Below are positions 1 to 64,000 of a DNA stretch of 64,000 nt, piece after piece. The stretch's first letter is position 1. Each line of letters opens with the position of its first letter. This DNA comes from Aquisphaera insulae. Lineage in GTDB: Bacteria > Planctomycetota > Planctomycetia > Isosphaerales > Isosphaeraceae. The position numbers were made by a program, and so were the translations under genes. The DNA lies in the NCBI RefSeq assembly GCF_011064615.1, contig NZ_JAALJH010000008.1, positions 1-64,000 of the forward strand, read 5' to 3'. Below the pieces are notes generated by a model, which did not search any database, was not told the DNA's origin, and was given only the letters and a program-made list of their open reading frames with translations.

Positions 1-26
1 CTCGAGGGCGGAGGAAACGGACGGCC

Positions 27-55
27 TTGACCCCGCAATCCGACCCGGTTAGCTT
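27..55 (+). promoter_or_regulatory. Sigma70-like promoter for the first lipoprotein gene
   Basis: TTGACC (27-32), a 17-base spacer and TAGCTT (50-55). The -35 box is good, the -10 weak. It would start transcription near 62, ahead of the lipoprotein gene. Confidence 0.4.
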
Positions 56-145
56 CGCCACGCGACCCGATGGGTGAGCGTCCGCGAGCGCTCCGACGTC
101 GAATGTCGCCCCGCGGGAGGAGCGAAGTTGCGACCAGAGGCACGG

Positions 146-754
146 ATGCGAGAGCGCCCCGAAGGCCCTGGGACCGGCGAGGAGTGCCGGCGGATAGGTC
201 GAACCCTCGGCCTCCGACTCGATCGCTCCCCGGACCGGGGCAAGGCGCCGGCGGTCCTTTGCCTGTTGTTGCTGGTATCGGGCTGTGCGACCATCCCCAA
301 CGGGGCCGAGCTCGCGGCGACGACATCCTCGTTCGCCTACTCGACGGGCCGGGGAACCCAATCGTTCGCGTCCACCCCCTCGATGGTCATCTCCGCGCTC
401 AACTCCGCGATGACGGACCTGGACATGTCCGAGGTCCGGGTGATCCGGGAGATCGGGATTTCCAGGGTCCAGGCTCGCACGAGCGACCGTCGCTCGATCA
501 GCGCCACGGTCCGCTTCTTCCAGGGGGCGACGACGGTCGCCGTCCGGATCGGCTGGTTCGGCGACGAGCCCCTCTCTCGCGCGCTCCTGGATCGAGTCGG
601 GGTCCGGCTCGGCACCAAGGAGCCGGAGGCCATCCCCGAGGTCGCCCCGAGCGAGCCGTCGGGGAACCCCTTCTTCTCCCGCAGGGCCGTATCCGACGAG
701 GAAATGCTCCGCGACTTCGTCGAGGCGCCGTATCGGGATCGCGTCGTACCCTGA
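146..754 (+). CDS. DUF3568-like lipoprotein
   Basis: A protein of 202 residues if the ATG at 146 is used; an in-frame GTG at 74 would add 24 residues. A hydrophobic stretch ends in a lipobox-like LLVSGC, so the mature protein probably begins at that cysteine and is lipid-anchored. The mature part resembles the DUF3568 family of small lipoproteins: two amphipathic helices around an alternating strand pattern (for example ATVRFFQGATTVAVRIGWFG). The family has no known activity. The polar region before the hydrophobic core is about 30 residues, longer than usual for a signal peptide, which leaves the start uncertain. A promoter-like site lies at 27-55. The next gene on the same strand is more than 900 bases away, so this is probably a single-gene transcript. 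Confidence 0.65.
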   Translation: MRERPEGPGTGEECRRIGRTLGLRLDRSPDRGKAPAVLCLLLLVSGCATIPNGAELAATTSSFAYSTGRGTQSFASTPSMVISALNSAMTDLDMSEVRVIREIGISRVQARTSDRRSISATVRFFQGATTVAVRIGWFGDEPLSRALLDRVGVRLGTKEPEAIPEVAPSEPSGNPFFSRRAVSDEEMLRDFVEAPYRDRVVP

Positions 755-825
755 CCGGCGAGCATCTCGAAACGGTCGGTCTCGATGACCTGCCCGCTGA
801 TGCACGCTCCCTCGTCGCCAAGCGC

Positions 826-849
826 AAAGAAAAAGGGGCCGAAGCCCCT
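826..849 (-). terminator. Rho-independent terminator (minus-strand reading)
   Basis: Stem AGGGGC / GCCCCT with a CGAA loop (834-849). Read on the minus strand the hairpin is followed by TTTTTCTTT (834-826), the classical intrinsic terminator layout. On the plus strand there is no T-tract. No minus-strand protein gene lies directly to its right. Confidence 0.6.
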
Positions 850-1162
850 GGATCGTGACGCTTAACAAGGCTACATTCGATCCGGCTCGTCCCGACATCC
901 ATGCGGAAACGAATCACGGAACGAATGGCCGTGTCGGGGCGGCGCGACCTGAGTCACGTGCACCCATACACAGAAAGGTTGAACCGCGCGGGATCATCCA
1001 TGCCGCCCGGAATCAAACCTGGTTTTTTTGGGAAGATAGAGAGAATGCCGGCCGGCACACGGCAGGCAGGGCAACACACAGAATAGTGGTCGCTGTTGGA
1101 TACTTCGATACCGAGGGGACGCGTCTCGAGAAGTTGCTCCGTCGTCCGTCGTCCCACTGCCG
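826..1162 (-). ncRNA. Candidate small RNA bounded by promoter and terminator
   Basis: A TTGACG-17-TATTTT promoter at 1197-1169 and an intrinsic terminator at 849-826 bracket about 337 bases on the minus strand. The stretch is less GC-rich than its surroundings. The only frame of any length (a GTG at 1157, 67 codons) would begin about 5 bases after the predicted transcript start and has no ribosome binding site. I looked for tmRNA, RNase P RNA and SRP RNA signatures and saw none. Either a novel non-coding RNA or a transcript for a very short peptide. Confidence 0.4.
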
Positions 1163-1168
1163 AGGGCC

Positions 1169-1197
1169 AAAATACGACGAAAAGTACCCTGCGTCAA
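1169..1197 (-). promoter_or_regulatory. Sigma70-like promoter, minus strand
   Basis: On the minus strand TTGACG (1197-1192), 17 bases, TATTTT (1174-1169). Five of six -35 bases and four of six -10 bases match consensus, with ideal spacing. Predicted start near 1162. Confidence 0.55.
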
Positions 1198-1682
1198 CCC
1201 GTCCCCGGCCTATTTTTCTCGAATTCGATAGGACCGTCACGACCCGCCGGACTTGCCCCCACGGCCGCCGCGGGCGGTCTACCGGCTCGCGGTCGGCCCC
1301 GGCTCCCTCTCTCCGGGAGCCGGATGCCCTGGGGCCATGGCTCCTTCGACCCTCGATTGATCAGCGATGGTGCATAATCCGTTGCATCCCCGACCCCCGG
1401 CCCGAGGCGCCTTCGCGCCGGTCCGATCGCTCGAGGCGTGGCGGGCGTTCCCTCCAGTCCTTGCCATACTATACACCTAAGGCAGGGCTCGGACCGGCTC
1501 GTCCCGGTCGAGCGTCTCGGCCTTCGAGAGGGGAGGCCATCCGCTAGATCAGGATTTGATGGTGTAATGGCGCGAGGCCCTCTCCTCGCGAGCCGATCGG
1601 CCTCGATGAGGTCGCTGGCCGGGACCGCCGGGGGCAAGTAAGATCGTCGCGGCCAGCCACGAAACCCGAGCGGAGCGCCGTC

Positions 1683-2774
1683 GTGTCCAGCGAAGTCTCA
1701 GCCGACGTCCCTTCGAGGATACACTCCCTCGATCAATTCCGCGGGTACACGGTCGTGGGGATGCTACTCGTCAATTACATCGGGGGATTCCAGGAAGTCG
1801 GGGCCGTCTGGAAGCATCACAACACGTATTGCAGCTACGCCGACACGATCATGCCCCAGTTCTTCTTCGCCGTGGGCTTCGCCTACCGGCTGACGTTCCT
1901 GCGTCGCCTGAGGAAGTCCGGCGCCATGCCGGCGGTCCGGGCGGCGATCGCGAGATGCCTGGGCCTGATCCTGGTCGGTTTCGTGCTCTACCACCTGGAT
2001 GGCCGGGTGAATTCGTGGAGCGAGCTGACCGATCTCGGGTGGCGAGGCGTCCTCGCGGGGGCCTTCCGGCGCGAGCTCTTCCAGACGCTCGTGCACATCG
2101 CCCTGACGTCGCTCTGGATCTTGCCGGTCATCGCCGCGGGGCCCGGCTGGAGGCTGGGCTTCGTGATCGCCTCGGCCGTGCTCCACCTGGTGCTCTCGCA
2201 ACGCTTCTACTTCGATTACGCCTGGAAGACGCCCGTCATCGACGGCGGGCCGCTCGGATTCCTGTCCTGGTCGATCCCGACGATCGCCGGCTCCTTCGCC
2301 TACGACATCGTGAGTCGCGACGTTCGAATCCCGACCGATCCGCTGAGAGGGCTCCTCCTGGGAGCGGCGACCCTGATGACCGTCGGGTACGGCCTCTCCT
2401 GCCTCTCCGCCACGTTCCCTTCGCCGCCCTTCGTCCAGCCTCCGAAAGATACACCCGTGGACATGTGGACGATGAGCCAGCGGACCGGGAGCATTTCCTA
2501 TCTCACGTTCGCCGCCGGACTTTCGATGCTCGTTTACGCCGGATTCGTCCTGGCCTGCGACCGCGGCGGGATCCGGGTCGCGCTCTTCCGGACCTTCGGT
2601 CTCAACCCCCTGGCCGCGTACATCCTGCATCCGATGGTCCAGGGCGCCGTGAATCCCTATGTCCCTCGCGACGCGCCGCTCTGGTACGTCCTGGCGGCGT
2701 TCCTCCTGTATCTCGCCATCAACTCGATCCTGATCCGTTACCTGGAGAAGCGGGGGATATTCCTCCGGCTTTGA
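1683..2774 (+). CDS. Membrane acyltransferase, heparan-alpha-glucosaminide N-acetyltransferase-like
   Basis: A polytopic membrane protein of 363 residues with a GTG start. The N-terminus has the motif SLDQFRGYTVVGMLLVNY, typical of the acyltransferase families related to human HGSNAT (DUF1624/DUF5009), and repeated hydrophobic segments follow to the C-terminus (about nine to ten membrane helices). These proteins are thought to transfer acetyl or other acyl groups across the membrane onto sugars. The bacterial members are widespread in planctomycetes and mostly uncharacterised, so the substrate is unknown. The gene stands alone, convergent with the nickel importer operon 43 bases downstream. 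Confidence 0.75.
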   Translation: MSSEVSADVPSRIHSLDQFRGYTVVGMLLVNYIGGFQEVGAVWKHHNTYCSYADTIMPQFFFAVGFAYRLTFLRRLRKSGAMPAVRAAIARCLGLILVGFVLYHLDGRVNSWSELTDLGWRGVLAGAFRRELFQTLVHIALTSLWILPVIAAGPGWRLGFVIASAVLHLVLSQRFYFDYAWKTPVIDGGPLGFLSWSIPTIAGSFAYDIVSRDVRIPTDPLRGLLLGAATLMTVGYGLSCLSATFPSPPFVQPPKDTPVDMWTMSQRTGSISYLTFAAGLSMLVYAGFVLACDRGGIRVALFRTFGLNPLAAYILHPMVQGAVNPYVPRDAPLWYVLAAFLLYLAINSILIRYLEKRGIFLRL

Positions 2775-2817
2775 CGGGCCGGGATCGCCGCGGCCGGGAC
2801 TCGCGATCGCGGCGGCT

Positions 2818-3651
2818 TCAGTCCGGCCGACGGCCCTCGACGAGCGACAGGCTGAGCGGGACCTCCAGTCCGTGGCGATCCACCAACGCCCGATCTCCCA
2901 GGATCGACCGGCAGTCGCCATCGGCCGCGATCAGCCCGCCGTCGAGCACGATGGACCTCGGACAGATCTCGAGGACCATCTCGAGGTCGTGGGTGGCGAC
3001 GAGCCGGGTGACTTCCAGGCTCCGGATCAGCTCGATGAAACGCCGGCGGCCGCGAGGATCGAGATTCGCGGTCGGCTCGTCGAGGACGAGGATGGAGGGC
3101 CGGCAGGCGAGGATTCCGGCGAGGCAGGCCCGCTTCCGTTCCCCGAAGCTGAGGTGATGAGGCGGCCGTTCGGCCTTGTCACGGAGTCCGACGCGTTCGA
3201 GGGACTCGATCGCGAGCGTCCTGGCCTCATCCCGCGGGAGTCCCTGGTTGAGCGGGCCGAACGCGACATCCTCGATCACGGTCGGGCAGAAGAGCTGATC
3301 ATCGGGGTCCTGGAACAGGAATCCGACCTTGCGTCGGATGTTCGCGGCGGTCTTCGGACTGACCTCCAGTCCCTCGATCCAGACGCGCGGCGACGTGGCC
3401 TCATCGACCGGATGCTGACCGGGTCCATGATGACCCGCGTGCGGCGAACGCCTGCGGTCGGGGAGCAGCCCATTCAGATGGAGGAGCAGGGTGCTTTTCC
3501 CCGCGCCGTTGGGACCGACCAGGGCGACGCATTCGCCGGCGAAGATATCGAAGCTGAGCCCTCGCAGGGCCTCATTCCCATCCGGGTAGCGATACGTCAG
3601 ATCACGCACTCGAATGGCCGGCGGCGTGGCGTGAGGGGGATGGTCACTCAT
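2818..3651 (-). CDS. nikO: Nickel ECF importer ATPase NikO/CbiO
   Basis: ATP-binding subunit (277 residues) that powers the energy-coupling-factor metal importer at the inner membrane. Visible motifs: Walker A GPNGAGKST (residues 46-54), Q-loop FQDPDDQLF near residue 114, signature HHLSFGERKRACLAG, Walker B ILVLDEPTANLDP and H-loop ATHDL, all in CbiO/NikO order. Between Walker A and the Q-loop is an extra segment with histidines at residues 71, 74, 75 and 80, not expected in a standard CbiO; it may touch metal. The start overlaps the nikQ stop by 4 bases (ATGA), implying coupled translation. The metal assignment rests on the NikR site upstream of nikM, not on this protein, which alone could equally be a cobalt subunit. 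Confidence 0.85.
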   Translation of the reverse strand: MSDHPPHATPPAIRVRDLTYRYPDGNEALRGLSFDIFAGECVALVGPNGAGKSTLLLHLNGLLPDRRRSPHAGHHGPGQHPVDEATSPRVWIEGLEVSPKTAANIRRKVGFLFQDPDDQLFCPTVIEDVAFGPLNQGLPRDEARTLAIESLERVGLRDKAERPPHHLSFGERKRACLAGILACRPSILVLDEPTANLDPRGRRRFIELIRSLEVTRLVATHDLEMVLEICPRSIVLDGGLIAADGDCRSILGDRALVDRHGLEVPLSLSLVEGRRPD

Positions 3652-4373
3652 GGCAGGCCGGCTGCCTCCGGGTCCGACGGGGAATGAACCCCCCGTCGCC
3701 TTCCCGCGACGTCCGCCCGGGGGTCGTCGAGCCGGCGTAGGTTACCGTCCCAGCCCCGCGCGAGCATCGCGGAGTGGACGCGTTCGGCCCGATCGAGGGA
3801 TCGAATCAGGAGGACGCCGATGAGGCCGGACAGGGTCGTCCAGGGGAGCCATCGCCGGTTCCGGAACGAGCGGGCCCGTCGAGCCGTGGCCATCCGCTCG
3901 AGCTCTTCCAACAGGACGTGGATGTAGCGCTCCATGAACTCGAGCGTCTCGATGAGAACGCGGGGAACTCCGAGGCGGCCCAGTGCCCGCAAGAGGACCG
4001 GAAACGGCGTGACCTCGGCCAGCGTGAGCATCATGAGGAGCGCAAGCCCATTTCGGGCGACGATCGAGAGCACGACCTCGCCGACGGTCTCGCCCCTTCG
4101 GGCCGCGATTCCGGGGGCGATGGTCACGGCCAGGAATCCCGAAAGGAGGAGGAGGCCCGCCCAGCGGCGCAGCAACACCTGCAAGGAGGCGCCGCTTACC
4201 CCGATGACGAAGGCCAGCACGAGCGCGAGGACCGCCAGGACCTTCCATCGGCCCGGGGGCACCGCGACCACCGCGACCACGTAGCACACGGCGAGAATGA
4301 GCTTCAGCCGGGCATCGACGCGATCGATGGGCCCACGCCCGGTGGTGCGGGCGGCTGTCGACTCAGGCCACAT
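3648..4373 (-). CDS. nikQ: ECF importer transmembrane subunit NikQ/CbiQ
   Basis: The T component (241 residues), which links the ATPase to the metal-binding S component. It has several hydrophobic helices in the first half and, near the C-terminus, a coupling region with the motif AMLARGWDG, matching the conserved ARG-x-DG of the CbiQ/EcfT family that contacts the ATPase. It overlaps nikM upstream by 11 bases and nikO downstream by 4 bases, so the three genes form a tight operon. Confidence 0.85.
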   Translation of the reverse strand: MWPESTAARTTGRGPIDRVDARLKLILAVCYVVAVVAVPPGRWKVLAVLALVLAFVIGVSGASLQVLLRRWAGLLLLSGFLAVTIAPGIAARRGETVGEVVLSIVARNGLALLMMLTLAEVTPFPVLLRALGRLGVPRVLIETLEFMERYIHVLLEELERMATARRARSFRNRRWLPWTTLSGLIGVLLIRSLDRAERVHSAMLARGWDGNLRRLDDPRADVAGRRRGVHSPSDPEAAGLP

Positions 4374-5388
4374 CCGCCCCCAGCCTTTCCGGGGGCCCGT
4401 CTCCGGACGCGAAGACGCGGGCCAGCGACCAACTCAGGGCAAAAACCGCCAGGGTCCCGATCAGGCCGGCGAGGGCCGTGGCGAACTTCAGATGATCGGG
4501 GCCGGGAAATGAGAGCGAGTAGTCGGGCATGGGGACGAGTCCGGAGAGCCAGGAAGGCTCGGCCGATGTCGAGACGAGTCCCAGCTTCTCGCCGACGTAC
4601 TCCAGTCCATCCGGGAATTCCGAGGCGAGCGGCGAGAGGAAGACCGCCACGGCGAGCGCGACGGCGAGGCCGCCCAGCGCGGTCGATCCCCACGACGGCC
4701 TTTTCCCGCCGGACGGGAACCCCGTGGCGACCTCGCCTGGGGATAGGCCCGACGCGTCCGCATCCCAGATCAATTCCGGGCGGGCCTGGAGGACGAGCCG
4801 GATCACCATGCCGGTGACGACGGCCTCGCCGAGTCCGATGACGGAGTGGACCAGCGCCATCCAGCTCAGGATGCGGAGGAACTCCCTCGGGGGATGGCCG
4901 GCGGAAAGCTCGACCGCGCAGGCCCCGGCGGCCAGCAGCACGGAGAACCAGGCGGCCACCATCGAACCCATGAGGATGCCACGCCGGCCGCCGATGGCGC
5001 GGCGAATCGGCGCATAGATGGCATACCCGCACACGGAGCCGAGGACGCCCATGTTGAGGAAGTTCGCGCCCAGGGCCTCGAGCGCACCGTCGCCGAAAAG
5101 GAAGCACTGGACCAGGAGCACCGCGCCGATGGCCACCGCGCCCGCCCAGGGTCCCAGGATCACCGCGGCGAGGACTCCGCCGAGCAGATGGCCGGAAACG
5201 CCCGCCCCGACGGGGAAATTCACCATCTGGGCCGCGAAGATGAAAGCCGACGTCATCCCCATCGCGGGCGTGGTTCGCTCCCCCAGCTCCCTGCGAACGG
5301 ATCGCAGGCCGTAACCCAGGGCCGCGGCTCCCAGAACGGTGGTCGCCAGGGCGATCTCCGGCTCCAGCACAGCATAAGGAATGTGCAT
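4363..5388 (-). CDS. nikM: Nickel-binding subunit NikM fused to NikN
   Basis: The substrate-binding membrane subunit (341 residues). The start at 5388 was chosen because the protein then begins Met-His-Ile-Pro, and in this family the free N-terminus and His2 coordinate the metal; an upstream in-frame start would destroy this. His67 in GVSGHLLGG and His181 also match conserved family positions. The C-terminal third contains PDGLE (residues 259-263), hallmark of the small NikN/PDGLE subunit, so M and N are one polypeptide here. It is the first gene of nikMQO. A NikR operator upstream supports nickel instead of cobalt. Nickel would feed enzymes such as urease or hydrogenase, none of which lie in this window. 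Confidence 0.88.
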   Translation of the reverse strand: MHIPYAVLEPEIALATTVLGAAALGYGLRSVRRELGERTTPAMGMTSAFIFAAQMVNFPVGAGVSGHLLGGVLAAVILGPWAGAVAIGAVLLVQCFLFGDGALEALGANFLNMGVLGSVCGYAIYAPIRRAIGGRRGILMGSMVAAWFSVLLAAGACAVELSAGHPPREFLRILSWMALVHSVIGLGEAVVTGMVIRLVLQARPELIWDADASGLSPGEVATGFPSGGKRPSWGSTALGGLAVALAVAVFLSPLASEFPDGLEYVGEKLGLVSTSAEPSWLSGLVPMPDYSLSFPGPDHLKFATALAGLIGTLAVFALSWSLARVFASGDGPPERLGADVA

Positions 5389-5450
5389 GCGCCCCCCCCC
5401 CATCGGCAGACTTGCCGCCGTTGCGTCCCGGCCCGGCTCACGTACAGCCC

Positions 5451-5479
5451 ATGATACTGCCGGTATGACGTCGGGTCAA
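5451..5479 (-). promoter_or_regulatory. Promoter of the nikMQO operon
   Basis: On the minus strand TTGACC (5479-5474), 17 bases, TATCAT (5456-5451). Predicted transcript start near 5444, giving a leader of about 55 bases before the nikM ATG at 5388. The -35 and spacer lie inside the NikR palindrome, so repressor binding would block RNA polymerase. Confidence 0.75.
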
Positions 5480-5490
5480 AAAGTTCATAC
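5463..5490. promoter_or_regulatory. NikR operator
   Basis: GTATGA (5463-5468), 16 bases, TCATAC (5485-5490). This is the exact half-site pair and spacing of the established Escherichia coli NikR operator. It covers the -35 box of the nikMQO promoter, the expected position for nickel-dependent repression. A nikR gene is not in the window. Confidence 0.88.
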
Positions 5491-5570
5491 GACGATCGAT
5501 CTCGCCGGCCGCCTCGACACGAAAGCCAATCCGCCCTTGCCGAATCCCTCCCCGAGGAGGAGCCCGAGGA

Positions 5571-6836
5571 TCAGGTGCCGGAGGCCGGGGAGGCCGCGGA
5601 GGCGGACTTCTCGCACTCCGGCATCGACTGGATCGCGAAGAGGAGCCGGCCACCGATCATCCCCCGCGCATCCTCGTAGAGGAGCGACTCGAATTCGTCG
5701 ATCCGATCGGGGCTGAGGGCGATCCGCGACGAGTAATAGGCCGGGAGGTTGGGCAGGGGGACCGTGGTCCGGGACGTGGGCGACGTGTGCCATGTCTCGC
5801 GACCCCGGAAGTAGAGGCGGACCTGGGCATTGATCCGGGTAAGCCGGTTCTTCGAGGAGAGGTAGTTCCCCTCGCGAGACTCCCTCAGCTCGATGTCCAG
5901 ATGATACGGCGCCTCGGCCCACGGCAGGGTCCAGTGGGGAGAGCCATGTTGCGGCAGGTAACCGCGCGAACGCAGGGCCTTGTTGATCTCCGGCAGGGTC
6001 TCGGCCTGGTACTTGGCCAGCGATCCGGCCAGCAATTCTCCCCGGAGCGGTCCGACGCGTATGCCATGAAGGCGAATGAGTCCTCCGAGCAGACGCTCCG
6101 CGCGGGCCTGGTACTGCGCCTTCACGTCGGGGGGGAGATGGGACAACCATGCCCCGGTGGATTCGCCGGTGTCGAAGGCGAGGACCGGATTGCCGGACCC
6201 GGCCGCCCGCTGGGCCGCCTCGAGCTCGCCATCGATCCGCTTTCGAAGCGTCGCCTGAAAGGCATCCTCGAAGGGAGCCCGGAGCGAGCTGAGATCGCGA
6301 TCGCTGGCGATCCTCGCCCTCAGGTTGAGCCATTCTCCGACCTGCAACGCCGCGGCCGGCGCCGTGCGAAGGCGATCGAGAAGGCCCGTCGCGTCGCGTC
6401 GGGCCAGTACGGAGCGACGTTCCCTGAGAGCGGCTAACTCGCCGCGCTCCTTTGCTGGCTGCTCGCCCGAGATCGAGATCGCGGAATCGAGGGCCAGGAG
6501 GGCGGCCCCCAGCTCTCCGCTTGCCTCATGAGAGGCGGATTCCTCGATCAGCCTTGAGATGGTGCGGGCGGTCCCCGCTCGTTCCTGGGACAGGACCAAC
6601 CGCCAGATCCCCGCCGAAAGGACGACCACGCCCGCGAGCCCCATCGACGACCACGCCCAGGGAACCCATTTCGGCCGTCCCGACCGCCTGCGGACCCAGG
6701 ACGGCTCGGACACTCTCGGTATGTAGGGGACTTCCAGGAGTTGCCGGCAGAACGGACAGCGCACCTGCCGCCCGGGTGCCAGCCCCCGCGCTTCGACGAA
6801 TTGTCCGCATTCCGGGCAAGCGAACGATTCTTCCAT
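5571..6836 (-). CDS. Zinc-ribbon membrane-anchored protein of unknown function
   Basis: A protein of 421 residues. The N-terminus has a four-cysteine zinc ribbon (CPEC ... CPFC, residues 8-32), then a basic stretch and one membrane helix (about residues 62-82), then a long soluble region with helical, repeat-like character and a C-terminal alpha/beta part. The ribbon would be cytoplasmic and the bulk outside. Such zinc-ribbon-plus-helix proteins are common among planctomycete hypotheticals. I do not recognise the large domain. A TACAAT box lies at 6883-6878 on the minus strand with a weak -35. The stop is about 80 bases upstream of the NikR site, so the nickel operon has its own promoter. Confidence 0.65.
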   Translation of the reverse strand: MEESFACPECGQFVEARGLAPGRQVRCPFCRQLLEVPYIPRVSEPSWVRRRSGRPKWVPWAWSSMGLAGVVVLSAGIWRLVLSQERAGTARTISRLIEESASHEASGELGAALLALDSAISISGEQPAKERGELAALRERRSVLARRDATGLLDRLRTAPAAALQVGEWLNLRARIASDRDLSSLRAPFEDAFQATLRKRIDGELEAAQRAAGSGNPVLAFDTGESTGAWLSHLPPDVKAQYQARAERLLGGLIRLHGIRVGPLRGELLAGSLAKYQAETLPEINKALRSRGYLPQHGSPHWTLPWAEAPYHLDIELRESREGNYLSSKNRLTRINAQVRLYFRGRETWHTSPTSRTTVPLPNLPAYYSSRIALSPDRIDEFESLLYEDARGMIGGRLLFAIQSMPECEKSASAASPASGT

Positions 6837-6956
6837 CCCGATCCCCCACGCACCCGGATGGTTGCCTCCCTCCGCACATTGTACGAGGCGGGAGGCTCGA
6901 TCTGGAAGTCGGGTGTCGTTTCCGGTTCGGGGAAGGGGGCCTTCGGAAGGCGACGT

Positions 6957-7742
6957 TCAGATTCCGCCCTGGCTCGTGCAGCGGTTCATCAGCCATGTAT
7001 CCACGTCGCTGAGCATCTGGTTGTTCAGTCGATGCGTGCACGGGTAGGACTGGAATGCAACGCTCAATCCGCCGGAGCGAAGCGTCGAGACATCCTTGCG
7101 GACGCCCGAGAGGGGATGCCTCATGTTCCATGCACCGTGGACGACCAGGATGGGCAGCTCGCGACACGCCTTGATCCGCCCGAGAGGTCGGAATCCCGAG
7201 GGAAGCCAGCCATTGATGGCCACGATTCCGGCGAATCGCTCCGGGAAGCTCAGGCCGAGCCGGTACGCAACCGCGGCCCCCTCGCCGCAGCCGACCAGGA
7301 AGATCCGCTCCGAATGGACATGGAGGAGGCTTCGGGTGGTGCGGATGCCGTTGAAGATCCCTTCCTCGAGCCGGCCGAGCTCGTCGTGCTCCGGCTCGAA
7401 CAGGGCGCGACGGACAACCTCGGCCTCGGGGCGCCGCGGCCGGGCCCGCAGGCCGGTCCGATCCTCAACCTCGAAGTCCCGGCCCCATCCGTATCCCGCG
7501 GGCCGATCGCGCCGGGTCACCGTTTCGGGCCCCCTGAGCCCGAGCCCGACATAGTTTCGCCAGCTCAGGGCCGGCATCGCCCGCACGAGCTGGTCCTCAT
7601 CTCCGCCCCGGCCGTGGAGCAGGACCAGCAGCGGATAGGCGTAGTTGGGCTCGTACTGTCGCGGAATGAAGCGCGTTTCGACGAGGAGGCTGGACGCTGA
7701 GGTCGACGTGGACGGTGGAGCATTGAGCCGATCGTTGGTCAT
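6957..7742 (-). CDS. Esterase-fold protein lacking catalytic residues
   Basis: A 261-residue alpha/beta-hydrolase of the phospholipase/carboxylesterase (predicted esterase, YpfH-like) type. The oxyanion-hole motif LLHGRGG (residues 41-47) and overall order fit the family. The nucleophile elbow, normally G-x-S-x-G, reads G-C-G-E-G (residues 151-155), so the serine is glycine; the usual acid position in HGxxD is asparagine (Asn206). His237 in THRL is kept. It therefore should not hydrolyse esters by the usual mechanism and may bind a ligand or partner instead. The frame is intact and of normal length, so this is not simple gene decay. It has its own promoter (7871-7899). Confidence 0.72.
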   Translation of the reverse strand: MTNDRLNAPPSTSTSASSLLVETRFIPRQYEPNYAYPLLVLLHGRGGDEDQLVRAMPALSWRNYVGLGLRGPETVTRRDRPAGYGWGRDFEVEDRTGLRARPRRPEAEVVRRALFEPEHDELGRLEEGIFNGIRTTRSLLHVHSERIFLVGCGEGAAVAYRLGLSFPERFAGIVAINGWLPSGFRPLGRIKACRELPILVVHGAWNMRHPLSGVRKDVSTLRSGGLSVAFQSYPCTHRLNNQMLSDVDTWLMNRCTSQGGI

Positions 7743-7870
7743 CCTGAGAAACCTCCCGTGTCGACGTCAGGTCGGGTTGGACGATTCTGAACGGCTGTGA
7801 CGATCACGCGGCCTTCCCAAACCTGTCCAGCTTGCCCAGCCTACCATGCTGAGGCCAGCGAACTCGGGAA

Positions 7871-7899
7871 AGCATAGCCGCGATCTTGCCACCCTTCAA
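7871..7899 (-). promoter_or_regulatory. Promoter of the esterase-fold gene
   Basis: On the minus strand TTGAAG (7899-7894), 17 bases, TATGCT (7876-7871). Predicted leader of about 120 bases before 7742. Confidence 0.45.
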
Positions 7900-7944
7900 T
7901 AAACCGCCCAGTTATTTCCAATTTTGTCTCAAGTTTCGGGGAAG

Positions 7945-8015
7945 GCGATCCGGGACCCGGTCAAATCCTTGAAATCTGCCATGGTTGTGTCGATTGAACG
8001 CGATCCGGGACCTGG
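7945..8015. repeat. Pair of 16-base direct repeats
   Basis: GCGATCCGGGACCCGG at 7945-7960 and GCGATCCGGGACCTGG at 8000-8015, 55 bases apart start to start. They sit upstream of the esterase promoter and could be an activator or repressor binding pair; no function can be assigned. Confidence 0.4.
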
Positions 8016-8069
8016 GAATCTTGCAGAAACTCTAGGTCCCATTTCCCGATGACGGTCGAAGCGGGGAGA

Positions 8070-8112
8070 GGCTCTGACGTCCGCCGGCTGAGCTCGGCCG
8101 GACGACAGAGCC
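8070..8112 (-). terminator. Hairpin downstream of the CARDB gene
   Basis: GGCTCTG near 8076-8070 pairs with CAGAGCC at 8106-8112, and the inner arms (ACGTCCGCC versus TCGTCCGG) pair imperfectly. It starts 13 bases after the stop at 8125. There is no T-tract, so it may be a transcript-end stabiliser and not an intrinsic terminator. Confidence 0.4.
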
Positions 8113-8124
8113 CGGTCGCCTCGT

Positions 8125-9690
8125 TCAGACGTACTTCTTGATGAAGTTGTTGACGGACTTCGGGAAGACGCTGAGAGAGTGCAGGACGCTATTGGTCTTC
8201 ACGGGCTTCCGATAGAGCTTCCGATGCTGGGCGGTCGAGGCCGCCTTGGCGGCGGCGGCGGCGGCGCGGGCGTCCGCGCGGGCGGCCAGTTTCGAGTTGT
8301 TGACGGCGAGCAACTGCTTGGGGGCGGGGTAGTTGGGGACGTAGGTGCTGCCGTCCGACCCGAGCAGCTTGAGGTTCACGGGGCCGGACATCGCCGTGTT
8401 GTTATTGCTGAACGATTCGTTGATGACATGCTCCGGATCGACGATGACCGCGATCCGGCCGACCTCGCTGCTGGATAGCGTCACGCCCGCCGGGAGACGA
8501 TTGGGGAGGGTGAGCGACTGGGTGAGCGTCTGGGTCGTGCCCGGGGCCAATCCCTGGATGACCGTATCCCCTAGGAACAGGCCCGCTGTGGTATCCCCAT
8601 TCCCATTCACGAGGACGAATCGGACACGGAATGCACCCGGATCCGCGCTGCCCAGATTCTGGAGGACGGTCGAGACTTGGAAGGAGTTCCCCCAGCTCAG
8701 GGTGCCGGAGGAGACGGTGACGCCGCCGGGGGCCAGGTTGGGGAGAGCCGTCTCGGCCGTGGTCGTGGGTGTGGTGTCCGTCGTGTTGACGGTCACCGGG
8801 GTCTGATCCACGCCCACGCCGCCGACCGGATTCCGAGGATAGGTGGTGTTGGTCTCGTAGTCGCCGTCCGGCACGATCGTCAGCGTGTAGGAGCTCGAGC
8901 CCTCGACGATCCGGGGGACCATGGAGGGGAGCGTGACGCTGGTCTCCACATTCACGGAGGACCAGGCCGGTATGGTCGGGACAGAGATGCTCCCGATGGT
9001 CAGGTCGGAGAGGCTGCCGAACGCGGACCCGGCCGGCGTCAGGACGACCAGGGCCCGGGTCGCGGGCGCAACCCCGTAGGACTCGTTCTTGATCTGGGCG
9101 GTCACCTGCATGGTTCCGCCCCAGTCCACGGCCGTCGGGTAGACGCCGATCCCGCTGGCGGTGAGCGCCGCTTGCTGATGAGGGGCCACCTGGAGGGCGA
9201 CCGAGTCGAACCCCGCGCCCACTCCCGTGTTGTTGCGACGGTTCGATTCCTTCACGACCCCTTCCGGGTCGACCTTGGTGTCGATGTAGACCACCCCGTT
9301 GGAGGAGACCCCCGGGACCTGTGTGGTGGGGAGCTTCACGGTGGTGGTGAAGGGGACGGACTGGCCGGGCTCGAGCCCCGCGGGGATGGTGACCTCGCCC
9401 AGGAGCACGGAGTACTTGCCCACCGTGCTCTTGCTGGAGGCATAGATCCCGACATTGAAGGCGGTCGTGACCGTGGACCTGCCCTGATTGGTGACCTGGC
9501 CGGTCGCCGTCACCGGGTCGCCCCAATCCGCCGACGTATCGGTCACGAGCGAGGAGGTCACCAGGTCGGGGAGGGTCGAGCCGAGGGCCGACATCACCTC
9601 GCGACGCTCGAGTGCATCGAACTTCAGGATGATGGGCCCGCGCCCCCAGGCGCGGCGGCGTCCGGCGGACCGACGGTCTTGGGACGGCAT
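8125..9690 (-). CDS. Secreted CARDB-repeat surface protein
   Basis: A protein of 521 residues. The ATG at 9690 follows GGAGGAG by 7 bases. The arginine-rich N-terminus leads into FDALERREVMSA (residues 24-35), the planctomycete signature of large exported proteins. Three domains of about 110 residues follow, each with the CARDB pattern (PDLVTSS..., W-G-D/N, NQG/NLGS, NTG/NNTA), a beta-sandwich adhesion module common in bacterial surface proteins. The C-terminus is an alanine/arginine-rich helix and a short basic tail. Likely role: cell-surface or matrix adhesion. Its promoter is at 9834-9862. Confidence 0.75.
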   Translation of the reverse strand: MPSQDRRSAGRRRAWGRGPIILKFDALERREVMSALGSTLPDLVTSSLVTDTSADWGDPVTATGQVTNQGRSTVTTAFNVGIYASSKSTVGKYSVLLGEVTIPAGLEPGQSVPFTTTVKLPTTQVPGVSSNGVVYIDTKVDPEGVVKESNRRNNTGVGAGFDSVALQVAPHQQAALTASGIGVYPTAVDWGGTMQVTAQIKNESYGVAPATRALVVLTPAGSAFGSLSDLTIGSISVPTIPAWSSVNVETSVTLPSMVPRIVEGSSSYTLTIVPDGDYETNTTYPRNPVGGVGVDQTPVTVNTTDTTPTTTAETALPNLAPGGVTVSSGTLSWGNSFQVSTVLQNLGSADPGAFRVRFVLVNGNGDTTAGLFLGDTVIQGLAPGTTQTLTQSLTLPNRLPAGVTLSSSEVGRIAVIVDPEHVINESFSNNNTAMSGPVNLKLLGSDGSTYVPNYPAPKQLLAVNNSKLAARADARAAAAAAKAASTAQHRKLYRKPVKTNSVLHSLSVFPKSVNNFIKKYV

Positions 9691-9833
9691 GGCGAAACTC
9701 CTCCATGAGAACGGATCACGACCCGGTGCGGCTTGGCGGCACGCCGAGGTGGTGCCAGCGGCAGAGATTCTTACCGCATCCATCACGCCCCGAGCGACTC
9801 GGAGCGGTCAGCCCCTTCCTTGGGCTCTCGCAC

Positions 9834-9862
9834 ACGCTAATGAGGATCACCGCGAGCGTCAA
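9834..9862 (-). promoter_or_regulatory. Promoter of the CARDB gene
   Basis: On the minus strand TTGACG (9862-9857), 17 bases, TAGCGT (9839-9834). Predicted leader of about 137 bases. Confidence 0.5.
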
Positions 9863-9933
9863 GGTCGACCGCTGACCGCACGAGCCGGGGATCCGCCGCG
9901 GCGACCCCGCACTCGGGAGCCGGATCTTGCCGA

Positions 9934-9963
9934 TTGTGCGCATTCCGGACGCGGCGGTATCGT
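9934..9963 (+). promoter_or_regulatory. Possible promoter of the MalK-like gene
   Basis: TTGTGC (9934-9939), 18 bases, TATCGT (9958-9963). The -35 is weak. Confidence 0.3.
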
Positions 9964-10024
9964 CGTATCCGCGGGCGACCTCGGAGGATCGTGACGCATC
10001 GAACCCGGGCCCGGCGGTGCGAGG

Positions 10025-11137
10025 ATGCCCCCACACGCGATTGAATTCACCGGCGTGACGCGAAGTCATTCTCCGGGGACGCGTGCGCTCGAACGGCTGT
10101 CGTTGGCCATCAAGCCGGGCGAGCGACTGGTCGTCCTGGGGCCGTCCGGCTCCGGCAAGACGACGCTCCTGCGCCTGATCGCCGGGTTGGACGTTCCGCA
10201 GGAGGGGACGATCCGGATCGGCGACCGCGACGCGTCCGGTGTCCCACCGCATCAGCGCGACGTGGCGATGGTCTTCCAGTCGCAGCCCCTCTATCCGCAT
10301 CTCAGCGTCGCCGCGAACCTCGAGTTCTCGATGAAGGCTCGCGGCATCCGGGCCCGAGAACGGCGCGAGCGGGTCCGGTCGACCGCGGAGTTGATGGGGA
10401 TCGGCAGTTTGCTCGAGCGGTGGCCGAGTGAGCTCTCCGGAGGAGAACGCCAACGGGTGGCCCTGGGCCGAGCCGTGACGCGACGTCCGGGGATCCTCCT
10501 GCTCGACGAGCCGTTTTCCAGCCTCGATGAACCCCTCCGCGCCGGGCTCCTCTCTCAGTTGTTGACGCTGCATCGGCAAATCGGGTCTACCCTCGTGCTG
10601 GTCACCCACGACCAGTCCGAGGCCCTCATGGTCGGCGAACGGCTCGCGATCCTCGACCAGGGCCGCCTCCTCCAGTGCGACACCCCGGAGGCGGTCTACG
10701 ACCGCCCGGTCCACCGCGGAGTCGCCGCGCTCGTCGGAAGCCCTGGGATGAACTTGCTTCCTTGCCAGATATTCGAGGATGGTTCATCGCGGCGAATCGT
10801 CCTGGCCGGTCGCGACCTGATCCGCCCTGCCGAACGATCGCGCGCCATGTTCCCCCCGCCCGGAGACTACGAACTCGGCTTTCGACCGGAGGCCGTGCGG
10901 ATGATCGGGGATCTCGAGCCGGGGATCGCGGACGGGCGGATTCAATTGGAGGCCCGCGTCGTCGGCTCCCGGTATCGGGGGGCGACGCGCCTGGTCGAGC
11001 TCGAACGAGAAGGCCACAAGCTCGCGGTCCGAATCGAGTCGGCCGACCCTTGCGCCGTCGGCCGCGTCGTGACCCTCGAGGTCGGAATTGGGGAAGTCTC
11101 CTGGTTCGATCGGGCGACCGGCCATCGGCTCTCCTGA
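10025..11137 (+). CDS. MalK/UgpC-type ABC transporter ATPase
   Basis: A 370-residue ATPase of the CUT1 sugar or related importer class. The nucleotide-binding domain (about residues 1-235) has Walker A GPSGSGKTT, a Q-loop VFQSQPLYPHL, signature LSGGERQRVALGRA, Walker B ILLLDEPFSSLD and H-loop VTHDQSEAL. The C-terminal 130 residues form a TOBE-like regulatory region (ELGFRPEAV..., MNLLPC). Such ATPases normally energise a permease pair with a periplasmic binding protein, but no partner genes are nearby, so it may serve one or several permeases encoded elsewhere. The substrate cannot be told from this gene. Confidence 0.82.
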   Translation: MPPHAIEFTGVTRSHSPGTRALERLSLAIKPGERLVVLGPSGSGKTTLLRLIAGLDVPQEGTIRIGDRDASGVPPHQRDVAMVFQSQPLYPHLSVAANLEFSMKARGIRARERRERVRSTAELMGIGSLLERWPSELSGGERQRVALGRAVTRRPGILLLDEPFSSLDEPLRAGLLSQLLTLHRQIGSTLVLVTHDQSEALMVGERLAILDQGRLLQCDTPEAVYDRPVHRGVAALVGSPGMNLLPCQIFEDGSSRRIVLAGRDLIRPAERSRAMFPPPGDYELGFRPEAVRMIGDLEPGIADGRIQLEARVVGSRYRGATRLVELEREGHKLAVRIESADPCAVGRVVTLEVGIGEVSWFDRATGHRLS

Positions 11138-11158
11138 GCCGGTGTCCGCGTCGGGGAA

Positions 11159-12034
11159 TCAGGTCGACTCTTCCTCATCGGCGAGCCGCACGGGCTGGAA
11201 CGACGGGGCCAGGCACTCCGGACACGCAGCGGCCAGTCCGAGGTAAGGTTTCGCGCATCTCGGGCACAGCCCTGCACTTCGGCGGAGGGTGGGGAGCGAG
11301 GCGCGGAGGCTGGCTCCGTCGTGGGTATGGGCAAAGGCGTCGGCGATCCGGCCGGCAAGCTGAACGAGGTCCGGCTGGATCTTTCCGGATCGCAGGCGAT
11401 GGTGGATCAGGCGCAGGAACCACTGAGAGAGGTCGGCATCGAGCTCGCGACGGCTCTCCTTGCCGAGGCCCGGGGACAGGGCCGCGTGCAGCTCGAGGAC
11501 CCGCTCCGGATCGTTGACGTCCCGGGCGGCTGAAAGCTGCGCAAGCTGGTTCTCGATCGCCGCGCCGTCGTCCAGCTCGTGCTCGTCGTGGGCCCCATCC
11601 AGGCGAGGTTCGTCCGGCGTGTCGGGCCCGGCTTCGTCCGCCTCCGCGGCGTCGATGGACGGGGGGACGCTCGGTCTGGCCGGCTCGGTCTGGGCAGGCG
11701 TGATGACTGACGCCTGGGGGAGGGGGGCCTCCGTGACCTCTCGGGCGAGAATGTCACGTCCCGTCAACCAGATCCCCAGGGCCTTCAGAATCCGGGCCCC
11801 GACGAATCCGGTCAGTACATAGGCGACCAGCCAGTAGCAGCCCTCGGCGATCCCGAGGAGGAGGGGCAGTCCCGAACCGCCGGTGGTGGCCATCCCCCTG
11901 AGGACGCAGTGAACGGCCGTGAACAGGCCCAGGAGGATGGAGCCGCGCTCGATCGCGACGGCCGCCGGATCGAGTACCTGGGCGATCGTGAGGTTCCTGG
12001 TGCGGGGAATTCCGCCTCTTTCGGTCTCTGCCAT
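11159..12034 (-). CDS. Two-helix membrane protein with C-terminal zinc ribbon
   Basis: A protein of 291 residues. The ATG at 12034 was chosen over an upstream in-frame start because a promoter at 12072-12099 lies between them. Two hydrophobic helices occur near residues 25-95, followed by an acidic linker (ADEAGPDTPDEPRLD), a helical region and a C-terminal four-cysteine zinc ribbon (CPRCAKPYLGLAAACPEC). The ribbon resembles a double-CxxC structural zinc site. I do not recognise the family. It is convergent with the MalK-like gene 21 bases away. Confidence 0.65.
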   Translation of the reverse strand: MAETERGGIPRTRNLTIAQVLDPAAVAIERGSILLGLFTAVHCVLRGMATTGGSGLPLLLGIAEGCYWLVAYVLTGFVGARILKALGIWLTGRDILAREVTEAPLPQASVITPAQTEPARPSVPPSIDAAEADEAGPDTPDEPRLDGAHDEHELDDGAAIENQLAQLSAARDVNDPERVLELHAALSPGLGKESRRELDADLSQWFLRLIHHRLRSGKIQPDLVQLAGRIADAFAHTHDGASLRASLPTLRRSAGLCPRCAKPYLGLAAACPECLAPSFQPVRLADEEEST

Positions 12035-12071
12035 GGGTTGCCTGACTCGGAGGAGCTCGGGGGTTTCCACG

Positions 12072-12099
12072 ATTATCCCGGATCGATCAAGCCGGGCAA
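12072..12099 (-). promoter_or_regulatory. Promoter of the zinc-ribbon membrane protein gene
   Basis: On the minus strand TTGCCC (12099-12094), 16 bases, GATAAT (12077-12072); the -10 matches five of six bases. The predicted transcript starts about 30 bases before the ATG at 12034. Confidence 0.45.
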
Positions 12100-12123
12100 T
12101 GCACCTCCCGGAGCGGAGCGATG

Positions 12124-12178
12124 CAAAAAGAAAAACCACCCGTGCCGGCGCCATCAAGCGGCCTCGGCGTGGGTGGTT
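12124..12178 (-). terminator. Rho-independent terminator of rimI-like gene
   Basis: A 14-base-pair stem (two G-T pairs) between 12134-12147 and 12165-12178. On the minus strand it is followed by TTTTTCTTTTT (12135-12125). It lies 30 bases beyond the stop of the acetyltransferase gene and separates it from the next minus-strand gene. Confidence 0.8.
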
Positions 12179-12208
12179 CGATGGCAACCGTGTCGGGGAC
12201 TTTGCTCG

Positions 12209-12739
12209 TCAGGATCCGAGCTGGCGGGCGATCCGATTCGCCGAGGCCGGCATTTCGAGCACGGATTCGTCCAGGTGGTAGAGCATGGCGTAGGCGTCTT
12301 CGCCGGTGTCCTGGTAGTGCTCTCGGAGGACCTCCACGGCGCGGAAGCCGACGACCCGGAAGAAGTACTGGGACGTCAGGTTCGTCTCGCGGACGCAGAG
12401 CGCGATCCGATTTCGCCGCTGCGAGGACAGCTTGCCGGCGAGCTTGGAGACCATCTGACGTCCGATTCCCGTGCGGCGGAATTCGGGATGGGTGGCGAAG
12501 TCGAGCACCTGGATCCGATTGCGATGCAGCTCGTAGATCATGAATCCGACGATCCGCTCGGAAAGCTCGGCCACCATGCCGATGCAATTCCGCTGGCGGA
12601 GCACGCGGAGGAACTCCTCCTCGCACCAGGGATATTCGAAGCTGGCGTGCTCGATGGCCATGACCTCGGGCATGTCGCGCCGGATCATCCAGCGGATGTG
12701 CACGCGGGTCTGAGCCTGGGAGATGGGGACCGTGCTCAT
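12209..12739 (-). CDS. rimI: RimI-like GNAT N-acetyltransferase
   Basis: A 176-residue GNAT protein. The ATG at 12739 has AAGGAGG four bases upstream. The acetyl-CoA loop reads RRTGIGRQMV (Q/R-x-x-G-x-G/A), preceded by the V/I-x-x-L-x-FATHPEF strand, and the C-terminus has NLTSQYFFRVVGFRAVEVLREHY followed by EDAYAML, the arrangement of RimI, which acetylates the N-terminal alanine of ribosomal protein S18. Other GNATs share the fold, so the substrate is inferred. A strong terminator follows the gene. Confidence 0.75.
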   Translation of the reverse strand: MSTVPISQAQTRVHIRWMIRRDMPEVMAIEHASFEYPWCEEEFLRVLRQRNCIGMVAELSERIVGFMIYELHRNRIQVLDFATHPEFRRTGIGRQMVSKLAGKLSSQRRNRIALCVRETNLTSQYFFRVVGFRAVEVLREHYQDTGEDAYAMLYHLDESVLEMPASANRIARQLGS

Positions 12740-13122
12740 CGAGCCTCCTTCCGTGGAACTCTGAAACGACCGCTCGGCGTCCATCCTGGATCGCCTGGGT
12801 CGAGCGAACGTGCGAGCCGAATCGGGCATCGAAGACCGAAGGATGTGCAGAGACGTCGCGGCCAACCTGACGCACCGAAGGGAAGACGACCCTGAAGTGA
12901 GCGTGCCAGCCGAGCGAGCGGGATTCTAGCGAAGCCCCTACCGACTGCCAAGGTCGCTTCCGAGCTGCGTGTTGGGCGACTCTCCGTCGACTCTCTATCG
13001 GCCAGGCGGGGAATCGGACGTGAGGATTCCGCGGGCGGAGCGGCGTGTGCGGGCCGGTCCGGATTGGTGCGAACCGATCCACCATTCTCGCGACGAAGTC
13101 GAGCCCGGCGGGCGGGCTCGCA
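12740..13122. other. Intergenic region
   Basis: No convincing gene. It lies between the DUF1571 gene and rimI on the minus strand and holds a hairpin right after the DUF1571 stop (13100-13120). I see no clear promoter box for rimI. Confidence 0.4.
13100..13120 (-). terminator. Hairpin just after the DUF1571 gene
   Basis: CGAGCCCG / CGGGCTCG with a five-base loop, beginning two bases past the stop. No T-tract, so termination is only suggested. Confidence 0.4.
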
Positions 13123-14154
13123 TCAGAACCGACCGAAGGCGTATTCCTTGTTGGCGACGTCGAAATCGAGGTCGTTCAGGCCGACGTTCAGTTTCAGGTT
13201 TCCGTAGGCGTATTCCTCGGCGAGGATCGCCGGACCTCCCGCTTCCGCCGGCCAGTCATAGCCCTCGAATCGGATCGGCAGGTTGTGCAGCGTATCGATG
13301 AAGAGGCGGATCTTGTAAAACTGGAAGTGGGGTTGCTTCTGGGGATGCAGGGCCTCGACCATGAGGCAACGGCGTCCCCCCTCGATCACGCTCGGGTCGA
13401 AGACGAGGACGGTTTCACGGGGGCTCAGCTCCAGTTCCCATCTCCGGATGACCGTGTCGATGAGGTTGCCGATGCCCGCGTCGGTGATCGGGTGCCGGTT
13501 CTCTTGCAGGGCGCGGGCGGACGTCGGCGCCACCTCCATCGTCCCGGCCAGCAATTTCACGAGCCCGGCCTCGTGGACGAGGACGTTGCCGCGATTGCGG
13601 CCGTGGACGTAGATCGCCTCGCGACCTCGATTCGGCTCCTCGAACTTGAAGTAGATGCTCCGGGGCTCTGTCCGGGCCTTCATGTTCATCACGTTGAGGG
13701 GGCTGAGTCGGCCCCTGAGGAGCTCGCGCTTGTAAAAAGTACAGGTGTAGTCTCGGACTTTCGCGAAACTATCCCGGCAGCTCCGCACGATCGCGAGGGC
13801 GCGAATCATCGGCTCGTCGTCGCGAACGATGGTGGCGATGCTCCCCTCGGGGAGGTCCGACGCAGCCTTCACCCTTCCGGCCAAGTCGTGGCTCGGTGAG
13901 CTCGTGGCCGATGCGGACGCTCGGATCGTGGCGCCGGCAGGCGTCTCGACGGCCGTGCCGGGGACCGAGGGACAGACGATGCCAGGCTCCGTCGTTGCGC
14001 CCTCGCGGCCTCCCGCGGGGACGACGGCGGGGAGGTCGGCGCGAATCCAGACGGCGGAGCAGGCCCCCGCGAAGAGCAGGAGGGAGATCCTGGCACGACG
14101 GAGGATCCCCCGGGGAGAATGCTCCGGGAAGTCACTTCGATCCTTGAATACCAT
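13123..14154 (-). CDS. DUF1571 family exported protein
   Basis: A protein of 343 residues. The start at 14154 gives a basic N-terminus followed by a hydrophobic segment (RARISLLLFAGACSAVWI), a signal peptide or anchor. After a low-complexity linker, residues 120-343 match the DUF1571 pattern: a helix with the CTFYKRE motif, strands describing an outer-membrane-lipoprotein-carrier-like half-barrel, and VHEAGLVKLLAGTMEV and PITDAGIGNLIDTVI segments. DUF1571 proteins are typical of planctomycetes and have no proven role; the fold suggests binding of a lipid or lipoprotein in the periplasm. Promoter at 14300-14328. Confidence 0.7.
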   Translation of the reverse strand: MVFKDRSDFPEHSPRGILRRARISLLLFAGACSAVWIRADLPAVVPAGGREGATTEPGIVCPSVPGTAVETPAGATIRASASATSSPSHDLAGRVKAASDLPEGSIATIVRDDEPMIRALAIVRSCRDSFAKVRDYTCTFYKRELLRGRLSPLNVMNMKARTEPRSIYFKFEEPNRGREAIYVHGRNRGNVLVHEAGLVKLLAGTMEVAPTSARALQENRHPITDAGIGNLIDTVIRRWELELSPRETVLVFDPSVIEGGRRCLMVEALHPQKQPHFQFYKIRLFIDTLHNLPIRFEGYDWPAEAGGPAILAEEYAYGNLKLNVGLNDLDFDVANKEYAFGRF

Positions 14155-14472
14155 GACCCCGGAACTCCCACCTGGACGGACCAACGAATCGGAACGTTCC
14201 CATATTGGCGACGAGGCGAAAGCGGGTGCTGCGGACCAACGGTCGGGTCGATCCGTGGGTGGGCTCGACGCGGGGAATCAGGTAGAGCACCACATACTCA
14301 TTATTCTATCACGCAATTCATACGCCAAGTCGGAGTCTCGCGTTTTCTCGATGGCCGGGTTATCCTCGGAAGCAGACGCGCGTGAACTTGATGCCGTCGC
14401 GGGAACGGCAGCGTCCTCGAGTCCGGCTGCGAGGGTCGCGCCAGGTTCGACGTCAGCACGGAGAATGACATC
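14155..14472. other. Divergent intergenic region
   Basis: No gene seen. It carries an AT-rich patch (about 14291-14325) with the minus-strand promoter of the DUF1571 gene. No clear plus-strand promoter for the MBL gene was found. Confidence 0.4.
14300..14328 (-). promoter_or_regulatory. Promoter of the DUF1571 gene
   Basis: On the minus strand TTGGCG (14328-14323), 17 bases, AATAAT (14305-14300). The -10 matches five of six bases; leader about 140 bases. Confidence 0.45.
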
Positions 14473-15144
14473 GTGCCCGAGGCATCCCTCAGGATCGAGA
14501 TCGTTGAATCGGAGCCTTTCAGTCAGAATGCGTATGTCGTCTGGCGAGCCGGCCGCGACGAGGCCCTCGTCTTCGACCCCGGCTTCGACTCGACGTCCAT
14601 CCTGACGCTGCTCCGACGCCACGGGTTGCGTCCCGCGATGATCCTGGACACGCACGGTCACGTGGACCACATCGCCGGCAACGCGGCGCTGAAGGACGCC
14701 TTCCCGGCCGCGCCGCTGGTGATCGGGAGGAATGACGCGGCCGCGCTCCAGGATCCCGATCGGAACCTCAGCGCCACCTTCGGCATCCCGGTGATCAGCC
14801 CCCCGGCCGACCGCCTCGTCGAGGACGGCGAGTCCTTCGAATCGGCGGGCTTCGCCATCGAGGTGCGGGAGATCCCCGGCCACAGCCCGGGGTCGGTAGC
14901 CTACGTCTTCGCCGGCGAGTCGCCGCCGTTCGTGATCGGGGGGGACGTCCTGTTCGCCGGCTCGATCGGGCGGACCGACCTGGGCGGCAGCCTGGAACAG
15001 CTCATGAGCGGGATCGAGGAGAAGCTCCTGGACCTGACCGACGAGACGACGATCTACCCGGGGCACGGGCCGGCGACGACCATCGGGCGGGAGCGTCAAT
15101 CCAATCCGTTCATCCGCCAGCACCTACCGTCCCGGCGACGCTGA
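14473..15144 (+). CDS. MBL-fold hydrolase, glyoxalase II-like
   Basis: A metallo-beta-lactamase-fold protein of 223 residues, starting at GTG 14473 with GGAG ten bases upstream. The metal ligands are visible: DTHGHVDH (HxHxDH), PGHSPGS, GGDVLF with the bridging aspartate, and YPGHGPATTI. This is the short glyoxalase II-related type (YcbL-like) that hydrolyses thioesters such as S-lactoylglutathione or other small substrates; exact substrate unknown. The metallophosphoesterase gene follows after 22 bases, so the two are probably cotranscribed. Confidence 0.82.
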   Translation: MPEASLRIEIVESEPFSQNAYVVWRAGRDEALVFDPGFDSTSILTLLRRHGLRPAMILDTHGHVDHIAGNAALKDAFPAAPLVIGRNDAAALQDPDRNLSATFGIPVISPPADRLVEDGESFESAGFAIEVREIPGHSPGSVAYVFAGESPPFVIGGDVLFAGSIGRTDLGGSLEQLMSGIEEKLLDLTDETTIYPGHGPATTIGRERQSNPFIRQHLPSRRR

Positions 15145-15166
15145 ACGACCAGGGGACGGGGCCTCC

Positions 15167-15907
15167 ATGGACATCTGGGCGATCGCCGACCTGCACCTCT
15201 CCTTCGCGCGACCCGAGCGCCGGGAGCGGTATGCCGCGCGGTGGCGCAACCACGTCGCCCGGGTCGAGTCGAGCTGGCGAGAGAACGTCGGCCCGCGGGA
15301 CATCGTCCTGCTGCCGGGCGATCTCTCGATGGCCCGCAACCATCGCGAGGTCCAGGCCGATCTCGCCTGGCTCGCTCAGCTCCCCGGCCGGAAGGTCCTC
15401 TCGGCGGGGAATCACGATACCTGGTGGAACGGGGCGGAGCAGGTCAGGCCGATCCTGAGGACGTCGATCAGGGCCGTCGGCGGAGACGCCATCGAGATCG
15501 ACGGCGTGATCATCTGCGGATCCCGGGGCGCACCGGCTCCGTGGCCCGACGATCCGCCCGAGCAACGAGTCCTCGCGGACCACGAGCTCGGCGAGCTCGA
15601 GCGGGCCCTGGGTCAGGCCAGGGCACTTCGGCGCGACCCCGATCAGCCGATCTACGTCCTCTGGCATTACCCGCCGTTCGATAGCTACGGCCGCCCCGGC
15701 CCCTGGGTCGATCGCATCGAGGAGGCCGGCGTCTCGGCCTGCGTCTACGGCCACCTGCACACGCTCGGGCAATGGTCGAGGGCCATCCAGGGGAAACATC
15801 GAGGGAGCCGCTACTACTGCGTCGCCGCGGACGCGATCGGCTTTTCACCCCTCCGAATCGACCAGCATCCCGACCGTCATCGTCCCCCGGCGTCCCCTAG
15901 CCGCTAA
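15167..15907 (+). CDS. Calcineurin-like metallophosphoesterase
   Basis: A 246-residue phosphoesterase. All five metal-binding blocks of the family are present: DLHL (D-x-H), LLPGDLS (GD), SAGNHDTWW (GNHD), LWHYPP (H) and YGHLH (GHxH). It should hydrolyse phosphoesters with a two-metal centre in the cytosol. The sequence resembles the YkuE/predicted phosphohydrolase group, often of unknown substrate. Second gene of a pair with the MBL hydrolase. Confidence 0.85.
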   Translation: MDIWAIADLHLSFARPERRERYAARWRNHVARVESSWRENVGPRDIVLLPGDLSMARNHREVQADLAWLAQLPGRKVLSAGNHDTWWNGAEQVRPILRTSIRAVGGDAIEIDGVIICGSRGAPAPWPDDPPEQRVLADHELGELERALGQARALRRDPDQPIYVLWHYPPFDSYGRPGPWVDRIEEAGVSACVYGHLHTLGQWSRAIQGKHRGSRYYCVAADAIGFSPLRIDQHPDRHRPPASPSR

Positions 15908-16276
15908 CTTCGCGACAACTCTGCACAAACCGGAAAACGCATCGATCGCTTAAGGACGCCCTCGTCCGCCAGGGATCCCAAGTCGTCATCACGGAGCGTT
16001 GTGATCCGTATTGCCGGTATTCAGAACTGTCATCTCGACTTCCCATTCTTACAAGTCAACCGAAAAAGGAGTGGTCTTGTTGACAGATTACTGTACAGGA
16101 GGGAACCGTCGCCGCGCGAATCCTGATCCTCAAGTTCCAATCAGCAAAAGGTTTAGATCATCGGATCGGGATTCTTGACATGGGTGGCACGGGAGATGCA
16201 ATTTACTCCTGGCGTTCTTAGGCTAGGCCAATCGCCAACGATCCATTTCATTCACCACGACAACCGGGAGAGTTCC
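15908..16276 (+). other. Intergenic region upstream of csrA
   Basis: No protein gene seen. The stretch is relatively AT-rich and contains TTGACA twice (16080-16085 and 16175-16180), the second with a weak -10 (GCAATT, 16198-16203) after 17 bases. Several GGA triplets, the core of CsrA binding sites, occur here (for example AAGGAG near 16067, CAGGAGGGA near 16097 and GGGAG just before the start codon). Confidence 0.4.
16175..16203 (+). promoter_or_regulatory. Possible csrA promoter
   Basis: TTGACA (perfect -35, 16175-16180), 17 bases, GCAATT (poor -10). Plausible only by position and the -35. Confidence 0.3.
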
Positions 16277-16468
16277 ATGTTGGTCCTGAGCAGGAAGCTG
16301 GGTGAGAAGATCGTGATTGGAGACAATATCGTCATCACGGTCGTCAAGATTGATCGCAATCAGATCCGCATCGGAATCGAAGCCCCGCACGACGTGCCCG
16401 TCTATCGGGAAGAGATCGCACCCGCCCGCGCCGCCTCGAATCCGAGCCTCGAGCACGTTGGCGTCTGA
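16277..16468 (+). CDS. csrA: Carbon storage regulator CsrA
   Basis: A 63-residue RNA-binding regulator. It begins MLVLSRKLGEKIVIG and has VVKIDRNQIRIGIEAP and VPVYREEI, the diagnostic CsrA/RsmA sequence, with the RNA-contacting Arg6 and Arg44 present. CsrA dimers bind GGA motifs in mRNA leaders and change translation or stability. The ATG at 16277 follows GGGAG by 7 bases. Flagellar genes and fliW, frequent neighbours, are absent here. The gene is convergent with the next one, 16 bases apart. Confidence 0.95.
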   Translation: MLVLSRKLGEKIVIGDNIVITVVKIDRNQIRIGIEAPHDVPVYREEIAPARAASNPSLEHVGV

Positions 16469-16484
16469 ACGGATTGCTTCGATG

Positions 16485-17381
16485 TCAGCTCTCGGGCCCT
16501 GGCCGAGCATGCGGCCAGACCGACGAGAGGCTGGCGGAGACGCGCGCTGCCATCTGCCGGGCGTCTAGGTCCCGTATGGCATCGCATCTCGAGAGCGGCT
16601 CGACGGTGACCGGGCCGTTGAAGCCCAGCCGATCGAGCAGGAGCAGCAGGTCCCGGCATTTTGCCGGATCGGCAGCGTTAGGTAGCGTCCTCTGCTCATC
16701 GAGCAGGCGGTGGCGATCCGGATGCAACGGCTCCGAGATATGGACCCACACCACGCGGTCAATCCCCCACGATAATCCCGCCTCGATGCCCTCCCCGGCC
16801 GCATAGAGATGGAACGCGTCGACGAGTAGGCCCACGTTCTCGTGACGCTCACGCAGTCCGGCCAGCCGGTCGCAGAGTTGCTGATAGGAGCAGACGAACT
16901 CCGGCAGGGTCCCGCTGCGCGCCGAGATCGGCCCCAAGACCTCCAGACCAAGGCGGCTGCCGTGATCCTCGAGGATCCTGGCCACCCGGCCGAGCCTGTC
17001 CAGGTGGAACTCGGTTGTTCGGCGACGCTGGTCCACGGCCGACGAGCCGCCCTCGCCGTCCGTTAGCACTTCGGGTAGGACCCAGGTGCCCGTGCAGGTC
17101 AGGCCCAGGACGGCGGCGATTCGGGCATAGCGGGGGAGCATCCTCAGATCATCGAGGAAACGCGACTCGTCCCCCTTCCACATGACGGGGAGTGGCCAGG
17201 CCCCTCCGCGCAGTCCCAGGTCGTCCATGCGTGCTCGGAGCTCGACCGGATCTTCACCACCCTGGTCGAGATCCCGGACCAGGAGATCCACCCCATCAAA
17301 GCCGCATGAAGCCGCGAGGTCGATCGCGGATCTCGCGGATTGACTCAGTCCGACGGCGCGGGCATTCCAGGAAGCGAACAT
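16485..17381 (-). CDS. Sugar isomerase/epimerase-like TIM barrel protein
   Basis: A 298-residue xylose isomerase-like (AP endonuclease 2 superfamily) barrel. The start at 17381 gives a first strand FASWNARAVGLS and the family's metal ligands appear in order: LGLEVLGP (Glu), LLVDAFHLY (Asp and His), VWVHISE (His) and VTVEPLS (Glu). Members isomerise or epimerise sugars, inositols or hydroxypyruvate, or cut abasic DNA; the substrate here is unknown. Longer in-frame starts to 17492 have no better support. Confidence 0.75.
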   Translation of the reverse strand: MFASWNARAVGLSQSARSAIDLAASCGFDGVDLLVRDLDQGGEDPVELRARMDDLGLRGGAWPLPVMWKGDESRFLDDLRMLPRYARIAAVLGLTCTGTWVLPEVLTDGEGGSSAVDQRRRTTEFHLDRLGRVARILEDHGSRLGLEVLGPISARSGTLPEFVCSYQQLCDRLAGLRERHENVGLLVDAFHLYAAGEGIEAGLSWGIDRVVWVHISEPLHPDRHRLLDEQRTLPNAADPAKCRDLLLLLDRLGFNGPVTVEPLSRCDAIRDLDARQMAARVSASLSSVWPHARPGPES

Positions 17382-17630
17382 CGGCGAGCTGCTCTCCTCG
17401 TCATGGATCGAGATACCGCGGGATGTCTTCTCTCCCAGACTACAGAATCCTCGAGGGTTGGGGAGACCGCCGATCGATTGCCGCTCGGGCACTACTTGGC
17501 GCGAGGATATTCAGGGAAGAGAATCAAGGCAAGGATCCGCTGCGGCGGACGGCGGCTGATTCCGAGAAGCAACCGCCCTGTAGAAACACTCGGTCGCCAC
17601 GACGGGCGAGCTCGCGAGGCAGCCAGTAAG

Positions 17631-20381
17631 ATGCTTGCAACCTGGATCGACACGGCGGCGAAGGGTCGCGGGGGTGGCCCGATCCGGGCAGGCATGTGGT
17701 CCGCGGCCGTCATCGGCACTCATCCCATCCAGGATGACCAGCGGGTCTGGCTCGAGATCCTCGCCGACGACCTGGACCTGGGTCGAATTCCGGCCTACTG
17801 GATCGAGAACAAGGGCGGGAACAGCCATTGGCAGGTGCCGATCCCCCCCCAGGCCGTCGGCGTCCGCCTCCACTATCGTTCGGTCGTGGAGCACGAGTCG
17901 GAGACGGCGTTCGGGGCGTACCAGGATTCGATCGTGCGGCCGAACCTTCCGGATCGGACCGAGTCCGCGGACCTGCTCGGCGGCACGGCGGAAGGGCTGG
18001 TCGGCAACCGGATGATGTCGGTCCGAATCGACGCCCGCGGCTCGACCTACGACATCTACTACCCCACCGTGGGGTTGCATGCCCAGGTGCGTCCCCGGGA
18101 AGGGGACCTGCCCCAGAGCCGTTCGCACTTCCGGGCGATCGTCGGCGGCCTCGCGATCGGTCGCAGGCTCGACTGGTTCACCGAGCACGCCACGTGGGAG
18201 TCCTACCAGAAGTACTCGGGGGATACGAACCTGCTCACGACGGATCTGGCCTGGAGACACGGCCCGATCCAGGTCCAGATCACCGACTTCGTCGCGGCCG
18301 GGGAGGGACTCCCTCGAAATGCCGGGCACGAGAAGTCCCCCGGGCAGTACATCAAGCGATTCCGGATCACGAATGAAGGGGCGGAGCTCCGGCAGGCCAT
18401 GATCGCCGTCTATGTCCAGGCGGAGGTCAACGGCGGCGTGGGCGACACGGGCCTGAGCTGGCACGACCAGGACCGCGCCTTGCTGGCCTTCAATCGCGGC
18501 CACATGCACACCAACCGGAAGCTCGCCCGCGATTCGACGATCGCGTTCTCGCTGGCTCTCGACCCCCGGGGCGAGGTCGATTGCGAGCCGACCGGCCCGA
18601 ATGAGGCCATCCTCTACCGCTGGATCGAGCTGCCCGCCGGCTCTCCGGTCACGGTCGACCTGCTGGTCAGTGGAGCATTCACGGGATGGTGCGGCGACAT
18701 GGGGACCTTCGAGCACTGGCTCCGCCCCGCGCTCGCCTGGTTCCGGTCCCCCGAGGCGGATCTCGACGCGCTCGAGCAGGAGACGGCGCAGGTCTGGGCC
18801 CGTTTCGTCGAGCCGATCCCCGACATCCATTTCCCCAAGGCGTCGTACGCGGTGAGCTTCCGCCGATCCGCCCTGGCCGCCGCGCTCCACGCGGATGCGG
18901 AGACCGGCGCCGTCGCCTCGGGACTCGACCGAGGCCTGAGCGCCTACTGCTGGCCGAGGGACGCACTCTGGGTCGGCTCGGCCCTCGAGCGGGTCGGACA
19001 TCCGGAGATCAACAAGGGCGTCTTCCGGTTCCTGAATCAGGTCCGGATCAAGAACCATCCCTTCCTCTACTGGTTCCAGAAATACTCGATGGACGGCATC
19101 CCCGAGTGGGAGACGCCGGCCGTGGACCAGTCGGCCCTGATCCCGTGGTCGCTGGAATGCTACTACCGGCGGACGGGGGACCTCGACTTCGTGACCTCCG
19201 TCTGGCCCATGATCGAGCAAGCGGTCGAGGTCTGTCAGGGTAACTCGGGGGGACACCCGGGGCTCTACATGGACGACTCGATGCAGCTCGTCAGCTCGGC
19301 CGGGATGGGGGACCAGATCTTCGGTTGCTTCCTCTTCTCGAATGCCGCCGTCGTGGCGGGACTTCGTTCGGCCGCCGCGCTCGCCGTCCTCCTGGGGCGG
19401 GAAGAGGTCTCGAGGAGCTGGAACGCCGCGGCCGACCGGATCTGGTACGAAGGGATCGACCGCGCCCCCTCGGCGTCCCGGAGCGAATCCCCCGGACTCA
19501 TCGATCCGGAGACCGGGCGATTCTTCAGCGGACGCAAGCTGTCGACCCTGCGCGACCTCTGGACCCGCCACCCGGACTTCCTCCTCGATCGTTCGGACAA
19601 GCTGGACGTCGGGGTGCTGGCGCTGGCCGTCCCCTTCGGAATGCTGCCGGCGTCCGACGCACGCCTTCGGCGCACGTTCCAGGCCATCGAGCAGGCCAAC
19701 CTCTCGTCGGGCAACGACCGGGACGTCCTGGCCCGCTTCACCTACGAGCGGTCGCTGATACATCGCCAGTCGCCGACCAGCGAGGCTCAGGAGGTCTCCA
19801 GCCTCGCGACGCTCTGGGTGGTACGCTACCTCATCCAGCTCGGGAGGGAGACCGGCCAGGCGGCACACTGGCAGCGAGCCGTCCAGATGCTCGATGCGAT
19901 CCTGAGTCGACTCTGCTCCCTCGGCCTGGCGCTAAGGCCGGGCGGCCGCGGTGCGGAGTCCGCGCGGGTGGTCGCCAACCCCGGGGGCACAGCCTGGCGG
20001 CTCCATGCGATGCTCATCAATGCGACCTTGGATCTCGCGGGGCTCGACTACGATGCGGTCGATCGCAGGTTCACGCTCAGGCCCGTGCTGCCGACCGCGT
20101 GGCCGCACACCGGCATCACCCAGCGATTCGAGTGCGGCCGGCTCTCCTATCGTCTCGAGCGGCCGCTCGGCTCCAAGGCCTACCGATTGTGGATCGAGTC
20201 CGACCTGAAAGTCCCCGTCCAGTTACGCGTCGAGATGACCTGCCCGGAGCTCACCGAGCTCGGCCCCTGGCGGGCCCTGCCGTCGAAGGAAGAGCCGAAG
20301 TTCCACCGCGAAACGTCCCGGTTCTCGTGGAACGAGCGGCTCCCTTTCGGTCGCTCGGAGCGAGTCTACACCTGGGGATGA
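17631..20381 (+). CDS. GH15-like glycoside hydrolase
   Basis: About 916 residues from the ATG at 17631; the frame stays open upstream to 17340, overlapping the isomerase gene, so the start is uncertain (a further ATG lies at 17694). The N-terminal 400 residues form a beta-sandwich-rich region. The C-terminal half is an (alpha/alpha)6 barrel with YCWPRDALW and PEWETPAVDQSALIPW, matching the glucoamylase/dextranase GH15 catalytic region where a glutamate in the W-E motif acts as acid. No signal peptide is seen, so it would act on intracellular polysaccharide such as glycogen or trehalose-type sugars. The gene is convergent with the next, 12 bases apart. Confidence 0.7.
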   Translation: MLATWIDTAAKGRGGGPIRAGMWSAAVIGTHPIQDDQRVWLEILADDLDLGRIPAYWIENKGGNSHWQVPIPPQAVGVRLHYRSVVEHESETAFGAYQDSIVRPNLPDRTESADLLGGTAEGLVGNRMMSVRIDARGSTYDIYYPTVGLHAQVRPREGDLPQSRSHFRAIVGGLAIGRRLDWFTEHATWESYQKYSGDTNLLTTDLAWRHGPIQVQITDFVAAGEGLPRNAGHEKSPGQYIKRFRITNEGAELRQAMIAVYVQAEVNGGVGDTGLSWHDQDRALLAFNRGHMHTNRKLARDSTIAFSLALDPRGEVDCEPTGPNEAILYRWIELPAGSPVTVDLLVSGAFTGWCGDMGTFEHWLRPALAWFRSPEADLDALEQETAQVWARFVEPIPDIHFPKASYAVSFRRSALAAALHADAETGAVASGLDRGLSAYCWPRDALWVGSALERVGHPEINKGVFRFLNQVRIKNHPFLYWFQKYSMDGIPEWETPAVDQSALIPWSLECYYRRTGDLDFVTSVWPMIEQAVEVCQGNSGGHPGLYMDDSMQLVSSAGMGDQIFGCFLFSNAAVVAGLRSAAALAVLLGREEVSRSWNAAADRIWYEGIDRAPSASRSESPGLIDPETGRFFSGRKLSTLRDLWTRHPDFLLDRSDKLDVGVLALAVPFGMLPASDARLRRTFQAIEQANLSSGNDRDVLARFTYERSLIHRQSPTSEAQEVSSLATLWVVRYLIQLGRETGQAAHWQRAVQMLDAILSRLCSLGLALRPGGRGAESARVVANPGGTAWRLHAMLINATLDLAGLDYDAVDRRFTLRPVLPTAWPHTGITQRFECGRLSYRLERPLGSKAYRLWIESDLKVPVQLRVEMTCPELTELGPWRALPSKEEPKFHRETSRFSWNERLPFGRSERVYTWG

Positions 20382-20393
20382 GCGGGCGACCGC

Positions 20394-21221
20394 CTAGATC
20401 CCGAGCGGCAGGGGCGCGTCCAGGAACCGCGAGTACGACTCGCCGAGTTGTTGCTCGACGACGTCCGCGGCCATCCAGAGGCCGCGCAGTCGACCCCGGA
20501 TGACAACGCCCTTCTCCAGGTCGTGGCCCAGGAGCGCATGCCTCAACCGCCCGACGGGACCGGCCTCCTGGCCGGCCTGACTCGTCTCCACGATTCTCCG
20601 CGAGACGTCGTCGGGGTGGACGAATTCCAGGTAAGATCGTCCCGAAATCGGATCGGGGCCGGAGACGACCCGCGGCCTCGAGATCGGAACGCCGGGCGCG
20701 GGGACGGGGAGGGTCGTCGCGGCCGCGAGCAGCTCGTCATCCTCCCGGCCGTCGTAGCTGAGCCCCGCCGATCGTCGGTCTCTGGCCTCGATGACCCACG
20801 CGAGAGCGGAACGGATGGCCGCAGAGGGATCGAGGTCCGTGACGGTCTCCTCGTAGACCTCGAGGGATTTCAGGTCCCCGACCGAGGATGCCAGGACCTG
20901 GACTTCCAGGTCCATTCCGGCGTCGTCCTCGCTCGGGCACCAGCACGCGCGAACGCGCAGGTCGCCCCAACCCGCGGGGGCGTACGTCGCCTCGACGCGC
21001 GATCGAAACTGCTCGCTGCCGAGCAGAGACGCCTCGCCGAGCGCCCCGAGCCCGCGACGGCCGGTCGCCGCGATGCCGCGGAGGCAGAGGAACTCTCCCC
21101 CCGACCCGGCCCCGCAGGGACGGAGTCCGGGAGACGTGCCGTCCACCCGCAATTCCCACGGGCGACCGCCCCACTCCACGCGATAGGACGTCCCCGTTCG
21201 CTGCCAGTTCCTCTGTGCCAC
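20394..21221 (-). CDS. Protein of unknown function
   Basis: A protein of 275 residues from a GTG at 21221, supported by GAGGAAG about 7 bases upstream and by the terminator at 21282-21319, which rules out the longer in-frame extension. The N-terminus (GTSYRVEWGGRPWELRVDG) looks like a small beta domain; the rest is mixed. There is no signal peptide or membrane helix. I do not recognise the family. Confidence 0.6.
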   Translation of the reverse strand: MAQRNWQRTGTSYRVEWGGRPWELRVDGTSPGLRPCGAGSGGEFLCLRGIAATGRRGLGALGEASLLGSEQFRSRVEATYAPAGWGDLRVRACWCPSEDDAGMDLEVQVLASSVGDLKSLEVYEETVTDLDPSAAIRSALAWVIEARDRRSAGLSYDGREDDELLAAATTLPVPAPGVPISRPRVVSGPDPISGRSYLEFVHPDDVSRRIVETSQAGQEAGPVGRLRHALLGHDLEKGVVIRGRLRGLWMAADVVEQQLGESYSRFLDAPLPLGI

Positions 21222-21564
21222 GTCGCTTCCTCGCCTCACGGCCCGACATCGCCCCGCTCGGTTCCGACTGCCCAATAGCATAAAACCCCGGCGACCCGTA
21301 GTGATACGGGTCGTCGGGGCCGGAACAGAGAAGAGGCCATATAATCGAAGCGGACGCTTCGGCCAGCCGACGGGCCGCGGATGGCATAACCCGTTCGGTC
21401 TGACGAGAGTTAGATTACTACCGACGACCTCATTGTCAAGACCCCGGCACAAGAAACCTCGACGGCCTCGATTCGTTCCCCAGGCCTCATCTCGGTCTGA
21501 TACCGATCGACTTGGTTCGCCTGGGATGAGCACGAACGGGGACGGGATCGATCGAAGGGACGCA
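21222..21564. other. Intergenic region after the DUF1501 operon
   Basis: It holds the terminator at 21282-21319 and a perfect plus-strand TATAAT (21340-21345) with no -35 partner. No coding frame of note. Confidence 0.45.
21282..21319 (-). terminator. Strong terminator of the DUF1501 operon
   Basis: A 15-base-pair stem (21286-21300 with 21305-21319, one G-T pair) and a GTGA loop. On the minus strand it is followed by TTTTA (21285-21281). It closes the transcript that carries the genes from 27150 down to 21565. Confidence 0.85.
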
Positions 21565-23058
21565 TCAGGCGATCAGGTCCCTGAGGACGTGGCCGTGGAC
21601 ATCGGTCAGTCGGCGATCGATGCCGTCATGTCGGTAGGTGAGCCGCTCGTGGTCGATCCCGAGGAGGTGAAGAATGGTGGCATGGACGTCATAGACCTCG
21701 GTCCCTCGGCCTGGCTCGCGAGGCTTGTAGCCCCAGATGTCGCTCTCTCCCGCGCAGGAGCCGGGCTTGATCCCGCCTCCGCACAGCCATGTCGTGAAGG
21801 CGAACGGATTGTGGTCCCTCCCGCGGCCCGCCTGGGAGCTCGGCATGCGGCCGAATTCCGTCGTCCAGTAGACGATCGTATCGTCCAGCAGGCCGCGTTG
21901 CTTGAGGTCCCGGATCAGGGCCGAGGCGCCCCGGGCCATCCCCCGAGCGAGCGGCCCGTGGTCCCGTTCCACATCCTCGTGCGAGTCCCAGTTCCGGCGC
22001 GGGAATCCGTTGTCGTTGCCGCTCCAGACCTGGACGAAGCGGACCCCTCGCTCCAGCAACCTGCGGGCGATGAGGCATTTCAGCCCGAAATTCCAGGTCT
22101 CTTCCGGGGCATTGATCTGCGACGGCCACGACATCGGGCCGCCGTCGAGTCCGTAGAGTCTCAGGATGTGAGATGGCTCGTCGCGGATGTCGAGCGCCTC
22201 CGGCGCCGCGAGCTGCATCCGCGCGGCCAGCTCATACGATCGGATGCGGGCCTCGAGCCGGTCGTCGCCCGGTCGCACTGCCGCGTGTCGGCGATTGAGT
22301 CGTTCGAGCACGTGTCGTCCGTCGGCCTCGCCGGCCTGCGTCAGGAAGTCGGCGCGCGGATCGGGGAAGAGGTCGTGGATCGGCGTCGAGGAGGTCGGAT
22401 CCAGGACAATCCCCTGGTGGCGGGCGGGCAGGAACGCGGCGTCCCAGTTCTTGGTGCCGTTCGAGGCGAGCCCGCGATGGTCGGGCAGCACGACGAAGGC
22501 CGGAAGGTCCTCGTTCAGCGACCCGAGCCCGTAGCTGACCCACGCCCCCATCCCCGGGAAACCCGGGCGATTGAAGCCGGTCGTCTGGAGGAGCGTCCCC
22601 TGGGAGTGGACGCCGGTCTTGCCGACCATGTTGTGAATCCAGGCGATCTCGTCGACGACCGATCCCAGGTCGGAGACGACGTCGCTGAGCGCCTTGCCCG
22701 TCTCCCCATACCGTCGGAACGTCCAGATCGGACGCAGCCAGGGGCCCAGTCCGTCCTGAAACGTCTCCACCGGCTCGCCGAAGTCGCTCGGCTGGCCGTG
22801 GCGCCTGATCAGCTCGGGCTTGAAGTCGAAGAGGTCCACGTGGCTGGCCGCCCCGGCCATGAACAACTGGACGACCCGTTTGGCCCGCGGAGCGTGATGG
22901 AGCGCGGCCCGCGTGACGCCCTCGGATCGCGCCTTTTCCGCATTCATCAACCAGGCCAGCGCCAGCCCGCCGAGGCCGCCGCCACTCCGACTGAGGAGCT
23001 CCCTTCGCGACAGCTCTCGACCCGCAGACGAGCACGGGGCCTGGGTCGTCGATCGCAT
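21565..23058 (-). CDS. DUF1501 family exported protein
   Basis: A protein of 497 residues. It has a twin-arginine-type leader (SRRELLSRSGGGLGGLALAWL), then the DUF1501 domain with VQLFMAGAASHVDLFDFKPEL, VHSQGTLLQTTGF and YWTTEFGRMPSSQAGRGRDHNP, related to the alkaline phosphatase/sulfatase superfamily. In planctomycetes this gene almost always follows a DUF1549/DUF1553 cytochrome gene, as here with an 8-base gap; the previous stop codon lies within TGAGGGG, which also serves as ribosome binding site. The pair is thought to act together in the periplasm, with unknown substrate. Confidence 0.88.
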   Translation of the reverse strand: MRSTTQAPCSSAGRELSRRELLSRSGGGLGGLALAWLMNAEKARSEGVTRAALHHAPRAKRVVQLFMAGAASHVDLFDFKPELIRRHGQPSDFGEPVETFQDGLGPWLRPIWTFRRYGETGKALSDVVSDLGSVVDEIAWIHNMVGKTGVHSQGTLLQTTGFNRPGFPGMGAWVSYGLGSLNEDLPAFVVLPDHRGLASNGTKNWDAAFLPARHQGIVLDPTSSTPIHDLFPDPRADFLTQAGEADGRHVLERLNRRHAAVRPGDDRLEARIRSYELAARMQLAAPEALDIRDEPSHILRLYGLDGGPMSWPSQINAPEETWNFGLKCLIARRLLERGVRFVQVWSGNDNGFPRRNWDSHEDVERDHGPLARGMARGASALIRDLKQRGLLDDTIVYWTTEFGRMPSSQAGRGRDHNPFAFTTWLCGGGIKPGSCAGESDIWGYKPREPGRGTEVYDVHATILHLLGIDHERLTYRHDGIDRRLTDVHGHVLRDLIA

Positions 23059-23066
23059 GGATCCCC

Positions 23067-26039
23067 TCAGTCCACGAAGTGGAATTCGTTGAGGTTCAAG
23101 ATCAGTCGGCAAGCGGCGGCAAGGCCGTGACGGCTCGCGAACTCGGCGAGCACCTTCTCCTCCTCGGCATCCGGCTCGCGCTGGAGTGCCAGGCGGAATG
23201 CGGCATCAACCTGGGCCTTCACGTCCCCCACCCCCTGGACCCGGGCCGCGAAGTGTCGCGACATGACCAGGATGAGCGCGTCATTGAGCTGAGCCAGGGC
23301 CTGCAAGGGGGTGATCGTCTGGTTCCTGCGATCGACGAGGAGCGAAGGATCGGCGCAGTCCATGGCAGCCATCCAGGGTTGTTGCTGGCTCCTCACCACG
23401 AAGCGATAGACGGAGCGTCGCCAGAGCGCGGGATCCTCGATTCCGGCGAGGTCATAACGGTAATGAGGCGAGTGATCGGGCCGCTCGATCACGAAATCCC
23501 GGAAGCTCGGCCCGCCGACCCGGCTGACGTCGAGCTTGCCAGCGACGGCGAGGATGCCGTCGCGGATGGCCTCGGCCTCGAGCTTGCGGCGATTCATCCG
23601 CCAGAGGAGACGATCCTCGGAATCGATCGCGCTCGCCTTCGGGTTGTCGATGTCCGACCGCTGGCGATAGGCCCGGCTCGTGACGATCAATCGATGCAGG
23701 GCCTTCAGCGAGCCCCCCGCGTCGTCGCGGAACCAGGCCGCGAGCCAGTCCAGCAGCTCGGGATGACTTGGGGTGCCGCCCATCCGGCCGAAGTCGTTGG
23801 CCGTGTCCACGATCCCGACGCCGAAGTGGAACTGCCAGACGCGGTTGACGATGCTCCTCCAGATGAGCGGATTTTCCTTTGCGGTCAGCCAACGCGCCAG
23901 GGCAGCCCGGCGATCGCCCTCCGGGGCATCATTCGCCAGGTCGAAGCGCGACCGAAGTCCGGCGACGGCGGAGAGCGAGCCCGGTCCGGCGGGCTTCCCG
24001 GGTTTTCGAACGTCGCCTCGGGCGAGGACGGTGATCGGTCGCGGCTTCCCCCCCGATGGGCCCGTTCCCACGAACGTCCCGGACCCGTGGTGCACCGTCC
24101 CCGCGAAGACCATCCGCGGCGGTGGGAGTCGATCGATCTCCGAGCGGATCCCGGCGAGTGCCGCCGTCGCCTCGTCACGCTCCCGGAGGAGCGTCTCGCC
24201 GACGGCCCGCCGGAGCACGAGATCTCGCTCGGCTCGAAGCGCGTCGATGTCGCCCCGCGGGCTCGACGGATAGATCCCGTCCGTCAGGTTCCCGCGCGAC
24301 CAGCGGGGGGGAGCCTCGATGCTGTCGAGCGAGGTGACCGGCGCCCCGGCCGCCGCATCGCGGCCGTCCGCGTCCAGGACGAGCAGCTCGGCGAGCGCCA
24401 GGATGTAATCCCCCTGCCGGGGCGCCAACTTCGTGGCCGTGACGCGGACGAATCGGGCGCGAACGCCGGTGACTTCATACGCCCGCGAATCGCCGCGCGG
24501 ATTCGGCTCGTCCCCGGCCTCGCGATCGACCAGGCGATGCGCCCCGGTTCGAAAGCTCGGGTCGTCGCCGGCTTCGACCCGATAGCGTCGGGGGAAACCA
24601 AAGCCCGCGCCGATGCCATTGAAGTCGTCCGTGCAGGGTGCCAGGACCACGCGGCGGATCTCGATCGGGCGCCCCAGGTCCACCTGGACCCACTTCGTCT
24701 CGCCTTCGGCCGCGGCGACGGCGCTGTGCCATCCGAACTCCGGCTTCCGGCCCGGACCCGAGGGCTGCTCCGCCGCGGCGAGCCTGGCCTGGACCACGGC
24801 GAGGTCCGGACCGCCGGTCCTGGCGATCTCGTCGGAGGCGCGATCCAGCCTCGCCTGGGCCGCCTTACGCCGACCTTCCAGATCGCGACGACTTCGTGCG
24901 ATCGCGGGGTCCGCATCGTATGGCCTGTCGGCACGATCCAGCGCGGCGAAGACGGCCTGGAGCGAGTAGTAATCCTCCTGCGAAATCGGGTCGAACTTGT
25001 GGTCGTGGCACTGGGCGCAATGCACCGTGACCGAGCAGAAGGTGTTGATGGTGTTGCTCACCATGTCGTCGCGATCGAGGTGCCGCGCGATCTTGCCGTC
25101 GACCTTCGATTCCGCAAGCTCGGCATGGCCGATGAAGTCCCACGGGCCGGCGGCGATGAACCCGAGCGCCTCGATCCCCTCGGGCGTGTCGGGGAAGAGG
25201 ACGTCCCCGGCGATCTGCTCCTGCACGAACCTCGCGTAGGGTCTGTCCGAATTGAAGGCGCGGATGACGTAGTCGCGATAGGCCCAGGCGTTCGGCCTCG
25301 GCTTGTCCTTGTCGTATCCGTGGGTCTCTCCGAAGTGCACGACGTCGAGCCAGTGACGAGCCCAGCGCTCCCCGTGGCGAGGTGACGCCAGGAACTCGTC
25401 GATCCGCCGCTCATACGCATCCGCCCTCGGATCGCGGAGGAAGTCGCGGACCTCCTCGAAGCTCGGCGGCAGTCCCGTGACGTCGAGGCTGGCGCGACGA
25501 ATCAGGGTCCGAGGATCGGCCTCCGTCGCCATCGCCAGCCCTTCCCGCCGGAGCCTGGCGGACACGAACGCGTCGATCGGATTCGGAAACTCCGACGCCG
25601 GAATAGCGGGCCGAGAGATCGGTTTCCAGGCCCAGCCCTTCTCCGATCGGGCCCGCGAGGCCGGCGAGTCTTCGGGCCAGGGGGCGCCTTCCTGGATCCA
25701 GGTCCTGATGATCCTGCGTTCGTCCTCGGTGGGCCCGGACACCGAGCTGTCCCGAGGTGGCATGACGAGCTCCTCGTCCCGGCCGGAGATCGCCAGCCAG
25801 AGGAGGCTTTCGTCAGGCCGACCGGGCACGATGGCGGGCTCGCCTCGGCCTCCCCCCTTGAAGGCGGACGCCCGATCGTCCAGGCTCAGCCCGCCCTTCT
25901 GCCGGCCGGCCCCGTGGCAGCCCAGGCAGCGACGTTCGAGGATCGGCCGGACGTCGCGTGCGTAGTCGGCGGCCGGCGCCGGGATGGCACTCGTCGCGAG
26001 CACGAGCCAGAGCATGCTGACGCCGGGGATTCGGAGCAA
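23067..26039 (-). CDS. Planctomycete cytochrome C / DUF1549 / DUF1553 protein
   Basis: An exported protein of 990 residues. After a signal peptide comes a planctomycete-type cytochrome c domain with haem motif CLGCH (residues 38-42) and a distal MPP-type methionine region (ELVMPPRDS). DUF1549 follows (about residues 150-370, with WARHWLDVVHFGETHG), then an inserted discoidin-like (F5/8 type C) segment around residues 430-560, and the C-terminal DUF1553 (about 690-970, ending in NEFHFVD). The architecture is one of the commonest planctomycete exported families and is linked with DUF1501 partners. Role unknown; redox chemistry on a polymer is often proposed. It is followed by the DUF1501 gene and preceded by an exported gene 43 bases away. 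Confidence 0.88.
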   Translation of the reverse strand: MLRIPGVSMLWLVLATSAIPAPAADYARDVRPILERRCLGCHGAGRQKGGLSLDDRASAFKGGGRGEPAIVPGRPDESLLWLAISGRDEELVMPPRDSSVSGPTEDERRIIRTWIQEGAPWPEDSPASRARSEKGWAWKPISRPAIPASEFPNPIDAFVSARLRREGLAMATEADPRTLIRRASLDVTGLPPSFEEVRDFLRDPRADAYERRIDEFLASPRHGERWARHWLDVVHFGETHGYDKDKPRPNAWAYRDYVIRAFNSDRPYARFVQEQIAGDVLFPDTPEGIEALGFIAAGPWDFIGHAELAESKVDGKIARHLDRDDMVSNTINTFCSVTVHCAQCHDHKFDPISQEDYYSLQAVFAALDRADRPYDADPAIARSRRDLEGRRKAAQARLDRASDEIARTGGPDLAVVQARLAAAEQPSGPGRKPEFGWHSAVAAAEGETKWVQVDLGRPIEIRRVVLAPCTDDFNGIGAGFGFPRRYRVEAGDDPSFRTGAHRLVDREAGDEPNPRGDSRAYEVTGVRARFVRVTATKLAPRQGDYILALAELLVLDADGRDAAAGAPVTSLDSIEAPPRWSRGNLTDGIYPSSPRGDIDALRAERDLVLRRAVGETLLRERDEATAALAGIRSEIDRLPPPRMVFAGTVHHGSGTFVGTGPSGGKPRPITVLARGDVRKPGKPAGPGSLSAVAGLRSRFDLANDAPEGDRRAALARWLTAKENPLIWRSIVNRVWQFHFGVGIVDTANDFGRMGGTPSHPELLDWLAAWFRDDAGGSLKALHRLIVTSRAYRQRSDIDNPKASAIDSEDRLLWRMNRRKLEAEAIRDGILAVAGKLDVSRVGGPSFRDFVIERPDHSPHYRYDLAGIEDPALWRRSVYRFVVRSQQQPWMAAMDCADPSLLVDRRNQTITPLQALAQLNDALILVMSRHFAARVQGVGDVKAQVDAAFRLALQREPDAEEEKVLAEFASRHGLAAACRLILNLNEFHFVD

Positions 26040-26082
26040 GTGCGAGGACTCCTGCGCGGCAAGGCTCCGCGGAACGCCCCTG

Positions 26083-27150
26083 TCATCGGCCTCGATCGTG
26101 TGCGTCCAGGGATTTCCAGCTCATGCCGCGGAACGCCTCGGCCGCCGCGGCCTTGAGCGATTTCGCGTCCTTCGCCGGTGCGCTCGCCGGTGTGGTCCGC
26201 GAGGCGAACCCGGCATCACGGATCTCCACCAGGAGCGGGATCAGCCGACGGTACAGATCCACCTGACGCTCGTTCGTCGTCGCGCCGAATCGCAGGTTGT
26301 ACGAGTTCATGAATCCGATCAGGTCCCCGACCGTCCTCGGCTTGCCATCGTCGACCTGGCTCAGGAACGCCTTCATGCTCGGGTCGCGGAGCAGGCGGCT
26401 CAGGCTGTCCAGCGTCGTCAGGTAATCCCGCGCCTCCTGATAGCCGATATCGAACTCCGAACCCTTCTTCGCGAATGCGGCCTTGAATTTCGCGACGGCC
26501 TCGCGAAGCCGAGCCAGGGTCGCGGGTGAGATCTCCCCCTTCCGGTCCTCGTCGAGGGCGGGGAGCACGGCGGCCTTGAGGGCCGATCGCTCCGTCTCGA
26601 AGGTCGGACGCATCAGAATCGAGGGCAGCGAGTCGGATCCCGACATCTCATCCAGGCAGCCCGTGATGGCCTCGCTGTCCCACTCGAAGGGGATCTCCCG
26701 AATCGCGTCGGCGCTGAGCGGGGCTCGGGAGAGTGTCGATTTCACGACCGTCGGGTCGGAATCGAGGATTTCGAGCAGGAGCCGGTTCAGCGTCGTGCCG
26801 TCCTCGACCGCTCGCTCGGCCACGCGTGCCTCTCGCTCTCTCTCCCTCCGGGCGAGCTCCTGCTCGTGGTCCTGGCGCAACTGGGCCTGACGGGCGCGGA
26901 GCGCCCGGTTCCATTTGACCATCGTCTCGACGTTGATCGCGTCGGCCTTCGCCTTCTCCAGCTCATAGGCCCCCTGGGCCCGTCCATAGGATCCGAGTGC
27001 CGCCATGTACCCGGCGCCGGGATCTGCACCCCATTTGCTGTACCCGTAGCCGCCGTAGCCGCCCGGGAACATGAACTGGGCGGAGGCGGTCGCAACGATC
27101 GGGAACACGGAAAGGCAGAAGGCGATGGCGAGGACGAAGCGACGGCACAT
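26083..27150 (-). CDS. Exported protein of unknown function
   Basis: A protein of 355 residues with a clear signal peptide (MCRRFVLAIAFCLSVFPIV, cleaved near ATASA), a glycine/tyrosine-rich segment (GGYGGYGYSKWG) and a long charged helix likely to form a coiled coil (residues 70-120), followed by a helical domain. The start has GAGG eight bases upstream. The family is unknown to me, although similar glycine-rich exported proteins accompany DUF1549/DUF1553 genes in planctomycetes. It heads the three-gene run that ends at the terminator at 21282. Confidence 0.65.
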   Translation of the reverse strand: MCRRFVLAIAFCLSVFPIVATASAQFMFPGGYGGYGYSKWGADPGAGYMAALGSYGRAQGAYELEKAKADAINVETMVKWNRALRARQAQLRQDHEQELARREREREARVAERAVEDGTTLNRLLLEILDSDPTVVKSTLSRAPLSADAIREIPFEWDSEAITGCLDEMSGSDSLPSILMRPTFETERSALKAAVLPALDEDRKGEISPATLARLREAVAKFKAAFAKKGSEFDIGYQEARDYLTTLDSLSRLLRDPSMKAFLSQVDDGKPRTVGDLIGFMNSYNLRFGATTNERQVDLYRRLIPLLVEIRDAGFASRTTPASAPAKDAKSLKAAAAEAFRGMSWKSLDAHDRGR

Positions 27151-27292
27151 GAGTATGACCTCGACGCGAGCCGGAATGACGCGATCAGATCATCGACGCT
27201 CTCGCCTCGATTGGAACGGAAACGCGGCCTCGCGTCCAGGGTCGGGCGACCTCGGGGATCCGAGAACGTGCGGGATCTCGTTCCCGGGGCGC

Positions 27293-30079
27293 TCAACGAG
27301 ACATCATCGAGATCCGGAACCGATGCGGCGCCGGGGCCTGGACCTGGGGAAACTGGTAATACGCGGCCGCCTGGTCGGCCGAGCCGAGGACGAAGCCGGG
27401 CTCCTCGCGAACGTGGAGACGAGTCCCCTCGGCGGTCGGCTCGATGGCATCGAGGGTCCAGCAATGGCTCGTCCCGTCGCCGTGCTCGATGATCAGGGTT
27501 CGGCAGGCCGGCGCCGCGGTGGCCTCGAGCGACTCGGTCGTGACGAACCACCCGAGGCTGTGCGCGCTGGCCCTCCGCTCCGAGCCGACGATCGTCCCTC
27601 GGAGGCTCGGCTGGGAGACGAGCTTGCCCGCCGCCTCGGCGAATGTGCCGCCGGCCAGCACGACGGAGCCCTCGCGGATCCGGAGCGCAACCCCGTCGAA
27701 GGCGACGCGTCGCCCCGTCGACAGGACGACCTTCCGGATCTTCCCCGGCTCCAGGTTCACGATCAGATGTTCGGGCCCGTCTGCCGTCTCGATGGTGAGG
27801 ACCACGGCCCCCGGCTCGGACGCGACCCGGCCGACCCGGACAAGCGCGGGGATCGTCCCCCCGATCGGCTCGAAGAGCGACACGAAGACGGAGTGGAGTT
27901 CCCCCCCATCCTCGGCTCGCCGTCGAATCAAGAGGCTGGCCCGTCCGACCGACCCGGCGGAATCGCTGGCCTTCTCGCCGGCCGTCGGGTCGGGGCTGGT
28001 CGCGGCGATGGCGATCGCGGGAAGGTCGCCCAGGATGTGCAGGCGAAGCCCGGAGGTTGGCCCCTTGCCGCTCTTGTTGTCGTCCCGGACCAGGCTCGCC
28101 ACCGTGGGCTTCACGAGCCTCGCCCGAGAAGTGGGATGGAATTCACCGTAGGCCTGGACGAACCAGCGACCGTCCTCCGGGCGTGAGGAGGGGAGGAAGG
28201 TGAGGCCGGCGGGCAGGAGACTGGCCGGCGGTCGTTCCGCCGCCGCGGAGGTTGCCCATCTCGCGGCCGGCCCGGAGGCCGAATGAAAGAGCTGGTCATG
28301 CTGCGTGCCGCCGCGGACCTCGAATACCGAAACGGCGTACCGCGAGGTGCGGCCCGCGCTGGCGACGACCGCGTGCGCGTATCGGGTCGCGGAGATCGGG
28401 TATGCTCGCGAGTCGTCCGCGAAGGCGACCTGGAAATCGGGATCGGCGGCGAAGAAACGGAAGTTGCTCCCCGCCACGGCCTCCGCGGCGGCCCTCGGCT
28501 GCTCGCGCTGATTGAGGCCGTCCACCACGACCGCATTGTGGCTCGCCGTGGCGAGACGCCAGCCCCGGACATCCGCGCCCGACTCGTCGAGGTCGCCGAG
28601 CATCGGCCGCCCGGCCACGGCGAGTCGCAGGGCGAGCCGCTGAAAGTGGGGACCGCCGAAGCTGTCCTGGCCCAGGAGATCCACATCCATCGCGTTGTCG
28701 CCCTCGCCGACGGCGAGCCTGGCCAGTCCCGCGGCACCGAGCAAGATCGGGCGTCGATCCCCCTCGACCTCGCGGTCCGGCCAGCTCGCCTGCACGACTT
28801 TGCTGCCCCGCGGTCCGATCCGGAGCACCCCCTCGGCCTTCCTCGCGAGCTGGAGGATCGGCGGCCAGGCGCGACCCGCCGGCGCCGCCGTGGACGCCGG
28901 CCGCACCGCCACGTCCTTGGCCAGGACGTTCGCCATCCAGGTGTCGAGCTGCGCGAGGACTCGCGAATGGGAGCCGAGCTGGCCGTCACGCCAGAAGCCG
29001 TCGTAATAGAAGCCCCGCGAGGCGAATCCTTCGAGCCTGGCCATCGAATCGGCGATCAGCGCGTCGTTCCCGAGCAGCCGTCCCACGACCTGCATCCCGC
29101 GATAGACGTTGAGCGCATCCTCGGAGAAGTCATCCGGCTGCTGGCGTGCCATCTCGGCGGCGGAGAGGAACAGGTCCCGGTCCACCGTCTTCTCCGGCGA
29201 GGGTTCTCCCAGCAGCTCGCCCGCGCGGCCCCAAGCCGGATCGCCGCGAAGGAGGCAGCGGGCGACGACCAGGTTCGCCGGCACCTCGAGGCTGCCGTTC
29301 CATTCCCAACGGGCCATCTCGTAGTTCGGGTGCAGGGGAGGTCGCAGCCGCGAAGGCTGGAGGATCTTGGCGCGGTCCGGCTGATCGACGTGGGTCGCGT
29401 AGCGCGGATACACCTGGGCGAACCGCAGCATCAGGACGCAGGCGATCGTCGAAAGCCTCGGATCGCGCTGGGCCGGCGGCCTGGCTCGAAACTCCGCGGC
29501 ACAGTAGAGGGCGGCTCGCGCCAGGAACCTTCGGGCCTCGTAGTCCCGCCGGGCCTGGAGGTAGAGCCGCTCATCCGCATAACGCGCCTCGGCCTCCACG
29601 ACCTGGTGGTAGGGATAATGGTGAACGACCCCGGGCACGACCTCGACGGCCTCTTCCGGCGGCTCCTTCCGGTCCCCCTTCGCCGGGAACTTCTCGTTCG
29701 GCACGGCCGCCTTGCAGAATCGGCAGGTGACGACCTTCGGATTCCGGATCGTCCAGGAAAGGGGCTCATCACGCTCCTTCGCACCGCAGGCCGGGCATCG
29801 GCAGTACCGCAATCCGGCCTGGATCGGCACGAGCTCGGAAAGGTCGCGCGGACCGAGCTGGAGGAGGGCCTTCGCGTCCGGGCTCGCCCAGAATTCGGCC
29901 CTCCACGGCTCCGGGAGCTGGAAGTGATCGAGGATCGACGCGTCGCCGGCCGGCGGGCCCTCAGCCTTGGCGAGGGGTGCGGCGAGTAGGGCCAGGAGGG
30001 CTCCGCAGGCGAGCGCGAAGGCTTGACGCGTCGCTCGCCGCTGAATCCGTCCGATCCGACGGGCTCCATCCCTTCGCAT
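27293..30079 (-). CDS. Heparinase II/III-like polysaccharide lyase
   Basis: An exported protein of 928 residues. A signal peptide (ALACGALLALLAAPLAKA) precedes a four-cysteine site (CRCPAC ... CRFC, residues 95-125), then an alpha/alpha toroid with FYYDGFWRDGQLGSHSRVLAQLDTW, and a C-terminal beta-sandwich in which LGDLDESGADVRGWRLATASHNAVVVDGLNQ matches the heparinase II/III signature. Such enzymes cleave uronic-acid polysaccharides by elimination. Tyrosine and histidine candidates for catalysis are visible, but the substrate (heparin-like, alginate-like or other sulfated algal polymers) cannot be told. The small zinc-binding gene lies 30 bases upstream. Confidence 0.72.
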   Translation of the reverse strand: MRRDGARRIGRIQRRATRQAFALACGALLALLAAPLAKAEGPPAGDASILDHFQLPEPWRAEFWASPDAKALLQLGPRDLSELVPIQAGLRYCRCPACGAKERDEPLSWTIRNPKVVTCRFCKAAVPNEKFPAKGDRKEPPEEAVEVVPGVVHHYPYHQVVEAEARYADERLYLQARRDYEARRFLARAALYCAAEFRARPPAQRDPRLSTIACVLMLRFAQVYPRYATHVDQPDRAKILQPSRLRPPLHPNYEMARWEWNGSLEVPANLVVARCLLRGDPAWGRAGELLGEPSPEKTVDRDLFLSAAEMARQQPDDFSEDALNVYRGMQVVGRLLGNDALIADSMARLEGFASRGFYYDGFWRDGQLGSHSRVLAQLDTWMANVLAKDVAVRPASTAAPAGRAWPPILQLARKAEGVLRIGPRGSKVVQASWPDREVEGDRRPILLGAAGLARLAVGEGDNAMDVDLLGQDSFGGPHFQRLALRLAVAGRPMLGDLDESGADVRGWRLATASHNAVVVDGLNQREQPRAAAEAVAGSNFRFFAADPDFQVAFADDSRAYPISATRYAHAVVASAGRTSRYAVSVFEVRGGTQHDQLFHSASGPAARWATSAAAERPPASLLPAGLTFLPSSRPEDGRWFVQAYGEFHPTSRARLVKPTVASLVRDDNKSGKGPTSGLRLHILGDLPAIAIAATSPDPTAGEKASDSAGSVGRASLLIRRRAEDGGELHSVFVSLFEPIGGTIPALVRVGRVASEPGAVVLTIETADGPEHLIVNLEPGKIRKVVLSTGRRVAFDGVALRIREGSVVLAGGTFAEAAGKLVSQPSLRGTIVGSERRASAHSLGWFVTTESLEATAAPACRTLIIEHGDGTSHCWTLDAIEPTAEGTRLHVREEPGFVLGSADQAAAYYQFPQVQAPAPHRFRISMMSR

Positions 30080-30109
30080 CCGCCAGTCCTTCCGTGAGGA
30101 GAGAGGAAC

Positions 30110-30385
30110 TCAGGCCTGGGAAAGGGCCGTGTCGCGGCGGCCTGGCTCCAGGCGATAGAGGACGACCGGTCCGGCAGACTCTCCCTCGGCGAGACGGAGC
30201 TGGTCGCGACGCTGACGAGCCCTCGCCAGCAGGGCCTCGCGATGCGCCTCGCAGGCAAGCCCGTAGTTCTTCAACTCGCGGCTGGTGCCGTCCGACCAGG
30301 TTGCACCAACCTTGTAGACTGCGGGATGGGGACACCCCGGCGTGGAGCACGTCGGCTGGTAGTGGAACGAGCTGCTCTCGGCCAT
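30110..30385 (-). CDS. Small zinc-binding-like protein
   Basis: A 91-residue protein starting at 30385, with GAGGAG seven bases before the ATG. A CSTPGCPHPAVYK segment and a later GLACEAHREAL segment give three cysteines and a histidine spaced for a zinc finger. No signal peptide. The function is unknown. It lies between the SpoIIM-like gene (77 bases upstream) and the heparinase gene, all on the minus strand. Confidence 0.7.
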   Translation of the reverse strand: MAESSSFHYQPTCSTPGCPHPAVYKVGATWSDGTSRELKNYGLACEAHREALLARARQRRDQLRLAEGESAGPVVLYRLEPGRRDTALSQA

Positions 30386-30462
30386 GGCAAGTCTCCTCGA
30401 GACTCCGAAACGGCGGGCACGCCTCGACCGCAGCGACGAGGGCAGGCCGCCCCTGGACGATG

Positions 30463-31488
30463 CTAACGCTCCGACGTCTCCGAGGCAACGCCGCCGCCAC
30501 CCCGGGGCGACGCGTTGGCAAGGACCGCAGGCCGGCCGCCGAGGGAGAGGTAGCTCAGGATGAGCGCCGCGGCGATCAGGGCCACGGCGAGCTTGGCCGC
30601 GTACGGCAACGCGGACGCGGAGACGAAGCCCTCGATGAAGGCGGCGGCGATGAACAGGATCACGGAGACGCCCAGCGCCGGCAGGGCAGCCGCCGCCTCG
30701 CGGCGGAGCGACTCCAGGCGAGTCTGGCCCCGAGTGTCGATCAGCCCCCAACCCATCCGCAGGCCGGCCGCACCGGCGAAGACCAGGGCGGTGAGCTCGC
30801 AACTCGAATGGGCCGTCACGAACGTGAAGAAGTTCCGCGCATGGGGGGACGTGGCCATGTGCCCGAACATCGTCCCCAGGCCGATGCCGTTGGACAGGAG
30901 CTGCGCCAGGCTTCCCAGTCCGAACAGGATCCCCCAGGCGAAGCACTGCAGGCCGATCGACGCATTGTGCTGGATGTAGAACCCGGCCATGATCGCATCG
31001 TCGCGACCCAGCGACTCCGAGCCGGGACCGGAGAGGGGCTGCGCGTACATGTGGTCGATCTGTTCGAGGGCCTGTTCCCCCGCCACCTGCCGCGCGAAGT
31101 CCGGCTGGGCCGCCGCGGCGAGCGCGGCGAACAGGAAGGACACGAGGAAGACCGCCGCCGCGATCCTAACCGCGGGATCGCCCCGGAGCTGCCTGGGGGC
31201 CTCATCGAAGAGCGCCCGGCCCAGGTCCCGTGGCGAGAACCCCCGGGTTCGATAGAGGACGTTGTGCGATCGACCGACCAGCCCGTGGAGGTAGGTCACG
31301 GTCGCTCGGGGAAGATCGTGAGCCTCGGCGAGCATCAGGTCGGTGCAGACCCCGCGGTAGAGCTGCCCCAGGCGCAGGACCTCCTCGGCGGAAGCCTTGC
31401 GCGGGCGACTCGCGCCGAGCCGCTCGACCAGGCTTTCCAGGTCCTTCCACGCGGCTTCTCGCCCCTGCAATCGTTCGCCGACTCGCAT
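30463..31488 (-). CDS. SpoIIM-like (DUF95) integral membrane protein
   Basis: A protein of 341 residues. The start at 31488 follows the RDD gene stop by 7 bases. The N-terminal 90 residues are soluble and helical (RVGERLQGREAAWKDLESL), then come about five to six membrane helices with the family features GFYIQHNASIGLQCFAWGI and FVTAHSSCELTALVFAG. Stage II sporulation protein M homologues are widespread in non-sporulating bacteria and commonly pair with RDD proteins, as here, in envelope loci; their role there is unknown. Confidence 0.8.
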   Translation of the reverse strand: MRVGERLQGREAAWKDLESLVERLGASRPRKASAEEVLRLGQLYRGVCTDLMLAEAHDLPRATVTYLHGLVGRSHNVLYRTRGFSPRDLGRALFDEAPRQLRGDPAVRIAAAVFLVSFLFAALAAAAQPDFARQVAGEQALEQIDHMYAQPLSGPGSESLGRDDAIMAGFYIQHNASIGLQCFAWGILFGLGSLAQLLSNGIGLGTMFGHMATSPHARNFFTFVTAHSSCELTALVFAGAAGLRMGWGLIDTRGQTRLESLRREAAAALPALGVSVILFIAAAFIEGFVSASALPYAAKLAVALIAAALILSYLSLGGRPAVLANASPRGGGGVASETSER

Positions 31489-31495
31489 CCGAGAC

Positions 31496-32284
31496 TTACT
31501 CCCCCAGGAAGACACGCTGGTAGACCGCGCAGAGCACGGTATCGGCGGGAAGGTTCGGAGGCAGCCCCAGGTCCCTGCACAACGGCGCGGCCAGCGGGGC
31601 GGCGATCTCTTCACGGAGCGCCCGGCCGAGGTGCCGGCGACGGCTCGCGTAATCCGAGAGGGCCAGCGCCAGCGACGATCCGACGGCGATCCGAGCGGGC
31701 AGACGCTCGACAAGCTCTCGGATCGCCGGCTCATTGATGCGAACCAGGCCGAGCCGGGGCCTGCGCTCCTCGACGATCACGATGGTACCCGCCGCCAGGT
31801 CGCCGAGTCGCTGGAATCGTCTCGTCAGGAGCATGCTCGAGAGCCCGAGCAGGTACGCGAACGGCACGGGGCCGTCCACCGAGCCGACGAGGTTCCGCAG
31901 GATCGCCTGCGGTCCGCTGATCGGGACGCCCCGCTCCGAGACGACCCTTAGTCCCAGGGCCTTCTTCCCCGGCGTCTGACCGTCGAGCACACCCTCGAAG
32001 AAGGCGCCGTATCCCCAGGTGAGGATGAAGAAGAAGACCATCACGAGGCCGACTCCCGAACTCCCGACCAGGCTGACGGAGAGGATGAGGGCCCCGATCG
32101 AAAGGGCGACGAGGATGCACGCGTCGATGAGGTAGGCGGGAAAGCGGCGGAAGGGGCCCGCCAGCGGGAAATCGAAGGAAATCCGCTCCGGTGTTTCGAG
32201 GCGGACCGACCCGTCGATCGCCGAGCCCGACGACGCGGGCACGTCGGGGGCCGTGTCGAGGCTGGGTGCGATGGGGGCGTTCAT
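31496..32284 (-). CDS. RDD family membrane protein
   Basis: A protein of 262 residues. The RDD domain is visible at residues 40-170: F-R-R-F-x-A-Y-L-I-D-A (family R..A..iD), two to three membrane helices, DGQTPGKKALGLRVV and the third-helix RRFQRLGDLAAGTIVI. The C-terminal 90 residues are soluble. RDD proteins have been linked to ion transport or stress adaptation. The gene is translationally close to the SpoIIM-like gene. A promoter at 32293-32322 would start transcription only 2 bases before the ATG, hinting at leaderless translation. Confidence 0.8.
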   Translation of the reverse strand: MNAPIAPSLDTAPDVPASSGSAIDGSVRLETPERISFDFPLAGPFRRFPAYLIDACILVALSIGALILSVSLVGSSGVGLVMVFFFILTWGYGAFFEGVLDGQTPGKKALGLRVVSERGVPISGPQAILRNLVGSVDGPVPFAYLLGLSSMLLTRRFQRLGDLAAGTIVIVEERRPRLGLVRINEPAIRELVERLPARIAVGSSLALALSDYASRRRHLGRALREEIAAPLAAPLCRDLGLPPNLPADTVLCAVYQRVFLGE

Positions 32285-32292
32285 GGATGCCC

Positions 32293-32322
32293 ATCGTAGC
32301 GTCCGCGGCGGGATACCGGCAA
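32293..32322 (-). promoter_or_regulatory. Promoter of the RDD gene
   Basis: On the minus strand TTGCCG (32322-32317), 18 bases, TACGAT (32298-32293). It would head the RDD, SpoIIM-like, zinc-protein and possibly heparinase run. Confidence 0.4.
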
Positions 32323-32374
32323 TGGAGGCGGAGGAACCCGAGGGGCCATCGGCCCGGGCATTTCGTGGGTCGGA

Positions 32375-34099
32375 TCACTCGGAGGCGGACGCGGACGGGT
32401 CGCTGCCGGTGTCGACGACCTTGGAGCTGATCGGGGTGTTCCGCTTCAGCTTGGCGATCAGCTCCTCCCGGCCCTTCCGGATCTTGTTCATCATGATGGT
32501 CCGGCGTAGTTGCTCCTGGATTTCCTCGAACGAGGCGGGGCCCGCGTCGCGACGGCTCTCCACCTTGACGATGTGGAGGCTGGAGGGGCCTTCAAGGATC
32601 GGGCTGATCTGGTTCAGCGGCAGCGTGGAGAGGGCCTGGTTGACGGACTCAACCGCGTAACTCCCCGGCGACGTCTGCATCAGGCCGCCCTGGGCCTTGA
32701 TGGCGCTCGGGCCCTCGCTTTCCGCCTTCGCCAGCGCGGCGAAATCCTCCCCCTTGCGGAGCCGGGCGAGGAGCGATTCGGCCTTGCGACGCGCGTCGGC
32801 CGGGTCGGGATGCCCGCCGGTCTCCACGATCAGCTCACGCCAGGTCACCTGGGCGGGGCGATCAAATTCACGATCATGCATGTGTTCGCTATAGTATTTG
32901 AGCATTTCGGGGAGCTCGACCTTACGGCAGTCGATCAGCTTCTGCTCGAGGAACGCCTGGGCCAGGAACTCCTGCCGGAAGCTCTGCCGAAGCGCGTCGA
33001 GCGACTTGCCGGACTCCGCCATCTTGTCGCGAAGCTGCGTCTCCGTCTCGACGAGATACCGATGCATCATGATCGGCAGCTCCTGCTCGCGGAAGTACTG
33101 GTCGGCCGCCGCGTAGAGCCGATCGAGCTGCTTCGGGTTCTTGAGGATCCGCTTGGCCTCCTGGGTGATGAGGGTGCGCTCGATGAGTCCGGTGAGGACG
33201 ACCTTGGCGACCATGGTCAGCTCGGCCGGGGTGGGACGCTGGCCGGGCGCGATCTTGCCGATCCTCTCCTGAACCGCGACCACCAGGTCGTGATAGGTGA
33301 TGACCTCGTTCCCGACCCGCGCGGCCGAACCGCCGGCCTGCTTCCAATCCCGGTTGATGTCGGATTCCTTGAGGGTGTCCGGGTTGTAAGATGCCTTCAC
33401 GACGCCGGCCCCGGGTTGCGCCGGGGCGGCCGGGGACGTCGTCGATGCCTGCGGTTGTGGTGTGGCGGACGGCTCGGGGGCCATCTCGAGCGGAGGCTCT
33501 CCGCCGGTTGGAGGCGCCGTGGGGGCCGAGTTCGGGTTCGGGCCGGCCGCCGGCGGCGGCTCGACGGGGGGGGCGACGTTGGGATCGGGGCCCAGGAGCG
33601 GATCGGCGGTCGCGGCGGCGACCGGTCCGTCCTTTCGATCGCCCGGCCCTGCTTCGACACCGCTTGCCGTCTCGTCGATCGGGGGCAGCTCGGCCGGCGC
33701 GGCGGCCGCCGTGCTCGCGTCGGCATTTCGCGCCGCCGACGTGCTCGCCGCGGGGGGCTGGTGCGCCGGTGCAGGCTCGGCGGGCGGAGTCCCCATGTGA
33801 GGGCTCGACGGCGAGGGCCGAACCGACTGGGTGCGGTCCGGCGCGACGCTCGCCTCCATGGGAGCGGGCGATTCCTGGGGGATGAAGTTCCCCGACCACT
33901 TGCGGTTCCTCGGGTCGCCGAGTGCCGTCCTCTGGACGGCCCGATCACCCGTTCCTCGATTGATCGTGTCGCTCAGCACCGGGACCGGCTCCAGTCCCAC
34001 GGGACGGGCCGCCCCGGGCGGCTGCGGCAGGGTCGGTCGCGGCTGGGCACAACCGGCCGCGAGCAGGCTCAGTAATCCGAGGGCAATTCGTTGTTTCAT
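32375..34099 (-). CDS. Parvulin-type peptidyl-prolyl isomerase lipoprotein
   Basis: A protein of 574 residues. MKQRIALGLLSLLAAGC is a signal peptide with lipobox, so the mature protein is lipid-anchored. A long proline/alanine-rich linker follows, then a SurA/PrsA-like helical chaperone part (ELTMVAKVVLTGLIERTLI...), and a parvulin domain around residues 435-530 (PAQVTWRELIV, EGPSAIKAQGGLMQTSPGS, LPLNQISPI, HIVKVESR). It should fold exported proteins at the periplasmic face. The start at 34099 is fixed by the lipoprotein signal; the open frame continues upstream without meaning. Its promoter (34330-34357) gives a leader of more than 200 bases. Confidence 0.85.
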   Translation of the reverse strand: MKQRIALGLLSLLAAGCAQPRPTLPQPPGAARPVGLEPVPVLSDTINRGTGDRAVQRTALGDPRNRKWSGNFIPQESPAPMEASVAPDRTQSVRPSPSSPHMGTPPAEPAPAHQPPAASTSAARNADASTAAAAPAELPPIDETASGVEAGPGDRKDGPVAAATADPLLGPDPNVAPPVEPPPAAGPNPNSAPTAPPTGGEPPLEMAPEPSATPQPQASTTSPAAPAQPGAGVVKASYNPDTLKESDINRDWKQAGGSAARVGNEVITYHDLVVAVQERIGKIAPGQRPTPAELTMVAKVVLTGLIERTLITQEAKRILKNPKQLDRLYAAADQYFREQELPIMMHRYLVETETQLRDKMAESGKSLDALRQSFRQEFLAQAFLEQKLIDCRKVELPEMLKYYSEHMHDREFDRPAQVTWRELIVETGGHPDPADARRKAESLLARLRKGEDFAALAKAESEGPSAIKAQGGLMQTSPGSYAVESVNQALSTLPLNQISPILEGPSSLHIVKVESRRDAGPASFEEIQEQLRRTIMMNKIRKGREELIAKLKRNTPISSKVVDTGSDPSASASE

Positions 34100-34424
34100 C
34101 TGTCCCACATCTCCATCCTTGGAGACTTCGAGCGGCGAGCGGCGGACGGGGCACTTGAGGGACGAGCCACGGCCGCGGTCCATGCGCGGACTCGTCCCGA
34201 CGACGCATTTCCGATCCCTGTCGAGTCCCGGTCCCACGGTCCTTAGAGATGTGACGGGGCCGGCGTGGATCCCGGTCCGGCGGTCCCTTCCGCGCAGGCG
34301 AGTCCCGCCGCGATCGGAGTACCGGCCCCAACATAACCGAATTGGATCCTCCGGCAAGGTCGATCGGCGCGCATTCTCTCCGCCCCCCCGCCCTCGCCCG
34401 TGGGAGTTCACGACCGGGATCCGC
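34100..34424. other. Intergenic region with foldase promoter and leader
   Basis: No gene seen. It holds the promoter at 34330-34357 and, in the transcribed leader, a hairpin with an 8-base-pair stem, GGGACGAG (34159-34166) with CTCGTCCC (34191-34198). Confidence 0.5.
34330..34357 (-). promoter_or_regulatory. Promoter of the foldase lipoprotein gene
   Basis: On the minus strand TTGCCG (34357-34352), 16 bases, TATGTT (34335-34330). Predicted leader of about 220 bases to 34099. Confidence 0.5.
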
Positions 34425-35858
34425 TCAACGCGATGCCATGGCCCGGGGGGGAGCCGGTCCGAAGCGTGCGGCCGGCCCCCACGCCGTCCGCTCCAGCCAG
34501 ATGAGCGTCCCCGAGTTCCCGTGGAGGACATGCACGGGGCCGCCGTCGGCCCGCCAGCCGCGCCCGTCCTCATCGATCTGATACTGCTCGGGGGGCCGGC
34601 CCGCCAGCGCGTAGTTCCAGCCTCGATCGATGATCCTGACGGCCTCCGGATGGTCATGCCGGTACAGGTTCATCGCCGGCTGGTCGGCCCAGAAATCCAT
34701 GCCCCAGAGGGCAGGGGACCGGAGCAGGTCGACGCCGGCGCGGCAATAGGCCATCAAGCTGCCCGGCGTGCCGGCCGCGAAGCCGCTGTTCAGGAAGGTC
34801 TGGGACGACATGATCCGGAAGGTCTCCTCGCGGGCGACCGGGTCGATGACATAGTCCGACCACGTCCGAATCACGGGGTTCTCGGGGTAGCTGAGCGGCT
34901 CCGGGCAGACGAGGAGTCGCTCCGGGTCCTCGGCCACGAGATCCCAGAGCGGGCCGAGCCGCGACTGGAAGAGGACGTCGCCGGCATCCCAGTACCCCAC
35001 GGGCGTGTCCGCGGGCCAGTCCGCGAGCACCTTCGGGAAATCGTCGAGGCGTCGAAGCGCGGGGCAATCCCCGTTCGCCGGGATGGAGACGACCGTCAGC
35101 CCGTCCAGGGCCTCGAGCTGTTCGGTCTCCATGGGGCTCAGCCCGTAGGCAAAGGCCCAGACATGCTCCTCGTTCCCGGACTCCCTGAGCGTGGTCATGA
35201 ACTGCTTGCGAAAACGACGCTGGTCGCGGCGGTCGAAGGCGGCAAGGATGCGGCCGGCGGGACGAGGCCGTCTTGCGCCCACTGGAGTCGACGCCGGCAC
35301 GGTGTGGGCTGTCGCGCAGGCCGGCTGGTTGACGGCTGGATCGGCGAGGGGACGATGCCAGGCCCGCGCGGCGCGATGATAGCCGATGCCGCGTCCAGAG
35401 GTCCGCAGGTCGTGGCAGCAGCAGAGGCACTCGCAACGTCCCGGCTCCCAACGGAACGTGATGCTGTTGAGGGCCTGGCGGCGAAAGAGAATCGCGGCCA
35501 TCCCGACGTGGGTGGGATAGTCCCAGTGTTCCCATTCCCTCGCCATCTCCCCGGCGCTATCGGCCGCCAGGGCCGCGAAGGAGGGTCGCCGGCGGAGCCC
35601 ATCGACGAGGGCGGCGACGCAGTCGGGCTCCAGGACGACGTCGTCGTCCACGAACATGACCAGGGGCGCCGTGCCGATCGTCTTCATCTGATTGCGGGCG
35701 CGAGCGATCGTGGCGTGACGATGCGGGTCATCCGGCAGGCGCGGCCCCGTGCTGCGATGCACATTCAGCCGCACGCCCCGCTGGGATGCGATCCCGCGCC
35801 AGACATCGTCTCGCGGCGGCGAGAGATCCCGGCTGAGCAAGACCAGATCGACGATCAT
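34425..35858 (-). CDS. Two-domain GT-A glycosyltransferase
   Basis: A protein of 477 residues with two nucleotide-sugar domains. The N-terminal part (about residues 1-185) is GT2-like: VDLVLLSRD start, ARARNQMK and MFVDDDVVLEPDCVAALV (DxD motif). It contains an unusual cysteine cluster, RCECLCCCHDL. After a proline-rich linker the second part (about 205-460) has YWDAGDVLFQSRLGPLWDL (D-x-x-D), FLNSGFAAG, DQPAMNLY and VHVLHGNSG, the order seen in GT8/DUF-type galactosyltransferase-like enzymes. No signal peptide or membrane helix, so a cytoplasmic enzyme decorating a glycan; acceptor unknown. Confidence 0.68.
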   Translation of the reverse strand: MIVDLVLLSRDLSPPRDDVWRGIASQRGVRLNVHRSTGPRLPDDPHRHATIARARNQMKTIGTAPLVMFVDDDVVLEPDCVAALVDGLRRRPSFAALAADSAGEMAREWEHWDYPTHVGMAAILFRRQALNSITFRWEPGRCECLCCCHDLRTSGRGIGYHRAARAWHRPLADPAVNQPACATAHTVPASTPVGARRPRPAGRILAAFDRRDQRRFRKQFMTTLRESGNEEHVWAFAYGLSPMETEQLEALDGLTVVSIPANGDCPALRRLDDFPKVLADWPADTPVGYWDAGDVLFQSRLGPLWDLVAEDPERLLVCPEPLSYPENPVIRTWSDYVIDPVAREETFRIMSSQTFLNSGFAAGTPGSLMAYCRAGVDLLRSPALWGMDFWADQPAMNLYRHDHPEAVRIIDRGWNYALAGRPPEQYQIDEDGRGWRADGGPVHVLHGNSGTLIWLERTAWGPAARFGPAPPRAMASR

Positions 35859-35942
35859 GGACTCTCCACCATGGGGTCCTGCGGCCGACGCGGATCAACG
35901 GGCCATCCGGGGACGTCGGCCTCGGCCGCGATGAAGCACACA

Positions 35943-36524
35943 TCACCTCCCGTGGGGGCATGCCGAGAGGGCCTGCGCCTTCTTGATGCTGGCGCAGCCC
36001 CGGGCCGGCGAATAGCTCCCCTCCGCGCTCGCCGCCGCCGAGATCAGGCTCTCGTGGCGCGTGAGGACCGGTGCGTTCTCCGGCACATAGATGATGCCTC
36101 GCGTCCCCTGCGGGAGCCGGACCTCGTAGGCCACGTCGTCCGCCTTCGGGTCCCACTTGAGCGAGCCGATCAGGTCGCGGATCTCGCCGGGCCTCACGAT
36201 CGTCGCCTCGGAGAGCCAGCACGGTTCGTCGCCGCCCCATCCCGCCTCCGCCGCCTCGTCCTCGTCCACGAAGCGGACCAGCTTGATGTCGGGGATCGAG
36301 ACGAATCGGGTCACGGTGTGCGTTTGGCTGAGATGCTGGACCGACTTGAGGTAATACCTCGGGTGGCGGTCCCTGGCCTTGGGATCGGTCGGGCCCGGAT
36401 ACCGGATCAGGAAGATCTCGCCCGTGGCGGGATATGGACCGGGGAGGGACACCGTGCCGACGAGGTCGAAGGCGAGGGCCTGCCCCTCGCTGAACTCCAG
36501 GGAGGGGACGGGTTTCGAGGCCAT
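35943..36524 (-). CDS. Protein of unknown function
   Basis: A protein of 193 residues from the ATG at 36524; a promoter at 36646-36674 lies inside the longer open frame and supports this start. The sequence is beta-rich (FLIRYPG, RYYLKSVQHL, RFVSIPDIKLVRFVDED) and without signal peptide or membrane helix. No family recognised. The glycosyltransferase gene follows after 84 bases and may be cotranscribed. Confidence 0.6.
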   Translation of the reverse strand: MASKPVPSLEFSEGQALAFDLVGTVSLPGPYPATGEIFLIRYPGPTDPKARDRHPRYYLKSVQHLSQTHTVTRFVSIPDIKLVRFVDEDEAAEAGWGGDEPCWLSEATIVRPGEIRDLIGSLKWDPKADDVAYEVRLPQGTRGIIYVPENAPVLTRHESLISAAASAEGSYSPARGCASIKKAQALSACPHGR

Positions 36525-36849
36525 GGGGCGGCTCCACAAGGGGTGATGGCGGCGTCGCGGGTGGTTCGGAACGGGCATCGGGCCGAGCACTTGGGACTCA
36601 TGATCCCGGGGCGACAGGGAGGCCGACCCATCGTATGCAGACAAGATGATCCGGGCGCGGTCGGTGCCTGTCAAACCATTTCCGGCTGAAATCCCCGGGG
36701 AGATCATGAGTACGGTTGTTCGCGCCTTCGACTCCCTTTACGCAGGCGGCGGGAAGAGATTACACGGCTCGCCACGAATCGGGATCGCGGGTCCGGGGAC
36801 CGCGAAAGCGGCCGAAAGAATCGACGGAGGAGGCAACGACTTGCCGTCG
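36525..36849. other. Intergenic region after the kinase-STAND-FGE gene
   Basis: Contains the promoter at 36646-36674. No coding frame of note and no clear terminator for the kinase gene. Confidence 0.45.
36646..36674 (-). promoter_or_regulatory. Promoter of the 35943-36524 gene
   Basis: On the minus strand TTGACA (36674-36669, perfect), 17 bases, GATCAT (36651-36646, four of six). Predicted start near 36639, leader about 115 bases. Confidence 0.6.
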
Positions 36850-39800
36850 TCACCTCGAGACGGGCTGCGTCGTTTGGGCGGCTCGCGGCCTGGGGAGCGT
36901 GCGGACGACGCGGAAGCCGTAAGTCCCCTCGGAGTAGTTGGCGCTGGCCGCGTATCGGTGCGCGGACCTCGCCTGTCCCGGTGAGTAGCAGAAGGCTCCG
37001 CCGCGGAGGGCCCGCGCCGGACGGTCGCCGAACTCGCCGCCGCCGGGCAGGTCGAGGACGGCCTCTCCGGGACCGAGTGCCAAGGGGTAGGGGGCGGGAT
37101 CGAAGCCGTCGGATACGCCGTCGTGGCACCATTCCCAGACGTTGCCCAGGGTGTCGAAGAAACCCCATGGGTTCGGCAACAGGCGGCCGACCGGCCGGGT
37201 GCGGTCGTCGGAATTCAGCCATGTCCAGCCGTATCGCGGGAAGAGTTCCGCCGAGTTCCCGAAGAATCGGGACGTCGACGTTCCGGCGCGACAGAGGAAC
37301 TCCCACTCCGCCTCGGTGGGCAGACGGTAGCCGGTCCGTTCGACGGCGCCCGAGTCGAGTGCCATCCCCGGGATGATCGCGTCGGGATAGCACGCCTGGT
37401 CCCAGGGAATTGCCGGGTCCTGGGCGCTGAGCCAGTTGCAGAACTGTGCGGCCTGATACCACGACACGCCGTTGATCGGGCAGGAATCCTCGAGGCTGTA
37501 CGCGCCGTCGGGCTTGCTGCCGAGATCGAAGGCGCGGAACTGCTCGATGCTGATCTCGCAGACGGTCGCCTCGAAATCCCGCCCGATCGACCGATAGTGG
37601 GGCGTCTCGAGGTCGCGCCGCCCCGCCTGGCCCAACGGAGATCCCATGAGGAAGGGGAGAGACGGACGGCAGGTTGCGAACGTCAGCCCCAGCGGGCCGA
37701 TCCGCCATCCGGCCCGGGAGTCGACACGCGGCCTGTCGATCAACTCCCGCCGCGCCCGGTCCAGCCGGCCGGCGTCCATCCGCCGCAAGAGCAGCTCGGC
37801 CGCGGAATGCACGCCGGGATCCGGATCGTCGCGGTAGGACGCCGCGGCGGCCTCGAGGACGGTCGACCTCTCCTCCACGGACTTCTCCTTGGCCGCGATC
37901 TCCGCCCAGATCATCAGGACGGCCTGGCGCACGCCCGGGCGCGGATCCGCCGACCGGATGCGGTTCAGCAACCGGCCGCGAGCGAGCGTCATGGTCGACA
38001 GGCGATCGATGATCACCGAACGGACCCTCAGGTCCGCCCCGTAATCCAGGAGGGCGGAGAGCGGGCCCTCGATCTCCAGCAGATCGAGCGCGATCGACGC
38101 GATGGCCTGGCGGCCGACCAGCGGCTCGTCCACGACTCCGGCCAGCTCCGGACTCACGAGCCGGTCGGCCAGCACGGACCGGAAGGTCGGCTCGGAGGAC
38201 CTCTGCCGATCGAGCTTGAGGAGCCGGCCGAGGAGGATCTCGGCCGCGTCCGGCTGGCTCTCGACGAGGATCGCGGCGAGCCGCCTCGGGTCCTCCTGCC
38301 GCTGCAAGATGTCGCCGATCATCTCCGAGGCCGAGGCCCGCTCCACCGGCGTGGCGGACGGATCGCCGCAGGTCGTTCGCAACGGATCGACGAGGTCCAC
38401 TTCCGCGTGCCCGAGGAGGCGCAGCCAGCCTGGCGACTGACGGACGTCATCGAGCAGCGCCTTCGCGACGTCGCCCGAAGCATCCCCCGGGATCGATCGA
38501 TCGGCGGGGAGGAGATATCGCAGCGTACACGCCGCGCGGAGGCGAACGCCGCGCGCGGCCCGCGGGTCCGCGAGGGTTTCCCGGAGCTCGGCGAGCCCCG
38601 CCGAATGGAGGTCGCTCGCCAGGATCCCTCGGATCAGCTCGACTCGATCCGGATCCTCAGCCTTGATGAGGAGCTGGCGGAGATACTCGCCCCGGTCCCG
38701 GTTCGGCCGGAACCGATAGAGCAGCATGCCGGCCACGGGCTCGTCGACCCCGTCCTCCTTGCGGCGGCGCTCCAGCCGCTCGAGCTCGCCGACGACGAGG
38801 TTCTCATAGGGGCCGAGGCTCTCCATGCGGTCGAGGAGCACCTGGTCCTTCGCGAACAGGACCGAGCTCAGGGCGGACCTCGATTCGTAGCTCTTGAGCG
38901 TCTCGAACCAGCCCACGAGGATCGCCGCGATGAGGATCGCCGCGATCGCCAGGCGTGACAGGTGATACCGGCCCGAGGCTTTCATCAGCCGGCGTTCCTC
39001 GGCCGTCCACCGGCTCCGCGGCAGGGAGGTGAGGATGCCGGCGAACTCCAGGAGCGACGGCAATCGATGGACAGCCGGCTCGCGGGTCCAGGATGCGGTC
39101 ACCGCCTGCAGCCGCAAGCGCGCCCGGCCGTCGCGGGTGCCGAGCGCCCTGCGCTCCAGCCACTGACGGACCGGCCGGATGAGGTAGTCGTGGGCGAGCT
39201 GGTAGTGCGTCTCGCTTGCGCGCGGACCGGGGGCGCCCGACCGGCCGGCGGCCGCCTCGCGGCCCGGTCGGGCCTCGACGGAGGTGATCAGACGCAGGTC
39301 GGTCTCCAGCAGCCGGAGCAGCTCCGCGAACTCCTCGGGGCGATCGTCGCAGCGGGCGGCGACCCGCAGCGACTCGATCGACCGGGGGGATTCGCGGATC
39401 GCGGAGGCCGGGGCCGGCAGGAGCTGCCCGAGGATCGCCTCCGCGTCCTCGCGCCGGAATCGAGACGCGGACGCGGACGTGACCGGATCGAAGACCTGCT
39501 CCAGGAACTTGACGCCGATCCCCTCCATGCCGCCGAGCGCCTCCAGCGTCTCCGCGGTCCAGGGCCTGTGCCGGATGACCTCGACGAGGAGGCTCAGGCG
39601 GACCGGGACCACGCGGTGATCCGGCCCCAGCAGGCCGACGGCCGCCGCGTCCAGGAACCGGTCATTCGCATCCTTCGCCGGCGGAGTTCCGACCTCGAGC
39701 TGCCCCAGCGAGCGGCCGAATTCCTCGAGGACCTTGCGGGCATGCCGGGTGTCGAAGAGCTCGACCGCCGCCGCATTGACCCCCTCCATGAGGGGGATCT

Positions 39801-41649
39801 CCACGGCCCGCATCAGCCGCGTGGTCGCCATCCAGTATTCGTCGCGGACCAGGATCAGGGCCTGGAATCGCCTCCCGTCGCAGTGCCGGAGCGCGCGCAC
39901 CAGCGTGTTCGACATCTCCAGCGGTCGGCCCTGCAGCCACTGCTCGAACTGGTCGAGGACCAGGAGGATCTTCTTCCGCAGCCGCAGCTCCGGGTCGTCG
40001 CGGATCATGCCGATGGCGTCGGCCAGGTCCAGGTCGGCCGGCAACTGGGGCGCCAGCAGCCGGATCTCGGCGAGGAGACGATCCTCGAGGCCGTCGGGCG
40101 TGGCGTCGACGACGATCGGCTCGACGAGCCGGCGATCTCGGAGCGGCAGCAGGCCCGCCCGGACGAACGAGGACTTGCCGCCGCCCGACGGGCCGTAGAG
40201 CACGCCCACGCTGAAGGGGCGGGCGGACTCTCCCCCCTCAATCCGGAGCTTCCAGAAGCGGATCGACTCCGGCAGCCCGTCGCTGCCGCGCGGACCCGGC
40301 AGGAGCGAGAGGAAGGACCCCGCATCCTCGCCGGTGAACGACCTCATGCCCCGGGGGATGGCGGGAGGACGTTCGCCGCACTCCTCATCGGGCCGGGCGC
40401 CGGTGAGCCAGCGGCGGAGCTCCGAGGCGAGGTCCGCGGCGGTCAGATAGCGATCGGTCATCGGCCTGGAAAGGCACTTCATGCAGATCCGTTCCAGCTC
40501 CCGCGGGATGAACTCGCCGAACTGCCGCGGCGGCCTCGGCTCGCGGTTGAGGATCTCCCGGAAGCACTCCGAGGTCCGCCGGCCGCGAAACGGGAGGCGG
40601 CCGGTGAGGCCCCGGTAGAGGATGACGCCGAGCGCCCAGATGTCGGTCCGGCCGTCCAGCCGGTTGGTTTCGCCCCGAACCTGCTCCGGCGCCATGTAGG
40701 GGACGGTGCCGGCGACCTCGCCGCGGAGCAGCCGGGCGATCTCCTCGTCGATCGCCAGCCCGAAGTCGCAGACTCGGGGATTGCCCAGGGCATCGAGGAG
40801 GATGTTCGAGGGCTTCAGGTCGCGGTGCGTCAAGCCGGCGTTGTGCGCGTGGTGCACGGCGGCCGCCACGTCGGCGACGAGCCTCGCCAGCCGCCCGGGC
40901 TCGATCCGACCGCGGCTCATCAGGTTCTCGAGCGTCTGCCCGGCCACGTATTCCAGGACGATGAAGCCGTCCACGACCCCGGGATCGTCGCCCGCCTCGC
41001 CGCTCGGGGGGACGAACTCGTGGAGCCGAACGATGCCGGGGTGGTCCAGGGACCGTAGCCGCCTGGCCTCATCGGCGAGCGACATCAGCCGACGCCGGCC
41101 GCGCGGGTCGCCGGGCCTCGCCGTCTTGATCGCGACGTCGCGGCCCCGCTTCTCGTCGTGAGCCAGATAGACCAGGAAGTTGCCGGTGCCGAGCAGCCGT
41201 ATCGGCCTGAAGCGGCCGATCCTCTCGGGCAGATGCTCTCCCCCGCCGGGGCGGTCCCAGAAGACCGATCGGTCCCCGGTCGTCACCACGTCCGTCCGGT
41301 CCAGGACCTCCATCGAGGCGAACCCCGTCGACTGGTCCCGCCCGATCAGCGGGTGGATCGAGGTCCTGGCCATCGGCGAGACCTCGCTCAGGATCGTGCG
41401 GACGATCTGGGCGTGATCGCCGAAGCGGACCTCGTAGTCCTCCGCTTCGGGACACTGGCCGGAGAGCCGACGCAGCTCGATCTCCCGCGCCAGGAGCTCG
41501 CGGAACAGGGCCGTCCGGGCCAGGATGGTCGAACGACTCAGGTAATCCTCGATGCGCGGGCTCTCGCCGGCACGCCAGGCGTCCTCGAACGAGTCGCAGA
41601 CCTCGTCGATCTTCTGGAGGAGCGTCAGGGGGAGCAAATCGGAGGACAT
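36850..41649 (-). CDS. Ser/Thr kinase-STAND NTPase-HEAT-like-FGE fusion
   Basis: A protein of 1,599 residues. Order seen: a short planctomycete kinase leader (1-90); a complete Hanks-type kinase (about 145-415) with LLGTGNF, VAIK (Lys175), HRDLKPSN (Asp277) and DFG (Asp295); a STAND-type P-loop NTPase (nSTAND1 style) with GPSGGGKS (486-493), Walker B-like LLVLDQFEQWL and the late HYQLAHDYLIRPVRQWL; one membrane helix (about 897-913); a long HEAT-like helical stretch; and a C-terminal FGE-sulfatase domain (from about 1330) with LPTEAEWEFLCRAGT, NVWEWCHDG, ALRGGAF and GFRVVR. Kinase residues are intact. The FGE fold in such fusions is usually a binding module and not an oxidase. Likely a membrane sensor that couples ligand binding outside to phosphorylation inside, or a conflict-type switch. 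Confidence 0.9.
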   Translation of the reverse strand: MSSDLLPLTLLQKIDEVCDSFEDAWRAGESPRIEDYLSRSTILARTALFRELLAREIELRRLSGQCPEAEDYEVRFGDHAQIVRTILSEVSPMARTSIHPLIGRDQSTGFASMEVLDRTDVVTTGDRSVFWDRPGGGEHLPERIGRFRPIRLLGTGNFLVYLAHDEKRGRDVAIKTARPGDPRGRRRLMSLADEARRLRSLDHPGIVRLHEFVPPSGEAGDDPGVVDGFIVLEYVAGQTLENLMSRGRIEPGRLARLVADVAAAVHHAHNAGLTHRDLKPSNILLDALGNPRVCDFGLAIDEEIARLLRGEVAGTVPYMAPEQVRGETNRLDGRTDIWALGVILYRGLTGRLPFRGRRTSECFREILNREPRPPRQFGEFIPRELERICMKCLSRPMTDRYLTAADLASELRRWLTGARPDEECGERPPAIPRGMRSFTGEDAGSFLSLLPGPRGSDGLPESIRFWKLRIEGGESARPFSVGVLYGPSGGGKSSFVRAGLLPLRDRRLVEPIVVDATPDGLEDRLLAEIRLLAPQLPADLDLADAIGMIRDDPELRLRKKILLVLDQFEQWLQGRPLEMSNTLVRALRHCDGRRFQALILVRDEYWMATTRLMRAVEIPLMEGVNAAAVELFDTRHARKVLEEFGRSLGQLEVGTPPAKDANDRFLDAAAVGLLGPDHRVVPVRLSLLVEVIRHRPWTAETLEALGGMEGIGVKFLEQVFDPVTSASASRFRREDAEAILGQLLPAPASAIRESPRSIESLRVAARCDDRPEEFAELLRLLETDLRLITSVEARPGREAAAGRSGAPGPRASETHYQLAHDYLIRPVRQWLERRALGTRDGRARLRLQAVTASWTREPAVHRLPSLLEFAGILTSLPRSRWTAEERRLMKASGRYHLSRLAIAAILIAAILVGWFETLKSYESRSALSSVLFAKDQVLLDRMESLGPYENLVVGELERLERRRKEDGVDEPVAGMLLYRFRPNRDRGEYLRQLLIKAEDPDRVELIRGILASDLHSAGLAELRETLADPRAARGVRLRAACTLRYLLPADRSIPGDASGDVAKALLDDVRQSPGWLRLLGHAEVDLVDPLRTTCGDPSATPVERASASEMIGDILQRQEDPRRLAAILVESQPDAAEILLGRLLKLDRQRSSEPTFRSVLADRLVSPELAGVVDEPLVGRQAIASIALDLLEIEGPLSALLDYGADLRVRSVIIDRLSTMTLARGRLLNRIRSADPRPGVRQAVLMIWAEIAAKEKSVEERSTVLEAAAASYRDDPDPGVHSAAELLLRRMDAGRLDRARRELIDRPRVDSRAGWRIGPLGLTFATCRPSLPFLMGSPLGQAGRRDLETPHYRSIGRDFEATVCEISIEQFRAFDLGSKPDGAYSLEDSCPINGVSWYQAAQFCNWLSAQDPAIPWDQACYPDAIIPGMALDSGAVERTGYRLPTEAEWEFLCRAGTSTSRFFGNSAELFPRYGWTWLNSDDRTRPVGRLLPNPWGFFDTLGNVWEWCHDGVSDGFDPAPYPLALGPGEAVLDLPGGGEFGDRPARALRGGAFCYSPGQARSAHRYAASANYSEGTYGFRVVRTLPRPRAAQTTQPVSR

Positions 41650-41722
41650 GGGCCGATCTCCCCGGTGGCGCACTCGCGACTCGCGCAACACATGACAGCC
41701 CCGCGTCAATCGAGCGGCCAGT

Positions 41723-41751
41723 ATTGGACCGTATCGGCGGGCTCGATGCAA
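41723..41751 (-). promoter_or_regulatory. Possible promoter of the kinase-STAND-FGE gene
   Basis: On the minus strand TTGCAT (41751-41746), 17 bases, TCCAAT (41728-41723). Leader about 70 bases. Confidence 0.35.
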
Positions 41752-41797
41752 GCAAATTGCCGGGTCTCACGAATGTCCGAATGTCGCGGGCGTCGAT

Positions 41798-41819
41798 GCC
41801 GGGCCGGCCCGGGCCCGGC
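41798..41819 (-). terminator. GC hairpin directly after mfd
   Basis: GCCGGGCC / GGCCCGGC, beginning at the base after the mfd stop codon. No T-tract; probably limits read-through into the kinase gene. Confidence 0.45.
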
Positions 41820-44800
41820 TCAGGCACGCGTGCTCAGCATCGAGCGGACGACGGAGGCGATCCGGGACGGCGCCAGGGGTTCGTCTCCGAGCGGGACGTA
41901 GGCACGCTTCTCATCGACGATCCGCACCCGGCCGGGATGGCGTCGGGCCAGGGCCTCGATCTTCCGCCGGTCGCGGTAGGAGAGCACGACGTACTCCCCC
42001 TCGATGTGGATCCGCTCGATCCGCCAGTTGCCGGCGAGGATCCGCAGCTCCGCCTCGGACAGGAGGTTCTCTCCGGGCCGGGGGATCGGCCCGAACCGGT
42101 CCCCCAATTCCTTGCGGAAGTCCGCGAGGTGGTCCAGGCTCCGGAGCCGCGCGAGGCGGCGATAGAGCTCGAGCTTCACCCGTGGCCCGGGGACATAGTC
42201 CCTGGGCAGATAGGCCCGCCACTTGAGCTCGACGGAGCAATCGAAGAGCGGCTTCTCCGGCTGCTTCGTCAGCGACCGGACCGCCGTCTCGAGCATCGAG
42301 CAGTAGAGCTCATAGCCGACGCTCTCGATGTGCCCGGACTGCTCCGGCCCGAGGATGTTCCCGGCCCCCCGAATTTCCAGGTCCCGGAGGGCGATCTTGA
42401 AGCCCGCCCCCAGCGACGTGAACTCCTCGATCGCCTTCAGCCGCTTCACGGCGTTGGGCGTGACCGGCCGGTCGGACTCGAGCAGGAGGTACGCATAGGC
42501 CCGGTGCTTGAACCGCCCAACCCGGCCGCGAAGCTGATGCAGGTCCGCCAGGCCGTATTTATCCGCCTCGTTGATGAAGATCGTGTTCACATTCGGAATA
42601 TCGAGGCCACTTTCGATGATCGTCGTCGCCAGGAGGATGTCGAACTTGCGGCGGATGAAGTCCAGCATCGTCCGCTCCAGGGCCTCGCCCCCCATCTGGC
42701 CGTGGCCGATGGCGATCCGGGCCTCGGGGACGATCTGCTGGATCCGCTCGGCGACCTGGTGGATGTCGTGGATCCGGTTGTGGACGAAGTAGACCTGGCC
42801 GTCTCGGTTCAGCTCGCGGTGGATCGCCTTCCGGATCGTCTCGGCGTCGAACCGAAGGATCTTGGTCTCGATGGCCTTGCGATCCGGGGGCGGCGTCTCC
42901 AGGTTGGAGATGTCGCGGATCCCGAGCAGGCTCATGTGCAGCGTCCGCGGGATCGGCGTGGCCGAGAGGGTGAGGACGTCCACCGTGGAGCGGAACGTCT
43001 TCAGCCACTCCTTGTCCTCGACCCCGAACCGCTGCTCCTCGTCGATCACCACCAGGCCCAGGTCCTTGAAGGCGACGTCCTTCTGGAGGATCCGGTGCGT
43101 CCCGATCAGGATGTCCACGCCGCCGAGCGAGGCGCGCTTGAGGACCTCGCGGACCTCGGACCGCGGGCGGAACCGGTTCACGACCTCGATGTTGAACGGG
43201 AACTCGCCCATCCGGGCGGAGAAGCTGCGGTGATGCTGCTCGGCCAGGATCGTCGTCGGCACCAGGACCGCCACCTGCTTGCCCGCGTCCACGGCCTTGA
43301 ACGCCGCGCGGATGGCGATCTCCGTCTTGCCGTAGCCGACGTCGCCGCAGATCAGGCGGTCCATCGGCTTCGTCTCGGCCATGTCGCGCTTGGTGGCGTC
43401 GATGGCGTGCAACTGGTCGGGCGTCTCCTCGAACGGGAAGGCGGCCTCGAACTCCGCCATCCAGTGGCTGTCTTCCTTCGGGTAGGCGAATCCCGGCTGG
43501 CTCGCCCGCTGGGCATTGATGTCCAGCAGCTCCTGGGCCAGGTCCACCACGGCGTCCGCGACCCGCTTCTTCCGCTTCTCCCAGGACGAGGCGCCGATCT
43601 TCGAAAGCGGCGGGGCCGCCTTGCCGCCGCCGACGTACTTCTGGACCAGGTCGATCTTGGCGATCGGCACGTACAGCTTCGTCCCCTCGGCGAACTCGAG
43701 GAGCAGGGTCTCCTCGGCGTGCTCGTCCGACCGATCGACGAAGTGGAGGCCCAGATAGCGGGCGATCCCGTGGTTGACGTGGACGACCAGGTCCCCTTCG
43801 TTGAGGTCGAGGAAGCTGTCGATCGCCCGGCTCTCGTACCGCCGCCGCGTCACCGGCCGGCGGACGTCCGCGCGGGCGAAAAGTTCATGGTCGGCGATGA
43901 CCATCGTCGAGGCATCGATGAGATGGAAGCCGGCGCGGATGCGGCCGATCGCCCGGAGCAGGCGTCCCTGACGGGCGAGCTCGGTGTCGGCGAACACCTC
44001 GCCCAGCCGCTCGACCTCGGCGGCGTTGTGGCAGGCGATGAGGACCTTCTCGCCCGCGGCGGCCCCGTCCAGCTCCGCCTTGACCTTCGCGAGGTCGCCG
44101 GAGAACCGTTCGACGCTCTCGATCCGGAGGTGGCACGTCGCCTCCAGCGAGTCCGCCGAGAGCGCGGAGATCGCGATCGACGGGAATCGGATCAGGCGGG
44201 CCATGGTGCTTTCGACCGAGTAGAGCCCGCGGGTGTCGTCCAGGCGGCCCAGGTAGTGCTTCCCCTCGTCGCGGAGGTCGGGCAGCTCCAGGAGGGCCAC
44301 CCAGGTGCCTTCCGGGAAGTAGTCGCTCGGGGGGACGAAGCCCGCCAGGGACTTCTCGTCGAAGACCGGGGGGATCGTGAGGGTCACGCTCTCCCATCGG
44401 TCGAGCGATCGCTGCGACTCGGCGTCGAAGGGACGGATGGACTCGACCTCGTCGCCGAAGAACTCGACGCGGACGGGGTCGTTCGCGTCGCTCGGGTAGA
44501 CGTCCAGGATGCCGCCGCGGAGGCTGAATTCGCCGGCGACCTCCACCACCTCCGAGCGCTGCATGCCGCGATCCAGGAGCCATGAAGCCAGCTCCTCGAC
44601 GGGGATCGAGTCCCCGACTGCGATCCGCCGCGACATCCCCTTCAGCGTCTCGGGACCCGGGACCGGCTGGAGCAGGGCCTGGATGGTCGTGACGACCAGA
44701 CGCGGCGGCATCGCGCCCGACAGCCGGTTCAGGACGCGGAGCCGACGGCCGGAGATCTCGTCCGAGGCGTCCTGCTCGCGGGGGAGCTTCTCCCAGGCGG

Positions 44801-45131
44801 GGAAGGCCTCCGGCGCGACCCCCGCGAAGACGGTCATGTCGTCGCGGAAGTCATCGAGGTCGCCGTTGTGGGCAAGGACGACGACCAGCGTCGTGGGCGC
44901 GTGCAGCCCGAGGGCCGCGGCGGCGAGCCCCGCGGCCGATCCCCACGCCCCGTCGAGCGTCGCCGCCTTGCCGTTCCGGAGCGCGGCGATCATCTCCGGA
45001 AAGCCCTCGGCGAGCTGGATCTGCCGGGTCAGCTCCTTGAGGTCGCCGAGCCCGGCCGCGGGATCGGCGGCGGCGGTGGCGGGAGTGATCCGCGAGACCG
45101 AATGGGGTTTTCGGGGAGATAATCGGGGCAT
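41820..45131 (-). CDS. mfd: Transcription-repair coupling factor Mfd
   Basis: A protein of 1,103 residues, close to the usual length (about 1,150). It displaces RNA polymerase stalled at DNA damage and recruits UvrA. Visible: the UvrB-like N-terminal part, the RNA-polymerase interaction domain (GDLVVHVNHGIARYLGLHF), the helicase P-loop GDVGYGKTEIA, the DEEQRFG motif (DEExQ box), TLSATPIPRTLHMSL, and the RecG-like TRG region (ESGLDIPNVNTIFI, QLRGRVGR). The gene follows the receiver-like gene by 24 bases, so both may share a promoter. Confidence 0.97.
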   Translation of the reverse strand: MPRLSPRKPHSVSRITPATAAADPAAGLGDLKELTRQIQLAEGFPEMIAALRNGKAATLDGAWGSAAGLAAAALGLHAPTTLVVVLAHNGDLDDFRDDMTVFAGVAPEAFPAWEKLPREQDASDEISGRRLRVLNRLSGAMPPRLVVTTIQALLQPVPGPETLKGMSRRIAVGDSIPVEELASWLLDRGMQRSEVVEVAGEFSLRGGILDVYPSDANDPVRVEFFGDEVESIRPFDAESQRSLDRWESVTLTIPPVFDEKSLAGFVPPSDYFPEGTWVALLELPDLRDEGKHYLGRLDDTRGLYSVESTMARLIRFPSIAISALSADSLEATCHLRIESVERFSGDLAKVKAELDGAAAGEKVLIACHNAAEVERLGEVFADTELARQGRLLRAIGRIRAGFHLIDASTMVIADHELFARADVRRPVTRRRYESRAIDSFLDLNEGDLVVHVNHGIARYLGLHFVDRSDEHAEETLLLEFAEGTKLYVPIAKIDLVQKYVGGGKAAPPLSKIGASSWEKRKKRVADAVVDLAQELLDINAQRASQPGFAYPKEDSHWMAEFEAAFPFEETPDQLHAIDATKRDMAETKPMDRLICGDVGYGKTEIAIRAAFKAVDAGKQVAVLVPTTILAEQHHRSFSARMGEFPFNIEVVNRFRPRSEVREVLKRASLGGVDILIGTHRILQKDVAFKDLGLVVIDEEQRFGVEDKEWLKTFRSTVDVLTLSATPIPRTLHMSLLGIRDISNLETPPPDRKAIETKILRFDAETIRKAIHRELNRDGQVYFVHNRIHDIHQVAERIQQIVPEARIAIGHGQMGGEALERTMLDFIRRKFDILLATTIIESGLDIPNVNTIFINEADKYGLADLHQLRGRVGRFKHRAYAYLLLESDRPVTPNAVKRLKAIEEFTSLGAGFKIALRDLEIRGAGNILGPEQSGHIESVGYELYCSMLETAVRSLTKQPEKPLFDCSVELKWRAYLPRDYVPGPRVKLELYRRLARLRSLDHLADFRKELGDRFGPIPRPGENLLSEAELRILAGNWRIERIHIEGEYVVLSYRDRRKIEALARRHPGRVRIVDEKRAYVPLGDEPLAPSRIASVVRSMLSTRA

Positions 45132-45155
45132 CGGATTCCCGGCCCTGGGGCGAAA

Positions 45156-46067
45156 TCAGTCGGATGACGAACGCTCAGGAATTGTAGTTGCCGGCTGGTC
45201 CACGGACCACCGCGACCGGCCGGAAGGCCCGGGAGGGACGGCATGCCGGGGCTCCGCTCGGGCGACGGCGGCCGTGCGGAGACCGGCCCTCTCGGCGTGG
45301 ATGCGACCGATCACGGATGCCAGATCCTCGAGGTCGAGCGGCACGTCCAGGCAGGCGTATGCTCCCGCGGCCTTCGCCTCCGTGACGAGTGCCCGATCCG
45401 CGATCCCGAGCAGCGCGATCACGGCAGACTGCCGCGCCCGCCGCTCGAGGACGGCCGTCCAGCCCGGTTCCAGTACGGGAACGTCCCAGACCATGACGTC
45501 CGCCCGACCGCTCGCCTGGGTCAGGATGACTTCATGCAGCCCCGGATCGGGCTGGCTCCTCGATCGGATTCCCAGCCCCTCGAGCCCTTCCGCCAGGGCG
45601 TCACGGAGGGCCCGATTGCTGCTCACGACATCCACCGTCAGGCCGCGCGTGCCCACTCTGCCCGAACCCCTGGGATCCATGCCCAGCCGCCTCCGGGCCT
45701 GGCCGTCGAGCGTCTCCGCCGCGACGGCCTCCGGGATCAGCAGGCAAGATAGCCGCGCGCAACGTTCCAGCTCGGCATACCGCACCAGCGGGCCGTAGCA
45801 GAGCACGATCCCGGGCGCCAACTCGGTCCTGTCATCCGGGTCGGGCGGGACCCAGGATTCGATCGAGGCGATGTCCGCGTCCGACAGCCGCGACCGGTGG
45901 ACGATCAACAGACTCGGTGGATCGGCCATCCGATCGGCCGACGGCAGATCGCCCACGACGGATCGAATAGCCAGGCCGGGAAGGCCCCGGATCGAATCCG
46001 CGATACGCGCGACCCAGGGATCGTCCAGGTCGCCCAGGAACCAGACCGGCCGGCCGATCTCCTCCAT
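45156..46067 (-). CDS. Degenerate receiver-like protein upstream of mfd
   Basis: A protein of 303 residues, start at 46067 preceded by GGGGGAAG. Two Rossmann-like parts are seen. The second (about residues 145-265) runs LTVDVVSSN, then ADVMVWDVPVLEPGW, then VIALLGIADRALVTEAKAAGAYACLDVPLDLEDLASVI, which follows the response regulator receiver pattern, but the lysine of the K-P motif is valine (DVP). It is therefore probably a pseudo-receiver unable to switch by phosphorylation in the normal way. No output domain is seen. The tail is basic and disordered. The position 24 bases before mfd suggests cotranscription. Confidence 0.6.
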   Translation of the reverse strand: MEEIGRPVWFLGDLDDPWVARIADSIRGLPGLAIRSVVGDLPSADRMADPPSLLIVHRSRLSDADIASIESWVPPDPDDRTELAPGIVLCYGPLVRYAELERCARLSCLLIPEAVAAETLDGQARRRLGMDPRGSGRVGTRGLTVDVVSSNRALRDALAEGLEGLGIRSRSQPDPGLHEVILTQASGRADVMVWDVPVLEPGWTAVLERRARQSAVIALLGIADRALVTEAKAAGAYACLDVPLDLEDLASVIGRIHAERAGLRTAAVARAEPRHAVPPGPSGRSRWSVDQPATTIPERSSSD

Positions 46068-46104
46068 CGCTTCCCCCTTCTGGGCGCAGAATCTCGCGGG
46101 CCTG

Positions 46105-46133
46105 TCCATATCACAAGGATGGGAACGCCACAA
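46105..46133 (-). promoter_or_regulatory. Promoter of the receiver-like gene and mfd
   Basis: On the minus strand TTGTGG (46133-46128), 17 bases, TATGGA (46110-46105). Modest match; about 30 bases of leader. Confidence 0.4.
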
Positions 46134-46263
46134 TCGGAGTATTTCCACGATGGATGGATGACTGTAAATTCTCCGACTTCTGTCGGTATCGGCTGAAATG
46201 ACACTGGAACGGCGGCATGAACTTCATGGAAGGTGAACGACGACTGGTGGAGAACGTTTAGGC

Positions 46264-46788
46264 ATGCCGGACGCGCGGGGTGATCTGCTGGGCCGACTCT
46301 TCGATGCCCACGCGGCCGGCCTGGCCATGTATGCCCGTCAGTTCCGAGGTTGCGACGGGGCCGAGGCGGACGACCTGGTTCAGGAAGCGTTCCTGGCCCT
46401 GGCCCGCCAGTCGAGACTCCCCGACGAGCCCGTGGCCTGGCTCCATCGCGTCGTGAGGAACGCGGCCCTGATGGCGGTACGCAGCTCGCGCCGCCGGCAG
46501 GCTCGAGAGGCCCGGACGAGCCGCTCCGAGGCCGAGGCGGAGCCCTGGTTCGCGACGGTCGACGACCAGCTCGATGCGGGTCAGGCCAGCGCTCAGCTCG
46601 CCGCGCTCGATCCGGAGACCCGAGAGGCGATCGTGGCCCGGCTCTGGGGCGGCCTGACATTCGAACAGATCGCCGGCTTGCAGGAATGCTCCACGGCGAC
46701 GGTCCACCGACGATACAACGCCGGGCTCTCCCGGCTCCAGGAAAGGCTGGAAACGCCATGCCATCGGACAGCTTCCACGACCCCATGA
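46264..46788 (+). CDS. ECF-type RNA polymerase sigma factor
   Basis: A 174-residue sigma factor. Region 2 is seen as ADDLVQEAFLALARQ with the following PVAWLHRVVRNAALMAVRSSRRR, and region 4 as LTFEQIAGLQECSTATVHRRYNAGLSRLQERL, a helix-turn-helix for the -35 box. It directs RNA polymerase to a small regulon, usually for envelope or stress responses. The next gene overlaps its end by 31 bases and encodes a single-helix membrane protein likely to act as its regulator. The ribosome binding site is weak. Confidence 0.88.
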   Translation: MPDARGDLLGRLFDAHAAGLAMYARQFRGCDGAEADDLVQEAFLALARQSRLPDEPVAWLHRVVRNAALMAVRSSRRRQAREARTSRSEAEAEPWFATVDDQLDAGQASAQLAALDPETREAIVARLWGGLTFEQIAGLQECSTATVHRRYNAGLSRLQERLETPCHRTASTTP

Positions 46789-47273
46789 CTCCGTTCGAGT
46801 CCCGGCTCCGCGGTTGGGCTCCGTCGCCGACAGGGCTCGATCGGGACGGTCTCCTGTACGAATCCGGCCGGGCCGCCGGCGCGGCTGCTCAGCGGAGAAT
46901 CGCCCGAGTCGCGATGGGTACCGCGGGACTCGCGGCCGTTCTGGCGATGGGCATGGGAGTCGCGTGGCACGCCGAACATTCGCGAGCCCTTCGACTGCAA
47001 ACTGACGTCCTTCTAGCCCGGCAGGAAGATCAACGCGGCGGCATGCTACCCGGGAGAGACCTGGAGCCGGTTCCGTCGCATCCCTCACCAACCTCGTCGA
47101 TCCTTCGTGCCGAGCCGAACCCGCTCAGCTATCTGGCCCTCTCGCGGCGGATAACCCAGGCGTCCTTCGACCTGGAAAGCCGCACGGCCCCGCGCGTCCG
47201 GGCCGGAGTCCACGCCCCGCTTCGGCCAATTTCCCCCTTACGCCGACATATCAACGAACTGCCTGACCTGTAG
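46758..47273 (+). CDS. Single-helix membrane protein, possible anti-sigma factor
   Basis: A 171-residue protein whose ATG at 46758 lies inside the sigma gene (31-base overlap), a sign of coupled translation. It has a soluble N-terminal part (about 45 residues), one membrane helix (VAMGTAGLAAVLAMGMGVAW) and a low-complexity external part. This layout and position fit an anti-sigma factor, but I see no zinc-binding ZAS motif (HxxxCxxC) and the partner role is inferred from context only. Confidence 0.55.
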   Translation: MPSDSFHDPMTPFESRLRGWAPSPTGLDRDGLLYESGRAAGAAAQRRIARVAMGTAGLAAVLAMGMGVAWHAEHSRALRLQTDVLLARQEDQRGGMLPGRDLEPVPSHPSPTSSILRAEPNPLSYLALSRRITQASFDLESRTAPRVRAGVHAPLRPISPLRRHINELPDL

Positions 47274-47376
47274 TCCGTGCCCCGTCGTTTTCGCTCCGTG
47301 TCCTGGACCGCCTCGGGCGGCGTCCGCGTTCGACGTCCGCGCCTCGGTCCACTCCTCTCGTATCGAGGGAATCCTC

Positions 47377-48834
47377 ATGCGGTCTCCACGCTGGTCCTGT
47401 TTCGTTCTCGTGTCCGCAGGTCTCGTGATGGGCTCGGTGTCTGCTCGGGCTCAGGTGATCAAGGCAGAATCCCCAGGGCCCTCTCAGTCGGCGGACCTGA
47501 AGACGCTGACGATTACCCCGGCCGCGGAGCCGACTCCGTGCTTTCGCTACCGGCTACTGCCGTCATCCGCGAGGCTTCGCCATGGAGACGCAGCGCCTAT
47601 CTACCTCAGGCTACAGCACGGGCTGGAGACGTCCGAAAACTGGGGACCGTTCAAGGAGAAGCTGGCGGTGTGGCTGAACGGTCCCAAGGACGCGAGTCTC
47701 CTGTCGGACGCGAAGGCCGCCCTGGCCCCCTGGGCCGATCGGATCGATCTGCTCGAGATTGCAGCCCGGCGAGAGACCTGCGACTGGGCCTTCCCGCTTG
47801 ATGAGCAGCGCACCAACGCGATCGACATCGCTCTGTACGACATCGAGTCCCTCAGGACATGGGGATCCGTGATCGCCCTGAAGGCTCACGTCGAGATCGC
47901 CGAGGGCCGATTCGTGGATGCGGAGCGGACCCTTGAGACCGGGTTCGCCTTCGGCCGTCATGTGGGGGCCGGCCCGTTCATGATCAATGCCCTGGTCGGC
48001 ATGGCGATCGAGCGTTCGATGCTCGATCGGGTGGACGAATGGGTCCAGAAGCCGGGCTCCCCGAACCTCTACTGGGCGCTGACCGCACTTCCTCACCCGC
48101 TGGTGAGTGTCCGTGAGGCCATGGAGCAGGAGCGGCTCCTGCCCGAGAACATGGTCCCGGAGCTGGGGGACGCAGAGGCCCCGCGGTCCCCGGGGGCGTG
48201 GACTCTTCTCGTCGAATCGATGTACCGGCGGATGCGTCAGTTGTCGGAGCGCACGGCGCCCTCGGCCGAGCTGAAGGAAAGTCTGCCGGCCGATCTCGGC
48301 GAATACAAACGCCAGCACCTCGAGACCTTCCGCAAGCAGCTCGTCGCGTCGGGAAGTTACACCGACGAAACGGTCCGGACCATTTCCGACGACGAGGTTA
48401 CGGCTCGGGCGATCGTCCTCGGTTATCGAACTCAGTGGGACACGGCTTTCAAGGCCATCTACCTCCCGTTCCCGGATGGGAACCATTTCCAGCCTGAACT
48501 GGACGGGGCCTATCAGGTGGCGAAACGCGGACCCTTTGCCGTCTTCTCCTGGTTTCTTCCCAGCCTGTGGTCGGCCCGAATCGCCGAGACCCGGCTCGAT
48601 CGCCAGGTCGCTCAGTTGCGGATCGTCGAGGCCATCCGGCTCCATGCCGCGGCACACGGAGGCTCGCTGCCGAAGTCGCTGGACGAGGTCAGGGAAGTCC
48701 CCCTACCCGTCGACCCATCCACGGGCGGCTCGTTCTCTCTCAAGGAGGATGGGGACAGGCTTCTCATCGCGCCTCTAAAGGCCGGCGTGATGTTCCAGCC
48801 GGACTATGCGGTGACGCTCCGCAAGGCCCGATGA
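47377..48834 (+). CDS. Exported protein of unknown function
   Basis: A protein of 485 residues with a signal peptide (SCFVLVSAGLVMGSVSARA). The mature part is helical with repeat-like sections (ALKAHVEIAEGRFVDAERTLETGFAFGRHV resembles tetratricopeptide-like helices) and a C-terminal alpha/beta piece (LPKSLDEVREVPLPVDPSTGGSF). This is a recurrent planctomycete hypothetical. It stands downstream of the sigma/regulator pair and ends at a strong terminator (48859-48891), so the three genes are likely one transcript. Confidence 0.65.
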   Translation: MRSPRWSCFVLVSAGLVMGSVSARAQVIKAESPGPSQSADLKTLTITPAAEPTPCFRYRLLPSSARLRHGDAAPIYLRLQHGLETSENWGPFKEKLAVWLNGPKDASLLSDAKAALAPWADRIDLLEIAARRETCDWAFPLDEQRTNAIDIALYDIESLRTWGSVIALKAHVEIAEGRFVDAERTLETGFAFGRHVGAGPFMINALVGMAIERSMLDRVDEWVQKPGSPNLYWALTALPHPLVSVREAMEQERLLPENMVPELGDAEAPRSPGAWTLLVESMYRRMRQLSERTAPSAELKESLPADLGEYKRQHLETFRKQLVASGSYTDETVRTISDDEVTARAIVLGYRTQWDTAFKAIYLPFPDGNHFQPELDGAYQVAKRGPFAVFSWFLPSLWSARIAETRLDRQVAQLRIVEAIRLHAAAHGGSLPKSLDEVREVPLPVDPSTGGSFSLKEDGDRLLIAPLKAGVMFQPDYAVTLRKAR

Positions 48835-48858
48835 TCGAAACCGTCCTCCGCTGACCTC

Positions 48859-48891
48859 AAAGGCCCCTCGCAGGACGCGTGGGGCCTTTTT
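48859..48891 (+). terminator. Rho-independent terminator
   Basis: AAAGGCCCC (48859-48867) pairs perfectly with GGGGCCTTT (48881-48889) over a 13-base loop, followed by TTTTTC. Lies 24 bases after the 47377-48834 stop. Confidence 0.88.
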
Positions 48892-48974
48892 CGCGCGCCG
48901 TTTCGATTTTCCTGTATCCAGATCGCGGTCCGCCTTCATAGAAGGGACATGAGCGTCCCCAATTGGAGCTGACC

Positions 48975-50978
48975 ATGCAAGCCGCCCGGGATCGTACCCC
49001 TGACCTTGTCCGCCTTTTCGACGCCGGGAGCGTCGGGCTGCTTCCGGATAACGAACTCCTGAACCGGTTCGTCGTCCATCGCGATCGGCTGGCGTTCGAG
49101 TCCCTGGTGTCACGGCTCGGACCGATGGTCCTGGGCGTCTGCCGGAGACAGCTCGGCGAGTCGCCCGAGGTGGATGACTGCTTTCAGGCGACCTTCCTGG
49201 TCCTGATCCGCCGAGGGCCGACGCTCGGGCCGGACGTGCCGCTGGGCGCCTGGCTCCACGGCGTGGCCGTGCGTGTGGCGCGTCAGGCCAGGAAGCAGGC
49301 GGCCCGGCGGGTCGACCGCGAGCGGGCCGGGGTGAGGATGGACGTCGTGGAAGGGCGGGAGCCGGGTGGAGACGATCCGGAGCTCCGGCGGATCCTGGAC
49401 GAGGAGATCGCCCGCCTGCCGGACCGGTATCGCCTCCCCGTGATCCTGTGCTACCTGGAGGGGATCACTCACGCCGAGGCGGCGCGGCGACTGGGCTGGC
49501 CGCTCGGAAGCGTCAAGGGGAGGCTCTCCCGGGCCCGGTCCCTGCTCCAGTCCCGGCTCACGCGCCGGGGCGTCGCGGTGGGGACGACGGCGGGTGCACT
49601 CGCGGCCGGCGGGTACGTCGAGGCATCGATCCCCGCGTTCGTCGTTCAATCGACATGCAACTCGCTCCTCCGATCCGGCTCGGGGGCCGCCTTCGCCCTG
49701 TCACGAGTTCTACCACAATCCGTTTCGAGGCTCGCAGAGGGAGTCCTTCATACCATGGTCGTCTCAAGGCTTGGACAGTTTGTCGCGATGCTCGGAGTCT
49801 CGGGGCTTTTCCTGGCGGGAGCCGGGGTGATGGCCCGCCAGGGTGCCCCATCCACCCCCAGGCAAGAGCCTCCACGCATTCCGATTCGGGCGTCGGCCAC
49901 CGCGAGCTCCGACGTGAAGCAGGTCACGCCGACGAAAGTAGACGTCAAGCCGACCATCGAACCGGCCCCCGGCGTCCGGCCGCCGCTCAATCGGGCCGAG
50001 CGCGAGGCGCTGGATGCCGCTCGCGACGCCTTCCGGGTCGTCAATGAATGGTTCCGGAGCGATCCATTCGATCCATCGGCCGACTCGCCGGAGCGCGTCC
50101 AGGACGCCTCCAAACTCCTGCGGGACGTGGAACTCTCGCTTGCGAGAACCCAGGTCGAGCGGACCGCGGCCCTAGATGCCCACGCGGATCGGTTGCGCGA
50201 CATGGCCCGCGTCGATGGAGAGCGAGGGCATGCGACGAACCTGTCCCGGGCCCGGACGCGAGCCTATTACGCACTCGCCGCGCTCCAGGCTGAGCAGGCG
50301 AGATCGGCGCCGGATCAGGCCGCGGCCGTCACGAAAGCCGATGACCGAAAGTCGGGCCACGAAGCGGACGGGACCAGGATTCCGGGTCGCGAGCTGGACG
50401 TGAAGTCCCGGGAAATCCTCACCAGGCTCGACGCACCCATCCCCATGAATTTCCCCAACGAAACGCCACTCGAGGAGATCATCAAGTATCTGAAACAGAC
50501 CACGCAGGGTCCGAAGGACACGGGTATCCCGATCTACCTCGATCCGGTCGGACTCGAGGAGTCCGAGAAGTCGCTCACGTCTCCCGTCTCCCTCGACCTG
50601 GAGGGCGTGCCCCTGAGATACACGCTCCGTCTCCTGCTGCGTCAGCTCGGCCTGATCTACGAGGTCAAGGACGGAGTCCTGATCATCACCTCGCCCGCCT
50701 ACCAGGACATCGAGACGGATCTATCACGAAAGAAGGAGCGTCTCGAACGCGGCGAGATGACGCTCGACGAGACGAAGCAGCTCGTCGAGGAGTTGAAATT
50801 ACGTCGCGAGGCCCTGCGGTTGTTCGTGACGGGCGATGAGGTGGAAGCGGAGGAGAAGACGGGGCAGGCGCACGCCCGCGAGGTGGCCGAGCTCCGTCGC
50901 CAACTCAGGGAGACCCGTGAGCTCGTCGAGGCGATGCGCAAGGAGAAGGAAGCCGGCAAGAAGACCGGTGGCCCGTGA
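48975..50978 (+). CDS. ECF sigma factor fused to a membrane and STN-like extension
   Basis: A protein of 667 residues. The ATG at 48975 has GGAG seven bases upstream; an upstream TTG is less likely. Residues 35-190 are an ECF sigma factor: region 2 with DDCFQATFLVLIRRG, region 4 with LPDRYRLPVILCYLEGITHAEAARRLGWPLGSVKGRLSRAR. A membrane helix follows (about 266-286, QFVAMLGVSGLFLAGAG), then a variable linker, and at about 470-560 a secretin/TonB short-N-terminal (STN)-like fold (PLEEIIKYLKQTT, SLDLEGVPLRYTLRLLLRQLGLIYEV, GVLIITSP). The C-terminus is a charged coiled coil. Membrane-fused ECF factors with long extensions are known in planctomycetes; the outer part may sense or contact another envelope protein. 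Confidence 0.82.
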   Translation: MQAARDRTPDLVRLFDAGSVGLLPDNELLNRFVVHRDRLAFESLVSRLGPMVLGVCRRQLGESPEVDDCFQATFLVLIRRGPTLGPDVPLGAWLHGVAVRVARQARKQAARRVDRERAGVRMDVVEGREPGGDDPELRRILDEEIARLPDRYRLPVILCYLEGITHAEAARRLGWPLGSVKGRLSRARSLLQSRLTRRGVAVGTTAGALAAGGYVEASIPAFVVQSTCNSLLRSGSGAAFALSRVLPQSVSRLAEGVLHTMVVSRLGQFVAMLGVSGLFLAGAGVMARQGAPSTPRQEPPRIPIRASATASSDVKQVTPTKVDVKPTIEPAPGVRPPLNRAEREALDAARDAFRVVNEWFRSDPFDPSADSPERVQDASKLLRDVELSLARTQVERTAALDAHADRLRDMARVDGERGHATNLSRARTRAYYALAALQAEQARSAPDQAAAVTKADDRKSGHEADGTRIPGRELDVKSREILTRLDAPIPMNFPNETPLEEIIKYLKQTTQGPKDTGIPIYLDPVGLEESEKSLTSPVSLDLEGVPLRYTLRLLLRQLGLIYEVKDGVLIITSPAYQDIETDLSRKKERLERGEMTLDETKQLVEELKLRREALRLFVTGDEVEAEEKTGQAHAREVAELRRQLRETRELVEAMRKEKEAGKKTGGP

Positions 50979-50997
50979 GCGACGTCGGCCAGGCACG

Positions 50998-51939
50998 TCA
51001 GCCGATCGGCTCGACGACGATCTCGTCCGCGAGCCGGTCGACCTCGTCGGGGTTGACGGCGCCGGCATCCCAGACCAGGGCGTTCGACACGGCGCAGGCG
51101 ACGGCTCGCCGGAGCATGGCCTCGGGATCGAGCTGGTTCAGCCAACCGTCCACCAGGCCGGCCAGGAGGGAATCGCCGGAGCCGATCGGGTTGACGACCT
51201 TGATCGACGGCGGGATGACCCGGTAGCGCTTGTCGCGGATCTGGGCGAGGACCGCGCGCGGCCCGTCCGTGACCACCCCGCAGGTTACTCCGTGCCGAGA
51301 CCAGTCGGCCAGGAGGCCGAGGACATCGCCGTCGGAGACCTCGGTCTTGCGGAGGCGGCCGGCCGCCTCCTTGCGGTTGAGCTGGAGCGCCATCGGCCAG
51401 AAGCCCCAGATTGCGTCCAGGGCCGGGCCGTACGTGTCGAGGAAGACCGGGATCCGCCGGGCACGGGCCAGCGAGATCAGATCGCTGAAGAGCCCGTGAG
51501 TGGCCGGCGAGGGGCTCGAGCCGGAGAGCGTGAGGGCCAGGACCTCGCGGCCGGCGAGGGCCTTCTCGATCTCGTCGGCGAACTGTTCCGCCTCCCTCGG
51601 CGTGACGGCCGGATCGGGGTCGAAGAACGCGGTCTGGTTTGGCGTACCCTCGGTCAGGACCGTGAGGATCTCGCGAGTCTCGGACTGGGTCGGGACCGCG
51701 ATCGCGTCGAATCCGTCGTCCCGCCGCAACAGCTCGGCGCAGTGCCTTCCCACGGGGCCGCCGAGGAAGGTCGCCGGACGCGCCGAGCGCCCGAGCCGCT
51801 TGAGGGCGCGGGCGACGTTATTCCCCTTGCCTCCCACGACTTCCCGCACCGATTTTCCCCGGACCAGATCCCCCGGTTGCCATTCGGGGACCACGAGCGT
51901 CTTGTCCAGGCAGGAATTCAACGTGACGCATACGATCAT
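50998..51939 (-). CDS. PfkB family sugar kinase, 1-phosphofructokinase-like
   Basis: A 313-residue ribokinase-family kinase. MIVCVTLNSCLDKTLVV and VVGGKGNNVARALKRLG are typical of the FruK/LacC (1-phosphofructokinase, tagatose-6-phosphate kinase) branch, and VNPIGSGDSLLAGLVDG holds the anion hole and catalytic aspartate. It should phosphorylate a phosphosugar in the cytosol. No phosphotransferase genes flank it, so fructose-1-phosphate or tagatose-6-phosphate as substrate is unproven. Convergent with the sigma fusion gene, 19 bases apart. Confidence 0.85.
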   Translation of the reverse strand: MIVCVTLNSCLDKTLVVPEWQPGDLVRGKSVREVVGGKGNNVARALKRLGRSARPATFLGGPVGRHCAELLRRDDGFDAIAVPTQSETREILTVLTEGTPNQTAFFDPDPAVTPREAEQFADEIEKALAGREVLALTLSGSSPSPATHGLFSDLISLARARRIPVFLDTYGPALDAIWGFWPMALQLNRKEAAGRLRKTEVSDGDVLGLLADWSRHGVTCGVVTDGPRAVLAQIRDKRYRVIPPSIKVVNPIGSGDSLLAGLVDGWLNQLDPEAMLRRAVACAVSNALVWDAGAVNPDEVDRLADEIVVEPIG

Positions 51940-52111
51940 GGCGGGATCAACCATACAGTAGATTGGATGTCGGATCGTCGTGGTGGCCGGCGCACCGTCG
52001 CTCTCGACCGCTCGCAAGTCCCGGGCCCCAGGATAACGCGCGAATCGCCATCAGTTGCGGCGTCTCACCCGTCGTCCGCGCAGGGGCTTCCGGCCGATCC
52101 ATCTAGCATAA

Positions 52112-52140
52112 GGCAAGCCGCCTCGCGAGGCCACCATGCC
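52112..52140 (-). terminator. Weak hairpin after the thioesterase gene
   Basis: Inner GCCT-CGCG-AGGC palindrome (52120-52131) with outer GGCA/TGCC arms, about 50 bases after the stop. No T-tract. Low support. Confidence 0.25.
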
Positions 52141-52188
52141 GTGACCGCGGCTCAATTTCCGCCCCCACGGGCCATGACCCGCGAGGTC

Positions 52189-52641
52189 TCAAAACGGATG
52201 CCCCTCGAGGGCCTCGATCGCGTGCCGGATCTTCGCCGGGATCGCATGGGCCCGGTTCGCCTTGTAGTCGAAGACGACCATGGTCGACGTGCCCTCCGCG
52301 GCGAGCGCGCCGAGCTGCCGGCTGAAGATGCTGTGCTCCAGCTCCATGCTCGATCGCCCCAGGCGGACGATCTTCACGCCGATATGGACCGTGTCCGGAT
52401 AGCTGAGCTGCTTGCGATAGTCGTTCGAGACCCGCGCCAGGATCGGCCCGATCCGCTCATCCCGGTACAGCTCCATCAGCCCGACCTTGTAGAAGTAGGC
52501 CAACCGCGCCGTCTCGTACCAGCGGAAATAGGTCACGTGATTGACGTGCCCCAGCGGATCCTGCTCGCCCCACTGAACCGGCTGCACCGCCACGACCGGG
52601 AATCCGGCGGTCAGCTCGTTCATCCTCGTTTCGGCGTCCAT
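52189..52641 (-). CDS. Acyl-CoA thioesterase, 4HBT hot-dog fold
   Basis: A 150-residue thioesterase. The catalytic segment WGEQDPLGHVNHVTYFRWYE matches the 4-hydroxybenzoyl-CoA thioesterase family (D-x-x-GHVNN-x-x-Y), with the conserved aspartate in DPLG. It hydrolyses acyl-CoA or acyl carrier thioesters. An alternative start at 52623 has no spacing for a ribosome binding site. Divergent from the coiled-coil gene. Confidence 0.82.
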   Translation of the reverse strand: MDAETRMNELTAGFPVVAVQPVQWGEQDPLGHVNHVTYFRWYETARLAYFYKVGLMELYRDERIGPILARVSNDYRKQLSYPDTVHIGVKIVRLGRSSMELEHSIFSRQLGALAAEGTSTMVVFDYKANRAHAIPAKIRHAIEALEGHPF

Positions 52642-52732
52642 CGGCTGATGCTTTCCGTTTCCTACCGGGAACGCTCCCTCGCCTCCGGGTCTCTCGTTTT
52701 CGACGACGATCTGCCCGAAAAGTTCAGAGGTT

Positions 52733-52762
52733 GTTGGCGATGGGAACTGCGCTGGAGTAGAG
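52733..52762 (+). promoter_or_regulatory. Promoter of the coiled-coil gene
   Basis: TTGGCG (52733-52738), 18 bases, TAGAGT (52757-52762). Predicted start near 52769, 38 bases before the ATG. Confidence 0.4.
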
Positions 52763-52806
52763 TCAACGCCGCACTGCAACCATATCTCCTGGCTCGGAGC
52801 CCGTCC

Positions 52807-54828
52807 ATGTCCAAGCTGCTCTGTCGGACCTGGGTCGGTATGTGCAGCGTTATCATGATCGCCGAGCCCTCGGCCCCTTCGCAGGAGCCTCCCCGCTCTA
52901 TCGAGAAACGACTGGATGACGTTCGCCGTGCCTACCTGGACGTGGCCCAGTCGGTCTACGACGGCCTCAACGCCTTCCACGGTCGCGGTCCGGTATTCGA
53001 CGAGCTGACGTGGAAGATCCAGCGCGCGGAGGCAGACTACACGAACGCGAAGCTCGAGAGAGAGTTCAGCGAACTCGAGCTCAGGATATACGACGAATCG
53101 ACGTACCCCCTTGAGCGGGCTGTCGCGGCAGGCAGTGTCAAGCTCGCGACCGCGAACCTGGAGCGAATACGAGGCAGCATCGCGGATCAGAAGAATTACC
53201 TCGAGCGGTCTCGAAAACAAACGACCAACACTCTCACCGAGGATCTGATCCTCCAGGGAGCCGAGGTCATTCTCCGAGAGGAGGAGCGCAGGAGGCCGGT
53301 GGCCGAGGCCGAACTTGCCCGGGAGACCTCCAGGCTCGATCGTCTCGAAAAGGTTCTAGGACCGCGCCGCAGAGCCGAAGTTCTGGCGAAGAAGGACGAG
53401 GCTCTCGGCAAGGAGCTCCAGAAACAGAGCGAATGGATGGCCGCGAAGAACGATCTCCAGGCCAGGATTTCGGTGGCCCGAAGCCTTGCGACCGAGGACG
53501 AGTGGGGTTCCCGGCTCGCGAATCTTGACGGCGTGGCGATTCAGCTCGCGGAAGTGGGGAAGAAGCTCAGGAGTTTCGATGACGCCAAACGGATACCCAC
53601 CGAGCAGGAAGCCCGCGATATTGAGGATCGAATCGAGACGTCGGCGTCGCGGATCCGGAACGTTCGCCGCTCCCTGGAGGTGAGCCGACTGCGACAACTC
53701 ACGGCAATACTCTCGCGATTTTCTTCCGGTCCGATCGCCGCTCAGACCGCGACCTCGCCCCCCTCGCCAATCGTTGGACTTCTCGGCGATGAGGGGGCCG
53801 AGGTCCGCCTCGACGGTGCACGCCAGTCCCTGATCCGGGCTTGCGCTTCTATCCTCGATCGGCTCGAGCAGATCGAGGGTAGGGTATGGGACATCCCGTC
53901 CCAGGAACTGGCGATTCGCGCCGCGGAGGCCTGCTACAAGGCCGCCGCAAACCGACTCGCGCAGGCCAGGGAGGTCCAGAAGGAGTACGTGGAAACGTTC
54001 TTCGTGCGCGAGCGGACCGAGGCGTTGACCGCCGTGGCCATGGCGGAATCGACACTGAAAGGCAGCCAGGAAGATCTCGTCCGCGCCTCCGCGGCGATGG
54101 ATCGTGCAAGACGGACGGCCACGACTTCGCTGCCGGACGCAGACGCCCTCCGGCGATTCGAGATCGCTCTGAAGTTTGCCAGGCACGGAGTACAGAAGTC
54201 GGAATTGGAGCTCGAGCACGCAAGGAACGAGCTGGATGTTCTGGACAATCAGGGGAGACCCGTCCGAGAGAAGGAACTCGCGGCCGACGTCGAGCGAGCG
54301 ATCTCGAGAGAAATCTCGCAGCGTCAAACGCTCACGATCGAACGGGAGAAGCTGGCAATCTCCAAACGTCCACAGACGAGTGCCGGGTTGACGGCAATCG
54401 AGAAGGCGTCGCTCCGCGATCTCCTGGGATCGATCCGGGACGAGGCCGAAATTCGCGGCCGGATCGCGACCACCCAGTCCAATGACAAACCGCGGGACGC
54501 GAATGTCTTTCGGGAAATCGAGTCGGCGATCGCCGCGCTGGAACTCAAAGCCCGTGGAGCCGAGCGAGCGATTACCGAGCCGCAGTTCCTCGAGATGGCG
54601 CGAAAGCTAGCTGAACTCGAAAAGCCCACAAGAACCATTGCCCCCAGGCGCGGAGCTCCGCGACCCGGGCGAGAGCTCTTCGATAAACTTCGGAGCATAT
54701 CTCCCGAGGATCGAGCGACCCTTAAATCGGGGACCGAGGAGAAGAAGCGGGAAATTCTGAAAAAGGCAGGGTTCACTGACGAGGAGCTGGAGGAAATGCG
54801 AGGACTGCGAGAGCAACCGAAACGGTAG
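52807..54828 (+). CDS. Long coiled-coil exported-like protein
   Basis: A protein of 673 residues from the ATG at 52807 (the frame is open far upstream but only this start follows a promoter). The N-terminus (KLLCRTWVGMCSVIMIAEPSA) resembles a weak signal peptide. Most of the rest is charged heptad-rich helix (for example ILREEERRRPVAEAELARETS and similar), with a short proline-rich break near residue 325. The tail ends FTDEELEEMRGLREQ. No family recognised; base composition is slightly less GC-rich than its neighbours. Possibly a periplasmic structural or tether protein. Confidence 0.6.
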   Translation: MSKLLCRTWVGMCSVIMIAEPSAPSQEPPRSIEKRLDDVRRAYLDVAQSVYDGLNAFHGRGPVFDELTWKIQRAEADYTNAKLEREFSELELRIYDESTYPLERAVAAGSVKLATANLERIRGSIADQKNYLERSRKQTTNTLTEDLILQGAEVILREEERRRPVAEAELARETSRLDRLEKVLGPRRRAEVLAKKDEALGKELQKQSEWMAAKNDLQARISVARSLATEDEWGSRLANLDGVAIQLAEVGKKLRSFDDAKRIPTEQEARDIEDRIETSASRIRNVRRSLEVSRLRQLTAILSRFSSGPIAAQTATSPPSPIVGLLGDEGAEVRLDGARQSLIRACASILDRLEQIEGRVWDIPSQELAIRAAEACYKAAANRLAQAREVQKEYVETFFVRERTEALTAVAMAESTLKGSQEDLVRASAAMDRARRTATTSLPDADALRRFEIALKFARHGVQKSELELEHARNELDVLDNQGRPVREKELAADVERAISREISQRQTLTIEREKLAISKRPQTSAGLTAIEKASLRDLLGSIRDEAEIRGRIATTQSNDKPRDANVFREIESAIAALELKARGAERAITEPQFLEMARKLAELEKPTRTIAPRRGAPRPGRELFDKLRSISPEDRATLKSGTEEKKREILKKAGFTDEELEEMRGLREQPKR

Positions 54829-54856
54829 GCACTCACTCCTGCGGAAGAGGGACGTC

Positions 54857-54892
54857 ATGAACTTACGAATGACTGCTTACCTTCCAGAATGA
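54857..54892 (+). CDS. Candidate 11-residue leader peptide
   Basis: ATG at 54857 with AGAGGG seven bases upstream, then MNLRMTAYLPE and a TGA that overlaps the ATG of the ABC ATPase gene (ATGA at 54889-54892). The ATPase gene has no clear ribosome binding site of its own, so coupling through this short frame would explain its translation. Too short to be certain. Confidence 0.4.
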   Translation: MNLRMTAYLPE

Positions 54893-55839
54893 CCTCGGAG
54901 CCGTCCCAACTCATGATCTCGATTCGCGACCTCCGCGTGGATTATGACAACCTCTGTGCCGTCAACGACCTGACTCTGGAGGTCGACGCGGGGGAGGTCT
55001 GCGGGCTGATCGGGCCCAACGGCGCGGGCAAGACGACGACGATGCGGACGATGCTCGGACTGATCGAGCCGACGTATGGCTCGATCGTCCTCGACGGCGT
55101 CGACGTCCGCGAGTTCCCCCGCGAGGTCAACGCGATCGTCGGCTTCATGCCGGATTTCCCGCCGATCTATGAGGACCTGCTGGTCTGGGAGTTCGTGGAC
55201 CTTTTCGCGGCCAGCTACCGGATACCACGCCGCGAGCGGAAGACCCGGGTGGACCAGTACCTCGAGCTCGTCGGCCTGATCGAGAAGCGGAACGAGGGGA
55301 TTCCCGGCCTCTCCCGGGGGATGCGCCAGCGCCTGATGCTGGCCAAGACCTTGATCCCGGACCCGCGGATCCTGCTCCTGGACGAGCCGGCCAGCGGCGT
55401 CGATCCGCAGGGCCGGATCGACCTCAAGAACATCATCAAGCAGCTCGCGGGCGAGGGGAAGACGATCCTGGTCTCCTCGCACATCCTCTCCGAGATGAAC
55501 GAGTTCTGCACCTCGGTCGCAATCATGGAGCGGGGGCGGCTCGTGGTGGGGGGCCGGATCGATGAGGTCAATGCCCGGATCATGGGGGCGACCTTGCTGG
55601 TCGTGGAGGTGCTGGGCGATCCGGCGAGCTTCCTCCAGGCCGTCGCGGCCGATCCTCACGCCGGCGAGCCGGTGCTGAAGGACGGGGCGTACGAGCTCCG
55701 CTACGCGGGGAAGGCCGAGGAGGCCAGCGACCTGCTCGCGCGGCTGGTCGGCGCGGGGGTCCGGGTGGCCGCCTTCTCCCGGCGGAGAGAGAATCTCGAG
55801 GAGCTCTTCCTCAAGGTCGGCGCCAAGGAGCTTGCCTGA
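54889..55839 (+). CDS. ABC exporter ATP-binding subunit
   Basis: A 316-residue ATPase of the ABC-2 type. Walker A GPNGAGKTT, signature LSRGMRQRLMLAK, Walker B ILLLDEPASGVDP and H-loop SSHIL are present; the Q-loop position reads FMPD. The C-terminal 90 residues are a small accessory domain. It energises the permease encoded next (one-base overlap). Such pairs export lipids, polysaccharides or peptides or serve in gliding or secretion; the cargo is unknown. An in-frame ATG at 54913 is an alternative start. Confidence 0.85.
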   Translation: MTSEPSQLMISIRDLRVDYDNLCAVNDLTLEVDAGEVCGLIGPNGAGKTTTMRTMLGLIEPTYGSIVLDGVDVREFPREVNAIVGFMPDFPPIYEDLLVWEFVDLFAASYRIPRRERKTRVDQYLELVGLIEKRNEGIPGLSRGMRQRLMLAKTLIPDPRILLLDEPASGVDPQGRIDLKNIIKQLAGEGKTILVSSHILSEMNEFCTSVAIMERGRLVVGGRIDEVNARIMGATLLVVEVLGDPASFLQAVAADPHAGEPVLKDGAYELRYAGKAEEASDLLARLVGAGVRVAAFSRRRENLEELFLKVGAKELA

Positions 55840-57428
55840 TGATCCCGGACCTTCTCCGCGAGTGGCTCGACAACCCCATGTTCCTGAGGCACGTCCGATC
55901 GCGGTGTCGCCGCCCGGCCCTGATCTCGGGGGCCATCATCACGGGTGCGATCTGCCTTTGCATCGCCTATGTGGCGTTCCAGTTCGGGACCTTCCAGACC
56001 GGCGGCGCGTTCGGGAGCGTCCTGGCCGTGCAGGGCGTGCTGCTCTGCCTGATGGGGGCCTCGCAGGTCGGGACTTCGGTGGCCTCGGCGCGGGCTTCGG
56101 GGATGCTCGACTTCCATCGCGTGTCCCCGCTGACGCCCACGGAGCTGACCCTGGGCTACTTCTTCGGGGCGCCGATCCGCGAATACCTGCTGTTCCTGAT
56201 CACGATCCCGCTCAGCCTGCTCTGCGTCGCCGCGGGGACGCCGGACATCCGCGGCTTCGTCCAGGTCATGATCGCCCTGATCGCGTTCGCCTGGGTGGCC
56301 CAGGCCATCGCCCTGATCAACGGGCTGACCTCGAAGCGTCCCTCGATGGCGAAGGGGATCGTCTGGCCCATCATCGTCATCGGACTGACGAGCGGCTCGT
56401 TCTTCCCGTCGTTCGGGTTCGTGGCCAACCTGCTCGACCGGGATCCCCGGCTCGACTTCTTCGGCGTCTCGTTGCCGTGGCTGGCCGTGGTGCTCCTCTA
56501 CCAGGCGCCGATCCTCCTGGTCGCGTTCCTCGCGTCGAGGAGGAAGTTCGAGTCGGAGCGACTCCATCCCCTCTCCAAGCCCCAGGCCATCGGCGCGATG
56601 GCCGTGGCCGGGACCCTTGCGGTGGGGAGCACTTGGAGTTCGACGGAGTCCGACTTCATCGGCCTCCTGATCCTGTACGTGCTCGTCGCCCTGGGCATCT
56701 TCCTGACGATCACCGTGACGCCCACCCAGGCCGATCACTACAAGGGACTGCTGAGGTGCCTGAGGAAGGGAGAGGAAAGGCCATCATGGCTGGCGGACTT
56801 CGCCCTCAATCGGCCCTTCCTCGTCGTGATCTGCGGCATCGTCCTTGGTTCGACGACGCTGGTCTGGCAGCGTAGCCTGTCGCAGACCCAGATCGCTTAT
56901 TCCGGGTTGCGCGACGGGTTCCCCCTGGCGATCGCCAACGGGGTGCTCGTGATCGCGTATTTCGGCCTGGCCTACCAGTATTTCCTGGCTCGATTCGGGC
57001 GCCGAGGGATGACGTTCCTGACCCTCTTCGTCTTCATGGCCTGGCTGCTGCCCTTGTTCCTGGGCACGATCATCGTCGCCTCGGACTATCGAGCGGGCTC
57101 TCAGGCCCAGGTCGTCTATGCGCTCAGTCCGCTGGCGGGGATCGGCCTGTCGGCGGGGACCACGACGAGCTTCGGGGTCGGGCCCGCGGAGAACTTCCCG
57201 TGGGTCGCCGGCGCGGCGATCACCCCGACGCTCCTGTTCACCTTCGTCTTCAACACACTCTTGTCCACCGCCAAGAAGCGATTCCGCAAGGTCGTCGGCG
57301 ACGCCGCGAAATGGTCGAACGAACGGGATGCGTCGGCAGCCCGGGAGGAGGTCCTCGGCGAATGGGAGTCGGCCGAGGATCCGAGCCCGTCGCCCGCGGG
57401 GGGACTTCCTACCTCGACTCCTTCCTGA
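55839..57428 (+). CDS. ABC-2 type permease
   Basis: A 529-residue membrane protein. It begins MIPDLLREWLDNPMFLRHVRSR, an N-terminal amphipathic region, and then has about a dozen hydrophobic segments in two clusters, the layout of ABC-2 membrane subunits with two fused halves. The start overlaps the ATPase stop by one base (TGATG). The 3' end overlaps the convergent thioredoxin-like gene by 20 bases. Confidence 0.82.
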   Translation: MIPDLLREWLDNPMFLRHVRSRCRRPALISGAIITGAICLCIAYVAFQFGTFQTGGAFGSVLAVQGVLLCLMGASQVGTSVASARASGMLDFHRVSPLTPTELTLGYFFGAPIREYLLFLITIPLSLLCVAAGTPDIRGFVQVMIALIAFAWVAQAIALINGLTSKRPSMAKGIVWPIIVIGLTSGSFFPSFGFVANLLDRDPRLDFFGVSLPWLAVVLLYQAPILLVAFLASRRKFESERLHPLSKPQAIGAMAVAGTLAVGSTWSSTESDFIGLLILYVLVALGIFLTITVTPTQADHYKGLLRCLRKGEERPSWLADFALNRPFLVVICGIVLGSTTLVWQRSLSQTQIAYSGLRDGFPLAIANGVLVIAYFGLAYQYFLARFGRRGMTFLTLFVFMAWLLPLFLGTIIVASDYRAGSQAQVVYALSPLAGIGLSAGTTTSFGVGPAENFPWVAGAAITPTLLFTFVFNTLLSTAKKRFRKVVGDAAKWSNERDASAAREEVLGEWESAEDPSPSPAGGLPTSTPS

Positions 57429-58392
57429 CGAGCTTCGAGAGGACCGCGTCCAGCGCCGGTCCCCGGAGATCCAGCCGGATGATGTTCCCCTCCGGATCCA
57501 CGAGGTACGAGGCCGGGATCGCGCCGACGCCGAACGCCTCGACCAGGTCCGTCGCGGCCGAGCCGTTGTGAACCTGAAGCCAGGGGATCTTGCGCGTGGT
57601 CACGAAGTCGGCGACCGGCGTCCGCGTCTCGTCCAGGCTGACGGCCAGGATCTCGAGGCCCTCGGCGTGGTACTTGCGATAGGCGTCCTGGAGCCGGGGA
57701 AGCTCGGTGAGGCAGGGGGCGCACCAGGTCGCCCAGAAGTCGACCAGGACGTATTTCCCCTTGAGCGAGCCGGACTTGACCGGCTTGCCGTTGAGGTCGA
57801 TCGCCTCGAACTCCGGCAGGGGCTTGCCGACGCGGCCGATCCGGCCGAGCTCCTTCCCGACCTTCTCGCGAATCGCGGTGCTCTCGGGGAAACGGTCCTG
57901 GAGCAGCGTGTAGGCCTGCCTGGCGACGGCGAATTCGCCGGCGGTCACGGCCGAGCCGGCGAAGTTCTCCGTGAAACTGGTCGCGAAATCCTCCTGGTCC
58001 GGCTTGCCCAGCCCCCCGATCAGCTCCTTGTAACGGGTCAGGGCCTCGTCGTAGCGGCCTGCCCCCGCGCGAGCCATCGTCAGGACAATCTGGGCCAGGG
58101 CCTTCACCGGGCCGTCCGGATCGTTCTTGACATAACGCTGCGCCGCGTCCTCGGTGTCGGCGAACCAGTCGTGCTCGATGGCCTTGTTGAAGAGCGCGGC
58201 GTAGCCCTGGTCGCGATCCTCGGACTTCGGATTCTGACGGAGGTACTCCCCCAGGTCGCGGACCAGGGTTCGGTCGCTGCGGTCCAGGATCGAGGCCACG
58301 CTCGTCGGCGGAGGCGCAGGGTCCTGGGACCGAGCGATGCCGGACAGGCAGAGCATGGAGACGGCGGCGATCAGGATTCGAGTGAGTCTCAC
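57409..58392 (-). CDS. TlpA/ResA-like thioredoxin-fold protein
   Basis: A 327-residue exported protein. Signal peptide MRLTRILIAAVSMLCLSGIARS, a helical region (about 30-180) and a C-terminal thioredoxin domain of the TlpA/AhpC-TSA-redoxin type with VLVDFWATWCAPCLTELPRL (CxxC) and the cis-proline region GVGAIPASYLVDPEGNI. It should reduce disulfides or support cytochrome maturation in the periplasm. The helical N-terminal region is a common planctomycete addition. Gene follows the GT4 gene by 40 bases, perhaps in the same transcript. Confidence 0.85.
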   Translation of the reverse strand: MRLTRILIAAVSMLCLSGIARSQDPAPPPTSVASILDRSDRTLVRDLGEYLRQNPKSEDRDQGYAALFNKAIEHDWFADTEDAAQRYVKNDPDGPVKALAQIVLTMARAGAGRYDEALTRYKELIGGLGKPDQEDFATSFTENFAGSAVTAGEFAVARQAYTLLQDRFPESTAIREKVGKELGRIGRVGKPLPEFEAIDLNGKPVKSGSLKGKYVLVDFWATWCAPCLTELPRLQDAYRKYHAEGLEILAVSLDETRTPVADFVTTRKIPWLQVHNGSAATDLVEAFGVGAIPASYLVDPEGNIIRLDLRGPALDAVLSKLVRKESR

Positions 58393-58432
58393 GAGTCCGG
58401 TTTCCGGGACGGGGTTGGGATGGTGGCGAACC

Positions 58433-59875
58433 TCAACGCGACGCCGTGGGGAGCGTCCCGGCGGAAGTCATCACGCCGATCCGGCTCGAGGACCGCGGTC
58501 TGGTCGCGGCGGGGGCCGGCAGCAGTCCGCGGATGACGTCCAGCCACTGGTAGCAGCAGAGGTTCCGTTCGTGGGACGCCAGGAACGAGATTCGACCCTT
58601 CTGGCCCATCTGGTGCGCCAGGTTCAGGTCCGCGGCGAGGGTCGTCAGGGCGTCCACGACTCCCGCGGCGTCGCCCGGGGCGACGGTGAAGCCGCATCCG
58701 GCCCGGCGGATCGTGTCCGCGGTCTCGCAGTGGGCCGGGCCCACGAAGAGCGCGGGCCGGCCGGCCGCCATCACGCCGTAGAGCTTGCCGGGGACGACGA
58801 TGCCGGTCATCTCCGGCCGCATCGAGATCAGGTGGACGTCGGCCAGCGAGAGCGAATGACGAAGGTCCTCACGCGGGACGTAGTCGAGGAACCGGATGTT
58901 CGGCAGGCCCTCCGCCTCGGCGGCCTCGCGCAGGCCCTTCGATCGGGGACCTCCGCCGACGAACAGGAAGACGATGTCGCTCCGGTCGCGGAGCCGGCGG
59001 GCGGCCTCGAGGAACTCGTCGTACGAGTGGGCGAGTCCCAGGTTGCCGGAGTACATCGCCACGACCTTGTCCTCGAGCCCGAGGGATCTCCGCAGCGGGT
59101 TTCGCTCCCGCTCCACGGGAGAGACCTCGTCGCGACGGCTCCAGACGGGGATCGTCGCCAGCCGATCGGCGCGGACGCCCTTCATGATCACGCGATCGGC
59201 CATGTAGGGGCCCAGGACGACCACGCGGTCGGCATGGCGATAGACGAAGTCGCTGAGCCAGGCCAGTCCGCGGACGACCGGGTTCCTTGGGTTCATCCGC
59301 CTGAGTGCGAGGCTGGCATCGGGGTGGAGATCCATGCTCCAGTACGCGTGCCGCGTCCCCTTCAGCCGCCTCAGCAGCGTGCCGATCAGGCCGATGATCG
59401 GCGGCGTCGTCAGCGTGACCACGGCGTCGAACCGGGGCATCCGCAGGGCCTGGAACACCGCCCGGCCGTAGAACGTGAGGTAGTCGGTCATCCTCGCGAG
59501 CGTGCTCCTGCGGCCCAGCGAGGTGGCCGGCACCCGGTGGATGTGCACCCCCTCGTGGACCTCGTAGGTCGGGGCCTTCGGCTGGCCGGGCTTGTACGTC
59601 CCCTGCGCGCAGAGGACGTGGCACTCGAACCCGCGGGCCGCGAGCGACTCGACCAGGTCGGCCAGGTGCTGGGCCGTGGAGGCGTGGTCCGGCCAGTAGT
59701 ACTGATTGACGAAGAGGAGCCGCCGGCCGGCGCCGGGCATGCCTTGCCCCCGGCCTTCCGACGGGCCTTCGATCTCCGAACCACTCCCGGCGACCTCGGC
59801 CGCCGGTTGGGGCGGCTGGAAATGAGGCTGGGCGGCCTTCGGGAGGCTCCAGAACCAGGGTCGACGGTTCACCAT
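58433..59875 (-). CDS. GT4 family glycosyltransferase
   Basis: A 480-residue glycosyltransferase of the GT-B fold. The N-terminal half has LLFVNQYYWPDHASTAQHLADL and the middle YWSMDLHPDASLALRRM; the donor half shows YSGNLGLAHSYDEFLEAARRL, FVGGGPRSKGL and the acidic VIRLISMRPEMTGIVVPGKLYGVMAAGRPALFVGP. It resembles WcaI/colanic-acid-type transferases. It should add a sugar to a lipid-linked glycan at the inner membrane. The start overlaps the previous gene by seven bases. Confidence 0.82.
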   Translation of the reverse strand: MVNRRPWFWSLPKAAQPHFQPPQPAAEVAGSGSEIEGPSEGRGQGMPGAGRRLLFVNQYYWPDHASTAQHLADLVESLAARGFECHVLCAQGTYKPGQPKAPTYEVHEGVHIHRVPATSLGRRSTLARMTDYLTFYGRAVFQALRMPRFDAVVTLTTPPIIGLIGTLLRRLKGTRHAYWSMDLHPDASLALRRMNPRNPVVRGLAWLSDFVYRHADRVVVLGPYMADRVIMKGVRADRLATIPVWSRRDEVSPVERERNPLRRSLGLEDKVVAMYSGNLGLAHSYDEFLEAARRLRDRSDIVFLFVGGGPRSKGLREAAEAEGLPNIRFLDYVPREDLRHSLSLADVHLISMRPEMTGIVVPGKLYGVMAAGRPALFVGPAHCETADTIRRAGCGFTVAPGDAAGVVDALTTLAADLNLAHQMGQKGRISFLASHERNLCCYQWLDVIRGLLPAPAATRPRSSSRIGVMTSAGTLPTASR

Positions 59876-60831
59876 TTGGCGTCCGCCTGGGCCTTGTTGG
59901 CCCGATACCAGGCGATGGTCCGTGCCAGCCCCGCGCGAAGGTCGGTCGGCGGCACCCAGCCGTCGAGCTCGCGCTTCATCCGGGTGACGTCCAGGACCTT
60001 CTTGATCGCCCCGTCCGGCTTGTCCGTGTTCCAGGCAATCTTCCCCGGATAGCCGGTCACGTCGTTGATCGTCTCCACCAGCTCGCGGACCGACGTCCCG
60101 ATCCCGGTGCCGATGTTCAAGGGTAGGTTCACATCATTGTACTTCTCGGCCGCCAGGACGATGGCATCCGCGCAGTCCTCGACGTAGATGAACTCGCGGA
60201 TCGGCTTGCCGGTCCCCCAGACCTCGATGCTCGGCGCCTTCGCGAGGTCGGCCTCGACCCACTTCCGGACCAGCGCGGCGACCACGTGCGAGCGATCCGG
60301 GTTGTACGAGTCTCCGGGGCCGTAGAGGTTGGTCAGGATCAGGTGGATCGAGTCCAGCCCGTACTGCCGCTTGTAGGCCACCCCCTGGACGGCCAGCATT
60401 TTCTTGGTGAGGCCGTAATTCACGACGCTGGCGTGGCAGGCCCCGCCCCAGAGGTCGTCCTCCTTGAGGTCCCCTTCGAGGTAGCCGGGGTAGCTGCACG
60501 CCGTGCCGATGTTCACGACCTTGCCGACCTTCGCCAGCCGGGCGGCCTCCATCAGGTTGGCGCCCAGGACGAGGTTGCTGTAGTAGAGCTTCGCGGGCTC
60601 GGTCTGGTTGATGCCGATGCCGCCGTAGTACGCCGCCGTGTGGACCAGGACGTCGCACGGATGCTCGAGCAGGCACTTGAGGCACGAATCGAGCGCGACG
60701 AGGTTGAAGTCCTTCTGCCGGGGGACGAAGACCGTCGCCCCGTATCCCTCCAGCCGCTTGACGATGTGCTGGCCGAGGAACCCGGCCCCGCCGGTGACCG
60801 TGACGCGCTTGCCGGACCAGAAACCTTTCAT
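59869..60831 (-). CDS. fcl: GDP-L-fucose synthase-like epimerase/reductase
   Basis: A 320-residue short-chain dehydrogenase. TVTGGAGFLGQHIV (NAD(P) site), VLVHTAAYYGGIGINQTEPA, NIGTACSYPG (Ser), YGLTKKMLAVQ (YxxxK), and GTGKPIREFIYVEDCADAI match the GDP-fucose synthase family, which epimerises and reduces GDP-4-keto-6-deoxymannose to GDP-L-fucose. The start at 60831 is set by the family N-terminus. No GDP-mannose dehydratase gene is nearby. Member of the polysaccharide gene run. Confidence 0.8.
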   Translation of the reverse strand: MKGFWSGKRVTVTGGAGFLGQHIVKRLEGYGATVFVPRQKDFNLVALDSCLKCLLEHPCDVLVHTAAYYGGIGINQTEPAKLYYSNLVLGANLMEAARLAKVGKVVNIGTACSYPGYLEGDLKEDDLWGGACHASVVNYGLTKKMLAVQGVAYKRQYGLDSIHLILTNLYGPGDSYNPDRSHVVAALVRKWVEADLAKAPSIEVWGTGKPIREFIYVEDCADAIVLAAEKYNDVNLPLNIGTGIGTSVRELVETINDVTGYPGKIAWNTDKPDGAIKKVLDVTRMKRELDGWVPPTDLRAGLARTIAWYRANKAQADAKW

Positions 60832-60944
60832 GAAGTCGCTCCGAGGAGTGCGGCGGAATTCTCGATCGATCCGAGGATGAAGGGCGGGCGAGCGGGGCAG
60901 GGGCCCGCGCTTCGCCATGGTTGTCCTGGCAGGTGTGAGCGGAC

Positions 60945-60984
60945 TCCCCCTCTCCCCGACCCTCCTTCGCGGAGGGGGGAGAGG
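60945..60984. repeat. GC-rich hairpin between epimerase genes
   Basis: Near-palindrome CCCTCTCCCC ... GGGGGGAGAGG with an inner CCTCC/GGAGG arm pair and a TTCGC loop. No T-tract. The sequence looks like a dispersed extragenic element; only one copy is in this window. Confidence 0.45.
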
Positions 60985-61034
60985 ACGGGAGTGATCGCTT
61001 CGGTCGGCGGGCATCCTGACGCGTCTACCGGCCG

Positions 61035-61964
61035 TCAGACGTTCGCGAACGGGTTCTGGAACTCGATGAGCTGCGCCGCGCGGACGAGCTCGGCGATGCC
61101 GCGGTCGAGGTCCACGGTGGTCTCGAAGCCCTTCTTGCGGATCTTCTCGTAGGAGACCTCGTAGTTCCGCTGATCGGCGTCGGAGCCGACCTCGGCGAAG
61201 TGGAGGTAGAAGTTGGTGTGTTCGAGGATCTTCCGGGCCACGTCTTCCTTGGTGAAGTTCATGGACTCGTGGCCGACGTTGTAGACGTCGTCCTTGACCT
61301 CGTCCCAGCGCTCGAGGGCGAAGATGAAAGACCGCGCCATGTCGCGGACATGAACAAATGTTCGCTTGAAACCACCCTCATAAACGATGAGGTTGCGGTT
61401 CTTGACGGCCTGGTAGGTGAAGTCGTTGGGCATCAGGTCCAGCCGCATCCGGTTGCTGGCGCCGAAGGCCGTGGCGAACCGGTAGGCGACGCCGTTGCCG
61501 GAATCCAGGACCATCTGCTCGGCCTGGCCCTTGGTCTCGCCGTAGAGGGTGATCGGGGCCCGGGGCGTCTCCTCGTTGCAGACGTAGTCGGGGATCGACC
61601 CGTAGATGCTGCCGGTCGATGCGAACAGGAAGCGGGTGTCCTTGCCGCGAGCGGCCAGGAGGTTTCGCGTCCCCTCGACGTTCACGGCCTGGGCGAGCTG
61701 AGGCTCCTTCTTGCAGGCCGGGTAGCCGACGATGGCGGCGAGGTGGATGATCGCGTCCATCCCCTCGACGGCCGACTTCGCGGTGGCGATATCGCAGACG
61801 TCTCCCTTGCGGAACTCGAAGAATCGGTTCTGGCAGCAGGGCAGCAGGCCGTGGCCGCCGAACTTGAGGTTATCGAGCACGCGGACGCGGTGCCCCTGTT
61901 CCAGGAGCATCGGGACGAGCGTGGAGCCGACGTAGCCGGCTCCGCCGGTGACGAGGATCTTCAT
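61035..61964 (-). CDS. NAD-dependent sugar-nucleotide epimerase/dehydratase
   Basis: A 309-residue extended short-chain dehydrogenase. MKILVTGGAGYVGSTLVP (nucleotide site), FASTGSIYGS (Ser), YGETKGQAEQM (YxxxK) and FKRTFVHVRDMARSFIFAL fit nucleotide-sugar epimerases or dehydratases of unassigned substrate (UDP-sugar likely). The start at 61964 fits the family better than 61976. First gene of the minus-strand polysaccharide run; promoter at 62263-62291. Confidence 0.82.
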   Translation of the reverse strand: MKILVTGGAGYVGSTLVPMLLEQGHRVRVLDNLKFGGHGLLPCCQNRFFEFRKGDVCDIATAKSAVEGMDAIIHLAAIVGYPACKKEPQLAQAVNVEGTRNLLAARGKDTRFLFASTGSIYGSIPDYVCNEETPRAPITLYGETKGQAEQMVLDSGNGVAYRFATAFGASNRMRLDLMPNDFTYQAVKNRNLIVYEGGFKRTFVHVRDMARSFIFALERWDEVKDDVYNVGHESMNFTKEDVARKILEHTNFYLHFAEVGSDADQRNYEVSYEKIRKKGFETTVDLDRGIAELVRAAQLIEFQNPFANV

Positions 61965-62334
61965 GGCGGGACCCATCCTTGGTGGCTCGACTCGAGACGC
62001 GCCTGGTCACGTCGCGGATCATCGATGACTGGAACCGGACTTCCGCGCGGCCGGCAAGTGATGACGGGCAGAGGAGTACGCCCAGGCCCCGTCCTTGCGG
62101 CCACGTCCATCCTTCGATTGCGTTGCGTTGCGTCGAGTGGCAGACCATCCTTGAAGGAAGCCGGTCCAGAAGACTCAGGCGTTGCGAAGCGTCAACCGGT
62201 AGGTTTGCTGGTGCCTGTCTGAGTCGTCTCCAATCCCGACCTGCCCCGGCCTGTCGGCGAGGAGTATCATCAAGTCCGCGAAGGCTGTCAACCGGAGTTG
62301 TCGTCGAAGAAGACGAGCGAACGGAGAATTGACG
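61965..62334. other. Divergent intergenic region
   Basis: No gene seen. It holds the minus-strand promoter at 62263-62291 and a short triple repeat of TTGCG near 62118-62133. No clear plus-strand promoter for the 62335 gene. Confidence 0.4.
62263..62291 (-). promoter_or_regulatory. Promoter of the polysaccharide gene run
   Basis: On the minus strand TTGACA (62291-62286, perfect), 17 bases, GATACT (62268-62263). It implies a leader of about 290 bases before 61964. Confidence 0.55.
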
Positions 62335-63594
62335 ATGGAATGTCCACGAGCCGGGAGCGACCTCGGGCCGCGGTCGCGACGGGATTTCCTCGCACGCTCG
62401 GGGTTGCTGGCGTTGGCTCCTCGACTCTCGGAGCGAGCGGCGGCGGCGCCGCCCACTCCGGACTCGCCACCGCGTACGCCCGGCTTCCGCGGAGTCTTCT
62501 TCAATCCCAACGTCCGCCACGCCGCCATGGAAGGCTATCCCTTCCCGGTCTTCGATCCGTACGATCCGCCGTATCGCGAGGGCCTCCGCGCGGCGCTTCG
62601 GGATCTGGCCCGGGAGGCGGCCATCAACCTCGTCTGCCTGTTCGTCCCCATCCAGTTCACGCTCGCCCGAGCCGGAGTCGGGCCGCGGCCGGGCCAGCCG
62701 GTCGAGGGATGGGCGAACCTGACTTACCTGAAGAACCTGGCTGTCTTCGTCGACGATTGCCATGAAGCCGGCGTCTCGGTGGAACTCGATCTCGTGGACA
62801 ACCGCTGGATTCCCGGGCGGCTGGATGGCGCGAACCACATCGGGAAACCGGGCTCCGGCTGGCCGGTCGCGGACGACTCCCACTGTGAATCGGCCGCGAC
62901 GTGGTATGCGGGCCTGATTCGGTTCGTCGAGGAACGGGCGCGACATCCCGAGCAGATCGCGCTCTGGAGCATGATGGGTAATCATCAGCTCGGCTGTGCC
63001 GAGCCGGTCCTCTGGGGCATTGATCCCGGCGACGAGATCCTCCGGGCCACGGAACGGTTCGTGAAGAAGGTCTGGCCCGCGTTCCGTTCGGCCGGAAAGC
63101 GGCCGAAGGCGGCTCCCTACCTGCTGCCGATCTTCTCGAACAACGCCTACTGGATGGCGAAGACGCCCGAGCAACGCCTGAGCGGCTTTTCCCACCTGAA
63201 GACCTGGCTGGTGGACGACCTGGCATTGCCGCCCGACTACTGGCCGATGTCGTCGTATGCCTTCTGCGACCCGGCTCCCGACGGATACCACTATCTGCGT
63301 CGGATCGTCGAGATCCTGGGCAGGGAAAACGCCCCGCGGATCCTCCTGACGGACCTGAAAGGCCCGGGTCACGAGCACGAGATCAAGGACTCCATCCTCG
63401 CCACGGCGTGGCAGCCGGGGAATGCGTCGCTCCGCTGGCACCGCCTGAAGTGCGCCGAGTACGGGCTGGCCGGGTGGTGGATCTGGGCCTACCAGGACCA
63501 CCCGGGTGCCGCCCAGCGCGCGGGAATCCGCGGGGCCGACGGTGCCTGGAAGGCCGAACTGGTTCACGCCCTCCGGGAACCACTGGCCCGCTGA
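62335..63594 (+). CDS. Tat-exported cellulase-like TIM-barrel protein
   Basis: A 419-residue protein with a twin-arginine leader (SRRDFLARSGLLALAP). The ATG at 62335 has GGAG eight bases upstream. The mature part is a TIM-barrel glycosidase-like domain with FNPNVRHAAMEGYPFPVF, IALWSMMGNHQL (strand-4 end) and GWWIWAYQDHPG near the C-terminus. It resembles endoglucanase-type (GH5/GH39-like) barrels, but the usual NEP acid/base motif is replaced by GNHQ, so activity is doubtful. A hairpin (63599-63620) follows. Confidence 0.65.
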   Translation: MECPRAGSDLGPRSRRDFLARSGLLALAPRLSERAAAAPPTPDSPPRTPGFRGVFFNPNVRHAAMEGYPFPVFDPYDPPYREGLRAALRDLAREAAINLVCLFVPIQFTLARAGVGPRPGQPVEGWANLTYLKNLAVFVDDCHEAGVSVELDLVDNRWIPGRLDGANHIGKPGSGWPVADDSHCESAATWYAGLIRFVEERARHPEQIALWSMMGNHQLGCAEPVLWGIDPGDEILRATERFVKKVWPAFRSAGKRPKAAPYLLPIFSNNAYWMAKTPEQRLSGFSHLKTWLVDDLALPPDYWPMSSYAFCDPAPDGYHYLRRIVEILGRENAPRILLTDLKGPGHEHEIKDSILATAWQPGNASLRWHRLKCAEYGLAGWWIWAYQDHPGAAQRAGIRGADGAWKAELVHALREPLAR

Positions 63595-63598
63595 TGTT

Positions 63599-63620
63599 GG
63601 CCCTGGCCTCGGCGAGGGCC
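63599..63620 (+). terminator. Weak hairpin after the cellulase-like gene
   Basis: GGCCCT (63599-63604) pairs with AGGGCC (63615-63620), five bases after the stop. No T-tract. Confidence 0.3.
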
Positions 63621-63881
63621 GCGCCGCTGCCCCGGAAGTGGAAGCCGCGGCTGGCGACCATCTGCTCCACCTGGCCGCTGATGGGTTATCGAGGGGCGGA
63701 AGCGAGGCCGGGACCTTGCCGTGCTCCCGGCGGACGACATCGGAAGCTCCCCCGGGCGACAGGCCGAGGTCCGGCGACGGCTCCGCGAGGGTCTTCCAGG
63801 AAGGAATGGGGTTGGGAAAATTGCTCCAAACCACGCCCATCCTCGGACCGACGGCGCGGTCATTGCCACTGGATCCTCGGG

Positions 63882-63910
63882 TTGACCGTTCCGGAGACGC
63901 CCCGTATGCT
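63882..63910 (+). promoter_or_regulatory. Promoter near the right edge
   Basis: TTGACC (63882-63887), 17 bases, TATGCT (63905-63910). Predicted start near 63917, ten bases before an ATG. Confidence 0.5.
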
Positions 63911-63926
63911 GCGCCCAGGTTTGGCC

Positions 63927-64000
63927 ATGAATGACCTTCGGGTCTCCTCTCGCAGCGCGGCCGCACCTCGCGATCGCTGGCGGCGTTTCCCATCGCTCTG
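63927..64000 (+). CDS. Start of a gene cut by the window edge
   Basis: ATG at 63927 (MNDLRVSSRSAAAPRDRWRR...) stays open to the window end, 24 codons. The basic opening could precede a signal peptide. The only support is the promoter just upstream; ribosome binding site weak. Confidence 0.4.
   Translation, partial: MNDLRVSSRSAAAPRDRWRRFPSL

What the first reader, a model, noticed from the sequence alone, without database searches (positions are those of the whole stretch)
36850..41649. Kinase, STAND NTPase, HEAT-like repeats and FGE domain in one membrane protein
A complete Hanks kinase is joined to an nSTAND1-like NTPase, a membrane helix, a helical repeat stretch and a C-terminal FGE-sulfatase fold. 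STAND ATPases act as ligand-triggered switches in signalling and in several anti-phage systems, and FGE/C-type-lectin folds often bind variable ligands. The combination could be an undescribed sensor or defence switch.
Basis: partly seen in the sequence, partly recalled or inferred. Interest (0 to 1): 0.7.

Follow-up and report, generated by a model that had tools for sequence, protein, structure and literature searches.

The report
Membrane-spanning STAND receptor kinase gene cassette
A planctomycete bacterium carries a large membrane protein that looks like an immune-type receptor wired to a protein kinase, encoded next to two partner genes that travel with it, and it probably senses something outside the cell, but what it senses and whether it fights viruses are unknown.

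Summary
Window 36850-41649 (-) encodes one 1,599-residue protein: Hanks kinase, nSTAND1 NTPase, one transmembrane helix, an alpha-solenoid resembling HEAT proteins, and a C-terminal FGE/C-type-lectin domain lacking the formylglycine-synthase cysteine pair. It is one of 60 distinct kinase-STAND-FGE proteins recovered, nearly all planctomycete. In its branch it belongs to a three-gene cassette: receptor, small orphan protein with a cysteine-containing tail, and a glycosyltransferase-like protein. Both partners occur in the same 4 of 45 family genomes, 5 of 5 copies beside such a receptor, one set on a plasmid. STAND-FGE fusions with N-terminal kinases were already described as predicted conflict systems (PMC8195603). 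New here: the membrane-spanning layout, the cassette, and a planctomycete TIR-nSTAND1-solenoid-FGE relative whose homologous sensor half is diversified by an adjacent retroelement (13 of 13 template mismatches at adenines). The window gene has no such element; 8 window proteins scanned gave no defence gene; its FGE variable-region equivalent is not evolving fast between close relatives. Best reading: a transmembrane, NLR-like, ligand-triggered receptor kinase. Antiphage function is possible but unshown; glycosylation may be output or target. New variant of a known kind.

The parts
36850..41649 (-). receptor gene: kinase-nSTAND1-TM-alpha-solenoid-FGE, 1599 aa
41227..41649 (-). N-terminal ~140 aa region, similar to that of some other kinases in the fetched loci, no Pfam match at E up to 1
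40444..41202 (-). Hanks-type Ser/Thr kinase domain (effector)
   Evidence: Pfam PF00069 2.4e-41, motifs complete
39079..40206 (-). nSTAND1 NTPase domain (Walker A/B)
   Evidence: Pfam PF20703 1.8e-13; model; Foldseek ORC and archaeal ATPase (2qen) hits
38896..38952 (-). single transmembrane helix just after STAND
   Evidence: hydropathy
37735..38814 (-). alpha-solenoid, HEAT-like
   Evidence: AlphaFold2, Foldseek
36898..37707 (-). FGE / C-type-lectin-fold domain, catalytic Cys pair not kept
36910..37005 (-). segment equivalent to the DGR variable region of relatives (RGG...GFR)
35943..36524 (-). orphan 193-aa cassette protein with Cys-containing tail (start at 36524 chosen by me from the alignment; the longest frame starts further upstream)
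34425..35858 (-). glycosyltransferase-like cassette protein: weak GT2 match in the N half of the window copy (21 bits, cut-off 23.3); some homologs also match GT8 weakly in the C half; CECxCCC cluster invariant in 7 aligned members

Best explanation
A membrane-spanning, NLR-like receptor kinase. The solenoid plus FGE half lies outside the cytoplasmic membrane and binds a ligand through the FGE pocket (inferred). Binding is passed through the single helix to the nSTAND1 NTPase, which exchanges nucleotide and clusters receptors, so that the attached Hanks kinases activate one another and phosphorylate targets (inferred from STAND and Hanks-kinase biology, recalled). In this branch the receptor works with two co-inherited partners, a small Cys-tailed protein and a glycosyltransferase-like protein, which are likely its output or the target pathway (linkage shown, role inferred). 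Shown by computation: domain order, intact kinase and P-loop motifs, hydrophobic helix, predicted solenoid, loss of the FGE cysteine pair, cassette linkage, homology of the sensor half to a DGR-diversified TIR-STAND sensor. Not shown: ligand, topology by experiment, oligomerisation, kinase activity, phage defence.
For: Domains and motifs; model and fold search. Closest fold and sequence is the DGR variable protein 2y3c. FGE second catalytic Cys falls in a gap; the first (P0001 1588) is Cys in 2 of 60. Across 61 proteins kinase and P-loop motifs are mostly kept by pattern (DFG 60, Walker A 58, Walker B 58, HRD 57, VAIK-type 56). Hydrophobic helix right after STAND in 48 of 61; in 31 of these 48 more K/R precede than follow it. 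FGE dN exceeds kinase dN in 12 of 12 pairs; for the Aquisphaera orthologs kinase 0.08, STAND 0.17, middle 0.40, FGE 0.29. Effector swap on the same chassis: TIR-nSTAND1-solenoid-FGE in L089, DUF4062-nSTAND1-FGE in L088. In L089 13 of 13 template/variable mismatches fall on template adenines. Of the mapped columns of that segment, those diversified in L089 are the more variable in the DGR-less family (3.49 bits over 10 columns vs 2.61 over 12, p 0.005; against L110 3.44 over 11 vs 2.76 over 14, p 0.012). Cassette.
Against: Between close relatives the segment equivalent to the DGR variable region is not the fast part: of 10 pairs in which it was found, its identity was higher than that of the whole FGE domain in 8, equal in 1, lower in 1. 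No dN above dS anywhere it could be computed. In 13 of 61 proteins no helix reached the hydropathy threshold, and in 17 of the 48 with one K/R were not in excess before it, so outside placement is not uniform. DGR-diversified columns may simply be tolerant surface sites, and the two column tests share columns. L089 itself has no membrane helix (best 19-mer 1.06), so its sensor is probably cytoplasmic. No defence gene among 8 window proteins scanned. A few homologs lack a recognisable kinase or P-loop motif. Nothing on ligand or activity.
Confidence: 0.6

Rival explanations
1. Non-immune envelope receptor: the protein is an environmental or self/non-self receptor kinase controlling surface glycosylation through its cassette partners, not a counter-invader system.
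For: Glycosyltransferase-like partner beside the receptor in 5 of 5 family copies and in G362; other receptor branches also neighbour GT2 or group-1 glycosyltransferases, together 16 of 60 loci with a similar neighbour, one of them marginal; another group neighbours a GMC oxidoreductase-like gene in 8 loci, 7 of them with a GH13-like gene too; no defence genes among 8 window proteins; no sign of fast FGE diversification.
Against: The 16 of 60 count used queries drawn from the same loci and has no matched control; only 2 of 8 cassette glycosyltransferase-like proteins pass the Pfam GT2 cut-off. Patchy, partly plasmid-borne distribution (4 of 45 family genomes) and the TIR-for-kinase swap with a DGR fit conflict systems better.
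Confidence: 0.32
2. Glycopeptide cassette: the small protein is a RiPP-like precursor whose Cys-containing tail is glycosylated by the glycosyltransferase-like protein, and the receptor regulates it.
For: Tail Cys 21 of 221 residues versus body 4 of 1191 in 8 members (tail boundary set by me at the TAAxxA motif); the glycosyltransferase-like gene was next to it wherever both were sought; a papain-like peptidase gene nearby in 3 of 8 loci, over the Pfam cut-off in 2 of these 3.
Against: No RiPP model matched over cut-off in the 4 members scanned (best thioviridamide family on L155, 12.5 bits against 40); tails are not alike; Cys could bind metal.
Confidence: 0.12
3. The FGE domain is an active formylglycine- or EgtB-type enzyme acting on sulfatases.
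For: FGE domain over Pfam cut-off.
Against: The second Cys of the active FGE pair falls in a gap and the first is Cys in only 2 of 60.
Confidence: 0.03
4. The FGE end of this very gene is diversified by a DGR in trans.
For: Relatives L089 and L110 are DGR targets.
Against: In the held genome the last 451 bases match only themselves and three places at 71-89% identity that do not reach the variable-region segment. Four RT genes, none on the window contig. The genome is in 309 contigs, so a gap cannot be excluded.
Confidence: 0.02

Closest known systems
STAND NTPase-FGS conflict systems (PMC8195603, eLife 2021)
   Same: nSTAND1 plus FGE with an N-terminal effector slot that can be an S/T/Y kinase; predicted ligand-sensing by FGE (section 7 read)
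   Different: Membrane helix between switch and sensor, alpha-solenoid before FGE, planctomycete expansion, cassette with orphan and glycosyltransferase-like protein, no DGR; none of the first four is mentioned in the section read
DGR-diversified STAND-FGE antigen sensors of multicellular bacteria (PMC10907252, PNAS 2024)
   Same: nSTAND1/NACHT plus C-terminal FGE; one NACHT-CLec target predicted periplasmic (passages read)
   Different: Window gene has no RT or template
TIR-nSTAND1-solenoid-FGE-DGR protein of a Planctomycetaceae MAG (L089)
   Same: Sensor half 31.5% identical over 600 columns
   Different: TIR instead of kinase; no membrane helix by hydropathy; adjacent DGR
Kinase-CLec proteins of cyanobacteria (PMC7517822) and chlamydial kinase with C-terminal DUF323 (PMC1262709)
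   Same: Hanks-type kinase fused to a CLec/FGE-type domain (passages read)
   Different: No STAND NTPase or solenoid between them in the passages seen
WP_148599171.1, Aquisphaera giovannonii plasmid pOJF2_1
   Same: Full-length homolog, 41% over 96%, same cassette order
   Different: Annotated only as bifunctional kinase/FGE family protein

Membership tests
STAND NTPase-FGS systems (PMC8195603) | STAND-type NTPase with intact P-loop | tested here: met
   nSTAND1 51 bits over cut-off 27.1; Walker A and B present
STAND NTPase-FGS systems (PMC8195603) | C-terminal FGS/FGE domain | tested here: met
STAND NTPase-FGS systems (PMC8195603) | N-terminal effector or EAD | tested here: met
   Hanks kinase with complete motifs
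STAND NTPase-FGS systems (PMC8195603) | Often linked DGR (not stated as obligatory) | tested here: not met
   No RT on contig, no template copy in the held genome
Antiviral STAND (Avs) defence | Effector-STAND-sensor tripartite layout | tested here: met
Antiviral STAND (Avs) defence | Protection against phage | not testable with these tools
Antiviral STAND (Avs) defence | Match to a defence model beyond the kinase, or defence neighbours | tested here: not met
   The 25 of 34 PADLOC hits shown all have their best stretch starting in the kinase region; of 8 window proteins scanned 7 had no hit and Mfd had helicase-region cross-hits
DGR variable proteins | C-type lectin fold | tested here: met
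   2y3c rank 1
DGR variable proteins | Template repeat with A-specific mismatches | tested here: not met
Formylglycine-generating enzymes | Active-site cysteine pair (pair recalled from the literature; aligned here to 6muj and 2q17) | tested here: not met

The most novel reading that the evidence does not exclude
Planctomycetes run a family of transmembrane NLR-like receptor kinases that sense extracellular non-self through an FGE/C-type-lectin pocket and answer by changing glycosylation: receptor branches travel with their own glycan-acting partners (orphan Cys-tail protein plus glycosyltransferase-like protein; Cys-domain GT2 or group-1 enzymes; GMC oxidoreductase plus GH13), so the response to an invader would be remodelling of the surface or a glycosylated effector instead of cell death.
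Probability: 0.18. Interest if true: 0.8.

Novelty: new variant of a known kind. Interest (0 to 1): 0.55.

Why it matters
It links three ideas in one bacterial protein: NLR-type switches, receptor kinases that cross a membrane, and the C-type-lectin fold used for diversified recognition. The same sensor half sits under a TIR effector with a retroelement that mutates it and under a kinase without one, a natural pair for testing how STAND sensors move between intracellular immunity and envelope sensing. The linked cassette gives a concrete place to look for the output.

Tried and rejected
DGR at this gene: rejected. Enzymatic FGE: rejected. Fast diversification of the variable-region equivalent between close relatives: not seen. 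Positive selection: no dN above dS where computable. Defence-island context: none among 8 window proteins; a C-5 cytosine methylase upstream of the L075 receptor and diverse other genes around the cassette elsewhere (10 flanking proteins scanned) did not form a pattern. Housekeeping linkage to mfd: mfd lies beside the gene in the window and 5.6 kb upstream in the same-genus ortholog, and in no other fetched locus, flanks being limited. Orphan protein: no Pfam hit at E 0.001 for the window copy, no NCBIfam hit over cut-off in 4 members, no PDB sequence match at E up to 10, model pLDDT 65 and no PDB fold at E up to 0.001. Tree: quick method, many open forks and some long branches. VIA-align was not available. 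Alignment A4 was not used further.

Full report
OBSERVATION. The frame 36850-41751 (-) with ATG at 41649 encodes 1,599 residues. GC by codon position marks it as coding (0.72/0.50/0.90). Pfam finds Pkinase, nSTAND1 and FGE-sulfatase over their cut-offs. Kinase and P-loop motifs are intact. A helix at P0001 934-952 is the only one over the hydropathy threshold. AlphaFold2 of residues 480-1633 on a 30-row alignment (mean pLDDT 83, pTM 0.59) shows the NTPase, a long helix, about 20 further helices and the FGE fold. Foldseek ranks 2y3c (Treponema variable protein 1) first, then PvdO; ORC subunits and the archaeal ATPase 2qen also match, as do CAND1, importin-beta and SF3b. Which part of the model each matches was not printed; that the ATPases match the NTPase and the HEAT proteins the solenoid is inferred.

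WHERE IT COMES FROM. The genome is 10.0 Mb in 309 contigs. G002, same genus, carries a full-length copy at contig 2 positions 96845-101530, the same place as the gene on Aquisphaera giovannonii plasmid pOJF2_1; so the window genome is inferred to be an Aquisphaera species.

A LARGE FAMILY. From 139 loci, 60 distinct proteins (the window's included) have kinase, STAND and FGE in that order; 61 with the G362 copy. They include 41 named genome-contig loci: one is a Verrucomicrobiales MAG, one an uncultured bacterium, the rest planctomycete by title. Of 417 pattern matches in the named collection 392 encoded a relative and the best 80 were kept. All 59 relative genomes match at E 0.001, but many listed matches cover only the kinase and its N-terminal region, and the list was cut. 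The stretch between STAND and FGE varies from 199 to 1016 residues. One Schlesneria MAG has three copies in tandem, the third cut off in the fetched piece (L044).

SENSOR, NOT ENZYME. Against bacterial FGE structures the first cysteine aligns and the second falls in a gap. Across 60 FGE domains the first position is Cys in 2. Framework residues are nearly fixed (Gly1612 in 59 and Arg1614 in 60 of 60) while many columns between RGG and GFR reach 3-3.8 bits of entropy.

LINK TO DIVERSIFIED SENSORS. Searching the fetched loci with the genome's own four RTs (E up to 1e-5) found RT homology near FGE genes in L089, L110, L100, L097 and L098, and a distant one in L131. No other receptor-bearing locus had a hit, so at this sensitivity and within the fetched flanks no kinase-STAND-FGE gene has an adjacent RT. 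L089 encodes TIR (77 bits), nSTAND1 (367 bits) and FGE (140 bits); its last 570 residues align to P0001 1071-1618 at 31.5% over 600 columns, E 1e-58. It has no hydrophobic helix. Directly downstream lie an RT and a template repeat; over 116 template bases 13 of 13 mismatches are at template adenines, with one 3-base length difference (about 6e-9 if mismatches fell at random on template bases). L110, kinase-FGE with no STAND match, shows 12 of 13. Mapping these onto the family alignment, where some L089 residues had no column (10 of 14 diversified L089 positions and 11 of 12 of L110 could be placed), diversified columns average 3.49 bits against 2.61 for other columns of the segment (p 0.005), and with L110 3.44 against 2.76 (p 0.012). 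The tests share columns and are not independent; tolerant surface sites would give the same picture. Against it: between close relatives this segment is more conserved than the FGE domain as a whole in 8 of the 10 pairs where it was found. The window gene has no template copy in its held genome and no RT on its contig.

SWAPPABLE FRONT END. L088 carries DUF4062-nSTAND1-FGE; L089 TIR; two paralogs in the own genome join kinase to solenoid-FGE without a STAND match by BLAST (L125, L126), for L125 also by Pfam. This is the effector-switch-sensor modularity of STAND systems.

MEMBRANE LAYOUT. A hydrophobic 19-mer at or above 1.6 follows STAND in 48 of 61; of these, 31 have more K/R before than after (means 3.9 and 2.6). 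This favours kinase and STAND inside and sensor outside but is not uniform.

EVOLUTION. In 12 of 12 pairs FGE dN exceeds kinase dN; the middle exceeds the kinase in 11, with one tie. No dN exceeds dS where dS was computable. In L045/L070 and L130/L131 FGE dS is also raised against the rest, which suggests exchange of the FGE end (inference).

THE CASSETTE. tblastn of window neighbours showed that the orphan protein (35943-36524) and the glycosyltransferase-like protein (34425-35858) follow the receptor in the same order in L120, L039, L041 and L042, while mfd is seen only in the same genus. L075 and L079 also have both, about 1.8-2.5 kb downstream. With profiles, the orphan protein is found in 4 of 45 family genomes, 5 copies; the glycosyltransferase-like protein in the same 4 of 45, 5 copies; all 5 sets adjoin a receptor (coordinates). 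In an even sample of 392 phylum genomes each is found only in the own genome and G362 (only up to 9 and up to 4 candidates per genome were scored, so misses are possible), and in G362 they again adjoin a receptor, in the order peptidase, orphan, glycosyltransferase-like, receptor. In all, 8 loci with the cassette were found. On the receptor tree the cassette needs 3 changes, at least 2 forced by well-supported branches, against a shuffled mean of 7.7: the partners go with receptors that are not all sisters, by gain or by loss. Of the 8 glycosyltransferase-like proteins, 7 match GT2 at E up to 0.1 but only 2 (L075, L155) pass the cut-off; 3 (L075, L079, L155) match GT8 in their second half, none over its cut-off. 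The record of A. giovannonii names its copy glycosyltransferase family 2. Seven aligned members share an invariant C-E-C-x-C-C-C cluster; the G362 copy reads CECLCRC. The orphan has a 129-167 residue body and a 10-56 residue tail with 21 of the 25 cysteines, 8 of them in G362.

OTHER BRANCHES. Nine loci were grouped by linked glycosyltransferase-like proteins (whose list was cut; L132); Pfam found GT2 or group-1 glycosyltransferase domains in five proteins of five loci and nothing in three others. Thirteen such proteins were aligned and share a Cys-rich N-terminus, the Verrucomicrobial one only in part. In total 16 of 60 loci have a neighbour similar to one of eight chosen glycosyltransferase or cassette proteins within 4.5 kb, one (L056) marginal; 38 of the 60 had that much flank on both sides. 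The queries came from the same loci and there was no matched control; for scale, G002 has 54 GT2 matches in 10.5 Mb. Eight loci were grouped by a GMC oxidoreductase-like neighbour and seven of these by a GH13-like one; one representative of each was confirmed by Pfam.

LITERATURE. PMC8195603 (eLife 2021; passages, and section 7 read whole) describes STAND-FGS fusions whose N-terminus may be an S/T/Y kinase, names nSTAND1, and predicts invader sensing. PMC10907252 (PNAS 2024; passages) describes DGR-diversified nSTAND1-FGE targets. PMC7517822 (passages) describes kinase-CLec proteins of cyanobacteria. PMC7159879 (passages) mentions FGS domains linked to DGRs in cyanobacterial ternary systems. 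PMC11032199 (passages) predicts kinase inside and WD40/TPR outside in a planctomycete. I found no report of the receptor-orphan-glycosyltransferase cassette in the searches, which cover only an open-licence library.

VERDICT. A real, widespread, modular receptor family; a new variant of a known kind. Defence is plausible by layout and by homology of the sensor, not shown. The cassette is the most useful new lead.

Noticed in passing
L089:3064-8810: TIR-nSTAND1-solenoid-FGE gene with adjacent RT and template repeat; 13 of 13 mismatches at template adenines
   Followed up: partly
L110:251-4770; L100:3-5280; L097:4174-8090; L098:10302-15087: Other FGE genes with RT homology and A-biased template/variable candidates
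   Followed up: partly
L050, L061, L081, L121, L129, L131, L132 beside the receptor gene: Glycosyltransferase-like proteins of different catalytic type sharing a Cys-rich N-terminal domain, an adaptor-like pattern
   Followed up: partly
L045, L046, L048, L049, L052, L070, L083, L138: Another receptor group neighbours a GMC oxidoreductase-like gene, all but L049 also a GH13-like gene
   Followed up: no
L155:11464-12045: Orphan cassette protein ends in a Cys/Gly-rich tail with 8 Cys, unlike the short tails of the others
   Followed up: no
L044:7893-20443: Three receptor genes in tandem (the third cut by the end of the fetched piece) in a Schlesneria MAG
   Followed up: no
window 46264-46788 and 48963-50978: Two frames with sigma-70 region 2 and 4 domains (ECF-type), the second with a long extra C-terminal region
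   Followed up: no
window 50836-54828: 1330-aa frame with no Pfam match
   Followed up: no
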